64,000 bases of DNA from Desulfobacterales bacterium (lineage in GTDB: Bacteria > Desulfobacterota > Desulfobacteria > Desulfobacterales > UBA11574). The stretch's first letter is position 1; every line of letters starts with the position of its first letter. The stretch lies in contig JAJDND010000020.1 of the NCBI GenBank assembly GCA_022340885.1, positions 17,278-81,277 on the forward strand, written 5' to 3'. Shown here in pieces: positions 1-64,000 of this stretch. The position numbers and the translations under genes were made by a program. Under the pieces are notes generated by a model that saw only the letters and a list, made by a program, of their open reading frames with translations, had not been told where the DNA came from and did no database searches.

Positions 1-21
1 TGAAGCAGGCAAGGGCGAAAG

Positions 22-178
22 ATGACAGGCCTTCGGCCGCTGGAGGTTGGAGGACCGGGAACTTCGTTCCCTCAAGGGTGGCTTCCAGCTCGGAGAGAGG
101 TAAGAGATTTTACCTTAAGCCTAAAGCTAAGCGCTCCTACAACCTAACGCCGCCGGAGGCGCATTCAATCAACAATCC
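22..178 (-). repeat. Dispersed repeat, copy 1 (inverted relative to copy at 1930-2074)
   Basis: aggccttcggccgctggaggttggaggaccgggaacttcgttccctcaagg...ccttaagcctaaagctaagcgctcc...cgccgccggaggcgcattcaatcaacaatc. Confidence 0.8.
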
Positions 179-1911
179 AAATTGTTTCCCAGTCTGTGTT
201 CCGGACGATAGGGAAAGACATCGATGATTTCTCCGCTGAGCAGCCGGGACTGGATGTTTTGCCAATAAACCGCTTCGAACAGGTCGCTGTGGTGGTTCAA
301 AAAAATGTCTCCCAAATCTCCTCTCAACCCCAGAAAATGCCGGAACTCTTCGGGAAATACGTCATGACTTCCCACACCGAACCAAACTTCGGAAGAAATT
401 TCCTCCTCATAACTCACGGTTTTGGGCATAACCCTGAATTTACACACGGACAACAGACAAAGCTCGTCATAGTCGTAAAAAACTATCCGGCCGTGACGCG
501 TGACACCGAAATTTTTGATCAACAGGTCTCCCGGAAAAATATTTGACCCGGCCAGATCTTTGATGGCATTGCCGTAATCCACGGCAGCAGCCCGGGCATC
601 GGATCGATCCGCTTTCTTAAGATAGATATTGAGCGGTGTCACCCGGCGCTCGATATATGCATGCCTGATAACGACCTGGTTTTCATCGATCATTATATTC
701 TGTTCGGCATTGCACTTCAGGCTGTTCAACAACTCCTCCGAAAAGCGGCCTCGGTTGAATTTCAGATATTCGAATTCCTGGGCATCCACCAGCCGGCCGG
801 CCCGATCATGCTTGAATACCAGGTCATATTTGTCCATTACTTCGTTTCGGGTGGTTCGCTTGGGATAGGCAAAATGATCTTTGATGACTTTGAATACCAG
901 GTCATAATCAGGCATGGTGAACACTTCCATCACCATGCCTCTTTCTCCTTCAGCAATTTCGAACTTTTTGTCCGAACGGCTCAGGTGATTGAGCATGTCG
1001 CAATACAATTCGGATTTGCCGTGTTTGTTGTAGCCGATTGAAATATAGAGTTCCGCGATTCGCTTCCGGGGGATGATTGTCTTCAAAAAACTTACCAGTT
1101 CCGAAGGTTTTTCGACGTCGACATGGAAATAGGAGCGGGTAAAGCTGAATAAGATGCTGACGTCGTTCTCATCCCAAAGAACAGCGTCAAGGACGATGCC
1201 GCCCGCCTTGTTGAGCAGTGCAATAACCAGCGGGAAGACATCCGAACCCACGAAAATACGGCCGATCAGATAGGCGCCCTTTCCGCGATACAGCACGCAA
1301 GTCAGCATCTCGATGCGATCGAAGTACGGCGCGTCTCTCCTGCTCCGAAGATGGTTGTCGAGCTTTTCGGCAGCCAGCCGCGCATCTCGTTGAATATCTT
1401 CACAGACCGCATGATGGGGGTGATCCTTGAGGATATCTTCCAACATCGACGCCGTCGGCCGGCCGCCGTCATAAGTGCGATACGGGAGACGGCCCAACCG
1501 CGGAGATTGTTTCCGGGTACAGGTATCCACGAATTCGATTTGCGGATCCACACCCACTGTAACAAATATTTTCCGGGTCACCGAATTGAAAAAAGTTTCC
1601 GCCAGCTCCCACACATCCAGTGTATGGGTCAAGGCAAAATAGTTCTTTTTGACGTCGATCCAGGCGCTTTCGTCTTTGACCCGGCTGCCCAGCAGTTGCC
1701 CCACCGCTGCAACGATTTCATCCACCACGGACTTATAAAGATCCAGCCTTTCTTCTGCATCGGCTTTCAATCCATGCCAATCCCGATTCACAAAGCGGCC
1801 CCTGGCCCGCTGCGTAATGATCCTGAATTGCGTATGAAATTTTTCAAACGCCCTAAGAACGGCACGAGCAACTTGTTCGGCGGAAGACTGATGGGGAAAT
1901 CTTTGGTTCAT
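169..1911 (-). CDS. aceK: Isocitrate dehydrogenase kinase/phosphatase
   Basis: 580 aa ORF; AceK-type segments such as DYDLVFKVIKDHFAYPKRTTRNEV and DLVFKHDRAGRLVDAQEFEYLKF, full length. Confidence 0.93.
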   Translation of the reverse strand: MNQRFPHQSSAEQVARAVLRAFEKFHTQFRIITQRARGRFVNRDWHGLKADAEERLDLYKSVVDEIVAAVGQLLGSRVKDESAWIDVKKNYFALTHTLDVWELAETFFNSVTRKIFVTVGVDPQIEFVDTCTRKQSPRLGRLPYRTYDGGRPTASMLEDILKDHPHHAVCEDIQRDARLAAEKLDNHLRSRRDAPYFDRIEMLTCVLYRGKGAYLIGRIFVGSDVFPLVIALLNKAGGIVLDAVLWDENDVSILFSFTRSYFHVDVEKPSELVSFLKTIIPRKRIAELYISIGYNKHGKSELYCDMLNHLSRSDKKFEIAEGERGMVMEVFTMPDYDLVFKVIKDHFAYPKRTTRNEVMDKYDLVFKHDRAGRLVDAQEFEYLKFNRGRFSEELLNSLKCNAEQNIMIDENQVVIRHAYIERRVTPLNIYLKKADRSDARAAAVDYGNAIKDLAGSNIFPGDLLIKNFGVTRHGRIVFYDYDELCLLSVCKFRVMPKTVSYEEEISSEVWFGVGSHDVFPEEFRHFLGLRGDLGDIFLNHHSDLFEAVYWQNIQSRLLSGEIIDVFPYRPEHRLGNNLDC

Positions 1912-1929
1912 AAAAAGGAGCTAAAGGTG

Positions 1930-2074
1930 ATTGTTGATTTATGATTGAATGCGCCTCCGGCGCCGTTAGGTTTGAGGAGCGCTTCGCTTTAGGCTTAAGG
2001 CAAAAGCCCTTGCCTCCACCCTCAATGGAGCGAAGTTCCCAGTCCTCCAACAGCCGAAGGCCTTTCCTCTTTCC
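1930..2074 (+). repeat. Dispersed repeat, copy 2
   Basis: gattgttgattt...gaatgcgcctccggcgccgttaggtttgaggagcgcttcgctttaggcttaaggcaaaag...gttcccagtcctccaacagccgaaggcctttcc. Confidence 0.8.
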
Positions 2075-2128
2075 CAATTACTTGATGGGTCGAGGAGTTT
2101 TTCTCCTAAATCCTTAATAAGAGCGGAA

Positions 2129-2326
2129 TGGATAATCTTTTTTTAAATCGGATGCTGTTTGAGTGGCTTAGGGATCATTAAGTAAGAACAGGCGCATTTC
2201 GAACTTGTGTATTTAAAAGAATTTAAAATGATAAGCTTAACCGATTGGTATCTTAAAGATAATATCCTGTTCTTCCTTTACGATCCCTTGCCGCGAGTTC
2301 ATGCGGTTTAAAAAAAAGATTATCCA
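2129..2326. repeat. ~198 bp element with terminal inverted repeats
   Basis: TGGATAATCTTTTTTTAAATCG at left; CGGTTTAAAAAAAAGATTATCCA at right. Confidence 0.75.
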
Positions 2327-2379
2327 TGGAGCGCCTGTTCGGAAAACACCCCGAACCCAATTGCTTATCTTCTGACTTT

Positions 2380-2610
2380 CTGATCCTCTATCCTTCCGTG
2401 CTCCGTCGTCTGTTTGTATTCGTCCCTCTTCCGAGCGCAGCGGTCGTCCTTCGTCCCTCGGTTGTCTGTCTTCCGTCCTCCGTCATCTGTCATCTTTCGT
2501 CCGTCATCCCAGCGAAGCGGTCGTCCATCTTCCCTCGCCTTCCTCATTTGTTTGCTTCCAACCTCAAGGGAACGAAGTTCCCGGTCCTCCAACGGTCGAA
2601 GGCCTTTCCT
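2380..2610. repeat. Pyrimidine-biased word-repeat tract (purine-biased on minus strand)
   Basis: ctccgtcgtctgttt...cttccgtcctccgtcatctgtcatctttcgtccgtcatcccagcgaagcggtcgtcc. Confidence 0.7.
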
Positions 2611-4030
2611 ACATCAACGTCATAGCCGCCGTCCTGGACAGCTCGATAATATATTGGGGAAAGATTCCGCCGGCGACCATCCCGAATATCAACAGCCCGG
2701 CCAGGACTTTTATAGAACCGGGCACCTGGAGTTCGGGCAACTGTTCTTTGGGCTCCAGAAGATAAGCCGCCCTCACCACCAAGAGGTAGTAGTAAAGTGA
2801 AATGACCACATTGATCATGGCAATAAGTACCAGCATAAAGTAACCTTTTTGCATGGCCGCGGTAAAGATCAAAAGTTTGCCCGTAAAGCCGATGGTGGGC
2901 GGAATACCGGCCAGCCCGAAAAGCGCCATCATCAGGGCCATTGCCAGAATCGGGGACCGGCGGTGCAGCCCGGCCAGGTGTTCGATGTCCAAATTCCTGC
3001 CGTCATCCGACACTTTGACGAGCACCAGAAAACAGGTGAATTTCATCATCAAAATAGAGAGTGCATAAAAAATGGCGCTGGAATAACCGGCCTGACTCAT
3101 GCTCAAAATTCCGATAAGCACATATCCGGCATGGGCGACGCTGGAGTATGCCAGCAGCCGCTTAAAGTCCTTTTGGACGACGGCGGCCAGATTGCCGATG
3201 GTCATGGTCACAATGGAAAGCGTCACCAGCATATGCACCAGGTAGGCGCTGCCGTCGCCGGCCAGTGCAACGATTCTGATGAGGATGGCGATGGCCGCAA
3301 CCTTGGAAGCCGTGGCGATATAGGTGGTGACCTGGTTGGCGGCGCTCTCGTAAACATCGGGCGCCCAGAAATGAAACGGAAAGACAGCCAGTTTGAAAAA
3401 AAATCCGGTCAGCAGCAGAATCAGGGCGATAATCACCACCGGCCGGTTGAGGACCTTCGGAAGTATTTTAAGAATTTCCACCAGATATGCGACATGGATG
3501 CTGCCGTAAAGCAACGCAAAACCAAAAAGCATCAAAGCCGATGCAGAAGCCCCGATCAAAAAATATTTCAGGCCCGCATCGACGCCCCGGTCGCGCCCTT
3601 TTCGCAGAAAAACCAGGGTGTAAAGAGAATAGCTGGAAAGCTCCAGGGCAACGTAAACGGTCAACAGGTGAACGCTGCTGACCAGCATCATCATGGCCAG
3701 CGTACAAGCGCTCAGCAAGAAATAGAATTCCGGGTGATGCCGCTTTGCTATCCCTTCGAGCTCCGTACACAGGCATACCACCAAAAAAAGCCCCATGGAC
3801 AGCATGACTTTAAACACCTGAGAAAACAGGTCGATACGATAGGTTCCTGAAAAGAGGTCTCCGGTCAAGCGCACACATGCCAGACAAACCCCAACTCCCA
3901 CGGAAGCCAAAACCAGGGCAGTGAAGTAGAGTTGTTCGGGTTTGATCCGCCGCATCATGGACAAACACAAAAATACGGTGCTCACCAGTAAAAAGTAGAA
4001 TTCGGGGCTGAAAATTATCCAGTTCATCAT
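2609..4030 (-). CDS. nuoN: NADH-quinone oxidoreductase subunit N
   Basis: 473 aa polytopic protein, proton-antiporter-like motifs (FFFKLAVFPFHFWAPDVYESA), overlaps nuoM by 4 nt. Confidence 0.95.
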   Translation of the reverse strand: MMNWIIFSPEFYFLLVSTVFLCLSMMRRIKPEQLYFTALVLASVGVGVCLACVRLTGDLFSGTYRIDLFSQVFKVMLSMGLFLVVCLCTELEGIAKRHHPEFYFLLSACTLAMMMLVSSVHLLTVYVALELSSYSLYTLVFLRKGRDRGVDAGLKYFLIGASASALMLFGFALLYGSIHVAYLVEILKILPKVLNRPVVIIALILLLTGFFFKLAVFPFHFWAPDVYESAANQVTTYIATASKVAAIAILIRIVALAGDGSAYLVHMLVTLSIVTMTIGNLAAVVQKDFKRLLAYSSVAHAGYVLIGILSMSQAGYSSAIFYALSILMMKFTCFLVLVKVSDDGRNLDIEHLAGLHRRSPILAMALMMALFGLAGIPPTIGFTGKLLIFTAAMQKGYFMLVLIAMINVVISLYYYLLVVRAAYLLEPKEQLPELQVPGSIKVLAGLLIFGMVAGGIFPQYIIELSRTAAMTLM

Positions 4031-5505
4031 GGCAACCCGGAAATAAAAGGTATGGACGCCGTCTGTATCATGTTCAGCATAACATCGGGAAACAGACCGA
4101 AAATGACGATAACCGAAACCAGGATCATTCTGGGGATACCCAGCTTAAACGAAACATCTTCAAGGTGCGCAAAACGCTCCTTTGGCGGACCGTAGCAGGT
4201 TCGCTGCACCACCCGGAGCATGAACAGCGCACTCACGACCAAAGCACAGACTGCCAGTATGCCGTACAGCGGATAAACTTTGAAGGAAGAAATAAAGACC
4301 GTGAGTTCCGCCCAAAAACTGGCCAGACAGGGAACGCCGATGCCGGTCAGCGCCGCTACGATCAAATATCCGGAGGCCACCGGCATGGTACGGCTCAGCC
4401 CTCCCAGCTCCACAATGGATTTTGTGTGGGTCCGGTCATAGATATAGCCCACCGACGAGAAGAAGAGTGCCGTCATCACCCCATGGGCAAACATCTGAAA
4501 GACGGCACCGTTGAGCCCTTCGACCGTTACCGTGGCCAGTCCCAACCCCACGATCCCCATGTGTGACACGCTGGAATATCCGATGACGAATTTGAGATCG
4601 GTCTGGCTCAACCCCACAAAAACACCGTAGACAATACCGATGACGGCCAGCAGCGCCATGAGATGCGCCCAATACTGCCAACCTTCGGGGCAAAGGAAGA
4701 TGCCCACCCGCAGCACGCCGAAGGCGCCGATTTTCATGAGCACGCCGGCGTGGATCATGCTCACCGCCGTGGGCGCCGCCACATGCCCCGTGGGCGACCA
4801 GGTGTGAAAGGGCCAGACACCCGCTAAAATGCCGAAACCGATGTACAAAAGGATAAATGCGAATTTTTGCTGAAAGGGCGTGAAGGTCCCCGGATGCATG
4901 AGCGCCACAAGGTCGAATGTATGAAATCCCGATTTGACCACCAGATAAATAATAGCCGGAAGAACCAGGGCGCTGCCCGCCAGAAGATACAGGGTCAGTT
5001 TCATGGCCGCATATTCCTTGCGCGTGCTTCCCCACACGGCAATGAGCAGATACATGGGAAAAAGCGACACATCAAACCAGATGAAAATAAAGAAAAGATC
5101 CATGCTCATGAACATTCCGAAGACACCGCTGACCAGAAGAAAAATCAGCGCGAAGAACTCCTTGACACGGGTTTCGAGCTCCCACATGGTGAGCACGCCG
5201 GTAAAAAAAACGATTCCGGTCAGCAGGAGCATGGGCAGACCGAATCCGTCGGCGCCGTTATAATAGGAAATTCCCAGAGACGGAACCCATTGATACTTTT
5301 CCACGAATTGGAGCCCGCCCTGGGTCTTGTCATAGGCAAAAAACAGATAAGCGGATAACAACAGGGTGACCCCGGAGCAGACGGCGCTGACCCATTTGAT
5401 GGCGTCTTTTTTATCTTCGGGGATAAACAGGATGATTAAAAGCCCGGCCACACAGCTGAACAGAATCGAGGACAGATACGGAAAATGTGCATATGCAATG
5501 GGCAT
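4027..5505 (-). CDS. nuoM: NADH-quinone oxidoreductase subunit M
   Basis: 492 aa; GVWPFHTWSPTGHVAAPTAVSMIHAGVLMKIGAFG motif. Confidence 0.95.
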   Translation of the reverse strand: MPIAYAHFPYLSSILFSCVAGLLIILFIPEDKKDAIKWVSAVCSGVTLLLSAYLFFAYDKTQGGLQFVEKYQWVPSLGISYYNGADGFGLPMLLLTGIVFFTGVLTMWELETRVKEFFALIFLLVSGVFGMFMSMDLFFIFIWFDVSLFPMYLLIAVWGSTRKEYAAMKLTLYLLAGSALVLPAIIYLVVKSGFHTFDLVALMHPGTFTPFQQKFAFILLYIGFGILAGVWPFHTWSPTGHVAAPTAVSMIHAGVLMKIGAFGVLRVGIFLCPEGWQYWAHLMALLAVIGIVYGVFVGLSQTDLKFVIGYSSVSHMGIVGLGLATVTVEGLNGAVFQMFAHGVMTALFFSSVGYIYDRTHTKSIVELGGLSRTMPVASGYLIVAALTGIGVPCLASFWAELTVFISSFKVYPLYGILAVCALVVSALFMLRVVQRTCYGPPKERFAHLEDVSFKLGIPRMILVSVIVIFGLFPDVMLNMIQTASIPFISGLP

Positions 5506-5517
5506 CTTGTTATAACC

Positions 5518-7425
5518 TTAAAAGAAAAAATAAAGTGCCAGAAAAAAGACGGCCACAAACATCACCAGCAGTTTATACTGAATCATGGAAAGATGCAGGT
5601 CGGAAATCATCCGGCCGCTTTTTACGGTACCGTCACACACGGCGTCGATGCTTCCGTCAATGACGCGGTTGTCATTTTGGGTACAGATGTTGGACACTCC
5701 CCGGTAAATCACGACATCCAGAAGCCGGCGGTACATCCGGTCAATATACCATCGCTCGAGAAACAGTGATTTTAACGCGGGGATCCGCTCGACAAAACCG
5801 ATCTGACCGGCTTTTCTGCGGCCGAATTCCATCCATGTCACCACAAGCCCCAGCACAGCCAGACTCACGGAGACATATAACAGCCAATCCGAATGATGCC
5901 CGGCCATCTCTTCCACGCCGGCTAAGCGGCCTGAAAGAAAACCCTGCAGCATTTTTTTGCCGAAACCCAGCACCACCGTAATTGCCGCAAGGATAACCAG
6001 CGGCCATGCCATCTCCCGGTCATGATGATGTTCTGTTTCTTCGTGGCCGTGGACGGCCGAGTTTTCCTGCGCCGCCTCATCGTTTATTTCTTTCGGGAAT
6101 ACGATAATGAAGATCAGGCGAAATGCATAATATGCGGTTAAAAACACGCCCGCAAGTCCGGCGGTCAGCCATATGGGATTACCCAGGCCCGCCAATTGCG
6201 CCATAATCATTTCCTTGCTGAAAAAGCCGGAAAACGGCGGCAGGCCCGACAAGGCAGCGGCGGCGATGACCATACAGATCATGGGCGTTTTTAAATGCCG
6301 GCCGCCCTTTCTCCCGATGTCGAACATGTCGTTGGTTTCATATTGATGGATAAAAACCCCGGAGCAAAGGAACAACAAGGCCTTGAATCCGGCATGGGTG
6401 GTCAGGTGAAATACGCCGGCGACATAACCTCCCGCAGCCAACCCCATAATCATATATCCCAGTTGGCTGATGGTGGAATAGGCCCAGACCTGTTTGATAT
6501 CCCGGCTGACCATGGCCATGGTGGACGATAATAGCATACTGATGGTGCCGACGGCGAGGCAGACGGTCATGGCCGTTGCTGAATGGCTGAAAAAAGGAAA
6601 AAGACGGGCAAAAAGAAAAACCCCCGCAGCCACCATGGTGGCCGAGTGCAAGAGCGCACTGACCGGCGTGGGGCCTTCCATGGCATCCGGCAGCCATGTC
6701 AGCAACGGAAACTGCGCGCTTTTGCCGACGACGCCGCCAAAAATCAAAAGGGCCGAAAGCGTGATCAGTCCCGGTGACATGACCGCCGTCACCATGGGGC
6801 TGTTCAGTTTCAGAATGTCCAGATTCCCCAGGTTCATCAAGACCAGCAAAAGACCGAGCATAAACGCCACGTCTCCGAGACGGGTCATGACAAATGCTTT
6901 TTTCCCGGCCTCGCTGGCACTGAATTTTTCGTACCAGAAACCGATGAGCAAATAGGACGACAACCCCACCAGTTCCCAAAAGACATATAACTGGAACAAG
7001 GAGGCGGACAGGGTTAGGCTGATCATGGCCCAGGCAAACAGCGACATGAATGCATAATAGCGGGAAAATCCCCTGTCTCCGGCCATGTAGCCGAGGGAAT
7101 AGATCTGGACCAGAAAACAGATGACGGTCACGATGGTCAGCATCAATAGGCTCAGTGGGTCCAGAAGAAAACCGACCGGGATGGTGATGAAACCGGATAC
7201 CAGCCATTTCCCGGCGTATTGTACGGATGTTGTCAGATGCCGGTATTGGATGATCAGAAAAAGAGCGCCCGCAAGTGAGACGGAAACCGCCCCGATGGAC
7301 AGCCCGGCGCTGAGCCGTTCATTTTTCCGGGTAAAGACCATGATCAGCAAAAAGGCGACAAAAGGCAGCACCGCCGTCACGGCAGTCATTAAAACGGTCC
7401 AGTTACTTATGGGTGTCGAAGTCAT
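5518..7425 (-). CDS. nuoL: NADH-quinone oxidoreductase subunit L
   Basis: 635 aa; KSAQFPLLTWLPDAMEGPTPVSALLHSATMVAAGVFL motif. Confidence 0.96.
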   Translation of the reverse strand: MTSTPISNWTVLMTAVTAVLPFVAFLLIMVFTRKNERLSAGLSIGAVSVSLAGALFLIIQYRHLTTSVQYAGKWLVSGFITIPVGFLLDPLSLLMLTIVTVICFLVQIYSLGYMAGDRGFSRYYAFMSLFAWAMISLTLSASLFQLYVFWELVGLSSYLLIGFWYEKFSASEAGKKAFVMTRLGDVAFMLGLLLVLMNLGNLDILKLNSPMVTAVMSPGLITLSALLIFGGVVGKSAQFPLLTWLPDAMEGPTPVSALLHSATMVAAGVFLFARLFPFFSHSATAMTVCLAVGTISMLLSSTMAMVSRDIKQVWAYSTISQLGYMIMGLAAGGYVAGVFHLTTHAGFKALLFLCSGVFIHQYETNDMFDIGRKGGRHLKTPMICMVIAAAALSGLPPFSGFFSKEMIMAQLAGLGNPIWLTAGLAGVFLTAYYAFRLIFIIVFPKEINDEAAQENSAVHGHEETEHHHDREMAWPLVILAAITVVLGFGKKMLQGFLSGRLAGVEEMAGHHSDWLLYVSVSLAVLGLVVTWMEFGRRKAGQIGFVERIPALKSLFLERWYIDRMYRRLLDVVIYRGVSNICTQNDNRVIDGSIDAVCDGTVKSGRMISDLHLSMIQYKLLVMFVAVFFLALYFFF

Positions 7426-7554
7426 GTTGTCCTGTAACTTAGCAGCTGTCCTATTTCCTCTTTTCTCTTTCCTGATCTCTGATGTAAAATTGATGATTCA
7501 TGATTGTTGATTGAAGGTGTCGCTTTGCTCCAGTAATTTAATATTTTACTTTCT

Positions 7555-7700
7555 CACCCTCTGCTTCCCATCGTCCATCGTCCCAGCGAAGCGGTCGTCC
7601 CTCTTCCGAGCGCAGCGGTCTTCCTTATTCCATCGATCATCTGTCCTCTGAGTTCCGACCTCTGACTTCCGTTCTCCGTCGTCCGACTCCGACTTCCGGC
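7555..7700. repeat. Word-repeat tract between nuoL and nuoK
   Basis: catcgtccatcgtcccagcgaagcggtcgtccctc...ctgtcctctgagttccgacctctgacttccgttctccgtcgtccgactccgacttccgg. Confidence 0.7.
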
Positions 7701-7710
7701 CCTTTCCCCG

Positions 7711-8004
7711 TCAATTATAGGCCCCCGGATCCACACTCCCCTTTCGCCGGTAGGCACAGACGATCAGGGCCAGTCCCACGGAAACCTCGGCCGCGGCGAT
7801 GGCCAGTATAAAAATCGCGATGGCCTGTCCTTCCAGAAGCTGCCAGCGCAACGCTGCCCCGATAAAGGCAATCGCCCCGGAATTCAACATAATTTCCAGG
7901 CCCAAAAGAATCATGATCAGATTCCGCCGCGTCACCGCGCAGAACATTCCCATCAAAAAAACGATTCCGGCCAACACGATCACATGGCTGTATGGCACTA
8001 TCAC
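7711..8004 (-). CDS. nuoK: NADH-quinone oxidoreductase subunit K
   Basis: 97 aa, GLEIMLNSGAIAFI and AAAEVSVGLALIV motifs. Confidence 0.94.
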   Translation of the reverse strand: MIVPYSHVIVLAGIVFLMGMFCAVTRRNLIMILLGLEIMLNSGAIAFIGAALRWQLLEGQAIAIFILAIAAAEVSVGLALIVCAYRRKGSVDPGAYN

Positions 8005-8082
8005 TTTTGATCCTCGTTCATATTTACGAATCCCCTAATTCGGCGTTCGACCGATCTACTACCCTATTTTCAATTGCCTAAC

Positions 8083-8196
8083 GTTTGAAGTGATCTAAAG
8101 TGCCTAAAGTTGAGGTAGCGCTGACGCGCATTCATTGAAACATAATTAAATTGCCTTAAATTCCTTAACTTTAGCTCACTTTAGTTCACTTCAAAC
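8083..8196. repeat. Inverted repeat between nuoK and nuoJ
   Basis: GTTTGAAGTGATCTAAAGTGCCTAAAGTT ... AACTTTAGCTCACTTTAGTTCACTTCAAAC. Confidence 0.8.
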
Positions 8197-8202
8197 TTTA
8201 GC

Positions 8203-8706
8203 TCACTTATATTGTTCTTTCCTTTTCCCCAAATACAGCACCGCGACCAGCACAATCAGCAGCAGCAAAGAAATGATCTCTATGGCCAGCCAGTGTGCCT
8301 GGAAAAGATAATGGCCGAAAGCCACGGGCTCGGCCGCGGCGGCTTTCAGCGGAATCCGTGTATCCGGATCGCCCAGGATCATGAAGGCGCCGGCAACGAT
8401 GAATATCACGCACATGCCGAGCGCCGGGAGCCATTGGCGAATGGGGAAAAACCGTTCTTCGAATGCTTCCACCTTCAACATCATAATGATAAAGAGGAAT
8501 AACACCATAATGGCGCCGGCGTAAATGATGACCTCCAGGGCTGCTAAAAAAGGCGCTCCCAAAAGGTAAAACAGCATGGCAACGCCGAAAAAAGAAATGA
8601 CCAGGTACACCACGGCATGCACCAGATTTCGCCGGCTTATGGCCAACCCCGTGGAAGCGATGATCAAAACCGCCAGCACGTAGAATATGATGGAATATAG
8701 CGTCAT
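8203..8706 (-). CDS. nuoJ: NADH-quinone oxidoreductase subunit J
   Basis: 167 aa, NuoJ-type membrane protein (LEVIIYAGAIMVLFLFIIMML). Confidence 0.94.
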   Translation of the reverse strand: MTLYSIIFYVLAVLIIASTGLAISRRNLVHAVVYLVISFFGVAMLFYLLGAPFLAALEVIIYAGAIMVLFLFIIMMLKVEAFEERFFPIRQWLPALGMCVIFIVAGAFMILGDPDTRIPLKAAAAEPVAFGHYLFQAHWLAIEIISLLLLIVLVAVLYLGKRKEQYK

Positions 8707-8730
8707 GACTTTTGGATTGATGACTTATGA

Positions 8731-8797
8731 TTGTTGATTGAATGCGCCTCCGGCGGCGTTAGATTTGAGGAGCGCTTCGCTTTAGGCTTAAGGCAAA
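8731..8797 (+). repeat. Dispersed repeat, copy 3
   Basis: ttgttgattgaatgcgcctccggcggcgttagatttgaggagcgcttcgctttaggcttaaggcaaaa. Confidence 0.8.
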
Positions 8798-8814
8798 AAC
8801 TGTTATGCTGCATC

Positions 8815-9140
8815 GTCCCTTGGTCCTTGATTTCTGACCTCAGACTTCCGTTCTCTGGTCTTTGTTTGTCCATCGTCCTGGCGCAGCAATCATCCATCGT
8901 CCTATCGAAGCGGTCGTCCCTCGTCCTTCACGCCTCCAACCTCGAGGGAACGGCGTTCCCGGTCCTCCAACGGCCGAAGTCCTTTTCCTCTTTCCTCATT
9001 TCTCATTTCTGTCACCTGTCGTCCGTCCTCTGCCCTCTATCGTCCATCGGTCTTTCGTCCTCTGTCGTCCGACTTCTGACTTTAAACACTGAACACTGCT
9101 TGCCTCGGCGAAGCTTCATAGAGCGAAGACGGGAACACTG
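8815..9140. repeat. Word-repeat tract between nuoJ and nuoI
   Basis: ctgacctcagacttccgttctc...cgtcctatcgaagcggtcgtccctcgtcc...ctgtcgtccgacttctgactttaaacactgaacactg. Confidence 0.7.
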
Positions 9141-9159
9141 AACATTGAACTCTAACAAA

Positions 9160-9786
9160 TCACGGCATATTACTCTTGACATCCACCGGTGCCTTCTCCC
9201 GGGCATGGGTGCCTTTATCCCCCACCTGGGTAACGACCCCCGCATGTTTGTAAAAATTATATTCCTTGTCTTTTCCGCCGTGATCCACCAGCAGATCTTC
9301 CTTTTCATAAACCAGTGATAAAATATCTCTGTTGCAGGTTTCAAAATCGGGCGTCAATTGGATGGCCGATGTCGGACATGCCTCTTCACATAAACCGCAG
9401 TAAATGCACCGGCCGAAGTTTATGCGAAACCAGGCGGCAATGCGCCTGCCGTCTTTTTGTTCCGCCGATTGCATGGAGATACAGCTCACCGGACAGGCCG
9501 CCGAGCACAGGTAACAGGCAACACACCGTTCCCCGCCGTCCGGATCACGGGTCAGGATGATTCTGGCTCTAGATCGTTCCGGCAACGGTCGCTTGTATTC
9601 CGGGTATTCATGGGTAAAGGGCTTTCGAAAAAGGTGCCTGAAGGTCATGCCGAATCCTTCCGCCAGCGCTTTTAACGCATCCCATACCTCCGACCCGGCC
9701 CCTTTGCCCGGATCCTTTTCAATGTCATGCGGATTGTTATCATTTGTCATAAATTTGCCTTGGGCTAAGTTTTTGACTGGGTTCAC
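9160..9786 (-). CDS. nuoI: NADH-quinone oxidoreductase subunit I (2x[4Fe-4S]); start may be 9750
   Basis: [18 protein letters not shown] and [16 protein letters not shown] ferredoxin motifs; internal Met MTNDNN at 9750 is an alternative start. Confidence 0.92.
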
Positions 9787-10119
9787 CCTCTCTTGTTTCC
9801 AACTAAACCGAGCGTTTCAAATTTTTAAAATAACTAACTTGACAATATTTTTAAAGTATTCTGCCATTTTTAATTTCAATAATTTGAAACCTTACAGGAT
9901 TTCCAATTTCACCACACCTACCGCGTCAGACAACGTTCCGCATAGATGACTATAGCGAAACGGCATCTTCCTTGTATCTGCGGCAAACTTGAAAATCGCT
10001 CAATTTAGGTTCCAGATAGCCAGCTTTCATTATTGAAAATCCAAATATCAAATCCCAAATTACAAACAAATCTCAATGACTAAAATTCGAAATTCGAAAC
10101 AATAATTTGTTCTAAAAGG

Positions 10120-11106
10120 CTAAATCAAAACAACGACTCCCGTGATCAAAATATTGACCAAGGCCGCCGGCACCAGTAATTTCCAGCCCAGGGCCATGAG
10201 TTGATCGTACCTCAGTCGCGGCAGGGTCCCGCGTATCCAGATCATAACCAGGGCCACCACCATGATTTTCAAAAAAAGCCACATTGGACCCGGCAGCCAT
10301 GGACCGCGCCAGCCGCCCAGAAAAAAGACCGCCACCAGCGCCCCCAACACCTGTATATGGACATACTCGCCCAGGAAAAAGAGGCCGAAACGCATCCCGC
10401 TGTATTCCGTGTGGAAACCGGCACCCAACTCATTCTCCGCCTCGGGGAGATCGAATGGAATCCGTTTGCTCTCGGCCATGGAGCTGATGAAAAAGATGAT
10501 AAAGGAAACCGGCTGGACAAGAATGAAAGGATATTTTGCCTGGGCCTGCACAATATCCACCAGACTGAAAGAACGTGCGAGCATAACGATGGGAATCAAA
10601 GACAGACCCAATGCGAGCTCATAACTGATCATCTGGGCGGCGCCCCGGATGCCGCCCAGCAGGGCAAATTTCGAATTGGAAGCCCAGCCGCCCAGAGCAA
10701 CACCGTAGACACCCAAGGAGGATAAGGCAAAAACATACAAGAGCCCCACATTGAGATCCGATATTACCGGCGGTATTTCCCGGCCCCAAACCTTGAACCC
10801 GGATCCAAAAGGAACCACGGCAAACATGAGAAGCGCCGTCACCGCAACAACAGCCGGCGCAATGAGGAAGATCGCCCGATCGGCTGCTTCCGGAACCGTA
10901 TCCTCCTTGGCGATCATCTTGATGGTATCAGCAATGGGCTGGAGCAGGCCGAATTTACCGGCCCGATTCGGGCCGTAACGCACCTGCAGCCGCGCCAGGA
11001 ACTTACGCTCCACCCATACCAGGTAGGCGGCGATAAACAGCAACAGGCCCAGCACCACGGCCAGCTTGACCACCAACAAAATGAAGCCGACAATCCAGGT
11101 CAACAT
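10120..11106 (-). CDS. nuoH: NADH-quinone oxidoreductase subunit H
   Basis: ERKFLARLQVRYGPNRAGKFGLLQPIADTIK motif; likely start MLTWIV at 11106 overlaps the nuoG stop (TGATG); the listed ORF extends further upstream. Confidence 0.94.
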   Translation of the reverse strand: MLTWIVGFILLVVKLAVVLGLLLFIAAYLVWVERKFLARLQVRYGPNRAGKFGLLQPIADTIKMIAKEDTVPEAADRAIFLIAPAVVAVTALLMFAVVPFGSGFKVWGREIPPVISDLNVGLLYVFALSSLGVYGVALGGWASNSKFALLGGIRGAAQMISYELALGLSLIPIVMLARSFSLVDIVQAQAKYPFILVQPVSFIIFFISSMAESKRIPFDLPEAENELGAGFHTEYSGMRFGLFFLGEYVHIQVLGALVAVFFLGGWRGPWLPGPMWLFLKIMVVALVMIWIRGTLPRLRYDQLMALGWKLLVPAALVNILITGVVVLI

Positions 11107-13622
11107 CACGCGTTTCCATGGGGTTTGAGAATTTGGTTTTTGTTCAGTTCGATCTTCAATGCCTTCATATGCTGCCAATCGAGTCTGTGATGCCGGGGCA
11201 GCACGAGCGTGCCACGGGCCATGTTCCCGGCCGGGGATAATTTCACTTCGATGGTCCCCTCATCGGATCGAAGGGCCACCCGGTCACCGTGGGAAAATCC
11301 CAGACGGGCCGCATCTTTTTCCGACAGAAACAAGCAGGGGGCCTTTTCCACTTGTCCAAGAAACGGAGAGCGGACGGACAGTTCCTCGGTGCCGAAGGTC
11401 CAGTCCACGGTAATCAGTTCCAAATCGTCGTCCGATTCAACACCCGGATGGGATGCGTCGGACTGATCCTGTTCAACCCGGGCCCCGGCGCCTTGTCCGG
11501 CATCGATCCGGATGCCGGCGTCCGGAAACGGACCCTTCGACAAAAGACCCGAAAACATGGAATGGGCATCAACCAGCCATTGCATCAGTTCAAAGCGGAT
11601 TTCTTTATCCAAAGAACCGGATGCTCCCCGTTCGAGTTCCGTGAGCACCCGCCAGGCAGGTTTGGCATCATGACCGGGAATATCTTTGCTGAAAGTTCGG
11701 GGCGGATGACTGCCGGCGCCGGTTTGAATGATGGGACGGCCGCCTTGAAAAGCAACGGGTACTTTTTGCGCCCTTCCCTCCTGATTGATGAAGAAGCCGC
11801 CGGCTTCATACAGGGTCTCGGTCGGCAAAAAAACATCGGCAGTCTTTGCACTTCGGGAGTCCAAATAATCCAGCACAACGAGCATATCAAGCCCCTGGAG
11901 GGCTGCTTCCAATCGAATTCGATCCGGAAAACTAAAAAAGGGATCGAATTCAACCAGCACCAGGGCCCGGATTTCATAGGTTTCGATTTGGGTGAGGATT
12001 TTTTCGAAAACCGTATCGCTGTCCGAGAGCATGGCAGCACCGAATGTATTGGCACCGGGAAACAGGTAGAACAAGCCGGCCGTCTTTTTCATGGATCTGA
12101 GGCGGCGGGCCAAATCCGAGGCCAGGGACGGGACGGCGTTGGTCACGATGTCCGTGCCGCATACAATTATGGGCCGCGAGCTTTGGAAAAGGTCTTTGGT
12201 CAATGCCGCCGACTGATCCGTATGCCATAAGTCATGAAGATTTTCAGGTGCGGCGCCCTTGGAATGTTCAGGGGTCGCGGCCCCCGGCATGTCAGGCGTA
12301 TCCGGTCCGGACAGGGTTTTCAGCAAATATGCCAGCCAATGTCCCATGGCGCCGGGTGCCATTGGAAAATGGACAAAATCAAAGGGCAAATCCACGGGCC
12401 GGGGATCCACAAGGACAACTTTGGCTCCCTTTCTTCGGGCCTGTCGCATGGCCATGGCAAGCATCGGCGCTTCATTGACGGGATCTGCGCCTAAAGCCAA
12501 TATATAATCAGCGTTTTCCAGCTCGCCAAGGGAAACGGCAAGATCGGAATCGATTGCGGCGGCTGCGTTTTTAACCTTCACATGTATATTGGCATCCATC
12601 CCGTATGCGGGGTCTTGCCAGCGCATTGTCCGGCAGAGGCGCTTTACCGCCGTCAGCGTTTCCAGGCTGCTCCTCGCAGCGACCGAGCAGGCAACGGCTT
12701 TTGGACCGAAAGTGTCGCTGATGCGCGCCAGTTCATCACAAACGGCCTTGAGAGACGTTTCCCAGGAAGCCTCTTTTCCATGGATGAGCGGCTGCCTTGG
12801 GCGATCATCCTGCCCGGCATAATAAAACCCGTACCGGCCCCGATCGCAGATAAAATACCCGTTGACGGCTTCGTTCAACCTCGCTTCCTGCCTGACGATT
12901 TGGCGGTACCGTGCACTGACCACGGTACGGCATCCCAAAGAGCAGTTGATGCAAACGGATGGGCTTCGCTCATAGTCCCACCGCCGTCCTGAAAACCGCG
13001 ACGGCTTGTCCGTGTAAACGCCGGTGGGGCAGATATCTGTAAGATTTCCGGCAAAGGGGCTTTGAAGCGACCCCTCTTTTTGCCGGCCGAAATAAACGCG
13101 GCTGCCGATTTGCATGACGCCCAGATCGCGGTAACCGGCGAATTCCTGATAGAACCTGGAACACCGGTAGCACTGGATGCAGCGGTTCATCTCATGCTGG
13201 ATCAGCGGCCCCAGATACTGGTCCCGATAAGTGCGTTTTTCCCCCTGAAACCGCCGGATCCCATGGCCGCCGGAAACGGTCAGATCCTGGAGCAAACAAT
13301 GCCCGCCTTCGTCACATACCGGACAATCATGGGGATGGTTCAGCATCAGCCATTCGATAACGTATCTGCGGAAATCGACGGCCTGTTCATCCGTCGTCGA
13401 TACCACCATCCCATCCTGGGCGTCGATCATGCAGCTCATCTGCACCCCTTTAAAGGGACCCTGTAAAAATTTTACCGCACATACCCGGCAGGCCCCCACG
13501 GACCCCAGGGCCGGATGATAGCAAAATCGCGGAATCACGATGCCCAGCCTTTCGGCGGCCTCGATCACCTTGGTCCCTTCGGGAACCTCGATTTCCTGTT
13601 CGTCGATAATCAGATTCGGCAT
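11106..13622 (-). CDS. nuoG: NADH-quinone oxidoreductase subunit G
   Basis: 838 aa; N-terminal [2Fe-2S], His/Cys-ligated and [4Fe-4S] motifs followed by a molybdopterin-oxidoreductase-like domain. Confidence 0.93.
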   Translation of the reverse strand: MPNLIIDEQEIEVPEGTKVIEAAERLGIVIPRFCYHPALGSVGACRVCAVKFLQGPFKGVQMSCMIDAQDGMVVSTTDEQAVDFRRYVIEWLMLNHPHDCPVCDEGGHCLLQDLTVSGGHGIRRFQGEKRTYRDQYLGPLIQHEMNRCIQCYRCSRFYQEFAGYRDLGVMQIGSRVYFGRQKEGSLQSPFAGNLTDICPTGVYTDKPSRFSGRRWDYERSPSVCINCSLGCRTVVSARYRQIVRQEARLNEAVNGYFICDRGRYGFYYAGQDDRPRQPLIHGKEASWETSLKAVCDELARISDTFGPKAVACSVAARSSLETLTAVKRLCRTMRWQDPAYGMDANIHVKVKNAAAAIDSDLAVSLGELENADYILALGADPVNEAPMLAMAMRQARRKGAKVVLVDPRPVDLPFDFVHFPMAPGAMGHWLAYLLKTLSGPDTPDMPGAATPEHSKGAAPENLHDLWHTDQSAALTKDLFQSSRPIIVCGTDIVTNAVPSLASDLARRLRSMKKTAGLFYLFPGANTFGAAMLSDSDTVFEKILTQIETYEIRALVLVEFDPFFSFPDRIRLEAALQGLDMLVVLDYLDSRSAKTADVFLPTETLYEAGGFFINQEGRAQKVPVAFQGGRPIIQTGAGSHPPRTFSKDIPGHDAKPAWRVLTELERGASGSLDKEIRFELMQWLVDAHSMFSGLLSKGPFPDAGIRIDAGQGAGARVEQDQSDASHPGVESDDDLELITVDWTFGTEELSVRSPFLGQVEKAPCLFLSEKDAARLGFSHGDRVALRSDEGTIEVKLSPAGNMARGTLVLPRHHRLDWQHMKALKIELNKNQILKPHGNA

Positions 13623-13644
13623 GAAAATCCCTTTATAATCGATG

Positions 13645-13940
13645 GAAGAGGGACGATCGCTTCGCTATGAAGATGGAAGAATGAAAGGCGGATAACGGAC
13701 GACAGAACGTTAGAAGTTTAGAAGATCAGAAGGTTGGTTTTTTTCTCAACTTCCCAACTTCTTACCTTCTTATCTTCTGTCCTTCCGACTTCCGATCTTC
13801 GACTTCCGGTCCTTTTGCCTCCAACCTCAAGGGAACGATGTTCCCGGTCCTTCATCGGTCGAAGGCCATTCCTCTTTCCTAATTTCTTATCTTCTTACCT
13901 TCTGATTTCCTGAACTCTGAACACTGAAAGCTGAACACTG
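13645..13940. repeat. Word-repeat tract between nuoG and nuoF
   Basis: gagggacgatcgcttcgctatgaagatgg...ggacgacagaacgttagaagtttagaag then inverted cttcccaacttcttaccttcttatcttctgtccttccgacttccg. Confidence 0.7.
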
Positions 13941-13947
13941 TATGTAC

Positions 13948-15213
13948 CTACTTAAACGGACATCTCTTCTCCCGTATGTGTGCCTCCACTTCATCTTTGA
14001 AATAGGCCAGAAGGCTCTCTATGGGTGCAATCCCTCCTGGAGCAAAAGCACAGTATGCATTCCATAGATGATGGCACATCTGCTTGATGGTCGAAACATA
14101 TTCTTCCTGACCTTGTCCGCTTTCGATGCGCCAAAGCAGATCGCGAAGATATGGGAAACCTTCCCGGCAGGGTGTACACCAACCGCACGACTCCCGGGCG
14201 AAAAACTCAGTCAGATTCAACGTGGCGGCAACCAGGCAGGTCTTGTGATCAAAAACCATGATCGCACCGGTTCCCAGCCGGTGTCCGGCTTTTTTCAATG
14301 TTTCGAAATCCATCTCGATATCATAAAACTCAGGCGTTAAAAACGCCGTTGAAGCCCCGCCGGGCAGGCAGGCTTTGAATTGCGCCCCTTCCCGCATGCC
14401 GCCGGCATGGGTCTCGATAATGTCGCTCAAACGGATTCCCATGGGAAGTTCATAGCATCCCGGCCGGTTGACCTTGCCGCTGACACAGAAAATTTTAGTA
14501 CCGGCGCCGGTTTCGGTCAGGGCCAGGTTCCGGAACCACTCGGCGCCGTTGCGGATAATGTGCGGTATACAGACCAGGGTCTCCACGTTTTGAATCACGG
14601 TGGGCTGGCCCCAGAGTCCTTTTTCCGTGGCATACGGAGGGGGTTGCTTGGGGTTCGGCCGTTTGCCTTCAAGGGCCTTGAGCTGCGCGGTCACCTCTCC
14701 GCAGATGTACCGCCCCCCGCTTCGATGCACCACGATATCGAAGTCATAACCGCTGTCTAAAATATTTTTTCCCAGGTAGCCCGCTGCTTTGGCGATCTCG
14801 ATCTCCCGGTCGAGTATCCGGGCGGCGCTCTCGTACTCGGGCCGGATAAAGATGATCCCTTTTTCCGCCCGTGCCGAATATCCTTCGATAATCATCCCCT
14901 CGATGAGCATATGGGGATCCGCATGGATCAGTACGCGGTCCTTGAACGTCCCCGGCTCCATTTCGTCGGCATTGCACACGAGATATCTCGGAAAAGGCGC
15001 ATCATCAGCCACGGTCATTACTTTTCGCCCTGCGGGAAACGCGGCGCCGCCCCGGCCGAGGAGATTCGCATCCAGCATCAATTTCCGGACATCCTTGTAG
15101 GAAAAGTTCTTCAAAACATTCGCCATCGCCTCATAGCCGCCGTTTTCCCGGTATTCTTCCATGGAAGCGATCCGGTCCGGTTTTCGATTTTTAAAAAGGA
15201 CTTGAGGATACAT
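13948..15213 (-). CDS. nuoF: NADH-quinone oxidoreductase subunit F
   Basis: 421 aa; GRGGAAFPAGRK and ESCGWCTPCREG motifs. Confidence 0.95.
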   Translation of the reverse strand: MYPQVLFKNRKPDRIASMEEYRENGGYEAMANVLKNFSYKDVRKLMLDANLLGRGGAAFPAGRKVMTVADDAPFPRYLVCNADEMEPGTFKDRVLIHADPHMLIEGMIIEGYSARAEKGIIFIRPEYESAARILDREIEIAKAAGYLGKNILDSGYDFDIVVHRSGGRYICGEVTAQLKALEGKRPNPKQPPPYATEKGLWGQPTVIQNVETLVCIPHIIRNGAEWFRNLALTETGAGTKIFCVSGKVNRPGCYELPMGIRLSDIIETHAGGMREGAQFKACLPGGASTAFLTPEFYDIEMDFETLKKAGHRLGTGAIMVFDHKTCLVAATLNLTEFFARESCGWCTPCREGFPYLRDLLWRIESGQGQEEYVSTIKQMCHHLWNAYCAFAPGGIAPIESLLAYFKDEVEAHIREKRCPFK

Positions 15214-15690
15214 TTACCCGGCCTCTGTTCTCAATTTTTCCAGAATATCGTCGAGCTTTTCAGGTGTCATCGGACCGTATACGTTGCGGTTGATGAGTAT
15301 GGCCGGAGACCGGTCGCAATAGCCGATGCAGCATACGGGCAACAGGGTGAACAACCCGTCCGCAGTGGTTTCCCCCATTTTGATCCCGAGCTTTGCGCAG
15401 AGATGGTCTTGAACCGATTCATATCCGTCCATCCAGCAAACAACGCTGTCGCACACATGAATGACGTATTTTCCCACGGGTTCACGATAGATAAAGGTAT
15501 AGAACGTGGCGAGTTCTTCCACTTCAAGGGGCGTCAAATCCAGCAAAGACGCCGCCGCTTCCAGGGCTTCGTCACTCAGGTAGCCGTAATGATCCTGAAG
15601 ATCGAGCATGACATCCACCACCAGCTCCCGGGGATGCTCGGCGGATGATATCTTCTCTTGAAGCGATGCGTTTAATGCTTCCGGCAGCAT
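15214..15690 (-). CDS. nuoE: NADH-quinone oxidoreductase subunit E ([2Fe-2S])
   Basis: 158 aa thioredoxin-like [2Fe-2S] protein with CDSVVCW and PVCCIGYCDRSP cysteines. Confidence 0.93.
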   Translation of the reverse strand: MLPEALNASLQEKISSAEHPRELVVDVMLDLQDHYGYLSDEALEAAASLLDLTPLEVEELATFYTFIYREPVGKYVIHVCDSVVCWMDGYESVQDHLCAKLGIKMGETTADGLFTLLPVCCIGYCDRSPAILINRNVYGPMTPEKLDDILEKLRTEAG

Positions 15691-15710
15691 TTAAAAAAAT
15701 CCTTCTCATT

Positions 15711-15748
15711 ATTTGAATTCCCCGCTGTCTGCTGGGGTGAATTCAAAT
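15711..15748. repeat. Palindrome directly after the nuoBCD stop
   Basis: ATTTGAATTCCCCGCTGTCTGCTGGGGTGAATTCAAAT. Confidence 0.75.
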
Positions 15749-18133
15749 TTAACGATCGATATCCGGTAAAATAAAATCAACGGAACCGATGATGGCGATC
15801 AAATCGGATATGGACCAGCCCAGCGCCATCAACGGCATCGCCTGCACATTGGCAAAACCGGGGGCCCGTATCCGCATGCGATATGCATATCCCAGCCCGT
15901 CGCTGACCACATAGTATCCCTGTTCTCCCCGCGGAATCTCGCAGGACGCATACGCCTCTCCCTTGGGGATTTTAGGACCCCGGGTCACATTGACAAAGTG
16001 ATGAATCAAACTTTCGATATCTTCGAGCATGTCTTTTCTTTTGGGAGTCACATAGCGATAATCATCGGTAATATAGCGTCCCGCCGGCATGTTTTCCGCA
16101 GCCTGTTTAATGATATTCACGCTTTGGCGCATCTCCTCGACCCGAACCAGGTACCGTGCGTAACAATCCCCGTCCTTAGCGGTGGGAATATCGAACTCGA
16201 AGGACTCGTAGCCGGAATACGGAAACTTTTTCCGCAGATCCCATGCCAGACCGCAGGCGCGTAAGTTGGGACCGCTGACCCCCCAATCCATGGCATCGTC
16301 CAAAGAAATCCGGCCGACGCCCCGGGTCCTGGCCCTGAAAATGGCGTTTTTGGTAATGAGCGACTCATACTCCTTGAGGCGGGAAGGAAAAATATCGACA
16401 AATGCATCCACGGCTGATTTCCATCCCTCGGGAAGATCGGCGGCAACACCGCCCAAACGAAACCAGGAAGGATGCAGCCGGCCGCCGGTGATCAGTTCGA
16501 CGATGTCGAGAATCATTTCCCGTTCCCGGAAGGTATAGAAAGTGGGCGTCATGGCGCCCACGTCATGGGCAAATGTACCGAAATAGACCAAATGATTGCT
16601 CAACCGGAAAAGCTCGCTCAACATCACACGGATGTACTGGGCCCGGTCTGGCACCTTGATGCCGGTCAGGGTCTCGACGGCCATAACATACGGCAGATTA
16701 TTGGCTGCGCCGGCCAGGTAGTCCACACGATCCGTGTAGGGAATGAACTGCTGCCAGTTCTGGCGTTCGCCGATCTTCTCGGCAGCCCGGTGATGATAGC
16801 CGATATCCATATCCATATCGACGATTTCTTCGCCCCGCAAGGCAACGATGAAACGGATCAGGCCATGGGTGCTCACGTGGTGCGGTCCGATGTTCAGCAC
16901 CATTTCTTCTTCCGTGTCCGATCTTCTTACATAAACACCGCCGTCCAGGGGCTGGCGTTTTTCCGCGTCACCCCGGGTATAGGGGGCCATTTCCGTAGCT
17001 CTGCCGGGGTGCGTTTTCCGAAGGGGATGTCCTTCCCAGTCGTGGGGCATGAGAATCCGTCGAAGGTTTTCATGACCGTCGAAACGGATGCCGAACATGT
17101 CAAAAACTTCCCGCTCATACCACCCGGCAGACGGCCAGATGTCGGTGATGCTGTGGGTGACCGGATCGTCACCCCACAGGGGTACTTTCAAACGCAGCCG
17201 GCATGCCGGTTCAAAGGACATCAGGCTGTAAACCATCGAGTAATCGGGATAGCTTTGGCCCTCCCTGCGAGCGGATTCGTCGATGGCCGTCAAATCTTCA
17301 AGGCGCCGGAACCGGGGCGTTGCTTCGGTTTTGAGAAAACGAAGCAATGCCTTCAGCCCGTCTTCTTTGACGTGAAACGTCGGCATATCCGAGGTTTTCG
17401 GAACCTGCTCGATGACGCCCCCGAATCGCGCCTTGAGAATATCTGCCAGGCCTTTGTCCGTTTCGCTGAGTTCAATCCGGGCGGCCGGCGGTGTCCACAT
17501 GAGATCGGTGCGGCTTTCAAAAAACTCAGGGGGCGTCGATGACGCCCCTCGAATTGCGGTCCCCGCCATTCCCGGGCCCCTGGGGTCACGGGATTTGGTT
17601 CGTCCGTCCACGAGAACCGGCACCTGGGACCCCTGGGTGCCGTCGGTAAAATGCAGGATGGAACGGGTGGGTCGTTCCGAGAGGATCTTGTTTTGTAATA
17701 GAACCAGTCCCTGGAGAATCGCCTCCGGCCGCGGGGGGCATCCCGGAATGTAAACATCGACCGGCAGAATCTGGTTGACGCCCTGAACCACGCTGTAGGC
17801 ATCATACATGCCGCCGGTATTGGAGCAGGATCCCATGGACATGACCCATTTGGGCTCCGCCATCTGTTCGTAGAGTCTCAGCACTACCGGGGCGATCTTT
17901 TTGAACACGGTTCCGGAGATGATCAAAAGATCGGCCTGTCTGGGTGAAGGCCGCAACACTTCGGCGCCAAAACGGGCGATATCGTAGCGGGGAGTGAACA
18001 CTGCCGCTTCTTCGACAAAACAGCATGAAAGTCCGAAAAACATCGGCCACAGGCTCATCGAACGGGCCCAGTTGATGAACGGATCGAGGTATTTTTCGAG
18101 GCGGTTTAATCTCTTGTTCGCGTCGGTCCCCAA
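15749..18133 (-). CDS. nuoBCD: Fused NADH-quinone oxidoreductase subunits B-C-D
   Basis: 794 aa single ORF: NuoB ([11 protein letters not shown]...[11 protein letters not shown]...[13 protein letters not shown]), NuoC, NuoD ([13 protein letters not shown]...). Confidence 0.94.
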
Positions 18134-18516
18134 TCAAGTCCTCCCTTTTGCCAGATGTAAACAAGGCCTATGAGCAGCATAATGATGAAAAAAGAGATTT
18201 GCAGCCATCCCGGCCAACCGAGCCCTTTGCAGGAGATGCCCCAGGAGAAAATAAAGGCGCCCTCCACGTCAAAGATGAGAAAAAAGACCGCGACGAGAAA
18301 AAAAGGGATGGGGTAATGAAGACGGGCGGTACCTGTTGGAATGATCCCGCTTTCATAAGGTCTTGATTTTTCGGGGTTGCTTTTCTTTTCCCCGAGCCAT
18401 GAAGCGATAAAAAAAAGAGCGGCTACCAGTATGAGAATCAATATTCCATAGATAACCAGGCTGAAAACAGCCGGTTCCCAGGGAGATAACGTTCCGGCAA
18501 TCGCAACAGGATGCAT
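18106..18516 (-). CDS. nuoA: NADH-quinone oxidoreductase subunit A
   Basis: NuoA motif [13 protein letters not shown]; likely start MHPVAIAG at 18516 preceded by GGAGA; the listed ORF begins at 18564. Confidence 0.93.
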
Positions 18517-18730
18517 AGGTTCTCCGCCAAACGATGTGTGTCGAGGCCTTTGAAAACCGTTCATTTTTGACCCAAAAACAGAGGGTTCGATCGAGTATGG
18601 ATCAATCTATCAATTCATCTTAAACAATCGAGTCCTCGATTGTCAAGTAGTGAAACAGCCAGATACGCAGACGTCCGCGTGAAAGGGGTAAGCGCATCTC
18701 CTGAATACGGACGAGCCGAATGCAATACAT

Positions 18731-19198
18731 CTATTTCTTTTTACGGGGCCATCCCCAGTGCTCATAATATTCCCAGTCGCCGATGGTACTCAACTCTTTG
18801 ATGTGAAGATCCTGGGCGACAAGGCTGGCCCTTAGCACATCCCCGATGGACAGAAGACCGATATATTCGCCGTCTTTTTCCACCAGAATATGACGGATAA
18901 ACAATCCTAAAAACATTTCATTGATTTTGAGAATGGATGCGGTATGCGGCGCGGTATACAGCGGAGAAACCATATAGTCGCCAATAAGCGCCGTATCGGG
19001 ATCGAATTCCGGCAGGTTCATGTTGTGCAGCAGGTCTCTTTCCGTCCAAATTCCGGCAATTTTGCCTTCTTTTTGGACCAGTACCGCCCCGATATTCTGC
19101 TCGTTCATCAGCCTCACGGCCGCACGGATGGTCCTGTCAGAAGAAATACAAATCATCTCCCTGTTTTTTTCTTTTAAAACTTCTTCTGCAGTTATCAT
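18731..19198 (-). CDS. CBS-domain pair protein
   Basis: 155 aa with two CBS motifs (RTIRAAVRLMNEQNIGAVLV...GIWTERDLL; ILKINEMFLGLFIRHILVEKDGEYIGLLSIGDVL). Confidence 0.85.
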   Translation of the reverse strand: MITAEEVLKEKNREMICISSDRTIRAAVRLMNEQNIGAVLVQKEGKIAGIWTERDLLHNMNLPEFDPDTALIGDYMVSPLYTAPHTASILKINEMFLGLFIRHILVEKDGEYIGLLSIGDVLRASLVAQDLHIKELSTIGDWEYYEHWGWPRKKK

Positions 19199-19211
19199 TT
19201 TGACCTCCCGA

Positions 19212-19267
19212 AATAAAATCGTTTAACGATTTTATGAAACTCCCGTTCCGTTAAAAGCGGGACGGGA
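19212..19267. repeat. AATAAAATCGT-ACGATTTTAT hairpin, variant of compound element
   Basis: aataaaatcgtttaacgattttatgaaactcccgttccgttaaaagcgggacggg. Confidence 0.7.
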
Positions 19268-19485
19268 TCCTAAAATTAAAAAAAATGCTCCGGCGTTTTC
19301 TTTATTTAAGCGCAAAATATTTGCGATTTGCAAATAAAATGTGCTATTGTTATTTTAGATTGTCAAACTTTCCGAAAAACGATCTTTTAGAATGCCGCGA
19401 GTTATCATACCCGACGAATTTTTAGTCCGTAACTTCTTTGAAAACCACAAATAATGGAAAATCTACGCTCAAAAGGAGGTATTTC

Positions 19486-20043
19486 ATGGCGAAACAGACC
19501 AAAGAACAACGGAGAAAGAAGGTTATCGAGGTCTTGAACAAGGCGCGCAGCATGGAACTGCAAGCCATTACCCAGTACATGAACCAGCATTACAATTTGG
19601 ATGATATGGATTACGGCGATTTGGCCGGAAAAATCAAGCTCATCGCCATCGATGAGATGCGCCACGCCGAGATGTTTGCCGAGCGAATCAAGGAATTGGG
19701 CGGAGAACCCACCACAGAACCTGCCGGAAAAACCGCCAAAGGCCAGAAAATCCAAACGGTATTTTCATTTGACGCAAAACTCGAGGACGATACCATCGAT
19801 GTATATAACCAGTTTCTCCTGGTATGCAGGGAAAACGGCGACAGCACCAGCGTGAAGATTTTTGAAGAGATCATCGATGAAGAACAGATTCATTTCAATT
19901 ATTTCGACAATACCAACGACCACATCGAGAAACTCGGAGATACATATCTTTCTCAAATCGCCGGGACTTCGTCCGCCACCGGTTTGGGGACCCAGGGCTT
20001 TGTCGGCAGAGGCGGCTCCTTGACGCCTCAGGGCGGAGCCTGA
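19486..20043 (+). CDS. Bacterioferritin/ferritin-like diiron protein
   Basis: ARSMELQAITQYMNQHY...IDEMRHAEMFAERIKELGG...IIDEEQIHF; AAGGAGG RBS precedes ATG at 19486; glycine-rich C-terminal tail. Confidence 0.85.
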   Translation: MAKQTKEQRRKKVIEVLNKARSMELQAITQYMNQHYNLDDMDYGDLAGKIKLIAIDEMRHAEMFAERIKELGGEPTTEPAGKTAKGQKIQTVFSFDAKLEDDTIDVYNQFLLVCRENGDSTSVKIFEEIIDEEQIHFNYFDNTNDHIEKLGDTYLSQIAGTSSATGLGTQGFVGRGGSLTPQGGA

Positions 20044-20185
20044 AGTGGTTTCAAAACCTACAATTGGGCTCAAGGTCAAGGCGGACTGAAAGGGCCAACC
20101 GCAGGAATATCGGGAATATTTCGAGGATTGGATGTTTCAGTCCAACACAGAGATTGAGCCCAAGAGGGGGTTTTGAAACCACTTC
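20042..20185. repeat. Long imperfect inverted repeat, family with 22655-22796
   Basis: GAAGTGGTTTCAAAACCT ... GGGTTTTGAAACCACTTC, inner arms TGGGCTCAAGGTCAAGGCGGACTGAAA / TTTCAGTCCAACACAGAGATTGAGCCCA. Confidence 0.8.
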
Positions 20186-20200
20186 TAAGGAACAGAGACC

Positions 20201-22357
20201 ATGCATGAGTTAGATCCCATCTTCTCCCCGAAATCAGTGGCTGTTGTCGGCGCTTCCGCAACACCGGGGAAAGTCGGTCATGACATATTCGCCAATATTT
20301 TGCGCGGGGGGTATGCCGGTACGCTCTACCCGGTCAATCCCCGCGCAAAATCGATCCTATGCGTCCGCGCCTATCCGACCATCAAAGAGGTCCCCGATCC
20401 CGTGGATCTCGCCATGATTATTCTGCCCCCTCAGCCGGCCCTTATAACCGTGGAAGAGGCTGCGGAAGCGGGTGTGAAAGGCATTGTCATTGTCTCGGCC
20501 GGTTTTCGCGAAGTCGGCGGCGAAGGGCTTGAGCTGGAAAAACGCATCGTATCCATCTGCAGACAGGCCGGTATCCGTGTGGTGGGTCCGAACTGTTTAG
20601 GGGTGATCAACCCGTTGCCCGACATCAGATTAAATGCCAGCTTTTCCGCCCGCATGCCGGCGCCGGGTAAAATTTCATTCATCTCACAAAGCGGCGCATT
20701 ATGCACGGCGGTGCTGGATTTTGCGGCAGATCGGAATTTCGGTTTTTCCAAATTTATCTCCATCGGCAACAAGGCGGATGTGGATGAACTGGATCTATTG
20801 CTTTATCTGCACGAGGATCCCAACACCGAGGTCATTATGATTTATCTGGAGGAGCTTCGCAGAGGCCCTGCTTTCATTGAAACCGCCAGGGCCATCACCT
20901 CCGGATACCGGCGCACGCCCATACTGGTTATCAAGTCCGGCAGGACGACGGCCGGTGCCCGGGCCGCGGCTTCCCATACGGGATCGCTGGCCGGATCAGA
21001 GGCGGTATATGATGCCATATTCAAGCAGACTGGCATCATTCGCGCCGAATCCATCCATGAGCTTTTCGACTTTGCAGACGCCTTTGCCTACAAAGAGGAA
21101 AGCGCTTTGGGCAAATTGAAACGAAAAATGCCCCGGGGCAACCGGGTGGCCATTGTGACCAATGCCGGCGGCCCGGGAATCGTGGCCACCGACATGACGG
21201 TCTCTTCCGGCTTGAAACTGGCCCGCTTCAGTTCAGAAACCGTTGAGACCCTGCAACGGCACCTGCCCGAAACAGCAAACCTTCAAAATCCGGTGGATGT
21301 CATTGGTGATGCCGCTTATGACCGTTATGAAAATGCGCTCTCCGCCGTTATCAAAGACGAAGACGTCGACGGCGCGCTTGTGATCCTGACCCCCCAGTCC
21401 ATGACCAATGCCCTGGACACGGCGGAAGCCATTGTAAGGGTTGCCAGGGGATCCAACAAGCCCATCCTCTGCTGCTTCATGGGAATCATCGATGTTTCCC
21501 CAGGCGTGAAGTACCTGCAGGAGCACGGATATCCTGTTTTTAACTTTCCGGAAGATGCGGCCAAAGCTTTCGGCGCCCTATATGAATACGCCCGATGGAC
21601 CAACCGGCGTTTTTTGCCGTTGTTCGATTTCAAGCACGATACCCAGGGGGCTGAAACCATCATTCAATCGAGTCTCGCAGCAGGGAAAACGCATTTGGGC
21701 GAACTGGACGGGACCGGCTTGCTCGAATGCTATGGATTTCGTGTGCTGCCGGCGAAACTCGCCAAAAACGAAATTGAAGCCGTTGACGCTGCGAAAGAAA
21801 TGGCGTTCCCGGTGGTGATGAAAATCGTATCGCCCCAGATTCTTCACAAATCCGACGCCGGCGGTGTGCTGGTGGGTTTAAAGGATGAACAGGACGTTAG
21901 AGGCGCTTTCAATCAGATCGTCGATCAGGCCGCCGAATTCAACCCGGATGCGGCCATTGACGGCGTGCTGGTTCAAAAAATGGCCCTGCCGGGCACTGAA
22001 ACGATTCTGGGAATGAATCGCTATCCGATTTTCGGGCCGTTGCTGATGTTCGGGCTGGGCGGCATCTACGTCGAGGTTTTTGCGGACGTCGTCTTTCGCC
22101 TGGCGCCAATCGACAGAAACGAAGCCCGTCGCATGATGCATGAAATCAAAGGGACCCGGCTTTTCGAAGGGTTTAGAGGAAAACCCAAGTCGGATCTCGA
22201 AGCCATTGAAAAAGCATTGGTCCGCTTGTCCGATATGGTCATGAATCATCCGGAAATCAGTGAATTGGATATTAATCCACTGATGATCCATGAACAGGGA
22301 AAAGGCGCCACCGTTGCCGATTGCCGGATCATTCTGAAATCCGTTGAAAAAGCGTGA
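20201..22357 (+). CDS. Acetyl/acyl-CoA synthetase (ADP-forming), fused alpha-beta subunits
   Basis: 718 aa; CoA-binding N-terminus (FSPKSVAVVGASATPGKVGHDIFANI), His-containing SHTGSLAGSE loop, C-terminal ATP-grasp (FPVVMKIVSPQILHKSDAGGV). Confidence 0.9.
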   Translation: MHELDPIFSPKSVAVVGASATPGKVGHDIFANILRGGYAGTLYPVNPRAKSILCVRAYPTIKEVPDPVDLAMIILPPQPALITVEEAAEAGVKGIVIVSAGFREVGGEGLELEKRIVSICRQAGIRVVGPNCLGVINPLPDIRLNASFSARMPAPGKISFISQSGALCTAVLDFAADRNFGFSKFISIGNKADVDELDLLLYLHEDPNTEVIMIYLEELRRGPAFIETARAITSGYRRTPILVIKSGRTTAGARAAASHTGSLAGSEAVYDAIFKQTGIIRAESIHELFDFADAFAYKEESALGKLKRKMPRGNRVAIVTNAGGPGIVATDMTVSSGLKLARFSSETVETLQRHLPETANLQNPVDVIGDAAYDRYENALSAVIKDEDVDGALVILTPQSMTNALDTAEAIVRVARGSNKPILCCFMGIIDVSPGVKYLQEHGYPVFNFPEDAAKAFGALYEYARWTNRRFLPLFDFKHDTQGAETIIQSSLAAGKTHLGELDGTGLLECYGFRVLPAKLAKNEIEAVDAAKEMAFPVVMKIVSPQILHKSDAGGVLVGLKDEQDVRGAFNQIVDQAAEFNPDAAIDGVLVQKMALPGTETILGMNRYPIFGPLLMFGLGGIYVEVFADVVFRLAPIDRNEARRMMHEIKGTRLFEGFRGKPKSDLEAIEKALVRLSDMVMNHPEISELDINPLMIHEQGKGATVADCRIILKSVEKA

Positions 22358-22374
22358 TGATGCCGCTTCGCGAT

Positions 22375-22545
22375 CATTCCCGATGGAAGACCGACGACCG
22401 CTTTGATAGGAAGATGGACGAATGAAAGCAGATGACAGACGACGGATGACGGACGACAGAAGGCAAAAAACGTGTCCTTTGAATTCATATTCTGACCTCT
22501 GACTTCGGACTTCTGACCTCCGGCCTTTCCTATTTCCTATTTCCG
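22375..22545. repeat. Word-repeat tract with purine then pyrimidine arm
   Basis: agatgacagacgacggatgacggacgacagaagg ... ctgacctctgacttcggacttctgacctccgg. Confidence 0.7.
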
Positions 22546-22654
22546 TGTTCGAAACATCTCAAGTCGGATTTTTTTAATGAATTTGACTTAAGTCAATTCT
22601 TTTCATGGAAGACTATGCTAGAAATAGATAACGACTGAAACTCTATATCAACTC

Positions 22655-22796
22655 GAAGCCATCTCAAAATAAAGATTTTGGTTCAAAATCAAGGCGGATC
22701 CGAGTTTTAACGCGCAGGCATACTCAAGTATGTCGAGGATTTAAAACGAGGTTCCAACGCTGAGCTTGGGCCAAAAGATTATTTTGAGATAGCTTC
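22655..22796. repeat. Long imperfect inverted repeat upstream of narG
   Basis: GAAGCCATCTCAAAATAAAGATTTTGG ... CCAAAAGATTATTTTGAGATAGCTTC with shared core (caaggcgga...gcaggcata...tatgtcgaggatt). Confidence 0.8.
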
Positions 22797-22824
22797 TCAT
22801 AACATTCCGTTCGGGAGGTATCCG

Positions 22825-25800
22825 ATGGCCGATCGATCCTTTTTATCCGCTCTTCGTTTTTTCCGCCCCAAAGGTGAAAAGTATGGATGTAATGAAGAAA
22901 AAATCGCCGAAGGCTGGGGAGAAATTCGTTGCGGACAGAGGGACTGGGAGAACTTTTACCGAAAACGGTGGCAATACGATAAAAAAGTTCGCTCGACCCA
23001 CGGCGTGAATTGCACCGGATCATGTTCATGGGACGTTTATGTCAAAAACGGCATGGTGGTATGGGAAACCCAAAATACCGATTATCCGAAATGCGGCCTC
23101 GGGTACCCCAACCATGAGCCCCGGGGCTGTCCGCGCGGCTGCACCTTTTCCTGGTACACTTACAGCCCGGTCCGTCTGAAACATCCGCTCATGCGGTCGG
23201 CGCTTCTCGAAATGTGGCGGGAAGAACTCACAGCACACCCCGATCCGGTGAAAGCCTGGCGCAGCATCGCCGAAAATCCGGACAAGAAGAAAAAATACCA
23301 AACCGTGCGCGGTAAAGGGGGATTCGTTCGGGTGTCGTGGGACGAAGCCGCGACCCTCATTGCAGCGTCCCTCATCCATACGATTCAAACCTTCGGACCG
23401 GACCGGATATTCGGTTTCACTCCGATCCCGGCCATGTCCATGGTTTGTTATGCCTCGGGCGCCAGATTCCTCTCCCTTATCGGCGGGTCCATGATCAGCT
23501 TTTATGACTGGTATTGCGACCTTCCGCCCGCTTCTCCCCAAATCTGGGGGGAACAGACCGATGTCCCGGAAAGCGCGGATTGGTACGAATCCACATACAT
23601 GATCGTCTGGGGGACCAATCTGCCCATGACCCGAACGCCGGACGCTCATTTTTTTACAGAAGCGCGGTATCGCGGCGCGCAGGTGGCGGCGGTGGCGCCC
23701 GATTATGCGGAATATGTAAAGTTCGCCGACACGTGGCTTCCGGCCAGAGCAGGAACAGACGGCGCCTTGGCCATGGCCATGACGCATGTCGTTTTCAAGG
23801 AATTTTATATCGACAAACAGACTGAATACTTTTTCGAATATGCCAAATCATACACGGATCTGCCCTTTGCGGTGATCCTCGACCGTCACGAAGACGCTTA
23901 TAAAGCCGGTCGATTTCTGAGGGCAACGGATCTCGGTGCAGCGGTGACCAACTCCGACTGGAAAACCGTTGTCTTCGACACCCACAAAGAAGCATTTGTG
24001 ATTCCCAACGGAAGTATCGGATTCCGCTGGAATGAAGAAGGCCAATGGAACCTCGACCCCATGGATTCAGCGGACAATGCGACCGTGAACCCCCTGCTGA
24101 GTTATGCGGAAGATGCCGATGAATGGCTGGCGGTCCGCTTCCCATGTTTTGACACCGACGGCGCCACTACCAAAACCGGTCTGGCTCCGGTTAAAAAGGT
24201 CCATAACGGCACAGGAACCATACGGGTAACCACGGTGTTCGATCTCATGGCCGCCCATCTGGGAATTCCAAGAAGCCAGGCACCGTCCATCCCGGAAGAC
24301 TATCCTTCCGGCTACGACGACCCGAAACCCTATACGCCGGCCTGGCAGGAAGCCCTCACCGGCGTACCTCGAAAAGACGTTGTCCGGGTGGCCCGGGAAT
24401 TTGCACGGAACGCCGAAAAAACACGGGGCAAATCCATGATATTCTTAGGGGCGGGAACCAACCACTGGTATCACAGCGACATGATTTACCGCACGATTAT
24501 CAATTTGACCACACTTTGCGGCTGTCAGGGCGTCAACGGCGGCGGATGGGCTCATTACGTCGGCCAGGAAAAGGTTCGACCCCAGGCGGCCTGGGCCCAG
24601 ATTGCCTTTGGTCTGGATTGGAAGCGACCGCCGCGGCAGCAGAACGGAACGTCGTTTTATTACTTTGCCACCGATCAGTGGCGCTACGATCGAATGGATT
24701 CCGGTTTTTTTCTTTCCCCTTTGGCGGACACAACGAAACCCCTCCACATGGCCGACTATAACGCAATCGCCGCTCGCTTGGGATGGCTGCCATTTTATCC
24801 ACAGTTCAATTGCAATCCCATCGAACTGTGCAAAGAAGCCTTCCAGCAGGGCGCGGCATCCGACGAAGATGTCATCGCCTATGTCGTCGACCGGCTCAAA
24901 AAAGAAAAGATTCGTTTTTCCATAGAGGATCCCGACAACCCGGTCAACTTTCCGCGGGTTCTCTTTCTCTGGCGCGCCAACCTGCTCGGGGCCAGCGGTA
25001 AAGGCCACGAGTATTTTCTCAAGCATCTTTTGGGCGTCGAAAATGCGGTTTTCAACCAGGACAGCGACATCCGGCCCGAAGAAATCGAATGGCGGGACCC
25101 GGCGCCTGAAGGCAAACTGGATTTGCTGGTGACCATGGAACTTCGCATGTCCACCAGCGCCCTGTATGCCGACGTGGCCCTGCCCGCCGCAGGGTGGTAT
25201 GAAATGCACGATCTGAATACGACGGACATGCACCCCTTTATCCATCCGTTCAATCCGGCCGTGGACCCGTCCTGGGAAACGCGAACCAACTGGGACCAGT
25301 TCAAGACCATCGCCAAAAAATTCTCGGAACTTTCCGCGGTTCATCTCGGCGAAATGAAAGATCTCGTGGCAACACCGCTGATGCACGATACCCCCGGCGA
25401 AATCGCCCAGCCCGAAGTGAAAGACTGGAAAAGCGGCGAAACAGATCCCATTCCCGGAAAAACCATGCCGAACCTTGCGGTCGTCACCCGCAACTATCCG
25501 GATACTTACAAAATGATGACCGCCCTGGGCCCTTTGGTAGAAACAGCCGGGGTGGGGTCAAAGGGTGTCTCATGGCCCGGAAAAGAAGAATATGCCGAGC
25601 TGAAAGAATTACTCGGGGTGGTGTCCGAACCCGGTGTCAGCCAGGGGATGCCGAAACTCGATACCGGAAAACAGGCCGCCGAAACAATCCTGAAACTGGC
25701 GCCGGAAACCAACGGCGAAACCGCCGAAAAATCCTGGCACGTTCTCGAAAAAAAGACCGGCCGGTTTCTGAAGCATTTGAGCGCGTCAAGAAAAAGCGAA

Positions 25801-26529
25801 AAATATTCGTTTGCGGATATCAGCGTTCAGCCCAGAAAAATCATTACGTCCCCGGTGTGGAGCGGTATCGAATCCGAAGACCGGCGGTATTCGCCCTTTG
25901 TCATCAACATCGAAGAAAAAGTCCCCTTCCGGACGCTCACGGGCAGGGCTCAATTTTATCTGGACCATCTGTGGATGCGCGATTTCGGAGAAAACCTGCC
26001 CCTTTACCGACCGCCCCTGGATATCCGTGCGCTGGGCTCAATCCTTTTGGACCGGAATGACCAACCGGAGCTTATTCTCAATTATCTGACCCCCCATTCG
26101 AAATGGTCCATTCACAGCACCTATTCCGACACGCTCACCATGCTCACCCTCTTTCGAGGGGGTGAAGCCATTTGGATCAATAACGACGACGCCGAAAAAA
26201 TCGATATCAAAGACAATGACTGGCTGGAATGTTTCAATGCCAACGGTGTGGTCGTGGCAAAAGCCGTGGTCAGCCATCGCATACCGCCCGGAAAGGCGTT
26301 CATGTATCACGCCCAGGAGAGGCTGATCAACACCCCGGGTTCCCGGATGTCCGGGCAGCGGGGCGGCACCCACAACAGTGTCACGCGAATCGTTGTCAAA
26401 CCGACTCACATGATCGGCGGATACGCTCAGCTCAGCTATGGTTTCAATTACTACGGAACCGTGGGTTCACAAAGAGACGAGGTGATCGTCGTTCGAAAAG
26501 CAGGGGAGATCGACTGGTATGAAGATTAA
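22825..26529 (+). CDS. narG: Respiratory nitrate reductase alpha subunit
   Basis: 1234 aa; HGVNCTGSCSWDVYVKNGMVVWETQ and YPNHEPRGCPRGCTFSWYTYSP motifs; GGGAGG RBS. Confidence 0.97.
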   Translation: MADRSFLSALRFFRPKGEKYGCNEEKIAEGWGEIRCGQRDWENFYRKRWQYDKKVRSTHGVNCTGSCSWDVYVKNGMVVWETQNTDYPKCGLGYPNHEPRGCPRGCTFSWYTYSPVRLKHPLMRSALLEMWREELTAHPDPVKAWRSIAENPDKKKKYQTVRGKGGFVRVSWDEAATLIAASLIHTIQTFGPDRIFGFTPIPAMSMVCYASGARFLSLIGGSMISFYDWYCDLPPASPQIWGEQTDVPESADWYESTYMIVWGTNLPMTRTPDAHFFTEARYRGAQVAAVAPDYAEYVKFADTWLPARAGTDGALAMAMTHVVFKEFYIDKQTEYFFEYAKSYTDLPFAVILDRHEDAYKAGRFLRATDLGAAVTNSDWKTVVFDTHKEAFVIPNGSIGFRWNEEGQWNLDPMDSADNATVNPLLSYAEDADEWLAVRFPCFDTDGATTKTGLAPVKKVHNGTGTIRVTTVFDLMAAHLGIPRSQAPSIPEDYPSGYDDPKPYTPAWQEALTGVPRKDVVRVAREFARNAEKTRGKSMIFLGAGTNHWYHSDMIYRTIINLTTLCGCQGVNGGGWAHYVGQEKVRPQAAWAQIAFGLDWKRPPRQQNGTSFYYFATDQWRYDRMDSGFFLSPLADTTKPLHMADYNAIAARLGWLPFYPQFNCNPIELCKEAFQQGAASDEDVIAYVVDRLKKEKIRFSIEDPDNPVNFPRVLFLWRANLLGASGKGHEYFLKHLLGVENAVFNQDSDIRPEEIEWRDPAPEGKLDLLVTMELRMSTSALYADVALPAAGWYEMHDLNTTDMHPFIHPFNPAVDPSWETRTNWDQFKTIAKKFSELSAVHLGEMKDLVATPLMHDTPGEIAQPEVKDWKSGETDPIPGKTMPNLAVVTRNYPDTYKMMTALGPLVETAGVGSKGVSWPGKEEYAELKELLGVVSEPGVSQGMPKLDTGKQAAETILKLAPETNGETAEKSWHVLEKKTGRFLKHLSASRKSEKYSFADISVQPRKIITSPVWSGIESEDRRYSPFVINIEEKVPFRTLTGRAQFYLDHLWMRDFGENLPLYRPPLDIRALGSILLDRNDQPELILNYLTPHSKWSIHSTYSDTLTMLTLFRGGEAIWINNDDAEKIDIKDNDWLECFNANGVVVAKAVVSHRIPPGKAFMYHAQERLINTPGSRMSGQRGGTHNSVTRIVVKPTHMIGGYAQLSYGFNYYGTVGSQRDEVIVVRKAGEIDWYED

Positions 26530-27934
26530 AGCGCAAATGGCAATGGTCTTGAATCTGGACAAATGTATCGGCTGCCACACCTGCAGTATACCCTGCAAGA
26601 ATGTGTGGACGAACCGCAAAGGCGCCGAATACATGTGGTTTAACAACGTGGAAACCAAACCCGGCATCGGATACCCGCAAAAATGGGAAAATCAGACGAT
26701 CCATAACGGTGGATGGACCTTGAAAAACGGAAAACTGAGGCTGAAGGCCGGCGAACGCCTGCACAAATTCGCCAACATTTTCCACAACCCCGATTTGCCG
26801 ACAGTGGAGCAATACTATGAACCCTGGACCTATGATTATGACAAACTCATTTCCAGTCCCAATAAACGGTATCAACCTTCCATTCGTCCCAAATCACAAA
26901 TTACCGGTGACCCTATACGCATAAAATGGGGGCCCAACTGGGAGGATGATCTGGCAGGGGTCAGCGAGACCGGTATCCACGACGTCAACTTCGCCCGTCT
27001 CGATCACGCCGTTTATCTGTCTTTTAAACACGTATTCCTTTTTTACCTTCCCCGGCTGTGCGAGCACTGTTTGAATCCCGCCTGCGTAGCCTCGTGCCCT
27101 TCGGGAGCGCTTTACAAACGGGAAGAGGACGGCATCGTTCTGGTGGACCAGGAACGGTGCAGAGGCTGGCGCTACTGCGTCTCGGGATGCCCTTACAAAA
27201 AAGTGTATTTCAACTGGAACACCGGCCGGTCCGAGAAATGCATTTTCTGCTATCCCAGGATCGAAGCCGGCATGCCGACCCTGTGCGCTTTCTCTTGCGT
27301 AGGCCGGATCAGGTATGTCGGTGTGGTTTTATACGATGCCGACAAAATTCACGCTGCGGCTTCTTCAGACCCGCCGGCGTCCCTGTACCGCGCGCATTTG
27401 GATATTTTGCTGGATCCTGATGATCCGGAAGTTGCACGCGCTGCAAACGCACAGGGAATTTCTCAAAATTTTATCGACGCCGCCCGGAAATCACCCGTAT
27501 TTAAGCTGGCAAAGACCTGGGAACTGGCCCTTCCCTTGCATCCGGAATTTCGCACGCTGCCCATGGTGTGGTACATTCCGCCGCTGAGTCCCATTGCCGA
27601 ACATGTGGAACCAACGGAGCAGGTGGACGCCATAGACCGGCTTCGAATTCCCGTCGCCTATCTGGCGAACCTGCTGACGGCCGGAGACGAAACCCAAATC
27701 CGGCGGGTACTCAAACGTCTTATCGCCTTGAGAAGGTATATGCGGTCCATCCGGGTGGAAAATTCCTTGGACGAGGACGTCTTGCAACAGGCCGGGCTCA
27801 CGCCGCAAACGGCCCGGGAAATGTACCAATTGCTGGCCATCGCCAAATACGAAGAACGCTTTGTCGTGCCCACCCGGGCCGTCGGCGACGGCATGCAGAC
27901 ATTTCGGGACCAGGGAGCGTGCGGGTTTTCCTAA
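26519..27934 (+). CDS. narH: Respiratory nitrate reductase beta subunit
   Basis: 471 aa; CIGCHTCSIPCKNVWTNR, CEHCLNPACVASCPSGA, CRGWRYCVSGCPYKKVYFN clusters. Confidence 0.97.
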   Translation: MKIKAQMAMVLNLDKCIGCHTCSIPCKNVWTNRKGAEYMWFNNVETKPGIGYPQKWENQTIHNGGWTLKNGKLRLKAGERLHKFANIFHNPDLPTVEQYYEPWTYDYDKLISSPNKRYQPSIRPKSQITGDPIRIKWGPNWEDDLAGVSETGIHDVNFARLDHAVYLSFKHVFLFYLPRLCEHCLNPACVASCPSGALYKREEDGIVLVDQERCRGWRYCVSGCPYKKVYFNWNTGRSEKCIFCYPRIEAGMPTLCAFSCVGRIRYVGVVLYDADKIHAAASSDPPASLYRAHLDILLDPDDPEVARAANAQGISQNFIDAARKSPVFKLAKTWELALPLHPEFRTLPMVWYIPPLSPIAEHVEPTEQVDAIDRLRIPVAYLANLLTAGDETQIRRVLKRLIALRRYMRSIRVENSLDEDVLQQAGLTPQTAREMYQLLAIAKYEERFVVPTRAVGDGMQTFRDQGACGFS

Positions 27935-28075
27935 GACTAGGGCGGAGGACGGACGACAGAAGGCGGAAGTCAGAGGACAGAGGACGGACGAACAATGGAA
28001 GATGGAAGACCGCTTCGATAGGAGGAGGGACGAAGGAAGAAGTTTAGAAGGTGAGAAGATGAGAAGGTCAGAGTA
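27935..28075. repeat. Purine-biased word-repeat tract between narH and narJ
   Basis: gcggaggacggacgacagaaggcggaagtcagaggacagaggacggacgaacaatggaagatggaagaccgcttcgatagg. Confidence 0.75.
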
Positions 28076-28076
28076 G

Positions 28077-28661
28077 ATGGATGATCATATCAAAATTCAA
28101 CTGAAAGTTACATCCCTGCTGCTGGAGTATCCGGATGAAGTGTTCATACGGTCCTTGCCGCTGATTGAAATCCGAATTGCGCAGTTGCCGGATTCATATG
28201 CAAAGGACAAACTGGTTCGATTTACGTCTTACTTACAAACTACACCCCTTATCCATCTTCAGGAAACCTATACCGAAGCATTCGACATGAATCCCTCAAC
28301 ATGTCTGAATCTGACCTATCACCTTTTGGGAGACAGCGAAAAACGGGGGAACGTCATGGCCTGTATGCGTCAGATTTATCGTGAGGCGGGTTATGAGACG
28401 ACTACCGGCGAATTGCCGGATTATCTGCCGTTAATCCTGGAATTTTTATCTGAATGCCCGGCGTCCGACAGGACCGAAACGTTGTGGTCATATCTCGGCG
28501 CCGTTGAAAAACCGGCCGGCGCCTTGAGAAACGCCGGCAATCCCTATTCGCTGCTGCTGGATGTTGTCCGGGATCTGGCGGCTGAGTTCAGTGTTCAGTG
28601 CTCGGAGGTCAGAGTTCGGAAGTCAGAGGACGGAAGACAGAGGACAGAGGACCGATGGTAG
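28077..28661 (+). CDS. narJ: Nitrate reductase molybdenum cofactor assembly chaperone; C-terminus encoded by repeat DNA
   Basis: 194 aa, NarJ/TorD-like, position between narH and narI; last ~25 codons lie in repeat tract. Confidence 0.85.
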   Translation: MDDHIKIQLKVTSLLLEYPDEVFIRSLPLIEIRIAQLPDSYAKDKLVRFTSYLQTTPLIHLQETYTEAFDMNPSTCLNLTYHLLGDSEKRGNVMACMRQIYREAGYETTTGELPDYLPLILEFLSECPASDRTETLWSYLGAVEKPAGALRNAGNPYSLLLDVVRDLAAEFSVQCSEVRVRKSEDGRQRTEDRW

Positions 28662-28880
28662 AAGGAAGATCGCCCTCCGATGGCGGGTAAACTTCGCTCG
28701 GAAGAGGGACGATGGGCGAAGGACCAGAGGTCGGAGATCGGAGGTCGGATGTCGGAAGCAATAAGGAAGAGGAAGAGAGAACATGCAGAGGATGGGGAAC
28801 AGACGACGGATGAAGGGCGACAGAAGACAGACATTTTGTCCTCTGACATCCGACCTCCGACCTCTGACTTCTATTCTCCG
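28584..28880. repeat. Word-repeat tract between narJ and narI, overlapping the narJ 3' end
   Basis: gagttcagtgttcagtgctcggaggtcagagttcggaagtcagaggacggaagacagaggacagagg... then inverted cctctgacatccgacctccgacctctgactt. Confidence 0.75.
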
Positions 28881-28926
28881 ATCCGTCAATCGACCATCAT
28901 AAAAAGCTAAAGATTGGGGTCGAAAG

Positions 28927-29601
28927 ATGAACATTGCAAACAATTTGGCGTTTGTCGTTTTTCCGTATCTGATGCTGACCGTCTTTGTGGTCGGCCATAT
29001 TTATCGGTATGTGACCGATTCCCTCGGCTGGAACGCGAGATCCAGCGAATTTTTGGAAAAAAAGCAGCTTTTTTACGGCGCGACCATATTTCACTGGGGA
29101 ATTTTGTTGACCCTTTTGGGCCATGCCGGGGGTCTGCTGATCCCCCAAAAGGTCTTTGACGCCGTCGGCATCAACGGAGACACCCACACCATGATTGCCT
29201 ATTATACCGGTTGGCTTGCCGGCGGCGCAGCATTTGCCGGTTCAGTACTGTTGCTGATACGCAGGGTCACCCGCAGAAGAATAAAGGCAACGAGCTTAGT
29301 GAATGACTACGTTACGTTGATCGGATTGGTTATCGTAACAGGGCTCGGTTTCTATAACGTGGTTTTTGGCCACTTTTACGTTCTGGATTCCGTGGCACCG
29401 TGGATTCGGAGCATTGTGACGTTTTTACCCAAGCCGGAGCTGATGCTTGGGGTTCCCTTGAGTTACAAGGTTCATATTGTCAGTGCGTTGGCGTTGCTCG
29501 GATTTTCTCCGTTCAGCCGTCTCGTGCATATTTGGAGCGCGCCGTTTACCTACTTTCCGAGGAGATGGATTTTGTTCCGCCGCAGCGTTGCGGATTTGTG
29601 A
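28927..29601 (+). CDS. narI: Nitrate reductase gamma subunit (cytochrome b)
   Basis: 224 aa; FHWGILLTLLGHAGGLLIP and FSPFSRLVHIWSAPFTY motifs. Confidence 0.95.
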   Translation: MNIANNLAFVVFPYLMLTVFVVGHIYRYVTDSLGWNARSSEFLEKKQLFYGATIFHWGILLTLLGHAGGLLIPQKVFDAVGINGDTHTMIAYYTGWLAGGAAFAGSVLLLIRRVTRRRIKATSLVNDYVTLIGLVIVTGLGFYNVVFGHFYVLDSVAPWIRSIVTFLPKPELMLGVPLSYKVHIVSALALLGFSPFSRLVHIWSAPFTYFPRRWILFRRSVADL

Positions 29602-29665
29602 ATAAAATCGTGTAACGATTTTATGAAACGCGGCGATGCCGCTTGGCTTGGTGAAAGGCTGGGGA
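29601..29665. repeat. Compound hairpin element after narI
   Basis: aataaaatcgtgtaacgattttatgaaacgcggcgatgccgc...gtgaaaggct. Confidence 0.75.
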
Positions 29666-29690
29666 TTTAAATATAAACAGAGGTTCAAAA

Positions 29691-30998
29691 ATGGATGAAA
29701 ATGTGTGTTATGCCAAATCTTCCCGCCGGGAAGCGTTAACCTGGACCACTCTGGCGTTTTTCGGCGGTTTTGCGGGGGTTTCAGCGTACGGCCCCATTGT
29801 CGCCAAGTTAAAAGACGCCATGGCGCTCAGCCCCTTGTCCATCGGGTTGCTGGCAGCATGTCCCGCATTGACCGGCTCGCTGCTGAGAATCCCGTTCGGC
29901 GCCATGGTGGATCGAATGGGCGGTAAAAAGCCGATCCTCGTACTGTTGGGGCTGGCGGTTGCGGGAATTGCCGGGATCACAATACTTTTCGGCTTGTCGC
30001 CGACGCCCAAACCCTCCTATTTTTCATTTTTCCTTATGTTCGGTATTTTATGCGGTTGTGGTATAGCTGTATTTTCCGTAGGCATTCCGGCCGTCTCTTA
30101 CTGGTATCCGCAGAAAAGCCAAGGCATTGCCCTTGCCGTTTACGCCGGCCTGGGCAATCTTGCGCCCGGCATCTTCGCCCTGCTGCTGCCCGTTTTGGCG
30201 GTTTCTCTGGGATTTACCTTTTCATATGTGCTATGGTTCGGAATGCTTCTGATGCTGATTGTACTGGTCTTTATTTTTATGAAAGATGCACCCTATTTCC
30301 AGTATAAGGACATGGGGATAGACATCGACCCTGAAGCCCTGTTTTTGGCCTGCGGCGAAGAATTGATTCCATCCGGAACTGCGCTGGCTTCCATCCGAAA
30401 AGCCGGTGCCGACTGGCGAACCTGGATTCTTACCTTTTTTTATTTTGTTACATTCGGAGGGTTTATTGCACTGACAGTCTGGCTGCCGACCTACTGGGCG
30501 GATTTTTTTAAAATCAGTATCGTCAAGGCAGGCTTGTTGACCGCTGCTTATTCTTTGTCATCCAGTTTGCTCAGGGTTCTCGGCGGCTTTTATTCCGATC
30601 GAATCAGCGGAGAGAGGGTCGTGTTCTATTCTTTTATTATCGTGGGCGTCGGCGCTTTGACAATGATGCTGGCCCCCCGAACGTTTTCCATTGCTTTTGC
30701 CGGCCAGATGTTGCTGGCATTGGGCATGGGATTTGCCAATGCAGGCGTATTCAAGCTGGTTCCCAAGTATACCCCGGCTGCGGTCGGCGGCGCCGCCGGG
30801 ATTGTAGGCGGGCTCGGCGCATTCGGCGGTTTTGCCATACCTCCGGTCATGGGGCTTTTTGTCAAACTGTATGGCACCGGCGGTTATGCGTCTGGTTTTT
30901 CGGTATTCCTGATCCTGGCGGTGGTTGCATTGATTTTGTTCGCTGTGTTGAATCGATATGCAACGGTCAAGTCTGAAGACATCCCGAATGCCGCATGA
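29691..30998 (+). CDS. narK: MFS nitrate/nitrite transporter, NarK family
   Basis: 435 aa MFS; IPFGAMVDRMGGKKP, G-rich nitrate-signature-like regions (GNLAPGIFALLLPVL, GMGFANAGVFKLVPKY), adjacent to narGHJI. Confidence 0.88.
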   Translation: MDENVCYAKSSRREALTWTTLAFFGGFAGVSAYGPIVAKLKDAMALSPLSIGLLAACPALTGSLLRIPFGAMVDRMGGKKPILVLLGLAVAGIAGITILFGLSPTPKPSYFSFFLMFGILCGCGIAVFSVGIPAVSYWYPQKSQGIALAVYAGLGNLAPGIFALLLPVLAVSLGFTFSYVLWFGMLLMLIVLVFIFMKDAPYFQYKDMGIDIDPEALFLACGEELIPSGTALASIRKAGADWRTWILTFFYFVTFGGFIALTVWLPTYWADFFKISIVKAGLLTAAYSLSSSLLRVLGGFYSDRISGERVVFYSFIIVGVGALTMMLAPRTFSIAFAGQMLLALGMGFANAGVFKLVPKYTPAAVGGAAGIVGGLGAFGGFAIPPVMGLFVKLYGTGGYASGFSVFLILAVVALILFAVLNRYATVKSEDIPNAA

Positions 30999-31079
30999 AA
31001 GCGCCTGTTCATAAGGAGGTGCATTTCCCTATTTCCCCGTTTTCTGCGTGACCATGATGCGTTTAAAGAAAGGAAGGAT

Positions 31080-31289
31080 TTAAATCCCCATGCTTTTGAG
31101 CACTTCATTGATCTGTTGGGTACTTATGTATCCCAATTCCCACAAAATTTGACCGATGAGTCGATGCCCGACGCCTTCCGTGTCTTCCCTGATCTGGATT
31201 TTCATAGCCTCGAAAAGCTGTTCGAGGGAAATGAATCCTTTGTCTATGGCAACAGCACCAAAACGTTTGTCAAGCATTCCTTCAGCCAT
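31080..31289 (-). CDS. Small uncharacterised protein (69 aa)
   Basis: ORF preceded by AAAGGAGG RBS on the minus strand; helical, with KGFISLEQLFEAMKIQ and LGYISTQQINEVLKSM pseudo-repeat. Confidence 0.6.
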   Translation of the reverse strand: MAEGMLDKRFGAVAIDKGFISLEQLFEAMKIQIREDTEGVGHRLIGQILWELGYISTQQINEVLKSMGI

Positions 31290-31715
31290 ATTCTGCCTCC
31301 TTTTCCTGCGGTGAGATGAACACCGAACCCCAACTGCCGAAAACTACCGGTATAACACCATATGCCGAATACACCATCGCTCCGGTACGGTCAAGGGAAA
31401 ACCAACATGTATCTTCACCGGTTATATGCCGGATAGGTTATATCAAGTATTGACAAACGTATCGCGCATAGAGCATAAAGCAGAGAGCAGAGGGCGATGG
31501 CCGGAAGTCAGAGGCCGGAAGATGAGAAGATTAGAAAATCAGAAGGTTAGAAAGAAAGATGTCAGAGGTCAGAAGACGAGTTGCCTGTTTTCCGTCGCCT
31601 GTCATATGATCCATCAATCATCAATCAACAATCATATATCAAAAATAAAATAGAGCCTAACCTTCAAATCATTTAACGAATCGACCATGTAACCAACATA
31701 TAAGGAACGATCCCT

Positions 31716-33320
31716 ATGGCCAAGAAAACCATCGGCTTTGTCGGACCCGACGGCAGGACCTGCATGTGCGCCTATACGGTATCGACCGTTGAACAGGACC
31801 GCTTTACCGGCGCCGTTATCAAGGGCATGACGGGCATGGGCCCTGTAATGGATGCCCTCAGGGGAAAGAAAAAATGGATGTTGAAAATTTTTCCCTTTCC
31901 CGGAAAATCGCTGGATGATTACAAAACCGCTATTATAACGGCGCTCGAAACCAAAGAGATTGACTGTGCCGTGATCATGCCCGAGGACTTGATCTATGAC
32001 GGAATCGTCGACGAACTCATCGATGCCGGTTACGGCGACCGGATCATCGGCCTGACCAAAGAAGCATCTTTTATCGAAGGCGATAAAGTCAAAGCCAAAA
32101 CCTGGATGAAAAGAGCCGGTGTACCTGTTGCCCCTTTCAAGGTGGTCGATGCGAAAGACCTTATGCAAATCAAGCGTATTGTCACCCACTTTATCCGAAT
32201 TCACGGCGGCGCGGTTTTCAAATACCCTTACAGTGCCGGCGGCAAAGGTTCCCGGCCGGTTTTCAGGGTCGAAGACATCCTCGATGTGCGGAACATACTG
32301 CTCAAAGATTACAGTGAAAATTATAAAATAAGGCACGGAGACCGAAAATGGCCGCTGTTGATCGAGGCTTGGAAATCCGAAATCGAGATCAGCTTTACTG
32401 CCATCATCGACAAAAGAGGCAACTTCTGCATCCTTCCCACGGCCATGGATTACCCCCTTCGCTTCGAAGGGCCGCCGAGTCAGACCAATCCGGTGACCGG
32501 CGGCATGGGTGCGATCGGCATGCATCCTGGCGAAACACCCGAACTGATTGAGATGGTCGGAGATAAAATCATCCGCCCCTTTGTGAAAGAAATGAAAAAA
32601 GGCGGCATCCTCCGGCCATGCATTCTCTATCCGGGGTGTCGCGTATCCATTGATCCCGACACCGGAAAACCCGTAGGTATTCTTGTCTACGAAATGAATA
32701 TCCGCGCCGGTGAACCTGAAATGCAGGTTGTGGCCCGGCGACTCAAGAATCTGGGCGAGCTGATCGTCGCCGCGCTCGACGGCGGGCTGGATGCCGTAAA
32801 ACCGGATGTACGATCGGATCAGATTTCCATCTGCATCGCACTGGTCACCGGTCCGGGTGGCCCCCACGGTCAGAAGGGATACCCGGATTCTTACACCAAG
32901 TACGAACCGGTTCTCATTAATTACAAAAGCCTTTCAAAGCGGGGTATTCTCATTGTACCGTCGAATATGAGCTGGGATGAAGAGAGACGACGGTTGATCT
33001 CCGACGGCTCACGGGTGTGTTATTTGAGTAAAAATGCAACCATCAAACCCGGACAAAAAAGAGGCGAAGTCGCAAAAGCGCTCCGGACCGCACTTCTGCA
33101 GGCGTTTGACTTTGGTCTTGTGAGGGTGGTTCCCAGGGAAGCGGAAGAAACGTTCGAGCCTGCACAGATACTTTACGAGCAGGGCAACATCACCGAAGAC
33201 GAATTCAACAAGGCCAGGGCTGCTTTTGAAAAAGCCAATCGTCTCGCCATCCGCCGGGACCCCGGCCGGATTTATGAAGAATGGGACGAACTTTTTCCTG
33301 ACTGGCAGCTGAATACATAA
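31716..33320 (+). CDS. PurD-like ATP-grasp ligase
   Basis: 534 aa; GDKVKAKTWMKRAGVPVAPFKVVD, NPVTGGMGAIG, EPEMQVVARRL resemble phosphoribosylamine-glycine ligase family motifs. Confidence 0.7.
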   Translation: MAKKTIGFVGPDGRTCMCAYTVSTVEQDRFTGAVIKGMTGMGPVMDALRGKKKWMLKIFPFPGKSLDDYKTAIITALETKEIDCAVIMPEDLIYDGIVDELIDAGYGDRIIGLTKEASFIEGDKVKAKTWMKRAGVPVAPFKVVDAKDLMQIKRIVTHFIRIHGGAVFKYPYSAGGKGSRPVFRVEDILDVRNILLKDYSENYKIRHGDRKWPLLIEAWKSEIEISFTAIIDKRGNFCILPTAMDYPLRFEGPPSQTNPVTGGMGAIGMHPGETPELIEMVGDKIIRPFVKEMKKGGILRPCILYPGCRVSIDPDTGKPVGILVYEMNIRAGEPEMQVVARRLKNLGELIVAALDGGLDAVKPDVRSDQISICIALVTGPGGPHGQKGYPDSYTKYEPVLINYKSLSKRGILIVPSNMSWDEERRRLISDGSRVCYLSKNATIKPGQKRGEVAKALRTALLQAFDFGLVRVVPREAEETFEPAQILYEQGNITEDEFNKARAAFEKANRLAIRRDPGRIYEEWDELFPDWQLNT

Positions 33321-33335
33321 TCAAGGAGACATACC

Positions 33336-34922
33336 ATGAAAGTGCTGGTCAGCGATAATCTGGGAGAAGCCGGTATCCGGATGTTGCAGGAAGAAGAAGG
33401 CATCGACGTCGATGTCGGGACCGGGCTGGACCCCGAAGCGCTCAAAAGCATTATCCCGGCATACGACGGCCTGATTATTCGAAGCGCCACCAAGGTGACC
33501 GAAGATCTTTTAACCGCCGCAGCGCGCCTTAAAGTCGTGGGTCGCGCGGGTATCGGTTTGGATAACGTGGACATTCCCGCTGCAACCAAACGGGGCATCA
33601 TTGTCATGAATACCCCCGGCGGCAATGTCATCACCACGGCGGAACATACCATCGGCATGTTAATGGCGCTGTCGCGGAATGTTCCCGAAGGAACCGCCTC
33701 GTTAAAAGCCGGACGTTGGGACAAAAAAAAGCTTCAGGGAAGAGAGGTGTACAATAAAACACTCGGTGTTATCGGATATGGTAAAATCGGCTCAATTGTC
33801 GCAGATCTTGCACGCGGGTTGAGAATGCAGGTGATTGTTTATGATCCTTTTGTCACACCCGAACAGTTCGAAAAGGCCGGATTTGAAAGCGTATCCCTTG
33901 AAGAACTGTATAACAGGTCCGATTACATCACCATCCATGTTCCCAAGTTCAAGGAAACCATAGGCCTGCTGAACAAAGGCGCCTTCGATCAGATGAAAGA
34001 CGGGGTCATGATCATCAACTGCGCAAGAGGCGGGATCGTTGATGAAAGCGCCCTTCTCGATGCCCTTGTTTCGGGGAAAGTGGCGGGAGCGGCTCTGGAT
34101 GTTTTTGAAACAGAACCTCCCGGGCCGGCCCCGTTGATCCAACATGAACGCTTGATCTGCACGCCGCACCTCGGGGCTTCCACCATTGAAGCCCAGACAA
34201 AAGTGGCCGTGGATGTGGCCCGCCAGATAATCGATTATCTCAAGTACGGCACCATTATGAACGCCGTCAATGTCCCCTCGATCACCGGTGATTTGCTCAA
34301 ACAAATAAAACCGCTGCTGACCCTGGCCGATCATATCGGCAGTCTCCAGATCCAGCTTATCCAGGGGCCTGTTGAAGAAGTGTCCATTGAATATGCAGGA
34401 GATTTCAAAGGGCTCGACCTGTCGCCGGTTTCGACGGCGGTGTTGAGGGGCTTGCTGGCTCCGGTGGTAAAGGATGATGTCAATTTTGTCAATGCTCAGA
34501 TCCTTGCAAAAGAGAGAGGTATTAGGGTCAAAGAGATAAAAAGCGATACGCCGGAAGAATATATCAGTCTGATCACCGTTCGTGTTACGACCCCTAAAAC
34601 GACCAATAGCGTATCCGGGACCCTTTTCGGCAAAGATAAAATGAGGATCGTAAAGATTAACAACTTCAGGCTCGAACTCATCCCGGAAGGACACCTGGCG
34701 CTGATATATGCCCTCGAAAAACCCGGCGCCATCGGAAGTTTTTCCTCGCTGTTGGGCAACAAAAAAATCAGAATCGACCAGATGCACCTGGGCCGTGAAG
34801 AAACCGGAAAAATGAACATCATTTACCTCAAAACCAATATCCGGATTTCCAATGCGGTGGTCGAACAACTGCTGGATCTCCCGCTGATCATATCGGTAAC
34901 CCGTCTGGAGTTTGAAACATAG
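33336..34922 (+). CDS. serA: D-3-phosphoglycerate dehydrogenase
   Basis: 528 aa; VVGRAGIGLDNVDIPAATKRGIIVMNTPGGN, C-terminal ASB and ACT domains. Confidence 0.94.
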   Translation: MKVLVSDNLGEAGIRMLQEEEGIDVDVGTGLDPEALKSIIPAYDGLIIRSATKVTEDLLTAAARLKVVGRAGIGLDNVDIPAATKRGIIVMNTPGGNVITTAEHTIGMLMALSRNVPEGTASLKAGRWDKKKLQGREVYNKTLGVIGYGKIGSIVADLARGLRMQVIVYDPFVTPEQFEKAGFESVSLEELYNRSDYITIHVPKFKETIGLLNKGAFDQMKDGVMIINCARGGIVDESALLDALVSGKVAGAALDVFETEPPGPAPLIQHERLICTPHLGASTIEAQTKVAVDVARQIIDYLKYGTIMNAVNVPSITGDLLKQIKPLLTLADHIGSLQIQLIQGPVEEVSIEYAGDFKGLDLSPVSTAVLRGLLAPVVKDDVNFVNAQILAKERGIRVKEIKSDTPEEYISLITVRVTTPKTTNSVSGTLFGKDKMRIVKINNFRLELIPEGHLALIYALEKPGAIGSFSSLLGNKKIRIDQMHLGREETGKMNIIYLKTNIRISNAVVEQLLDLPLIISVTRLEFET

Positions 34923-35015
34923 CGAGACCTGTCTCTTGTCATCCAGGCAAAGGTGCTTATTATTCGTTTTCCGGTCTCCCGGAGCATTGGATTTTAGATT
35001 GGGAAAAAAGAAATC

Positions 35016-36866
35016 ATGCCGAAAACACTCACCAATCACGCATTGAGAAATATCGCTATCATCGCTCATGTCGACCATGGCAAGACGACCTTGGTGGATG
35101 CCATGTTTCGCCAAAGCGGCCTGTTCAGGGCCAACCAAGACGTTCATGAGCGACTCATGGACACCATGGATCTGGAACGGGAGCGCGGGATTACCATTGC
35201 GGCAAAGAACTGCTCCGTTCAGTGGAAAAGCGTCCGCATCAATATTATCGACACACCGGGCCACGCTGATTTCGGCGGGGAGGTCGAACGGGCGTTGTCC
35301 ATGGCCGACGGCGCCATTTTATTGGTTGACGCGGCGGAAGGTCCTCTGCCCCAAACACGGTTCGTGCTCAAAAAAGCACTGGCTGCGGGCCTGAAAATCA
35401 TAGTTCTCATCAACAAAATCGATCGGCCGGACGCCAGGCCCGGGAAGGTCTTAGATGAAATCTACGATCTTTTGATCGATCTGGATGCGACAGAGGACCA
35501 ACTCGAATTTCCCCTGCTTTATACGGTGGGCCGGGACGGTATCGCCAAAAAAAATCCGGAGGATGACGCGGTCCATCTTCACCTTCTTTTCGACACGATC
35601 ATAGAGGAGATATCCGGCCCGTCATACGATCCGGATGCCCCCTTCCAGATGCTCGTGTCGGATCTGGGATATTCGGACTTCATGGGCCGTCTGGCCGTCG
35701 GTAAAATATTTAACGGAACCGCCCGCGCAAGAGACACCCTGGTGTGCATCGGCAAGTCCGGGAAAAACAGTCCCCTTAAGGTAGCGAAGCTCCAAATTTA
35801 CGAAGGCATGGCGTTAAAAGACGTGGATGAGGTTCAGCCCGGAGATATCGTGGTCTTGGCAGGTATTCAAGACGTCAACATCGGCGATACGATTTGCAAC
35901 AGCCTTTTTCCGAAGGTCCTGCCCCGGATCAGCATCGATGAACCCACGGTATCCATGAAATTTACGGTCAACAATTCACCCCTCGGTGGCAAAGAAGGAA
36001 AATACATCCAATCGAGCCGGATTCGTGAGCGTCTGTTCAAGGAAACCCTTCTCAATGTTGCGATACAGGTAGAAAAAGCAGCGGACCAGGATAGTTTTTT
36101 GGTAAAAGGCCGGGGGGAATTTCAACTGGCGATTCTTATCGAAACCATGCGGCGGGAGGGTTACGAGTTCTGCGTCGGGCGACCGGAGGTCATCTATCGT
36201 TACGACAACGGACGGAAACTCGAACCCATCGAGAAACTGCTGATCGATTGCGAAGAGCGTTTTCTCGGTGTGGTAACGGAAAAACTTTCCATGCGAAAAG
36301 GAAAGATGGCCAACCTGGTGAACAAGGGAAGCGGCCGAATTCAGGTTGAGTTTTCAGTTCCTGTCCGCGGACTGATCGGATATCGAGACGAATTTCTCAC
36401 GGACACCCGCGGAACCGGAATTATGAATTTTATTTTTGACGGTTACGAAGAATTCAGGGGAGAATGCCCAAGTCGATTCACCGGTTCTATCGTATCGGAC
36501 CGCAGCGGAAAGGCCGTGCCCTATGCACTGTTTAATCTGGAACCCCGGGGCCGACTCTTTGTTACGCCGGGCGAACCGGTCTACGAAGGCATGATCGTAG
36601 GCGAACACAACCGGGGCATGGACATCAATGTGAATCCGTGCAAAGAAAAGAAGTTGAGCAACATGCGGGCGGCCGGCAAAGACGAAAACATTATTTTGTC
36701 GCCCTTTAAACCGATAACTCTCGAGCAGGCCATCACATTTATCCGGGAAGATGAATTGGTGGAGGTCACCCCCTTGTCGGTTCGTTTGCGAAAGTCCGTA
36801 CTGTCCGCCCATCAACGACACACCCTGCGTTCCACCCGTTTAAAAGAAAATTCTAATGTTGCATAA
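35016..36866 (+). CDS. typA: GTP-binding protein TypA/BipA
   Basis: 616 aa; NIAIIAHVDHGKTTLVDAMF, DTPGHADFGGEVERAL, C-terminal TypA-type region. Confidence 0.96.
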   Translation: MPKTLTNHALRNIAIIAHVDHGKTTLVDAMFRQSGLFRANQDVHERLMDTMDLERERGITIAAKNCSVQWKSVRINIIDTPGHADFGGEVERALSMADGAILLVDAAEGPLPQTRFVLKKALAAGLKIIVLINKIDRPDARPGKVLDEIYDLLIDLDATEDQLEFPLLYTVGRDGIAKKNPEDDAVHLHLLFDTIIEEISGPSYDPDAPFQMLVSDLGYSDFMGRLAVGKIFNGTARARDTLVCIGKSGKNSPLKVAKLQIYEGMALKDVDEVQPGDIVVLAGIQDVNIGDTICNSLFPKVLPRISIDEPTVSMKFTVNNSPLGGKEGKYIQSSRIRERLFKETLLNVAIQVEKAADQDSFLVKGRGEFQLAILIETMRREGYEFCVGRPEVIYRYDNGRKLEPIEKLLIDCEERFLGVVTEKLSMRKGKMANLVNKGSGRIQVEFSVPVRGLIGYRDEFLTDTRGTGIMNFIFDGYEEFRGECPSRFTGSIVSDRSGKAVPYALFNLEPRGRLFVTPGEPVYEGMIVGEHNRGMDINVNPCKEKKLSNMRAAGKDENIILSPFKPITLEQAITFIREDELVEVTPLSVRLRKSVLSAHQRHTLRSTRLKENSNVA

Positions 36867-36910
36867 ACAACATGGCAACAGTCGAATCATATATTCGAGT
36901 TTCAAACAAA

Positions 36911-37000
36911 AATAAAATCGTGTAACGATTTTATGAAACGCGGCTATGCCGCTAAGTTGGCGAAAGGCTAAAATTCCTATCCCCGCAGCAAGCTGCGGGG
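36911..37000. repeat. Compound hairpin element after typA
   Basis: aataaaatcgtgtaacgattttatgaaacgcggctatgccgctaagttggcgaaaggctaaaattcctatccccgcagcaagctgcgggg. Confidence 0.8.
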
Positions 37001-37090
37001 AATTCAAATTTAAACTGACGCAGAAATTGGGCAAAAAGGGGCGCTTTACAAAGGTCTCACACGCACGCTTATGTCGCAGGAGGCAACAAT

Positions 37091-38005
37091 ATGAAACCAA
37101 GACGATCCACACTTTCCGTACCCGGCCACATCGAAAAGATGCTTGTCAAGGCGTGCCGACAGCAGGTGGATGTGGTCATGCTCGATCTGGAAGACAGCGT
37201 TCCTTTGGAAGCCAAGGCATCAGCCCGAAACCGGGTCATTCAGTCCATCCATGAACTTGACTGGCGGGATATTACGATCACTTTTCGAATCAACGGCCTG
37301 GACACCCCTTTTGGCTACCGGGATCTTCTGGAGGTGGTTGAAGGGGCCGGTCCCAAGATCGACGCCGTGGTCGTGCCCAAGGTCGATCATCCCAAAGATA
37401 TCCATTTTGTCAGCCGGATGCTCGACGGTATCGAGGCGTCAATGGGATTTTCACATCGTATCAGCATCGAAGCGATCATCGAAAGCGCAGAGGGTCTTGA
37501 AAAGATAACCCGAATCGCTAAAGCCAGCAGCCGGTTGATCGCCTTGGTATTCGGTATCGTGGATTACTCTGCATCTATCGGCGCCCGTTTGATATCCATT
37601 TCCGGTCATGGCGAAAAAGAAGAAGAAATTTATCCGGGGCACCGCTGGAATTTTGAAATGAGTCGAATCGTCATGGCGGCAAAGGCTCACGGGCTTTTGG
37701 CCATCGATGCGCCTTATGGAAACTTCAAAGATCCGCAAGGACTTCAACGCAGCACGGCCGTGGCATGCGCCCTTGGATACGATGGCAAATGGGCCATTCA
37801 TCCGGATCAGATCGACATCATTCAACAGGCTTTTTCTCCGTCCGAAGAAGATATCGAAAGGGCGGTTAAAGTGCTGGAAGCCCACAAGCAGGCAAAAGAA
37901 AAGGGACTCGGCGCCGTGGCGGTCGAAGGTCGAATGGTGGATCAAGCCACGGTGCGCCTGGCCGAGCAGTTATATGCCCAGGCCAAGTTTCTAAATATGG
38001 TTTAA
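37091..38005 (+). CDS. HpcH/HpaI aldolase / CitE-like (malyl-CoA lyase-like)
   Basis: 304 aa; RSTLSVPGH, VVMLDLEDSVP, GYDGKWAIHPDQI motifs. Confidence 0.85.
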   Translation: MKPRRSTLSVPGHIEKMLVKACRQQVDVVMLDLEDSVPLEAKASARNRVIQSIHELDWRDITITFRINGLDTPFGYRDLLEVVEGAGPKIDAVVVPKVDHPKDIHFVSRMLDGIEASMGFSHRISIEAIIESAEGLEKITRIAKASSRLIALVFGIVDYSASIGARLISISGHGEKEEEIYPGHRWNFEMSRIVMAAKAHGLLAIDAPYGNFKDPQGLQRSTAVACALGYDGKWAIHPDQIDIIQQAFSPSEEDIERAVKVLEAHKQAKEKGLGAVAVEGRMVDQATVRLAEQLYAQAKFLNMV

Positions 38006-38014
38006 CGGTTTTAA

Positions 38015-38190
38015 GTCCGATGGAAGAGCGAAGACCGCTTCGCTAGTAAGATGGACGAATGAAAACAGACGACGGATGACGGACGACAGATGAAAGCCAA
38101 CCCGTCCTCTGACTTCAGCTTACCCGGCAAGCCCGAAGAGCGAAGACGGGACCCCTGAACTCTGAACACTGAACACTGGCCCGTAGGGCC
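38015..38190. repeat. Word-repeat tract between CitE-like gene and aminopeptidase gene
   Basis: cgatggaagagcgaagaccgcttcgctagtaagatggacgaatgaaaacagacgacggatgacggacgacagatgaaag...cctgaactctgaacactgaacactgg. Confidence 0.7.
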
Positions 38191-40670
38191 TACGTCTTCC
38201 TCATCCTGAGATTGATTTCCAATTGCTCCATGCTCATCCTCACCACGGCTTCAAGATGGGGCTTCTTCTGAAGGTATGTATTGAAAAAGGCTTTGACGCC
38301 GTCGGGATCCCGCAGGCCGGACACCGGAACGATTCCGGCGACAACCCGTTCATAGAGGAGTGGGTGAAGACTTTCCAGTGAATCGACGTGCGCCGCGAAC
38401 CACGGCCACATGGCCTTTGTCGCATGGGGGTTGGCACCCGCCGACACCATGGGGATGAATCGGTTCCTGACCGGCACTTCCTTCAATGTGTAATCGAACG
38501 CTTTTCGGATGAGATCCGGGTCCTGAAAACATCCCATGGCGGTCAGAATTTGGATCCGCTCATGTTCACTGCGGCACGATTCAAAGCGCCGAATAAGCCA
38601 ATTCAGGGTATCGGCATCCCCGGCCAGAGCCCCGGCCATGAGCACGCTTTTGAGAATATCCGGATGGATTGCCTCACCTTCGCGCAAAGACTCGAACCGG
38701 ACGGCGGCAAATTCAGCAGCATTATCCGACCCGTATATCACGGCATGCCATAATATTTGATCCCTGAGCAAAGCGATAGCCGCAGGTTCCCCGGATGACG
38801 GTCGCATCCCGATACGAACCAGGGTATTTTCAAGTATGGATTTCCCAATGGCACGAATCGCCTCCCGGCGGGAGTCCTCTACGACCAGATAGGCTCGAAA
38901 AAGGTTGCCGGCCAGGCTGCTTAAAGGGAGATAAGCGTCCTCGTTTTGGTAATTGACCAGAAACGCCAGATACGCTTCGATAGCAGCGCCGCCGTTTTGC
39001 ACCCGGGCGAAAAGGTCATCTTGAAGACCCCATCGATCTTCAGGAGATACCTTTTTATCCGCAACCCACGGACCCAAGGCCGAAAGATCCTCCAGCGCCT
39101 CATACGCCACCCGGTAAAAGCCGGTCTGACCGGCATTGATCTTGTAAGCCACGGTATCGGCGCCCAAATCGACTTGAGCGGATTGATCTTCCATAAGGAT
39201 GGATATGATTTTCTGACCGCCGGTTTCGCCATACGCCAAGATGGTCACCGGAATAAGCCAGGACTGATCGGACGTGTTCTCGAGATAAGTAAACCGTTTT
39301 TGTGTCAATGTCAGAATACGGCCGTCTCGCCGGGCCTGAACCAGGGGATGACCGGGTTGTTCGATCCAGCTTTTCATGAGGGTGATCACCGGTTTTCCGG
39401 ATGTGTGCTCCAGGGCCTCCCAGAGATGGCGGCTGGCGGCATTGGCGTATTCAAACGTCTTCAGATAGTGCTGTAACCCTTTCCTCATGTCTTCGCCCCC
39501 GATGTATTCCCGTACCACCCGTAATATGCTGCTTCCTTTGCTGTAGATGATGGGTGCGGTGCTGGTGTTGATGACCACGTGTTCGCCGCCGGGAATTTCA
39601 ATGGGACTGGTGTCGGTCAGGCCGTCGCGTCTCATGGCCGAAGCGGTTTGACCCAGCAGGAACTGGTCCCAGACCTGCCACTCGGGATGATAATGGTCCA
39701 CTACACCGTAAGCAAAGAACGTGGCAAAGCTTTCATTGAGCCACAGGTATTTCCAGTCGGACGGCGTTACCAGGTTGCCGAACCACTGGTGGGCGATTTC
39801 GTGCGCAATGACATTGCAGATGCTCATCTCACCGGACCTGGACGTTGCCCCGGGGTAGTGAAGGACCAAATTCTCCCTGAAGGTAATGGCGCCCCAGTTT
39901 TCCATGGCGCCGAAGGCAAAATCAGGAACGGCGATCAGATCCATTTTGTCCAGTACATAGGGAATCCCGAAATAGGTTTCACAGAATTGAAGGGCCTTTC
40001 GCCCGAATGCCAGACCGAATTTGTAATACCCTTCTCTTCCCGGCAACGTCACGGACCGGACCCTCGGGTCTGTCTCATCCGATTGGATATGAAACGCCCC
40101 GACGCCGAAAAACAAAAGGTAGGTGGACATGGCCGGCGTGGATTTAAACCGGACGCGTTTCTTGTTTCCGGACAGCGCTTCTTCGGATGCCACCGGGCAG
40201 TTGGACAGGGCTGTAAGATCGGCATCCACGATCATCTCCACATCAAAGACCGCCTTTTCAGACGGATGGTCCATGCAGGGAAAGGCCCGGCGTGCATCGC
40301 TTTCCTGAAACTGGGTCACCGCAATGGAATGAATTTTGTCATTGCCTTTAAATATACTGCGGTAAAACCCGGCCATCTTTTCGTTGATCCATCCCTGGTA
40401 TTCGATAATCAAATGGAACACGCCGTGCAGTGTCCCGGGAAGATCGATTCTCAAACTTTCTTTTTTGGGGTCGACCTGAAATGAACATAAAATATGATTA
40501 TCGCTTGTTTTGAGCGCACAGCTCCAGACAGCCAGTTCCAGGATGTTCAGGTAGACATGATTCACCGGCTGCCGGGGTTCGAACTCGATCTCGACGCTTC
40601 CGGAAAAGCAAAAACGTGCGAGATCAGGCTCTATTTGCAGTGTATAACGGACGGGGCGGACTGGGTTCAT
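38190..40670 (-). CDS. M1-family zinc aminopeptidase
   Basis: HEIAHQWFGN-18-E zinc motif and GAMENWG; likely start MNPVRPVRYTL at 40670 with GGAGG RBS. Confidence 0.92.
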   Translation of the reverse strand: MNPVRPVRYTLQIEPDLARFCFSGSVEIEFEPRQPVNHVYLNILELAVWSCALKTSDNHILCSFQVDPKKESLRIDLPGTLHGVFHLIIEYQGWINEKMAGFYRSIFKGNDKIHSIAVTQFQESDARRAFPCMDHPSEKAVFDVEMIVDADLTALSNCPVASEEALSGNKKRVRFKSTPAMSTYLLFFGVGAFHIQSDETDPRVRSVTLPGREGYYKFGLAFGRKALQFCETYFGIPYVLDKMDLIAVPDFAFGAMENWGAITFRENLVLHYPGATSRSGEMSICNVIAHEIAHQWFGNLVTPSDWKYLWLNESFATFFAYGVVDHYHPEWQVWDQFLLGQTASAMRRDGLTDTSPIEIPGGEHVVINTSTAPIIYSKGSSILRVVREYIGGEDMRKGLQHYLKTFEYANAASRHLWEALEHTSGKPVITLMKSWIEQPGHPLVQARRDGRILTLTQKRFTYLENTSDQSWLIPVTILAYGETGGQKIISILMEDQSAQVDLGADTVAYKINAGQTGFYRVAYEALEDLSALGPWVADKKVSPEDRWGLQDDLFARVQNGGAAIEAYLAFLVNYQNEDAYLPLSSLAGNLFRAYLVVEDSRREAIRAIGKSILENTLVRIGMRPSSGEPAAIALLRDQILWHAVIYGSDNAAEFAAVRFESLREGEAIHPDILKSVLMAGALAGDADTLNWLIRRFESCRSEHERIQILTAMGCFQDPDLIRKAFDYTLKEVPVRNRFIPMVSAGANPHATKAMWPWFAAHVDSLESLHPLLYERVVAGIVPVSGLRDPDGVKAFFNTYLQKKPHLEAVVRMSMEQLEINLRMRKT

Positions 40671-40771
40671 AGTACCTCCGAAATTAGAAAGTGATGCAGG
40701 AAGGAAATACTTTAAGATAAGATTATTCGGGAGCGAAATTTGAGTCAATTGAAAAAATTATGAACGCGGTG

Positions 40772-41194
40772 TCATCGCTTTTTTCGACGATGCCGGTTTT
40801 TTTCGAATGCCCCCTCTATGGCATGTTTCAAAACCTCGATGTTGGCCGGCTTACATAGATGGCCGTCAAATCCCGCCGATTTAAGCTGATCCGAAGCCAC
40901 ATCCGCAAGATAGCCTGAAAACGCATAAATTACCGCTGTTCCATTTATTTTTCTGATTTGTCTGCATAATTGCGTACCGTCCATGTCCGGCATGGACAAA
41001 TCGGTTATGATCAACGGGAACGCTTCCTTTTGGAATATCTCCAAAGCCTCATCGCCGTTTTCGGCAAGTTCGACATCATAGCCCAACCTCATCAATATGT
41101 CTTTCATCGACTCTCTTTGAAATTTCTCATCATCTACAAACAGAATCCTTCCCGAACCTGCGGCCATTTCAGATGTCCTTGTCACGAGATGCAC
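40772..41194 (-). CDS. Response regulator receiver-domain protein
   Basis: ILFVDDEKFQRESMKDIL...LIITDLSMPDMDGTQL...CKP receiver motifs; no output domain. Confidence 0.88.
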   Translation of the reverse strand: MHLVTRTSEMAAGSGRILFVDDEKFQRESMKDILMRLGYDVELAENGDEALEIFQKEAFPLIITDLSMPDMDGTQLCRQIRKINGTAVIYAFSGYLADVASDQLKSAGFDGHLCKPANIEVLKHAIEGAFEKNRHRRKKR

Positions 41195-41827
41195 AGACGC
41201 GTATTCACTCAGGAGTCGCGCTGCCTTGTTTTACCGTTTCGGCTGTCATTCACCTTTCTGGTTTGCATAACTATGTATCAGCTCGACCCCCATGTCCCAA
41301 CAAAGCGCGACAAATATTATCCATACCACGCTCCATAACATGATAAAAGTATAAAATGGGTAGAAATGAATGAACACGCTAAACATACCGAAATAAAACA
41401 ATATTTTCATAATTTATTACCGCCTCAAACAACTTCGACTTGCAAAGAGATTTGCCCGCTTTGGCAAACTATAACGATTATCGGTCAAACATCAGTAAAA
41501 GTTAAGTTCAATACGAAACATGCCGATATTATTAGAGCCGAAGGTATATTCAATGTTAAAAAAAATGCCGAACACCTGCTGTTGCATTTTCTGATTTCAA
41601 TACTTTTTCTTTCAATAGCTTGAAACATATGATATTTTAGACTAATTCGATCCATACGATAATTTTCGGAATACCATAATATTCTTATGATAAGGTTGCC
41701 GGTCAATGAAGAGAGCATTTGAACAGGAAAAAGACAACATGCAAACTTCGGAAATAACACTTTCAAAAGATCCATTGACCGATTTTGAAAAGCTCATCGA
41801 AAGACAAAGTTAACATAAGGTGATATT

Positions 41828-42559
41828 ATGACTCGGATGCCAGCCGGAAAAACCCTTTGGATAATCCTTTACACAACGGTTTGCATTTTGGCCGCTCTGA
41901 TTGTTTCGGCTCATGCCGATACGCGATATGTTTCCGATATGCTCATTATTTCTGTCAGGGATGCCCAGCGCCATGATGCCAATGTATTGGGATATATTAA
42001 AACACCGACGGCGGTGGACGTCCTTGGAGAACAAGGAGATTATTTAAAGATAAAGACGAAAGACGGTCTCGAAGGGTGGGTTTTGGCAAAATATATTGTT
42101 ACCGAAAAACCCAAGGCCCTGATCATCGAAGATTTGAAAAATCAAATCGAAGAATTAACCAAAGAGGTCGATACAGCCGAACCCAAGCAAAATACGCTAT
42201 CGGACGCATCATCCGAAACAACGGGGAATGATGAAAAAAAAATCAGGGAGCTGAAAGAGGCCGTCGATAAAAATCAAAAGCTTGCCGACAAAGCCGGGCG
42301 TGACTTTGCAGCTCTGGATAAAAAGTACAAAACACTTCTTTTGCATTCGGGGAATACGGATCAATTGCTTAAGGAAATGAACCGGTTGAAAAAAACAAAC
42401 ACCCAATTGAATGCAGAAATCACGACCCTTAGAAAAAATACCGGCAACCCATTGAAATCGAGAAAAGTTCAATTGTTCATTGCGGGCGCAGGGGTCCTGC
42501 TTATCGGAATAATTCTCGGAGGCTCTGCAAAGAAAAAGAAGAGATACAAACTGACTTGA
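41828..42559 (+). CDS. SH3-domain, coiled-coil, C-terminal TM protein
   Basis: Signal peptide, bacterial SH3 segment (RYVSDMLIISVRDAQRHDANVLGYIKTPTAVDVLGEQGDYLKIKTKDGLEGWV), coiled coil, terminal TM helix. Confidence 0.8.
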   Translation: MTRMPAGKTLWIILYTTVCILAALIVSAHADTRYVSDMLIISVRDAQRHDANVLGYIKTPTAVDVLGEQGDYLKIKTKDGLEGWVLAKYIVTEKPKALIIEDLKNQIEELTKEVDTAEPKQNTLSDASSETTGNDEKKIRELKEAVDKNQKLADKAGRDFAALDKKYKTLLLHSGNTDQLLKEMNRLKKTNTQLNAEITTLRKNTGNPLKSRKVQLFIAGAGVLLIGIILGGSAKKKKRYKLT

Positions 42560-42638
42560 TTTTCATACACCCTTTACGTTAACATTGGAAAAATAAGTTA
42601 ATCCCTTTTTGCCATGATGTTTATCCAACGTTAAGGTT

Positions 42639-44084
42639 TTAATAAAGAAACTCGGCAGGTTGAATACCATAGGCCGAAGAATCCAGGCTTTTCACAATAT
42701 TTCTTAAAAATGCCCCGGATTCGGGGTCACGTTCATCCAGATCGGCTTCGCCTATCTTTATGTAGCTGTTCTTCCCACCCGGAGCCAACAACATGACGAC
42801 GGGGCGCGCCTTGTCGGTTTTTTTCCCGGCCTCCGTGACCAGCGCCAATTCGCCGGTGTCCAATTCCAGAAATGATCCGACAGGGTAAACCCCCAGCATA
42901 TTGATGAACGCCTTAATGAGGACCGGGTCGAAATCCGTTCCCGAATGGGCCTGCATGTAACCCAGGGCCTGGTTCTGCGTAAGCGCCAACGCACGATAAT
43001 TGCGTGGAGAGGTGATGGCATCGAAGACGTCTGCAATGGTCAAAATCCGGCCGAACAGACTCACGGACTTTTTTCGAGGAATTTGGGGATAGCCCGAAAG
43101 ATCATATTTCATGTGGTGTTCAAAAGGAGGGAGCAGAATTTTCGACTTTAGATCACGGGCAGCCTGTAGTTTGATGATTTGAGCGACACTATAGATGGTA
43201 TGTTTTTTGATTACTTCGAACTCTCTTGCGTTCAGCTTTCGGGGAAGACGGATGATTTCAACAGGAACATCCAGCTTTCCCAAATCGTGAAAAAGCCCGC
43301 ATATGCCCAGCCTGTTGACAGACATCCGGGAGATACCGATGTGCCGCCCCAAGCACATGGAAAGTATGGCAACGTTCACTGAATGGGTGAAGGTGTAGTC
43401 ATCATAATCGCGAATGGTGCTGAGCCCTAAAAGAACCGACTCATCCTCCATAACGAGATCCACCATGTTTTGGATGACACGAAGCGCTTTGCGAACCCCT
43501 ACCTTTTTTTGAGTCGTGATTTTCTCGGCTACTTCTTTTACGGAATTCAACGCATAAAAATAAGATTCTTTGGCTTTTGCTTTCCGAAGGTTTTCGCCAT
43601 CTAAAGCTTCTGTATCGGAAGCCTGTTCCGTCATAATTGTATCTTGCTCACAAACAATTTCCACCCAGGCGCCTCCAAGGGTCTCCAGTTGTTCGTTGAA
43701 CCATTCCAGGGATTCTTTGTGCTGCTCGCTGTCGTTCAACATCCGGCTGAAAGCGACAATCTCCTCCGCCGGAGCCTCCTGGATCGAAGGATAAAAGCAA
43801 AGTCCTTGTAAATCGCGGCTTTCGAAATATTGGATCATATTGCTCATCAGATGGCCGATTTCGCGTCTGTGGATCACCTTTTCGCTCTGTAGAAAAATAT
43901 TCCCTCTGGAAACTCGAACGATTATCTCGTCATCCTCCATCAACATCCGACGGACGACATTTTTGAAATCATCAATGCATTCCATCATCAACGGATTGGT
44001 GACTTGATGGATCTTAACCATGTAAACGAGCCTGTAAAACGTTTTGAGAAAATCATCGGACAATGTTTTTTCTTTCCGGTTCAT
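42639..44084 (-). CDS. HD-GYP domain protein
   Basis: 481 aa; HSVNVAILSMCLGRHIG, LGICGLFHDLGKLDVP, HH-type motif ending in DLSGYPQIP; overlaps upstream gene by 4 nt. Confidence 0.88.
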   Translation of the reverse strand: MNRKEKTLSDDFLKTFYRLVYMVKIHQVTNPLMMECIDDFKNVVRRMLMEDDEIIVRVSRGNIFLQSEKVIHRREIGHLMSNMIQYFESRDLQGLCFYPSIQEAPAEEIVAFSRMLNDSEQHKESLEWFNEQLETLGGAWVEIVCEQDTIMTEQASDTEALDGENLRKAKAKESYFYALNSVKEVAEKITTQKKVGVRKALRVIQNMVDLVMEDESVLLGLSTIRDYDDYTFTHSVNVAILSMCLGRHIGISRMSVNRLGICGLFHDLGKLDVPVEIIRLPRKLNAREFEVIKKHTIYSVAQIIKLQAARDLKSKILLPPFEHHMKYDLSGYPQIPRKKSVSLFGRILTIADVFDAITSPRNYRALALTQNQALGYMQAHSGTDFDPVLIKAFINMLGVYPVGSFLELDTGELALVTEAGKKTDKARPVVMLLAPGGKNSYIKIGEADLDERDPESGAFLRNIVKSLDSSAYGIQPAEFLY

Positions 44085-45901
44085 TGACGATCCTTTAAGG
44101 CTTTTTGGTATCCAGACCGAATATTGGGATACATACTTTTGGACGCGTTATGAAGAATTTTCCGGGCCTCTTGGGTATTCAGCTCGAATAATGCCAGTGC
44201 AGCGCCCCTTCGTCGCAGGGATCTTTCGGGGTTGAATTTCCATGGCTGACCGAGGAGGACTTGGCGTAAAAATGGAAGGGAACGATGCGTGCCACAACGG
44301 CCTAATGCCCTATAGCAGCTTAATATCTGTTTATCGGTGCGGTAGAGAACTTTGCTCTGTTCGAGAAAATCCAAAATCAACCCCCCGGTATCTTCGGTTC
44401 GATATGCTTCTATGTGGTCCCATACCATTCGACGAATGGGAAGAACAGGGTCGTTGATTAGGGGAAGCAGCTCCTTGACCATATTTTTATTTCTTCGTTT
44501 CAGAGCTTTCAGCGCCTCCAATCGCACCCAGCTCGATGAATGGATTGTCATCTTGATAAGGATCTGGGCAGCCCGCTCACCTTTGATATGCCCGAGAATG
44601 TAAACAAGTTTTTTGACTAAGGCCTCATCCGGCAGATCCAGCAACCGCTCCAGTGGTTGAATATCCTTCATCGCCAAGGATCCTACAATTTCCATAATCT
44701 GGCGTTTCACTGAAGTGGAGATGTTTCCCTGCAACATCGGTCCCAGTGCGGTGACGGCCGACGACGGAAGGTTAATAAGCAATTTTCGAAAAACCGCAAT
44801 TTGATCAGCATACTGTTTATCAAGGCTCGGCAAAACGTCTTCGAGAACACCAAGGACGCTAACATCGGTAATATGGATTAAGAACCGATCCAACAAGGGT
44901 TCAACCCAGGGTCTCTCGGTTTTGCAAGATCGGCACACTTTTTTCAAGTTCTCCAGAAAATCATGAGCAATCCGGAATTCTCCCTGTGCAAGGGTGTTTT
45001 TAAACTCATCCTTTATGAATTCCAGTACAGTCACAAAATCCTCTTTTTCACTTTGATCCATTAGAATCACTTGCAAAACGTCAAGCACATCTTCCGTATT
45101 TTTTTTCGCTTCCTCCTCGGCAACCATTTTTTCGATGTATTGCAACTCTTCCGGCCTCATCTCACATATGATTCTATCCTTATCCGAAAGATTTATGTCC
45201 ACTACCGGGCCTTGATCCGTTGCCGTACCAATCGAATCGTGCATATCGTTATCCATGGATTCCTGACTGTCTGCTTCACCCTGAAACGCAGCGCCTTCGA
45301 CAGCATGATTTCCCGACGCCGATCCCCCATGGTCGATCAAGTTAAAGGTGGAAAAATCTTTTACGGTATCAGCCTTCCACAAAATATCCATAGCCGCGTA
45401 CTGCAAATGCGGGAAATCCTTTTCCCATAATGCAGTGACGAGATCCCCCTTGGGCTCTTCCTGTAAATTCCGATATTGATTGATGATTTTAATAAACTCA
45501 GAGATTTCGATGAGTTCGAGTCCGGCTTGAAATTCCAGCCACTGGATGCCGTCTCTGTAAAGCGGAGATGCCCATTCTCCGGTCTTGGGATCGTCCCGGT
45601 AAACCGGTTCTTCCTCAAAAAGAAGCTGGTTCTTTTCAACATCGAGCCTGAGATCGCTATGTTGTTTTAGAAAAGCATCCATGGAGGATATGACTTTCTG
45701 TAGGGATTCCTTGTAGATGACATGATGCGCCGGATACATGGTATGGTTTTTTGCCGCCATAAACAACAAAACGACTATGGACTTAACATCCTGTATTTTT
45801 TGAGATGTTTGTCCTATGACATTGCCAGTCACGCCTATTTTTGTGGGTTTTGCCGTCATTTGTCGTTTGATATAGGCTTTGCGGCCATTATCCGATATCA
45901 T
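44081..45901 (-). CDS. HEAT-repeat domain protein
   Basis: 606 aa; C-terminal HEAT-like repeats (AAQILIKMTIHSSSWVRLEALKALKRRN...), translationally coupled to the HD-GYP gene. Confidence 0.7.
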   Translation of the reverse strand: MISDNGRKAYIKRQMTAKPTKIGVTGNVIGQTSQKIQDVKSIVVLLFMAAKNHTMYPAHHVIYKESLQKVISSMDAFLKQHSDLRLDVEKNQLLFEEEPVYRDDPKTGEWASPLYRDGIQWLEFQAGLELIEISEFIKIINQYRNLQEEPKGDLVTALWEKDFPHLQYAAMDILWKADTVKDFSTFNLIDHGGSASGNHAVEGAAFQGEADSQESMDNDMHDSIGTATDQGPVVDINLSDKDRIICEMRPEELQYIEKMVAEEEAKKNTEDVLDVLQVILMDQSEKEDFVTVLEFIKDEFKNTLAQGEFRIAHDFLENLKKVCRSCKTERPWVEPLLDRFLIHITDVSVLGVLEDVLPSLDKQYADQIAVFRKLLINLPSSAVTALGPMLQGNISTSVKRQIMEIVGSLAMKDIQPLERLLDLPDEALVKKLVYILGHIKGERAAQILIKMTIHSSSWVRLEALKALKRRNKNMVKELLPLINDPVLPIRRMVWDHIEAYRTEDTGGLILDFLEQSKVLYRTDKQILSCYRALGRCGTHRSLPFLRQVLLGQPWKFNPERSLRRRGAALALFELNTQEARKILHNASKSMYPNIRSGYQKALKDRQ

Positions 45902-45985
45902 AAAAAATTACGGTAGGTTTTATCCTTATTATCGGATATAATACATATTATCATTAGCCGATTTTTTTTTGAGGAAAAATAAACA

Positions 45986-47158
45986 ATGAATCAAATCTTT
46001 AGTGATGTTGCAATCATCGGCGGCGGTATCATGGGAAGCGCCGTCGCATATCATCTGAAGCAGGCCGACGCCAATCTCGACGTGGTCGTTGTGGAGATGG
46101 ACCCAACTTATTCCAGGGCGTCGACCACCCTTTCCATGGCCAACGTCCGTATCCAGTTCAGTTTCGAGCAGAACATCCGGATATCCCAGTTTGCCTTCGA
46201 GGTGCTGGAAGATTTCGGAGAAAAAATGGCTGTCGGCGATCATCGACCGGACATCGCTTTTCGACGTGAAGGCAATCTTTTTTTGGTGGACGATTCCAGC
46301 ATACCATCGGCTGAGGCAGCCGTCAATCTGCAGCAAAGCCTCGGCTGCCGCGTAGAATGGTGGACGCCGGAAAAAATAAAGCAAAACTATCCGCTATATG
46401 CGCCGGAACACCTGGCAGGCGGAACATTCGGCTTTCTGGACGGCCATTTCGATGCCTATGCCTTTCTCATGGGATACAAAAAAAAAGCGCGATCAATGGG
46501 AACGCGCTATATCGAAAACCGGGTGATCGAGGTCCTGACCGACGGTTCCCGGGTCAGGGGCGCCCGACTGGCCTCGGGAGAAACTTTGTCCGCCAACTGT
46601 GTGGTCAATTGTGCCGGGGCATGGGCGGCCGAAGTCGCCCGGTCGGCCCGTATAAATCTTCCCGTAGACCCGGTCAAACGGCAAATCTTTGTACTCGACA
46701 CAGCCGTCAAACCCCAGGGTCCCCTTCCCCTGACGGTTCTGCCGTCCGGGCTCTATTTTCGGACCGAAACCGGCGGACGGATCCTTCTCGGAAAATCCAT
46801 GCCCCAGGACCCTGTGGGCTTTGATTTTTCATGGGATGACAAACGGTTTATGGAAATTCTCTGGCCGGAACTGGCCGAATTCGTGCCTGCCTTCGATACC
46901 CTCAAGCTGCTTCGAGGATGGGCCGGCCTATATGCCGTCAATACCCTCGACGGCAACGCAATCCTCGGCGAATGGCCGGAATTGAAAGGTTTTTTTCTTG
47001 CCAACGGCTTTTCCGGCCACGGCCTCCAACAGGCACCCGCCGTCGGCCGATATCTCTCCGAATTGATTTTGAAATTGCCGCGCACACTCGACCTTTCATG
47101 TTTTGGCCCCGAGCGGATCGTCGAAAACAGGCCTTTAAGTGAAAAAGGTCTTGTGTAA
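45986..47158 (+). CDS. FAD-dependent oxidoreductase, DAO family
   Basis: DVAIIGGGIMGSAVAYHLKQ Rossmann motif; C-terminal GLYAVNTLDGNAILGEWPELKGFFLANGFSGHGLQQAPAVGRYLSELI. Confidence 0.88.
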   Translation: MNQIFSDVAIIGGGIMGSAVAYHLKQADANLDVVVVEMDPTYSRASTTLSMANVRIQFSFEQNIRISQFAFEVLEDFGEKMAVGDHRPDIAFRREGNLFLVDDSSIPSAEAAVNLQQSLGCRVEWWTPEKIKQNYPLYAPEHLAGGTFGFLDGHFDAYAFLMGYKKKARSMGTRYIENRVIEVLTDGSRVRGARLASGETLSANCVVNCAGAWAAEVARSARINLPVDPVKRQIFVLDTAVKPQGPLPLTVLPSGLYFRTETGGRILLGKSMPQDPVGFDFSWDDKRFMEILWPELAEFVPAFDTLKLLRGWAGLYAVNTLDGNAILGEWPELKGFFLANGFSGHGLQQAPAVGRYLSELILKLPRTLDLSCFGPERIVENRPLSEKGLV

Positions 47159-47170
47159 CCGTTTCGAAGG

Positions 47171-48073
47171 TTAATGAATACTTCCAATCGAATCTCCCAT
47201 AAGGACATACGTTTCAATATCATTTCTTGTGTTTACACACAAATCCTTGTCAAGCGCTATTCTTCCTTTTTCAAACAACATAACGACCGTGGATCCTCCC
47301 ATTTCAAAATGTCCTTTTCGGTCGCCCTTGGCAACTCGATGACCTGAACGGTATATCTGGCGGATTGATCCGACGGTAAAAGCGCCGATTTCAATCATTG
47401 CAATTCGACCAAAGTGGTCGGAATCGAAGATGGTGAGCGTCCGATAGTTATCGGAGAAAAAGGGAATGAGTCCACGGAGATTGTATGGACCACTTGCATG
47501 GTACTTTCCTTTGATGGATGTCGCTTCGCCCGGAAAACCGGAATCCGGAAAGTGGAAGTGATGATAATCCTTCAGACATAAACGGCTTACAATCATTGAA
47601 CCATGACTGAATTTTGCTACCAGTTTATCACTGAGCAGAAATGAACGAAGATTGAATATGCTTCGTTTGATTCGAAATGTCAAATCAGGATCCAGTGATT
47701 GATAGGCAAGAATCTTTCCGTCCACAGGAGAAATGCACACATCAGGGTCCCAGTTAATCCGTCGCTTGGAGAGATCGAGTTCTCGTCTAAAAAAATCATT
47801 GAAACTCTCAAAGCCTTCGATCGGGCACAACAATTCATCCGTATTTACCTCCATCTTTCTGATGAACGATTCTATTCTTCTTTTACTGAATCCCTGCTTA
47901 TTCATCCAGCCATATAGCTGGGAAATGTATTTATTTCTGAAAACAATGCAGCTTACAAGGTCTCCCATTTTGGAGTTGTATAACCAATATAACAAACCAT
48001 CTGCGTAAACATGCTCCATCCGTAGCATGCTTTCAGCACGATCAAAATATTTGATTGAAATTCTGTTGCTCAT
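47171..48073 (-). CDS. Phosphatidylserine decarboxylase-like protein
   Basis: 300 aa; FNDFFRRELDLSKRRI, ISPVDGKILAY, C-terminal GGSTVVMLFEKG (pyruvoyl-forming GGST motif). Confidence 0.85.
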   Translation of the reverse strand: MSNRISIKYFDRAESMLRMEHVYADGLLYWLYNSKMGDLVSCIVFRNKYISQLYGWMNKQGFSKRRIESFIRKMEVNTDELLCPIEGFESFNDFFRRELDLSKRRINWDPDVCISPVDGKILAYQSLDPDLTFRIKRSIFNLRSFLLSDKLVAKFSHGSMIVSRLCLKDYHHFHFPDSGFPGEATSIKGKYHASGPYNLRGLIPFFSDNYRTLTIFDSDHFGRIAMIEIGAFTVGSIRQIYRSGHRVAKGDRKGHFEMGGSTVVMLFEKGRIALDKDLCVNTRNDIETYVLMGDSIGSIH

Positions 48074-49200
48074 AGATTTAACTCGAAAAGTGCATATTCC
48101 CGGTTTGGATTTTTCACATGTTCCCCCAAGAGTTTCTGAGCTCTGTTATCTCTGGCCATTAATGAAAATATTACCGTTTCATATCCATGTTTCAAAACTT
48201 GGTGAACCATGAAATAACCAATAGCTCGGCCCAATCCGGACTTTTTCTTTTCTTCTTCGGGAGTAATGCCGATTAGATAAAAATTTATTCGGTTTGCACG
48301 CTGTCTGTAGTTAAATAACTTAAAAATTGACAATAGATTATACCTTCCATTCATAGACCGAATGACGTCTGAAATTTCCAAAATAGCCAATGCAAAACCT
48401 ACGATGACATTCTTCTCATTGTAAATAAGCGTAAAAAGTTCCGGATGAAATGCATAGCGGGCTTTTTCAAACAATTGTCTGAACTCTTGCAAGGGAATCG
48501 GCGTGAAACCGGTAAAATCTCTGAAAGACCTTGTTAACACGGAATGAAAATTGCCCAAATTATCCATTAATTGCCGTCTATTCAACTGTTCAAATCGATA
48601 ACCTTCGGTCAGCAAATATCTGTAACGTCGTTCACCAAAAGCAACTATTTTTTGCAGATTTTTATGACCGGTAACCTCCACAGAATCCCAAAAATATTTT
48701 GCAATGAAACCATACTTCCCGAAAAATTCCGGATAATACGGCTTATTATAAGGCTCCCCATAAAAAGGTTTTTGATCAAACCCTTTTGTCATAAACCGAT
48801 ATCCATGCCAGATATCAAAGTTCATCGGACCCCAGACGCGACGGAGCCCTATATCTTCTCGCAGCCATTTTATTGAACAATCTAAAAGGTCTCGAGCGAT
48901 AGCGAAATCGTCGATGCACTCAAAAAAACCAATGGCCCCAACCGGTGTCCCGTCTGTATCCTTTAGATCCTGATTGGACATTGCTGACACCCGTCCGACA
49001 ACTTTTTCACCGGCCGTGGCGAGAAATTGTCTATGACAATTTCCCGGTTTTTGATAAAATGTGAAATCGGGTAAAAATCGGGTGCACATTTCTTTTTTCA
49101 GCGGCGGAATATGATTTTCATCGCCATCATACATTTCATAACCGAATTTTATGAAAGCGTCTGTTTTTGCGGAATCGAATATAAAAGGCTTTATTGCCAC
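48070..49200 (-). CDS. GNAT-like acyltransferase family protein
   Basis: 376 aa; RRVWGPMNFDIWHGYRFMTKGFDQKPFYGEPYNKPYYPEFFGKYGF; overlaps the PSD-like gene by 4 nt. Confidence 0.65.
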   Translation of the reverse strand: MAIKPFIFDSAKTDAFIKFGYEMYDGDENHIPPLKKEMCTRFLPDFTFYQKPGNCHRQFLATAGEKVVGRVSAMSNQDLKDTDGTPVGAIGFFECIDDFAIARDLLDCSIKWLREDIGLRRVWGPMNFDIWHGYRFMTKGFDQKPFYGEPYNKPYYPEFFGKYGFIAKYFWDSVEVTGHKNLQKIVAFGERRYRYLLTEGYRFEQLNRRQLMDNLGNFHSVLTRSFRDFTGFTPIPLQEFRQLFEKARYAFHPELFTLIYNEKNVIVGFALAILEISDVIRSMNGRYNLLSIFKLFNYRQRANRINFYLIGITPEEEKKKSGLGRAIGYFMVHQVLKHGYETVIFSLMARDNRAQKLLGEHVKNPNREYALFELNL

Positions 49201-51845
49201 CGGATTTCTCCTGTTTCTCCATTCATATGTAACAGAGAGGCTTCGGGGATGCGTCTTGTCGCATCTCTGACACCCACAATCGTCGGAATCCCCAGCTCCC
49301 GTCCGATTATGGCAGTATGTGATAAAATACTGCCACGTTCAACAATCAATCCCTTTGCCCGCATCATCAGAAAAACCCATCCCGGATCCGTCATTTCCGC
49401 AATGATGATGTCACCGTTTATCTCTAAATCGGCATCCGGCTTTCTTACGATTTTCGCTCGTCCCGAAACCCGTCCCGGAGAGCAGGCGGTACCCCGAAGG
49501 TTAGCCGCTTTTTCAACGGGCATTGTCTGAAAATCATGATCCTCCTGAATTATCTCTGTATTTATTCCCCGGGTTGTAATACGACTGGGAGGCGTCGAAG
49601 ATCGACCTTGCCGCCGATAACGCTCTTTACGGATGCGAACACTATGCTTGAGATCGAGATCAATAGACGATCTGTTGATCACCGGAAAAATTTCATCCAG
49701 CGCGAGATAAAAAATATCCTCCGGGTGCTCCAGAAGGCCGATCCTGGAAAAAGATCGGCCCATGGAAAGAAAAATTTTTTTCACCAGACCATAGGCTCGG
49801 GTGCGCGCAAACCGCATGTTTTCCCTGTGAACAACACCGTCTCGGATGACACTCAAAAGATATCGAAGGAGACAGCTCGTCGATCGGCTCTCATTGGCCA
49901 ACCGTGGACTTTCTGTCTCGTCCGTCCGACAATTCATGTCTTCGATGTTCTTTAAGTTCATACTCTTATCACATAGAAGGGTCTGCCGAATCACCTGAAT
50001 CAGAATGGTCGGATCATCACGCATCGATTTAGTCTCGAGTTTCAGCTCATGGAGGCTTCTGTCGCCGTATTTTTGAATATGGTTTAAAAACATACCATAG
50101 ATGTCGCTATACTCCGAATTTTCACGAAGAGCCCTGAGAATCTCATCATCATCAAGGTTAAAAAGTGTCTGCAGACCTGAACAGCGTCGTATCTCGTTGC
50201 AGATATTCAAAACAGACCGGACCGGCTTTAAACTCTCCATATCGTCTGCGTGAGACAGAAGGTAATGGAAATGATTTTTCGCCCGAGTGGATCGCCCTGA
50301 TTTGTTGAGAAGCCGATTCATAAGTTCATAGGAGAAGATCAGAAAGATATCATTTTCGATGGTAATCGGCCAGATGCGGAACAATTCAATTTCCAACCCC
50401 TTAAAAATGATATACAATGCTTTGGCTGAACAGGCATCGAAATCGATTGCGGCAAAGTCCTTGTAAATTTTTTCGAATCTTCGATAAAAATGGCGCCGGT
50501 AAAAATCTTTAAAAATGAATCTCAAAAAAAGAGTGGCATAAGAAACGTAAGATGATGGAACCGATTGAGTAACAACGGTCGTATCGTCTTCAATTCCCAA
50601 TATTCGATTGCAGGCAGTTTTGTCCTTTGCGAAAGCTGGACTAAAGGAAACCATACTATACCAGTTGGTCAGATTGTAATAAATTCTGCCGTCAATGTAC
50701 CCGATAAGGGCTTCAAAAATGGATGAACAGTTCTCAATGCGCCTGCGGTTCAGCGTAAGTCGAACCATCGTTCTTTTCATGACATTATCGTAAACATGTC
50801 GTGCAAACGAATATGTCAGCGGTGTAGTAACACCCGGGTAACTTTCAACGATGTTGGAATTATCCCATACAGTGATGTCTCCTGTATCTTTTGTTTTAAA
50901 TGTGATTGGTCGCGTCTGCAACAAGGAAAGCATACCGGTTGCATCGAATGCCCATTCGATATCCTGAGGCTCGCTGAAATTGGACGCAATGGTTTTTGTC
51001 ATAAGAAATAAAGTTTGAATCTCGTCAGAATTCAGTATCGGAGTTTCGGACGCTTTGATAGCGGTGAGTTCCGAGCCGTTATGTGAATTTTCCGACATCC
51101 ACATCTTGAATTTTTTAATATTTATTTGGGATCTCGAGACCTCACCCGTTTTCGGATTTATCCAGTAGGTATCCGTCTCAACCATGCCGGATACCACACC
51201 CTCACCAGTTCCATATCCGCAGGTAATCACATAATTGGAAGTGTTTGAAACCGGGTCTCGTGTAAATATAACGCCGGACTTTTCGCTGGCGGTCATTTCT
51301 TGAACGATCACGGCGACATGAAGAGGCAAGATGGGTATCTTCAGAGCACGACGATAGATAATTGCCCTTTTGGAAAGCGCACTCGCCGCGCATTGTACGA
51401 TTCTATCCATCAATGCCTCTCTTTTTACAAAAAGATAAGACTCTAAAATGCCGGCAAAAGAAGCATTTTCGGAATCTTCAGCGATTGCGGACGAACGCAC
51501 CGCAAAATGAGAAATGTTATTCAAATTTGCATCCAGGTGTTTTCGAACGATCGCATCCAGTGCTTGTCTTGCGGGTACGATAAGTTTTTCTAAAAAAATT
51601 TCTTTGATTATATTCTGGTCATGTTCCTGTAATATTTTTTTCAAATCGATGCGGTGCTGTTCCATTAAATTCGAGAACGCATTGTGTGGAATGACAAACC
51701 AGTGTGGAACTCGCAATCCAAGCTTTGAAAGCTGCCAGAGGTTTGCAGCTTTGTTCCCTACCTGTCCGGGATCAGGGGCGTACGGATCTGAACTCGAATA
51801 AATAACCGCGGCCCGAATCTTTGTCGGATTTGAATTCGGCAACAT
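49191..51845 (-). CDS. Rph/PEP-synthase-like dikinase (ATP-grasp + central domain + C-terminal swivelling His domain)
   Basis: 884 aa; VGNKAANLWQLSKLGLRVP, VRSSAIAEDSENASFAGILESYL, QDIEWAFDATGMLSLLQTRPIT, terminal ERGSILSHTAIIGRELGIPTIVGV; ORF ends at the His domain, no C-terminal PEP/pyruvate barrel. Confidence 0.82.
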   Translation of the reverse strand: MLPNSNPTKIRAAVIYSSSDPYAPDPGQVGNKAANLWQLSKLGLRVPHWFVIPHNAFSNLMEQHRIDLKKILQEHDQNIIKEIFLEKLIVPARQALDAIVRKHLDANLNNISHFAVRSSAIAEDSENASFAGILESYLFVKREALMDRIVQCAASALSKRAIIYRRALKIPILPLHVAVIVQEMTASEKSGVIFTRDPVSNTSNYVITCGYGTGEGVVSGMVETDTYWINPKTGEVSRSQINIKKFKMWMSENSHNGSELTAIKASETPILNSDEIQTLFLMTKTIASNFSEPQDIEWAFDATGMLSLLQTRPITFKTKDTGDITVWDNSNIVESYPGVTTPLTYSFARHVYDNVMKRTMVRLTLNRRRIENCSSIFEALIGYIDGRIYYNLTNWYSMVSFSPAFAKDKTACNRILGIEDDTTVVTQSVPSSYVSYATLFLRFIFKDFYRRHFYRRFEKIYKDFAAIDFDACSAKALYIIFKGLEIELFRIWPITIENDIFLIFSYELMNRLLNKSGRSTRAKNHFHYLLSHADDMESLKPVRSVLNICNEIRRCSGLQTLFNLDDDEILRALRENSEYSDIYGMFLNHIQKYGDRSLHELKLETKSMRDDPTILIQVIRQTLLCDKSMNLKNIEDMNCRTDETESPRLANESRSTSCLLRYLLSVIRDGVVHRENMRFARTRAYGLVKKIFLSMGRSFSRIGLLEHPEDIFYLALDEIFPVINRSSIDLDLKHSVRIRKERYRRQGRSSTPPSRITTRGINTEIIQEDHDFQTMPVEKAANLRGTACSPGRVSGRAKIVRKPDADLEINGDIIIAEMTDPGWVFLMMRAKGLIVERGSILSHTAIIGRELGIPTIVGVRDATRRIPEASLLHMNGETGEIRWQ

Positions 51846-51870
51846 TTATTTCTCCTTCCGTTTTTGCTTT

Positions 51871-52986
51871 TCACTGAATCGGATTGATTTCATAGAGTTC
51901 AAGGTTCGTGTATCCCATGGCCCGGTTTTGCTGAAGTAATTTCGAAGCGAAATCTTTCTTCCGTTTAAAAGCGGTCAATGTATCAGGTGCCACACGATGA
52001 TTTAACAGATTATAATAAGACAATCTTGCATTCGGGCACGCCTTTTTCGATATCTCGTAAAGAAGCGCGATAAAGCTGTCATCTTCGACCCAATCAAAAA
52101 TATTGGATAAATTAAACTTTGAAAAAGTGTTGCATTCGCATCGGTCAAGAAATGATTCGATTTCCTCGTTTACGATGGTGATACGATCGACTCTTCTGCG
52201 GATTATGTCGAAATTGTTTTTCTGAAGATAGGGTGGCATGCAATCCTCACTCGGATAGGACTTGGTCAAGACCCAATGTACAAAATAGTTTTTCCAAATC
52301 GGAAGGTTTCTCAAAACATGATCGGCCTGCTTTCGAATAAGAGGGCCAAAACGAAGCTCCTGAACCAACCGGAAATGGGATGGGTCCATATAGCGGCTCA
52401 TAATCGTTCTGCAAAAGAAAAAATTGAAAATCAATCGCCACCTACGGGAATTCCAAACTTGATCAAAGAAGCGTTTTTGTGTGAAAAGCGCTTTGTGTTT
52501 CAATAGGGCTTCAACCTTCTTCGAACCCAAAAAAATTCGAAGCAATTTGCCGAAATGAAAGAAATAACGATCTTGCGTTCCTTGTAAAAGGACTCCATTT
52601 TTAATTAAAGTACGATGTTGAGACCAGTAAGTGCGTGCGGACAAAGTGAGGCAGCGTTCAAGTTTTTTGAATAAATGAAGGCGATCATTGCAAGGATGTA
52701 CTCCCAGAAAAGATAGCATTTCAGAATATTCCAGCTTCCTGAAGCAAGCAAGTTTCAATTCAAGCAAAAAATTTTGAATGACATTCAGGTCGATGCTCAC
52801 GACACAAAGGGGGTCGTCCAGAAGAAAACCGATACTCAGATCCCCACCAGAAGTAATAGATAGAACATTGTCCTGAGCGGACACGGCCAGGGCACGCTTC
52901 AGTACGAGAGGATCTTCCCAGCAGGTGCTATACCCGATTTTCGAAAAAAATTCGGCCGAAGCCACTTTACTTCTTTTGATTTTCAC
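51871..52986 (-). CDS. BtaA-like (DUF3419) SAM-dependent 3-amino-3-carboxypropyl transferase
   Basis: 371 aa; FFSKIGYSTCWEDPLVLKRAL, VLSITSGGDLSIGFLLDDPLCVVSIDLNVIQNFLLELKLAC, SNIFDWVEDDSF. Confidence 0.78.
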   Translation of the reverse strand: MKIKRSKVASAEFFSKIGYSTCWEDPLVLKRALAVSAQDNVLSITSGGDLSIGFLLDDPLCVVSIDLNVIQNFLLELKLACFRKLEYSEMLSFLGVHPCNDRLHLFKKLERCLTLSARTYWSQHRTLIKNGVLLQGTQDRYFFHFGKLLRIFLGSKKVEALLKHKALFTQKRFFDQVWNSRRWRLIFNFFFCRTIMSRYMDPSHFRLVQELRFGPLIRKQADHVLRNLPIWKNYFVHWVLTKSYPSEDCMPPYLQKNNFDIIRRRVDRITIVNEEIESFLDRCECNTFSKFNLSNIFDWVEDDSFIALLYEISKKACPNARLSYYNLLNHRVAPDTLTAFKRKKDFASKLLQQNRAMGYTNLELYEINPIQ

Positions 52987-53939
52987 AAGCTTACAATCCT
53001 TATTGTTACTAAAAGCGATTGAATAGTTACAATGAATATTTCTGTGGTGGTTTTCAGACCGAACAGAACGGGCTGTTTATTGTAAAAGCTTACATAGGTC
53101 ATTACCATGAAGAGATATACTGCTATCATGTAGAGCAAGATGAATCCGATGACCATGTCGAAATAGAGATAAGTTACGGCAGCTATCGATGCGCCGCTGA
53201 GAACAATCGGAATCACCATCGATAAACGAAATCCCAAAACTTTGGAATAGGTCTGGTACGCGGTTTCGTCCTCTGGACGCCTTATTTTCCGAGCGATTTC
53301 CCAGGACAGCGAAGACCATAAGAAGACTGTTCCAAGAAACAGAACCTGTCCGTTGGGAATCGCCGCTCTCATGTTGTTTTTGTAAATAGAAACGACATAC
53401 AGAAAAAACAGATAAGAGATCGGGTTGTGAGTCAACAGGGCCGTCAGGATGTTTTTGGAAATAAGCTCTTTCAAGAAAAAGTATTTATACATGAAACAGG
53501 CATAGCCGAATGTTGAAAGGAAAATGAAGGTCGAATGAGTAAAAAACAAGTTCAAAATAAAAAGAAACGCTACAATGAGTCCACCTAAAATTTTGAGATC
53601 CGCAATGTGCACGTCGCCTCTGGAGACCGATCTATCCGGAAAATGCACAGGGTCGGTTTCACGGTCTTTCAGTTCGTCCATAATCCTGAGCAATAGCAGA
53701 AACAGTGGAATTGTAACTGCGCCTGAAAAAAGTACGATCTCTGACGGAAAGAACCTTCCATGGTCGGAAAGACTGAGAAGGTCGATCCCGCACCATGCGC
53801 TCATAAAAAAAAGCAGTCCGAATACAATATTGCACGGCGGATACATCTCAGAAAGATAAATACGGATTCGTGCCAAAAAAAATCTTGCGGAATCAGCACC
53901 AATTTGATTCGTTGTATTGTTATGCATATTTTTTTTCAT
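52983..53939 (-). CDS. UbiA-family prenyltransferase-like membrane protein
   Basis: 318 aa polytopic; LRIMDELKDRETDPVHFPDRSVSRGDV acidic motif plus EIARKIRRPEDE second motif; overlaps BtaA-like gene by 4 nt. Confidence 0.75.
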   Translation of the reverse strand: MKKNMHNNTTNQIGADSARFFLARIRIYLSEMYPPCNIVFGLLFFMSAWCGIDLLSLSDHGRFFPSEIVLFSGAVTIPLFLLLLRIMDELKDRETDPVHFPDRSVSRGDVHIADLKILGGLIVAFLFILNLFFTHSTFIFLSTFGYACFMYKYFFLKELISKNILTALLTHNPISYLFFLYVVSIYKNNMRAAIPNGQVLFLGTVFLWSSLSWEIARKIRRPEDETAYQTYSKVLGFRLSMVIPIVLSGASIAAVTYLYFDMVIGFILLYMIAVYLFMVMTYVSFYNKQPVLFGLKTTTEIFIVTIQSLLVTIRIVSL

Positions 53940-53945
53940 TCAAAT

Positions 53946-56903
53946 TTATAAAACGATACTTGTTTTCAGAGGTCCTAATTCAAAACCATGGTACTTTCCC
54001 AACAGATCAATCAACTCAATGTCTTTAATCTCTAAACTTCCAATGGAAAAATTTTCCCGGATTCCAGACAGACCGAGCAGCATTGTCTCGGCCATACAGG
54101 CAAAAACCTGACCGCTCGGCAAGGGGTAAGCCGGTATCTTTATTGCTTCCCGGTTGGGAAGTTTCACAATCCCTCCTGTGAAATACATTACGTCTTTTCT
54201 TCTTTGAATGAGCGAGGGATCCGTGGCGGATGGAACGGAGACATCGCATATAATGGCGTTTTTTTTCACCAAACCTTCTCGAATGATCTTTTCGTGAGAA
54301 TTCGACACAGCCACAATGACATCTGAACGGGCAATGGACTCGATGTCGGTCGAGACTGAAATCATATCATTGATCATGTTTTTCTTTTTAATGCCGATGG
54401 CCTCCCAAGCTGCTTTCGGATCCGTATTTTCATCGACAAGTATTTTAACGAGCGGGTTTTTTGACAACCCTTCTACAACTCCCGTCGTTGCACCCGAAGC
54501 AGAGCGGCCTTCAGACAATATCCGGTATGCATTTTGAAAAATCTGAAACCGAATATTTTCCAGACGTTCGAGAGATCCGGAATTTGAGGATCCAATGAGA
54601 TTAATTTTTGAGACATAATTCGAGATCATTAAAGAATAGGAAGCCCCAATGTTCCCTGCAGCCCCAACTAAAGACAATGAAATATGAGAGGGGTCCAGAC
54701 CCCTCATGAATACCGCTTTCATGATGGCCCTGACGGCTATCGCTACTGTATTGGAATTGCCGGTTGTAATCGTGAGCCCGGGATTCCTGATTGATAGTCC
54801 GTTATTGCTGATGATGGATGTGTACTGCCCCAGTCCGACTACTTCGCATCCCATTTCGTATGCCGCCCGGACGGCGTCTTCGACCATATCGAGAGCCGGT
54901 GAACTGCATGGTTTTTTCAAAAATTCTACCATGTGACGAGAAGTTACGGGAACAAGGATGATATTGAAATTTATTTTCTTACCGGAGCCGGATGTAATAT
55001 CTGTAGAACCGACATGCATCGGTTTTGCAAAGGACATCATATTTCGTATAAATCTGTCTTGACGCATGGGGGAAGCCACGTCAAACGAAGGGTCAACGGC
55101 TTTTAATTGATTTTCATGAACATAGTGAACGAGAAAACCGACTTTGGGAATAGATTTTTCGTTCCCATGTATTTTTATGTCTCTTGATTTCGGCTTTTTA
55201 TGATGTTTTGAAATACCGCCAACATCCGTGACGAACCGGAGAAGTTCAAGGGCACGCTTTTTCGACAACACTTCACACAATTGTTCAAATGCATCAAAAA
55301 CTTTGTCAAGATCTCCGTATGAAATATATGCCGACGGCTCAAGGCGAAGCACACAGGGAGCGCTCAAGGTAGGGAAAACTCTCAGGTTATGACGGTGGAA
55401 AAGATAGCCCGAAGCGAAGTATCCAAGCCAGCCAGCCTTGTCGATCTCGCTTATAATCAATGAATCTGAATTTTCTTGAGACGCGAGCACAACGCCCATC
55501 ATGAGACCTTTTCCACGGACTGTATCAATGACACCGGGATATTTCTCAATTAATTGTGTAAGCCCCCTTTTAAGGTAAGACCCCTTTTCCTTTGCCATTT
55601 TCAAGATATGGTCCCTCTCCAACACATCGAGGACCCTGTTCCCGACAGCCGATGAGATAGCATCTTCCGCAAAAGTGGAGGCGTGAAGGAGCGAAAATTC
55701 ATTTTGGTATCGATCCCGGTCGACCAGCACTGCCGAAATCTTTGCGATACCCCCACCGAGTGATTTTGAAAGTAAATAGACATCCCCGACGACGCCGGCG
55801 TATTCCGATGCGAAAAACTTTCCGGTCCTTCCAATTCCAGACTGGATTTCATCAAAAATCATCGGAATCCCATATTCGTCACAGACTCTCCTGCACTCTT
55901 TCAAGAAGTTTTTTCCGATCTGTATGATTCCCCCTTCTCCTTGAATGGGTTCCACAAAGAACGCCGCTATGTTGCTAATGTATTTTTGTTCAATTTCCAG
56001 ACCTGCGTTTTCAGTCCACTTCACAGCGTAATAATGTTGCAACGATTTCTTGAAAGTCGTTTCAATTTCTTTTTTGTCTAAAGAATCCGTAAAATGTGAT
56101 TTCTGAAGGAGTCCGGAAAAAGGTCGGCGATAATCCACATTATAGGTCAATGATAAAGATCCGACGCTTTTTCCGTGAAAAGCGCCTCTCAGTGCGATGT
56201 AAACCGGAGACCGACTAAAAACATTTAAATTATGGCGCTCGATCATGTGTAGACATTCTTCCAATGAATCAGGAATAATCTCTCCTCTGAAGAGATTCGT
56301 GTGATGAAATACATCTGGGGCTACTATATAGTGTTTATCATGAAGTATTTTCTTTGTGTCCGAGAACTTACGATTCAAATTTTTCTTCAATTTGTCTATT
56401 TTCTTTATTCGCTCTAACTCGGAATGTTTCATGGCTGTGTCCACGGCATCAGCACCCGAATTGCCGAATATGCAGACATAGGACTTGCCGCTGATGCTCG
56501 AGAGTCTCTTGGACAGGCGCTTACCCAGAAGCCCGGATTCGGCACGAACCGAACCCTGGACAAGATTCGGTCGATGGTGTTTTATATTGTCCAAGAGGGC
56601 CGCTATAATGTCCGGATGATTGTGTCCCAAAAGGCACGCTCCGAACCCGCCCACCAGGTCCAGAATTTCGACTTCTTTGCCAGAACGGTCTGTGTAGTAA
56701 AGATGGTCCAAAAGTCCCTTGTTGTAGACCACGTCCAAACCGAGAAGCCCCAGTTGGTTTTTCAATGCGGGTTTTGTGAAATGAAAATACGAATCGACTA
56801 TCGATTCAGGATTCTTGGAATAAAAACCGTTTTCGAGCGGCAACCTGTCTGTACCTGAAAAAAAATTTGTACGGGTTGTTTTTGGAAAATCAAGTGTCAG
56901 CAT
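53946..56903 (-). CDS. Class-III PLP aminotransferase fused to AAR-like long-chain acyl thioester reductase domain
   Basis: 985 aa; N-terminal FVEPIQGEGGIIQI, FDEIQSGIGRTGKFFASE, LLSKSLGGG; C-terminal GLGQYTSIISNNG, TTGNSNTVAIAV, LVGAAGNIGASYS, YFTGGIVKLPN, QVFACMAETMLLGLSGIRENFSIGSLEIKDIELIDLLGKYHGFELGPL. Confidence 0.82.
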   Translation of the reverse strand: MLTLDFPKTTRTNFFSGTDRLPLENGFYSKNPESIVDSYFHFTKPALKNQLGLLGLDVVYNKGLLDHLYYTDRSGKEVEILDLVGGFGACLLGHNHPDIIAALLDNIKHHRPNLVQGSVRAESGLLGKRLSKRLSSISGKSYVCIFGNSGADAVDTAMKHSELERIKKIDKLKKNLNRKFSDTKKILHDKHYIVAPDVFHHTNLFRGEIIPDSLEECLHMIERHNLNVFSRSPVYIALRGAFHGKSVGSLSLTYNVDYRRPFSGLLQKSHFTDSLDKKEIETTFKKSLQHYYAVKWTENAGLEIEQKYISNIAAFFVEPIQGEGGIIQIGKNFLKECRRVCDEYGIPMIFDEIQSGIGRTGKFFASEYAGVVGDVYLLSKSLGGGIAKISAVLVDRDRYQNEFSLLHASTFAEDAISSAVGNRVLDVLERDHILKMAKEKGSYLKRGLTQLIEKYPGVIDTVRGKGLMMGVVLASQENSDSLIISEIDKAGWLGYFASGYLFHRHNLRVFPTLSAPCVLRLEPSAYISYGDLDKVFDAFEQLCEVLSKKRALELLRFVTDVGGISKHHKKPKSRDIKIHGNEKSIPKVGFLVHYVHENQLKAVDPSFDVASPMRQDRFIRNMMSFAKPMHVGSTDITSGSGKKINFNIILVPVTSRHMVEFLKKPCSSPALDMVEDAVRAAYEMGCEVVGLGQYTSIISNNGLSIRNPGLTITTGNSNTVAIAVRAIMKAVFMRGLDPSHISLSLVGAAGNIGASYSLMISNYVSKINLIGSSNSGSLERLENIRFQIFQNAYRILSEGRSASGATTGVVEGLSKNPLVKILVDENTDPKAAWEAIGIKKKNMINDMISVSTDIESIARSDVIVAVSNSHEKIIREGLVKKNAIICDVSVPSATDPSLIQRRKDVMYFTGGIVKLPNREAIKIPAYPLPSGQVFACMAETMLLGLSGIRENFSIGSLEIKDIELIDLLGKYHGFELGPLKTSIVL

Positions 56904-59455
56904 AAAATCTGAACCTCCCCTTTACTTCCGTCAATCATAACTCTTTGCCCATCCACCAGATTATCTGTTGCTCTTTGGACCGCTAAAACCGCAGGAATTC
57001 CATATTCTCGGGCAATTACAGCGGCATGGGACAGTATACCCCCTGTTTCGGTTATCACACCTGATATCAATGGGAACAAAGGGGTCCAGCCCGGATCGGT
57101 GAATCGCGTGACCAGTATATCTCCTGCCCGAAGTTTATCGGCCTCGCTGATGTCATGAATTACCCGAACCACGCCTTTCGTCTCTCCGGACGAACAGGGG
57201 ATGCCCTTGTATTTTTCACGCGTAACGAAACTATTTTCAGTTCGTTCATACCGATAATGCCACCGCCGGCCGATTTCGTTGGGATTTTCAAAGTGACGAA
57301 AGGACAACATATATGTTTTATTGGCTCTGATACGCCGTCGTATCGATTCTAAATCAGGGCTTTTGTCTCTCATAAGGTCGATAACTTCCGGGTAGGAAAG
57401 GTAGAAAACATCGGTCTCTTTATCCAAAATTTTTCTTTGCATCATTCTGCGTCCGACTTCCAGAGACACACTGCGTATAAGATTGTATGCCTGCGTTGAC
57501 CAATCTCGAACTTCTTCTTTGTACCAGGTGTGTAACCGGACATTATTTAGTTTCTTCATGAAGCGCATTCTCTGGATACTTCTAAATCCTGAAAAGAATC
57601 GACGCGACTTATCAAGTTCATTTTCGTAAATGCTTCGGTTGCTTGAGACATGGGCTTGCGGGTTATTCTCATCCTCAAGTCTGATATATGCCTGAAGTGT
57701 TTCAATAATAAATGTTGGATCTTCAGACCACCGAGGCATCCTGAGGTCCAATTCCCGGGTACTGTGATGACCGTATTTTTTGATAAAATTTTTCAATGTT
57801 TTCCCAAGGATCGGGTGGGCAAAAATTTTATCGATCTCTCCGGTTTCTAAAATACATATGGTTTTTGGATCTTCCCGAACATAACGGCTGATTTCCCACA
57901 GCTTAAATAATGGAAGGACGGGTTTGAGGGGTCGTAAGGCTGTAATCAGCGGTAAATATCGAAAACCGGCTCCTTCTTTGTTTGCTTTGTCGAAGACGGC
58001 CTTGAACTCCAGTCGGGCGTTTGCCGTGTTAAAAATGGTTTTAAAGTAAGCTGTCTCCAATTCAAAGTGGCGATGGCAAACAAGATCTACGAATAACGCT
58101 TCCAAGTCTTCTTCTGTCATTTTTGAAAGGTTTTTCGCCTTGATCAATTTCAAATAGCGTTTAAATTGCATGACGGCTTTTTGTGTTTTCATGTGTTGAT
58201 CATAATACGTCCTTTTTAGCGCCACCATTACAGGAATTGCCTGCAGTGCACCCATTAAACTGAAAGGCGTGACCACGCCATGAGTTTCATAGGTTATTTC
58301 TATTCCTAGATCTTGATCGAAATTTCGTTCATTAAATCCGGGCATTCTTGCAAGCGCCTTTTTTACAGCACCTACGTTCCAATAAGGACGTCCAAAATAA
58401 ACTTTAGACCAACAAGTTTTATCGTTTCTTGGAATTAGGCGGATCTCTTTTAGATAAGTGTTCATTGCAGATTCGAACACGCGCTTATAGAGGGACCACA
58501 TGAAAGGCGCCACCACCTCTGAAGAAACGCCTCCATCCCGAAAATCCGCAGTGGTCCATTCTCCGTCTATTCCCTGGTATCCCATGGCCGTAATCGGACG
58601 GGTCTGCAGGATATATACGCTTCGATCCGCAACCGCCCATTCAATATCCTGTGGACAACCATACATCGTCTGTATTCTCATCGCCATGCGGACCAGATCC
58701 CAGAGAATTTCTTCATCAAAAAAAAGGGGTGTCCTCTGTTTGTTTTGTATGTTTTTAAAAGCCATACATTTATCGGGTCCGTTTAAAACTCCCATCCGAC
58801 CTCCTGAAATATCTTGCGATACGATTTTCTCCGAGAAACCGTTAATCAGATAGCGATACGGCTGAACCTTACCGGCAACCAGGGATTCGCCAAGCCCTTT
58901 TACAGCCTCCACTACCAGCTCATGATCATTGCCGGTGACTGGGTTCACAGTGAACAGCACGCCCGAGACATCCGGTTGAATTTGTTTCTGGACTAAAACT
59001 GAAAGATTCAATGTATCCCCTGAAATTTTATTTCTTCTTGCATATTCCTGGACCTGTTTTGAAAATTGGGAATTAAAGCAGGATTCGATCGCATTAAAAA
59101 GGTCGTTTTCTCTCCCAACGTTGAGAACCGTACCGTATTGTCCGGCAAACGATTTTTTTTCCCGATCCTCTTCAGCTGCAGAGGACCGCACGGCCACAAG
59201 TCTACCAAGCATACGAAATCCAGACAGAATCTCATCAGTGATCTGCTCATAAAGAACGTTTTCATCCATCGCGCTTTTTGATCCCGATCCTTTCTTGGAA
59301 TCCAACCCTTTTGAGATGATTTTCCGACAAGTTGAATGGGTTATTACAAACCCATTGGGGACCGGAAAGTTCGCTTTTTTCAGGCGAGATAGCTCAAAGG
59401 CTTTTCTGCCAACTTCTTGGCTGTCATTTATCTTTATTTCTTCGAACCACTTCAT
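56897..59455 (-). CDS. Second Rph/PEP-synthase-like dikinase
   Basis: Likely start MKWFEEIKIND at 59455 (GAGG upstream; listed ORF starts at 59557); VGRKAFELSRLKKANFPVPNGFVI, VRSSAAEEDREKKSFAGQYGT, terminal TGGILSHAAVIAREYGIPAVLAV. Confidence 0.82.
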   Translation of the reverse strand: MKWFEEIKINDSQEVGRKAFELSRLKKANFPVPNGFVITHSTCRKIISKGLDSKKGSGSKSAMDENVLYEQITDEILSGFRMLGRLVAVRSSAAEEDREKKSFAGQYGTVLNVGRENDLFNAIESCFNSQFSKQVQEYARRNKISGDTLNLSVLVQKQIQPDVSGVLFTVNPVTGNDHELVVEAVKGLGESLVAGKVQPYRYLINGFSEKIVSQDISGGRMGVLNGPDKCMAFKNIQNKQRTPLFFDEEILWDLVRMAMRIQTMYGCPQDIEWAVADRSVYILQTRPITAMGYQGIDGEWTTADFRDGGVSSEVVAPFMWSLYKRVFESAMNTYLKEIRLIPRNDKTCWSKVYFGRPYWNVGAVKKALARMPGFNERNFDQDLGIEITYETHGVVTPFSLMGALQAIPVMVALKRTYYDQHMKTQKAVMQFKRYLKLIKAKNLSKMTEEDLEALFVDLVCHRHFELETAYFKTIFNTANARLEFKAVFDKANKEGAGFRYLPLITALRPLKPVLPLFKLWEISRYVREDPKTICILETGEIDKIFAHPILGKTLKNFIKKYGHHSTRELDLRMPRWSEDPTFIIETLQAYIRLEDENNPQAHVSSNRSIYENELDKSRRFFSGFRSIQRMRFMKKLNNVRLHTWYKEEVRDWSTQAYNLIRSVSLEVGRRMMQRKILDKETDVFYLSYPEVIDLMRDKSPDLESIRRRIRANKTYMLSFRHFENPNEIGRRWHYRYERTENSFVTREKYKGIPCSSGETKGVVRVIHDISEADKLRAGDILVTRFTDPGWTPLFPLISGVITETGGILSHAAVIAREYGIPAVLAVQRATDNLVDGQRVMIDGSKGEVQILC

Positions 59456-59866
59456 AATCGATCCTCGTTCTTTTGACATAATAAAAAGCAAATGCAGTGC
59501 CAATGCGAGCCGGCAGTATACACTTTCTGTATCGAGCATTATCCGAGAAGTGAACAAGGCTTGAACGACTTGATGAAATTACCTTATTATCAATGAAATA
59601 CTAAGGCACTTCTAAAAGTTGTTAGAAATGAAAAGCTTTTATTTTTTTAACCCGGAAATTGTTTTAAATCAAAAAAGAGAAGCAAAAGGGTGCAAGATTA
59701 TTTGACATGTTTTCGAAAGTTTTAAGAGGATAAAGTTAAATCAGCAGGTTATAGCATGGCAAAAAAAGCTTACGACGCAAATTGAATTGCACCGTTTTTT
59801 AGGAGGTATCTTGTAGCTTGCTTTTTGTTCTTGCGTATTATTTAAGAGACCTTCTATATTTACGAG

Positions 59867-61285
59867 CTATTTGTTTTTCATCTTCAGACGCCGGTTCAGT
59901 GCCTGTCGGGTGATGCCCAGGCTCAATGCCGCAATGGACTGGTTGTCATGTGAACGTTTCATGGCTTCATCAATGAGGAGTTGTTCCGCCTGTTTGAGTG
60001 TCGGCAATTGCTCGGAAAAAGTCAGTAAAACCTTCTTCTCTTCAAGCAGCCGGTTTGATTCCGTTTCAAAAAATGGATGCTTATTATAGATATGGGATTT
60101 GAAGCTCTCCATGGACAGCTTGCCGGATTTATGACTGCTGACCGCATTGAAAACCATAGATTCGAGTTCTCTGATGTTTCCGGGGAAATGGAAGGTCGTA
60201 AGGAGGATGGTCAGCTCATCCGGCGGCGTTGGTTTACTTTTATTCAATATGTTCGATGCCTTTTCCAAAAAGTGCTCCAGCAGAATAGTCAGATCCTCCA
60301 AACGCTCACGAAGGGGCGGCACATGGACATGATGGTCACAAAGTCTATAGTAAAGATCTTTTCGAAATACACCGGAAGATTTCAGTTCTTCCAGATTCTG
60401 ATTGGTGGCGACAATTATTCGTGCACTGGACTTTTTGGCGACGTCGGACCCAATCGGGAAAAAATCACCGTCCTGAAAAAGTCGTAAAAGTTTGACTTGT
60501 GACGAAGCGCTCAGGTCGCCGATCTCATCCAAGAACAGTGTACCATCCGAGGCTTGTTCTATCAAACCGCTGCGAGCCTGATCTGCGCCGGTAAAGGCGC
60601 CTTTTTTGTGTCCAAAGAGCGTATCCCCAAAAACATGATCGTCTAAGCCGGCCACATTTACAGGCACAAAAACACCCTCACGATCACTTAAAACGTGGAC
60701 CGCCTTGGCAATCAGTTCCTTCCCGACGCCGGTTTCTCCGGTTATCAGAACAGGCCGCGGGCTTTTAGAAATTGCCTCGACATACTGAAAGATAGACCGC
60801 ATGCCGGCATTATGAGTCACGATTTCCGAAAAGGCCTCAGGATGCTCCAATTTGTCGGACAGGACATGGGCCTTTAACAATCTGTTTTCCCTTTGCAATT
60901 CACGTCGTTCCACAGCCCGTTTTACACCTCCGACAAGGCGACTTTTTTCAACAGGTTTTACCATATAGTCAAATGCCCCGTTTTTCATGCATTTTACGGC
61001 GGTTTCCACATCGTTTGCGCCGGTAATAACAATAACCGGAATTTCTGGGAAATCGCTGTTGATCAGCAGGAGCAATTCTTCACCGGACAAATGCGGCATT
61101 CTCAAATCAAGGAGCATGACTTCTGCTTCACCGGCAGCAAGGGCCGGCATCACATCACGGCTGTCTTGACAACGAACAAAATGATTCATATTTGCAGAAC
61201 GGAGCGCAATCTCGAAACTATTCAAAGCCTGCTCTTCGTCATCCACCAAAAAAATCGGGAGCTCGGGGTATATAGACGATTTCAT
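59867..61285 (-). CDS. Sigma-54-dependent response regulator (NtrC family)
   Basis: 472 aa; receiver domain, GETGVGKELIAKAVH Walker A, GAFTGA loop, GTLFLDEIGDL Walker B, C-terminal Fis-type HTH. Confidence 0.94.
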   Translation of the reverse strand: MKSSIYPELPIFLVDDEEQALNSFEIALRSANMNHFVRCQDSRDVMPALAAGEAEVMLLDLRMPHLSGEELLLLINSDFPEIPVIVITGANDVETAVKCMKNGAFDYMVKPVEKSRLVGGVKRAVERRELQRENRLLKAHVLSDKLEHPEAFSEIVTHNAGMRSIFQYVEAISKSPRPVLITGETGVGKELIAKAVHVLSDREGVFVPVNVAGLDDHVFGDTLFGHKKGAFTGADQARSGLIEQASDGTLFLDEIGDLSASSQVKLLRLFQDGDFFPIGSDVAKKSSARIIVATNQNLEELKSSGVFRKDLYYRLCDHHVHVPPLRERLEDLTILLEHFLEKASNILNKSKPTPPDELTILLTTFHFPGNIRELESMVFNAVSSHKSGKLSMESFKSHIYNKHPFFETESNRLLEEKKVLLTFSEQLPTLKQAEQLLIDEAMKRSHDNQSIAALSLGITRQALNRRLKMKNK

Positions 61286-63843
61286 TCCATTGTCCCTTTC
61301 AAAATCTTGTTTTCCTGATTTAGCGGCAAGAGAATCTCTATGGTTGTACCATTGCCGACTTTCGAATCGAAGTTCATTCGGCCGCCATGTTCTTCCACAA
61401 TTCTCGACGAAATAGACAAACCCAGCCCAACACCTCCAGAATCATTCTTGGTAGAAAAAAACGGGTCCGTAATCTGCGGCAAATCCTCGGGAAGGATCCC
61501 CTTTCCTTCATCCCGAATCTTGACCAAAATGCAATCTTTCTCGGCGTTACAGCATGTTGATACAAAAATGCCCTTTCTGGAATCCTCAAGCGCCTGACAG
61601 GCATTTTGTATCAAGTTGACAAAGACCTGTTCGAGCCGCTGAAAATTACCGGTCAGGATCGGCAAATCCTTGCCGTAGTCCACTGAAAAGCAATCTGTAG
61701 ACTCCTTTATCATATTCGAAATAAGAGAAATGGCAGATCGCAAGACTTCATTGATATCCACCGATTGCTTTGCTTCGGAAACCTCCTTCCTAACGAAACT
61801 TTTCAAGTCATCGACAATCTGCATGATCCGTTTGGAACCATTCAATATGCCTGAGAATAACACCGGAATCCTTTCACGCATCTCGGAGTATTTCATGCCA
61901 CCGATTATAAAATCGCCGTTCTCCGTATAGTATTCTTCCAGGATCGGCAGTGCACTTTGCCATGCTTCCTTGAGCGTAGGTGTATTTAGGAGAATAAAAT
62001 TGTTGGGGTTGTTTATCTCATGCGCCACACCGGAAACCAGTGTGCCCAACGCAACCATTTTGCTGGCCTGAAAAAGTTGCTCTTGATGTAATTTTTCCTG
62101 TTCTTGTATCCGCTTCCGCTCGGTAATGTCGCGTCCAACACCTCGGAAGCCGATGGGCTCACCTTTTGAATCATAGGAAAGTGCTATGGAAGTTTCGATA
62201 AATTTTCTTGTTCCATCCTTTCCAATGGTTTCCCAATCCGTTGCCAGGGCGGGTTTCCTCGTTTGGTATACCGTACTAAAAGCCTGAAATGCCTTTTCAG
62301 CGGTGTCTTCAGTCATAAACTGACGATTATTCATGCCGATCAATTCTTCTTTAGAATAACCGAGATGCCGGCACAGGGCCGGATTAACAAAAGTCAGGTT
62401 CCCAGACAAATCGACCTCATAATATCCGTCCTCCATGCTGTTGAGAATAGCTCTGTATTTCTTATCACTTTCGTGCAAAGCCTCCTCAGCTTGCACGCGA
62501 TCGATAATTTCTCCTCTGTAAGCATGGTAAGTCTCTTTCAGCTCTTTATACTGTATTCCGACGTTTTGAAATGCCTTTTTTAATCGAGCAGAAAGCAGAA
62601 ATGCCTGTGAAAAAATAAAAATGCAAAGACCCAACGGTACCAGGTAACCGGTTTGTATGATATTTTCAGCGTACATCATGTCATTGACGGCTGACAAAGC
62701 CAAAATAATAAACCCAAAAAGAAAAATGAATGCGCCGTCTCTCTTTCTGATCGAAGCAGCTATCAGGATATAAACCGCGTATATAATGACGATGATAGTG
62801 AGCACTTGATAGGTCTGGAGTGTATAGGTGAAAATTCTTGCCGGTGTAAAGAGTACGGTGCATGAAAAAGCGAGCCCTGCGATAACAATCAGGCGAACGA
62901 TTCGCTTTGGAACTTCCTTGGGGAAAAAGGATTGGATGAATAGCGTGAATACTGGAACTGAAAGATAAAAAGAAAGATATTCCATCTTGATCAGTACTTC
63001 CCATGGAATGTTTGGGAAAAAATGAATGATATACTTTTCGCCGGTGGTAAGAAGCCGTAGAATCACCAGAAAACAGAAAATACTGAAATACAGACCTGCG
63101 TGATCCTTTTTGTTGATCATAAAAAGGCATAGATGATACAACGCCATAATGAAGATACAGCCAAATACGAACAGTTCAAAGCCGAATCTGTTATCCTTGA
63201 TTTTTTGGATATCTGTATCGTCTCCCAACCGGATAATTTCCCAGGGCCCCCCTCGCCTGTGATCAAAATTGGATATCTGAAGAATCATCTCGATCTGATT
63301 TGATTCGGTCTTAAAATCCAAAATTTGAGGGAAATATCGAGGGACTGTCGTTTCACGAGTTTTTCCGGCGATCCCGACTGAACATATTTTTTGGCCATTG
63401 AGAAAAAGGGTGTATGCGGTACCCATGGTTAAAAATTTTAGCGCCAGGCTTTGGTGTTCCCTTTCTTTGCTCAAGAGAATTCTCAAGCGAAATGTGGCAT
63501 ACCCATCGCCGTGTAGTTTTTTCCCGTTCATTTCAAAGCTGTTCCAAAACCCGGGTACTGTTAGGAATCCCGTTTTTTGAGGTGGAACCGGCAGATTAAA
63601 ATCCGATGGCGCCAAGTGCCGTTTCCAGTAGAACTCATACTCACCGGAAAGATCTACGATGCCATCGCGTTGAAAATTCCATTCTGTGAGATCAAGAATA
63701 CCGTTGACGGCTTTCGGAGGAGTCTTTCTCTTGAATTCCTGTTTGCAGGAAATTGAAAACAATAAGAAAAGGCTTATCAAGATCAAATAATTTTTATGTG
63801 AATTTGATCTCATGACCGGCTGTTTGCAGGAGTCGGATAACAT
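61282..63843 (-). CDS. Sensor histidine kinase with 7TMR-DISM extracellular/7TM region and PAS domain
   Basis: 853 aa; DISMED2-like N-terminal domain, ~7 TM segments, PAS, VSGVAHEINNPNNFI H-box, GVGLGLSISSRIVEEHGG G-box; overlaps RR gene by 4 nt. Confidence 0.88.
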   Translation of the reverse strand: MLSDSCKQPVMRSNSHKNYLILISLFLLFSISCKQEFKRKTPPKAVNGILDLTEWNFQRDGIVDLSGEYEFYWKRHLAPSDFNLPVPPQKTGFLTVPGFWNSFEMNGKKLHGDGYATFRLRILLSKEREHQSLALKFLTMGTAYTLFLNGQKICSVGIAGKTRETTVPRYFPQILDFKTESNQIEMILQISNFDHRRGGPWEIIRLGDDTDIQKIKDNRFGFELFVFGCIFIMALYHLCLFMINKKDHAGLYFSIFCFLVILRLLTTGEKYIIHFFPNIPWEVLIKMEYLSFYLSVPVFTLFIQSFFPKEVPKRIVRLIVIAGLAFSCTVLFTPARIFTYTLQTYQVLTIIVIIYAVYILIAASIRKRDGAFIFLFGFIILALSAVNDMMYAENIIQTGYLVPLGLCIFIFSQAFLLSARLKKAFQNVGIQYKELKETYHAYRGEIIDRVQAEEALHESDKKYRAILNSMEDGYYEVDLSGNLTFVNPALCRHLGYSKEELIGMNNRQFMTEDTAEKAFQAFSTVYQTRKPALATDWETIGKDGTRKFIETSIALSYDSKGEPIGFRGVGRDITERKRIQEQEKLHQEQLFQASKMVALGTLVSGVAHEINNPNNFILLNTPTLKEAWQSALPILEEYYTENGDFIIGGMKYSEMRERIPVLFSGILNGSKRIMQIVDDLKSFVRKEVSEAKQSVDINEVLRSAISLISNMIKESTDCFSVDYGKDLPILTGNFQRLEQVFVNLIQNACQALEDSRKGIFVSTCCNAEKDCILVKIRDEGKGILPEDLPQITDPFFSTKNDSGGVGLGLSISSRIVEEHGGRMNFDSKVGNGTTIEILLPLNQENKILKGTME

Positions 63844-63873
63844 ATTTTTCGATACGTATTCAGGTTGCGGAAA

Positions 63874-63963
63874 AATAAAATCGTGTAACGATTTTATGAA
63901 ACGCGGCTATGCCGCTGAGTTGGCGAAAGGCTAAAATTCCTATCCCCGCAGCAAGCTGCGGGG
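63874..63963. repeat. Compound hairpin element upstream of the histidine kinase gene
   Basis: Near-identical to 36911-37000 (one base difference seen by eye: gctgagttgg vs gctaagttgg). Confidence 0.8.
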
Positions 63964-64000
63964 TATTTCGGAATTTTTGCCACAGCCCTGAGGGCTGCGG

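Follow-up and report, generated by a model that had tools for sequence, protein, structure and literature searches.

Organization of the operon

The window, a stretch of 64,000 nucleotides from a Desulfobacterales bacterium of the sulfate-reducer type, is part of a 3.55 Mb draft genome and contains an operon of seven genes on the minus strand, extending from position 59455 to position 47171. In order of transcription, the genes are as follows.

56897..59455, minus strand: DIK1, a dikinase of the Rph/PEP-synthase type associated with the AT-AAR gene (PPDK_N and PEP-utilizers domains; LSH motif)
53946..56903, minus strand: AT-AAR, a fusion of a TamH-type class III transaminase and an acyl-ACP reductase (Aminotran_3; matches to 6jzq and 4ppm; alignment)
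52983..53939, minus strand: UbiA, a divergent integral membrane transferase (NF010118; DExKDxxxD; nearest structures DGGGP synthase)
51871..52986, minus strand: BtaA-like DUF3419 protein, by family a SAM 3-amino-3-carboxypropyl transferase (PF11899, 220 bits; alignment)
49191..51845, minus strand: DIK2, a second Rph-type dikinase, which travels with the UbiA gene (PPDK_N and PEP-utilizers domains; DIK2 clade)
48070..49200, minus strand: GNAT, a predicted tandem GNAT-fold N-acyltransferase (weak Acetyltransf_1 match; AlphaFold model and Foldseek)
47171..48073, minus strand: PSD, a PSD-type pyruvoyl enzyme, the second in the genome (PF02666, 164 bits; NF001941, 325 bits; GGST motif)

Every junction is an overlap or a gap of at most 25 nt: overlaps of 7 nt (DIK1/AT-AAR), 4 nt (UbiA/BtaA-like), 10 nt (DIK2/GNAT), and 4 nt (GNAT/PSD), and gaps of 6 nt (AT-AAR/UbiA) and 25 nt (BtaA-like/DIK2). 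The seven consecutive minus-strand reading frames reported in a preliminary description of the sequence were all found in place, tightly packed in a single operon, and the family assigned there to each gene was retained, UbiA and GNAT being below the Pfam thresholds by sequence and backed by other evidence. The start of DIK1, previously placed at position 59557, corresponds to a TTG extension and was moved to the ATG at position 59455, since the orthologues start at the matching methionine and the sigma-54 promoter (59502-59487) falls inside the longer reading. A gene for an FAD-dependent oxidoreductase (DAO; window 45986-47158, plus strand) converges on the end of the operon and lacks a counterpart at this position in the congeneric genomes G001 and G002.

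Regulatory features

Four features were identified upstream from the operon.

59487..59502, minus strand: sigma-54 (-24/-12) promoter, TGGCACTGCATTTGCT, conserved in five genomes at a distance of 45-47 nt ahead of the first start codon
59776..59791, minus strand: candidate upstream activator site TGCAAN6TTGCR, TGCAATTCAATTTGCG, located 336 nt before the ATG of DIK1
59867..61285, minus strand: NtrC-type sigma-54-dependent response regulator, the candidate regulator (Sigma54_activat and Response_reg)
61282..63843, minus strand: sensor histidine kinase that probably works with this regulator (recognized by inspection of the sequence)

The promoter has the form TGGCAC-N5-TTGCT in four operons and TGGAAC-N5-TTGCT in that of L032, another member of the Desulfobacterales. 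The exact pattern occurs at 12 sites in the 3.55 Mb genome, versus one site for the reversed pattern. The TGCAAN6TTGCR palindrome was present 335-341 nt upstream from the start codon in all five orthologous operons, and the window contains no second copy (chance expectation for the whole window, 0.41). The gene for the NtrC-type regulator lies directly upstream from the operon and has an 84% identical counterpart at the same place in G001; no such regulator adjoins the operon of L032.

Conservation of the gene set

The full seven-gene set is syntenic in the two congeners G001 and G002 (67-78% identity), the first three genes are present on a truncated contig of G018, and L032 harbors six of the seven genes, PSD being the one missing. 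The named relatives with the same operon are metagenome-assembled genomes of Desulfobacterales/Desulfobacteraceae. Further clusters were sought by scanning named genomes for the AAR domain and searching the neighborhoods with profiles, which revealed the following gene sets.

L038/G036: AT-AAR, DIK1, CarS, MMPL, GNAT, UbiA, PEMT, DIK2
L047: AT-AAR, DIK1, DIK2, CarS, GNAT, UbiA, PEMT
L087: PSD, DIK2, UbiA, AT-AAR, DIK1, CarS
L035 (Riflebacteria): BtaA, UbiA, DIK1, AT-AAR, MMPL
L070 (Nannocystineae): UbiA, DIK2, AT-AAR
L043 genome (Sericytochromatia): UbiA-DIK2-BtaA-MMPL on one contig, DIK1-AT-AAR on another

Subsets of the genes are thus also found in Riflebacteria, Sericytochromatia, and Myxococcota, and in other lineages of proteobacteria. 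The conservation of gene order in relatives and the presence of parts of the set across phyla indicate that the seven genes are not a chance neighborhood. The proposal of a lipid pathway had been made dependent on synteny in relatives and on the absence of HMM assignments to unrelated families with non-lipid roles. It withstood both checks: the two congeners have all seven genes and L032 has six of them, and the assignments obtained were lipid- or amine-related. A role in anti-phage defence was rejected, as PADLOC returned no match for any of the seven genes.

The transaminase-reductase fusion

AT-AAR combines in one chain a class III transaminase domain (Aminotran_3, 222 bits), whose nearest relatives are CrmG and PigE, with a C-terminal AAR-type reductase, which matches the structure of cyanobacterial AAR (6jzq; E 6.6e-14) and also the reductase part of PigE (4ppm). 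The PLP-binding lysine (K380) and the catalytic cysteine of the AAR half (C936) are invariant in an alignment of six proteins extending down to 32% identity. The same domain order and the same two catalytic residues are found in PtTamH of the tambjamine YP1 pathway which, together with its partner TamA, converts C12 acid into C12-ACP and then into C12 amine in vitro with NADH and glutamate (PMC9594044). In some relatives, dikinase genes also occur in the same loci. In contrast to PtTamH, AT-AAR is encoded with UbiA, BtaA-like, GNAT, and PSD genes, and without bipyrrole genes. Because PtTamH makes C12 amine from C12-ACP, conversion of acyl-ACP to amine is, by analogy, the likely first step for AT-AAR, a step that is therefore not unprecedented. 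Proteins of Chitinimonas and Paucibacter have been named as TamH homologues (PMC9594044), and AT-AAR was placed near them in the AT-AAR tree. The AT-AAR proteins of UbiA-dikinase clusters are scattered over this tree, implying that the association either is ancient or was acquired again.

Two distinct dikinases

Both DIK1 and DIK2 contain the PPDK_N and PEP-utilizers domains according to Pfam, and the phospho-histidine motif LSH was found in the alignment of DIK1, as in members of the PEP-synthase-type dikinase superfamily. In the dikinase tree, the AT-AAR-linked DIK1 proteins and the UbiA-linked DIK2 proteins form separate clades (support of 100/100 and 100/99, respectively), and a third strongly supported clade comprises proteins from other UbiA clusters. 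The two dikinases share with the ligases PigC, TamQ, and RedH, and with Rph (PMC4844700), an ATP-grasp domain, a central substrate domain, and a swivelling histidine domain with the phospho-histidine motif, but each belongs to a clade of its own and scores well under the family cut-offs. DIK1 did not reach the equivalog cut-offs for Rph (354 versus 999) or RedH (354 versus 1350), was also far below that for PigC, and DIK2 had lower scores than DIK1 against the Rph and RedH models, far under the cut-offs. A function in rifampicin resistance was discarded based on these scores and on the gene context. The PigC and RedH models are annotated as ligases; phosphate transfer is the reaction of Rph (PMC4844700). 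DIK1 and DIK2 could thus be kinases of a small molecule instead of ligases.

A divergent UbiA-family enzyme

The UbiA protein scored 29.6 bits against the Pfam model, under the cut-off of 34.2. The first aspartate-rich motif is present as the variant DExKDxxxD, in which the aspartate residues are invariant; the second is absent, and RKIRxPxxExxYxTYS is found in its place. In a profile search, the nearest solved structure was archaeal digeranylgeranylglyceryl-phosphate (DGGGP) synthase, in agreement with the predicted model (pLDDT 83), which is closest to the DGGGP synthase structures 7bpu and 6m31. The subfamily is rare, as it was detected in 6 of 395 Desulfobacterota genomes; in the five carriers other than the window genome, the gene adjoins a dikinase gene in every case. 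UbiA was present in 8 of 14 genomes of a set hand-picked for AT-AAR loci rather than drawn at random, and relatives were found in both Planctomycetota genomes tested.

BtaA-like, GNAT, and PSD proteins

The DUF3419 protein contains a SAM-site motif which, together with CWEDP, we take to be BtaA motifs. The operon shares this family with the BtaA/BtaB route to the betaine lipid DGTS but has no gene for the N-methyltransferase BtaB, PSD being present instead. The acceptor of the BtaA-like enzyme is probably not diacylglycerol.

The GNAT protein scored 17.9 bits against Acetyltransf_1, below threshold, and sequence searches gave no convincing relative in the PDB. Its AlphaFold model, of moderate confidence (pLDDT 73), is predicted to adopt a tandem GNAT fold (best Foldseek match in the PDB, E 1.1e-11). 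Homologues are found elsewhere beside AT-AAR or HMG-CoA-reductase-like (HMGR-like) genes, those adjacent to AT-AAR being in Flavobacteria and Rokubacteria.

PSD matched PS_Dcarbxylase and contains the pyruvoyl-forming motif EMGGSTVV, but did not reach the cut-offs of the NCBIfam PSD equivalogs (325 versus 371 for NF001941; 108 versus 112 for TIGR00163). An ordinary PssA-PSD pair is encoded elsewhere in the window genome (G000:C147), so the operon copy is a second and probably specialized enzyme. PSD was found beside BtaA only in the genus of the window, and may therefore act on an ordinary phosphoserine lipid.

Variation around the UbiA-dikinase core

In other loci, the genes beside the UbiA-dikinase core encode CarS-like proteins (PF01864), PEMT (PF04191), CDP-alcohol phosphotransferase (PF01066), and PSD, which strengthens the lipid theme originally proposed; PssA-like genes are also among the partners. 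BtaA-like genes were present in seven UbiA loci (window, L030, L033, L032, L035, L119, and L141) and CarS in six (L038, L047, L087, L120, L122, and L123), but never both in the same locus. This distribution hints that the BtaA and CarS modules are alternative sources of the polar head of a common core lipid, but is suggestive only, since the loci come from few lineages, include several close relatives, and lie in part on short contigs. CarS was not found in the draft genome of the window.

An HMGR-like enzyme precedes the core in G406, G425, G496, and G416. Of the proteins of G406, G425, and G496, one was scanned and carries a fused kinase-like domain; its sisters are equally long. The fusions are located at L120:4287-6998 (scanned), L122:6819-9530, and L123:12826-15537, in genomes where HMG-CoA synthase was not detected. 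A mevalonate function for these genes was rejected because no HMG-CoA synthase was found in the six genomes searched, although the HMGR catalytic motifs look intact on reading. In G405, the core is accompanied by a male-sterility-type reductase domain, a DAG-kinase domain, and a cytidylyltransferase. These alternative first enzymes can be read as reducing a thioester to an alcohol or amine that would feed the same UbiA-dikinase step. In G416 (L119:9463-15436), UbiA, DIK2, and BtaA-like genes are followed by a gene for an unassigned 442-residue multi-pass membrane protein, the HMGR-like gene being upstream.

Proposed pathway and alternatives

The membrane lipids of bacteria are generally assigned to one of a small number of core types. 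The existence of a dedicated lipid pathway at this locus is well supported, and the operon probably specifies, under sigma-54 control, a route from a fatty amine to a polar-headed lipid. By homology to the enzyme assayed in vitro, AT-AAR would reduce a long-chain acyl-ACP to the aldehyde and transaminate it to a primary amine (step 1). DIK1 would use ATP and its phosphohistidine domain to join the amine to a partner (step 2), as PigC/TamQ-type dikinases do in prodiginine and tambjamine pathways. DIK2 would produce a (pyro)phosphorylated substrate with which the UbiA-type enzyme would attach a second chain, and GNAT would acylate an amine, resulting in a core lipid that has two chains and a free hydroxyl (step 3). 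The BtaA-like enzyme would add a 3-amino-3-carboxypropyl head from SAM (step 4), and the PSD-like enzyme would decarboxylate an amino-acid head to an amine (step 5). In sister clusters, CarS, CDP-alcohol transferase, PSD, or PEMT would replace steps 4 and 5 and, in some of them, an HMGR-like enzyme giving an alcohol would replace step 1. Only the first step has a tested close homologue; the chemistry of the later ones is inferred from that of the families, and the exact order of steps 2 to 5 is doubtful.

The product is most likely a lipid based on a long-chain amine, with a head that derives from SAM and is trimmed by PSD. It is conceivable, though not probable, that this product represents a new lipid class with a long-chain-amine core, built by a dikinase-UbiA alkylating pair in which the dikinase provides a (pyro)phosphate leaving group, and carrying an aminocarboxypropyl head from SAM that is then decarboxylated to aminopropyl. 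If so, the core would be neither diacylglycerol nor a sphingoid base. A gene set present across phyla that combines a fatty-amine synthase with archaeal-type lipid enzymes and swappable betaine- or phosphoethanolamine-type heads would add one to the bacterial core lipid types and might account for unassigned lipids of anoxic environments. It would also mean that dikinases and UbiA enzymes have a joint function that is new. The preliminary suggestion of a pathway for an unusual membrane lipid or amine conjugate is partly sustained, by the lipid theme, the synteny, and the families, but the fusion has a precedent in TamH. We found no paper describing this gene combination within the open-licence literature; the preliminary description had missed the PtTamH counterpart of the fusion. 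The enzyme families are known; their assembly, the two-dikinase architecture, and the exchangeable head modules look undescribed.

Joining of a fatty amine to a small scaffold by a PigC-like dikinase, to form a soluble secondary metabolite of the tambjamine/prodiginine type decorated by the lipid-like enzymes, would fit the TamH-like AT-AAR, nested near the Chitinimonas and Paucibacter homologues, and the 354-bit RedH match of DIK1. We consider this rather improbable: no pyrrole (MBC), PKS, or NRPS genes were recognized in the operon and its immediate neighbors, DIK1 is far under the RedH and PigC cut-offs, and the partners (UbiA, CarS, PssA-like, PSD, PEMT, and BtaA) belong to lipid head-group synthesis. 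A ceramide-like (sphingolipid-like) lipid is also unlikely. In this reading, AT-AAR would make an amine or amino-alcohol on which GNAT would act as an analogue of bacterial ceramide synthase, the alcohol would be phosphorylated by a dikinase, and head-group enzymes would follow. The operon does share a GNAT-type N-acyltransferase and lipid head-group genes with bacterial ceramide synthesis (Spt, bCerS, CerR), tandem GNAT homologues accompany AT-AAR in Flavobacteria and Rokubacteria, kinases and cytidylyltransferases lie beside the core elsewhere, and potential sphingolipid producers are reported among Desulfobacterota (PMC11334938). However, neither serine palmitoyltransferase (Spt) nor CerR is encoded in the operon, the amine would come from transamination, and the presence in G405 and G406 of separate lipid kinases next to DIK-UbiA suggests that DIK is not the lipid kinase.

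The proximity of UbiA to DGGGP synthase, together with the CarS-like, CDP-alcohol transferase, and PSD genes of sister clusters and the HMGR-like genes of some, raises the prospect of an archaeal-style isoprenoid ether lipid, with UbiA as DGGGP synthase, CarS as CDP-archaeol synthase, and PSD as archaetidylserine decarboxylase. Such a product is quite unlikely. Of the 15 cluster-bearing genomes searched for GGGP synthase (PF01884), 12 gave no match and three gave only weak partial matches; the window genome G000 (draft about 89% complete) had no match. HMG-CoA synthase was not found in the six genomes mentioned above; the second aspartate motif of UbiA is replaced; no CarS was detected in the window genome; an acyl-derived amine step is present; and AT-AAR would have no role. 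Adjacency by chance of unrelated housekeeping or resistance genes (rifampicin inactivation by Rph, quinone prenylation), functions that the Rph and UbiA families do include, is contradicted by the synteny and is highly implausible in view of the conserved order, the overlapping genes, the shared sigma-54 promoter, the co-inheritance across phyla, and the distance of both dikinases from the Rph cut-offs.

Other clusters containing AT-AAR

AT-AAR and DIK1 occur together in L062, L084, and L102, in genomes in which no UbiA was found. Scanning identified an uncharacterized nucleotidyltransferase (PF14907) in L062 and L102; in L084, it showed a P-loop kinase-like protein. The cluster at L036:3116-14638 (same place as L027, G062) encodes AT-AAR, four ketosynthase-like proteins, an MMPL exporter, a carrier-protein-like ORF, and a short-chain dehydrogenase-like protein, the ketosynthase, carrier, and dehydrogenase calls being made by eye; its product looks like a polyketide-derived amine. 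Two Flavobacterial clusters (L056:4411-17361 and L064:4227-15276) encode two proteins that by eye resemble B12/radical-SAM enzymes, AT-AAR, and GNAT, with an MMPL exporter in L056, and possibly specify another amine lipid.
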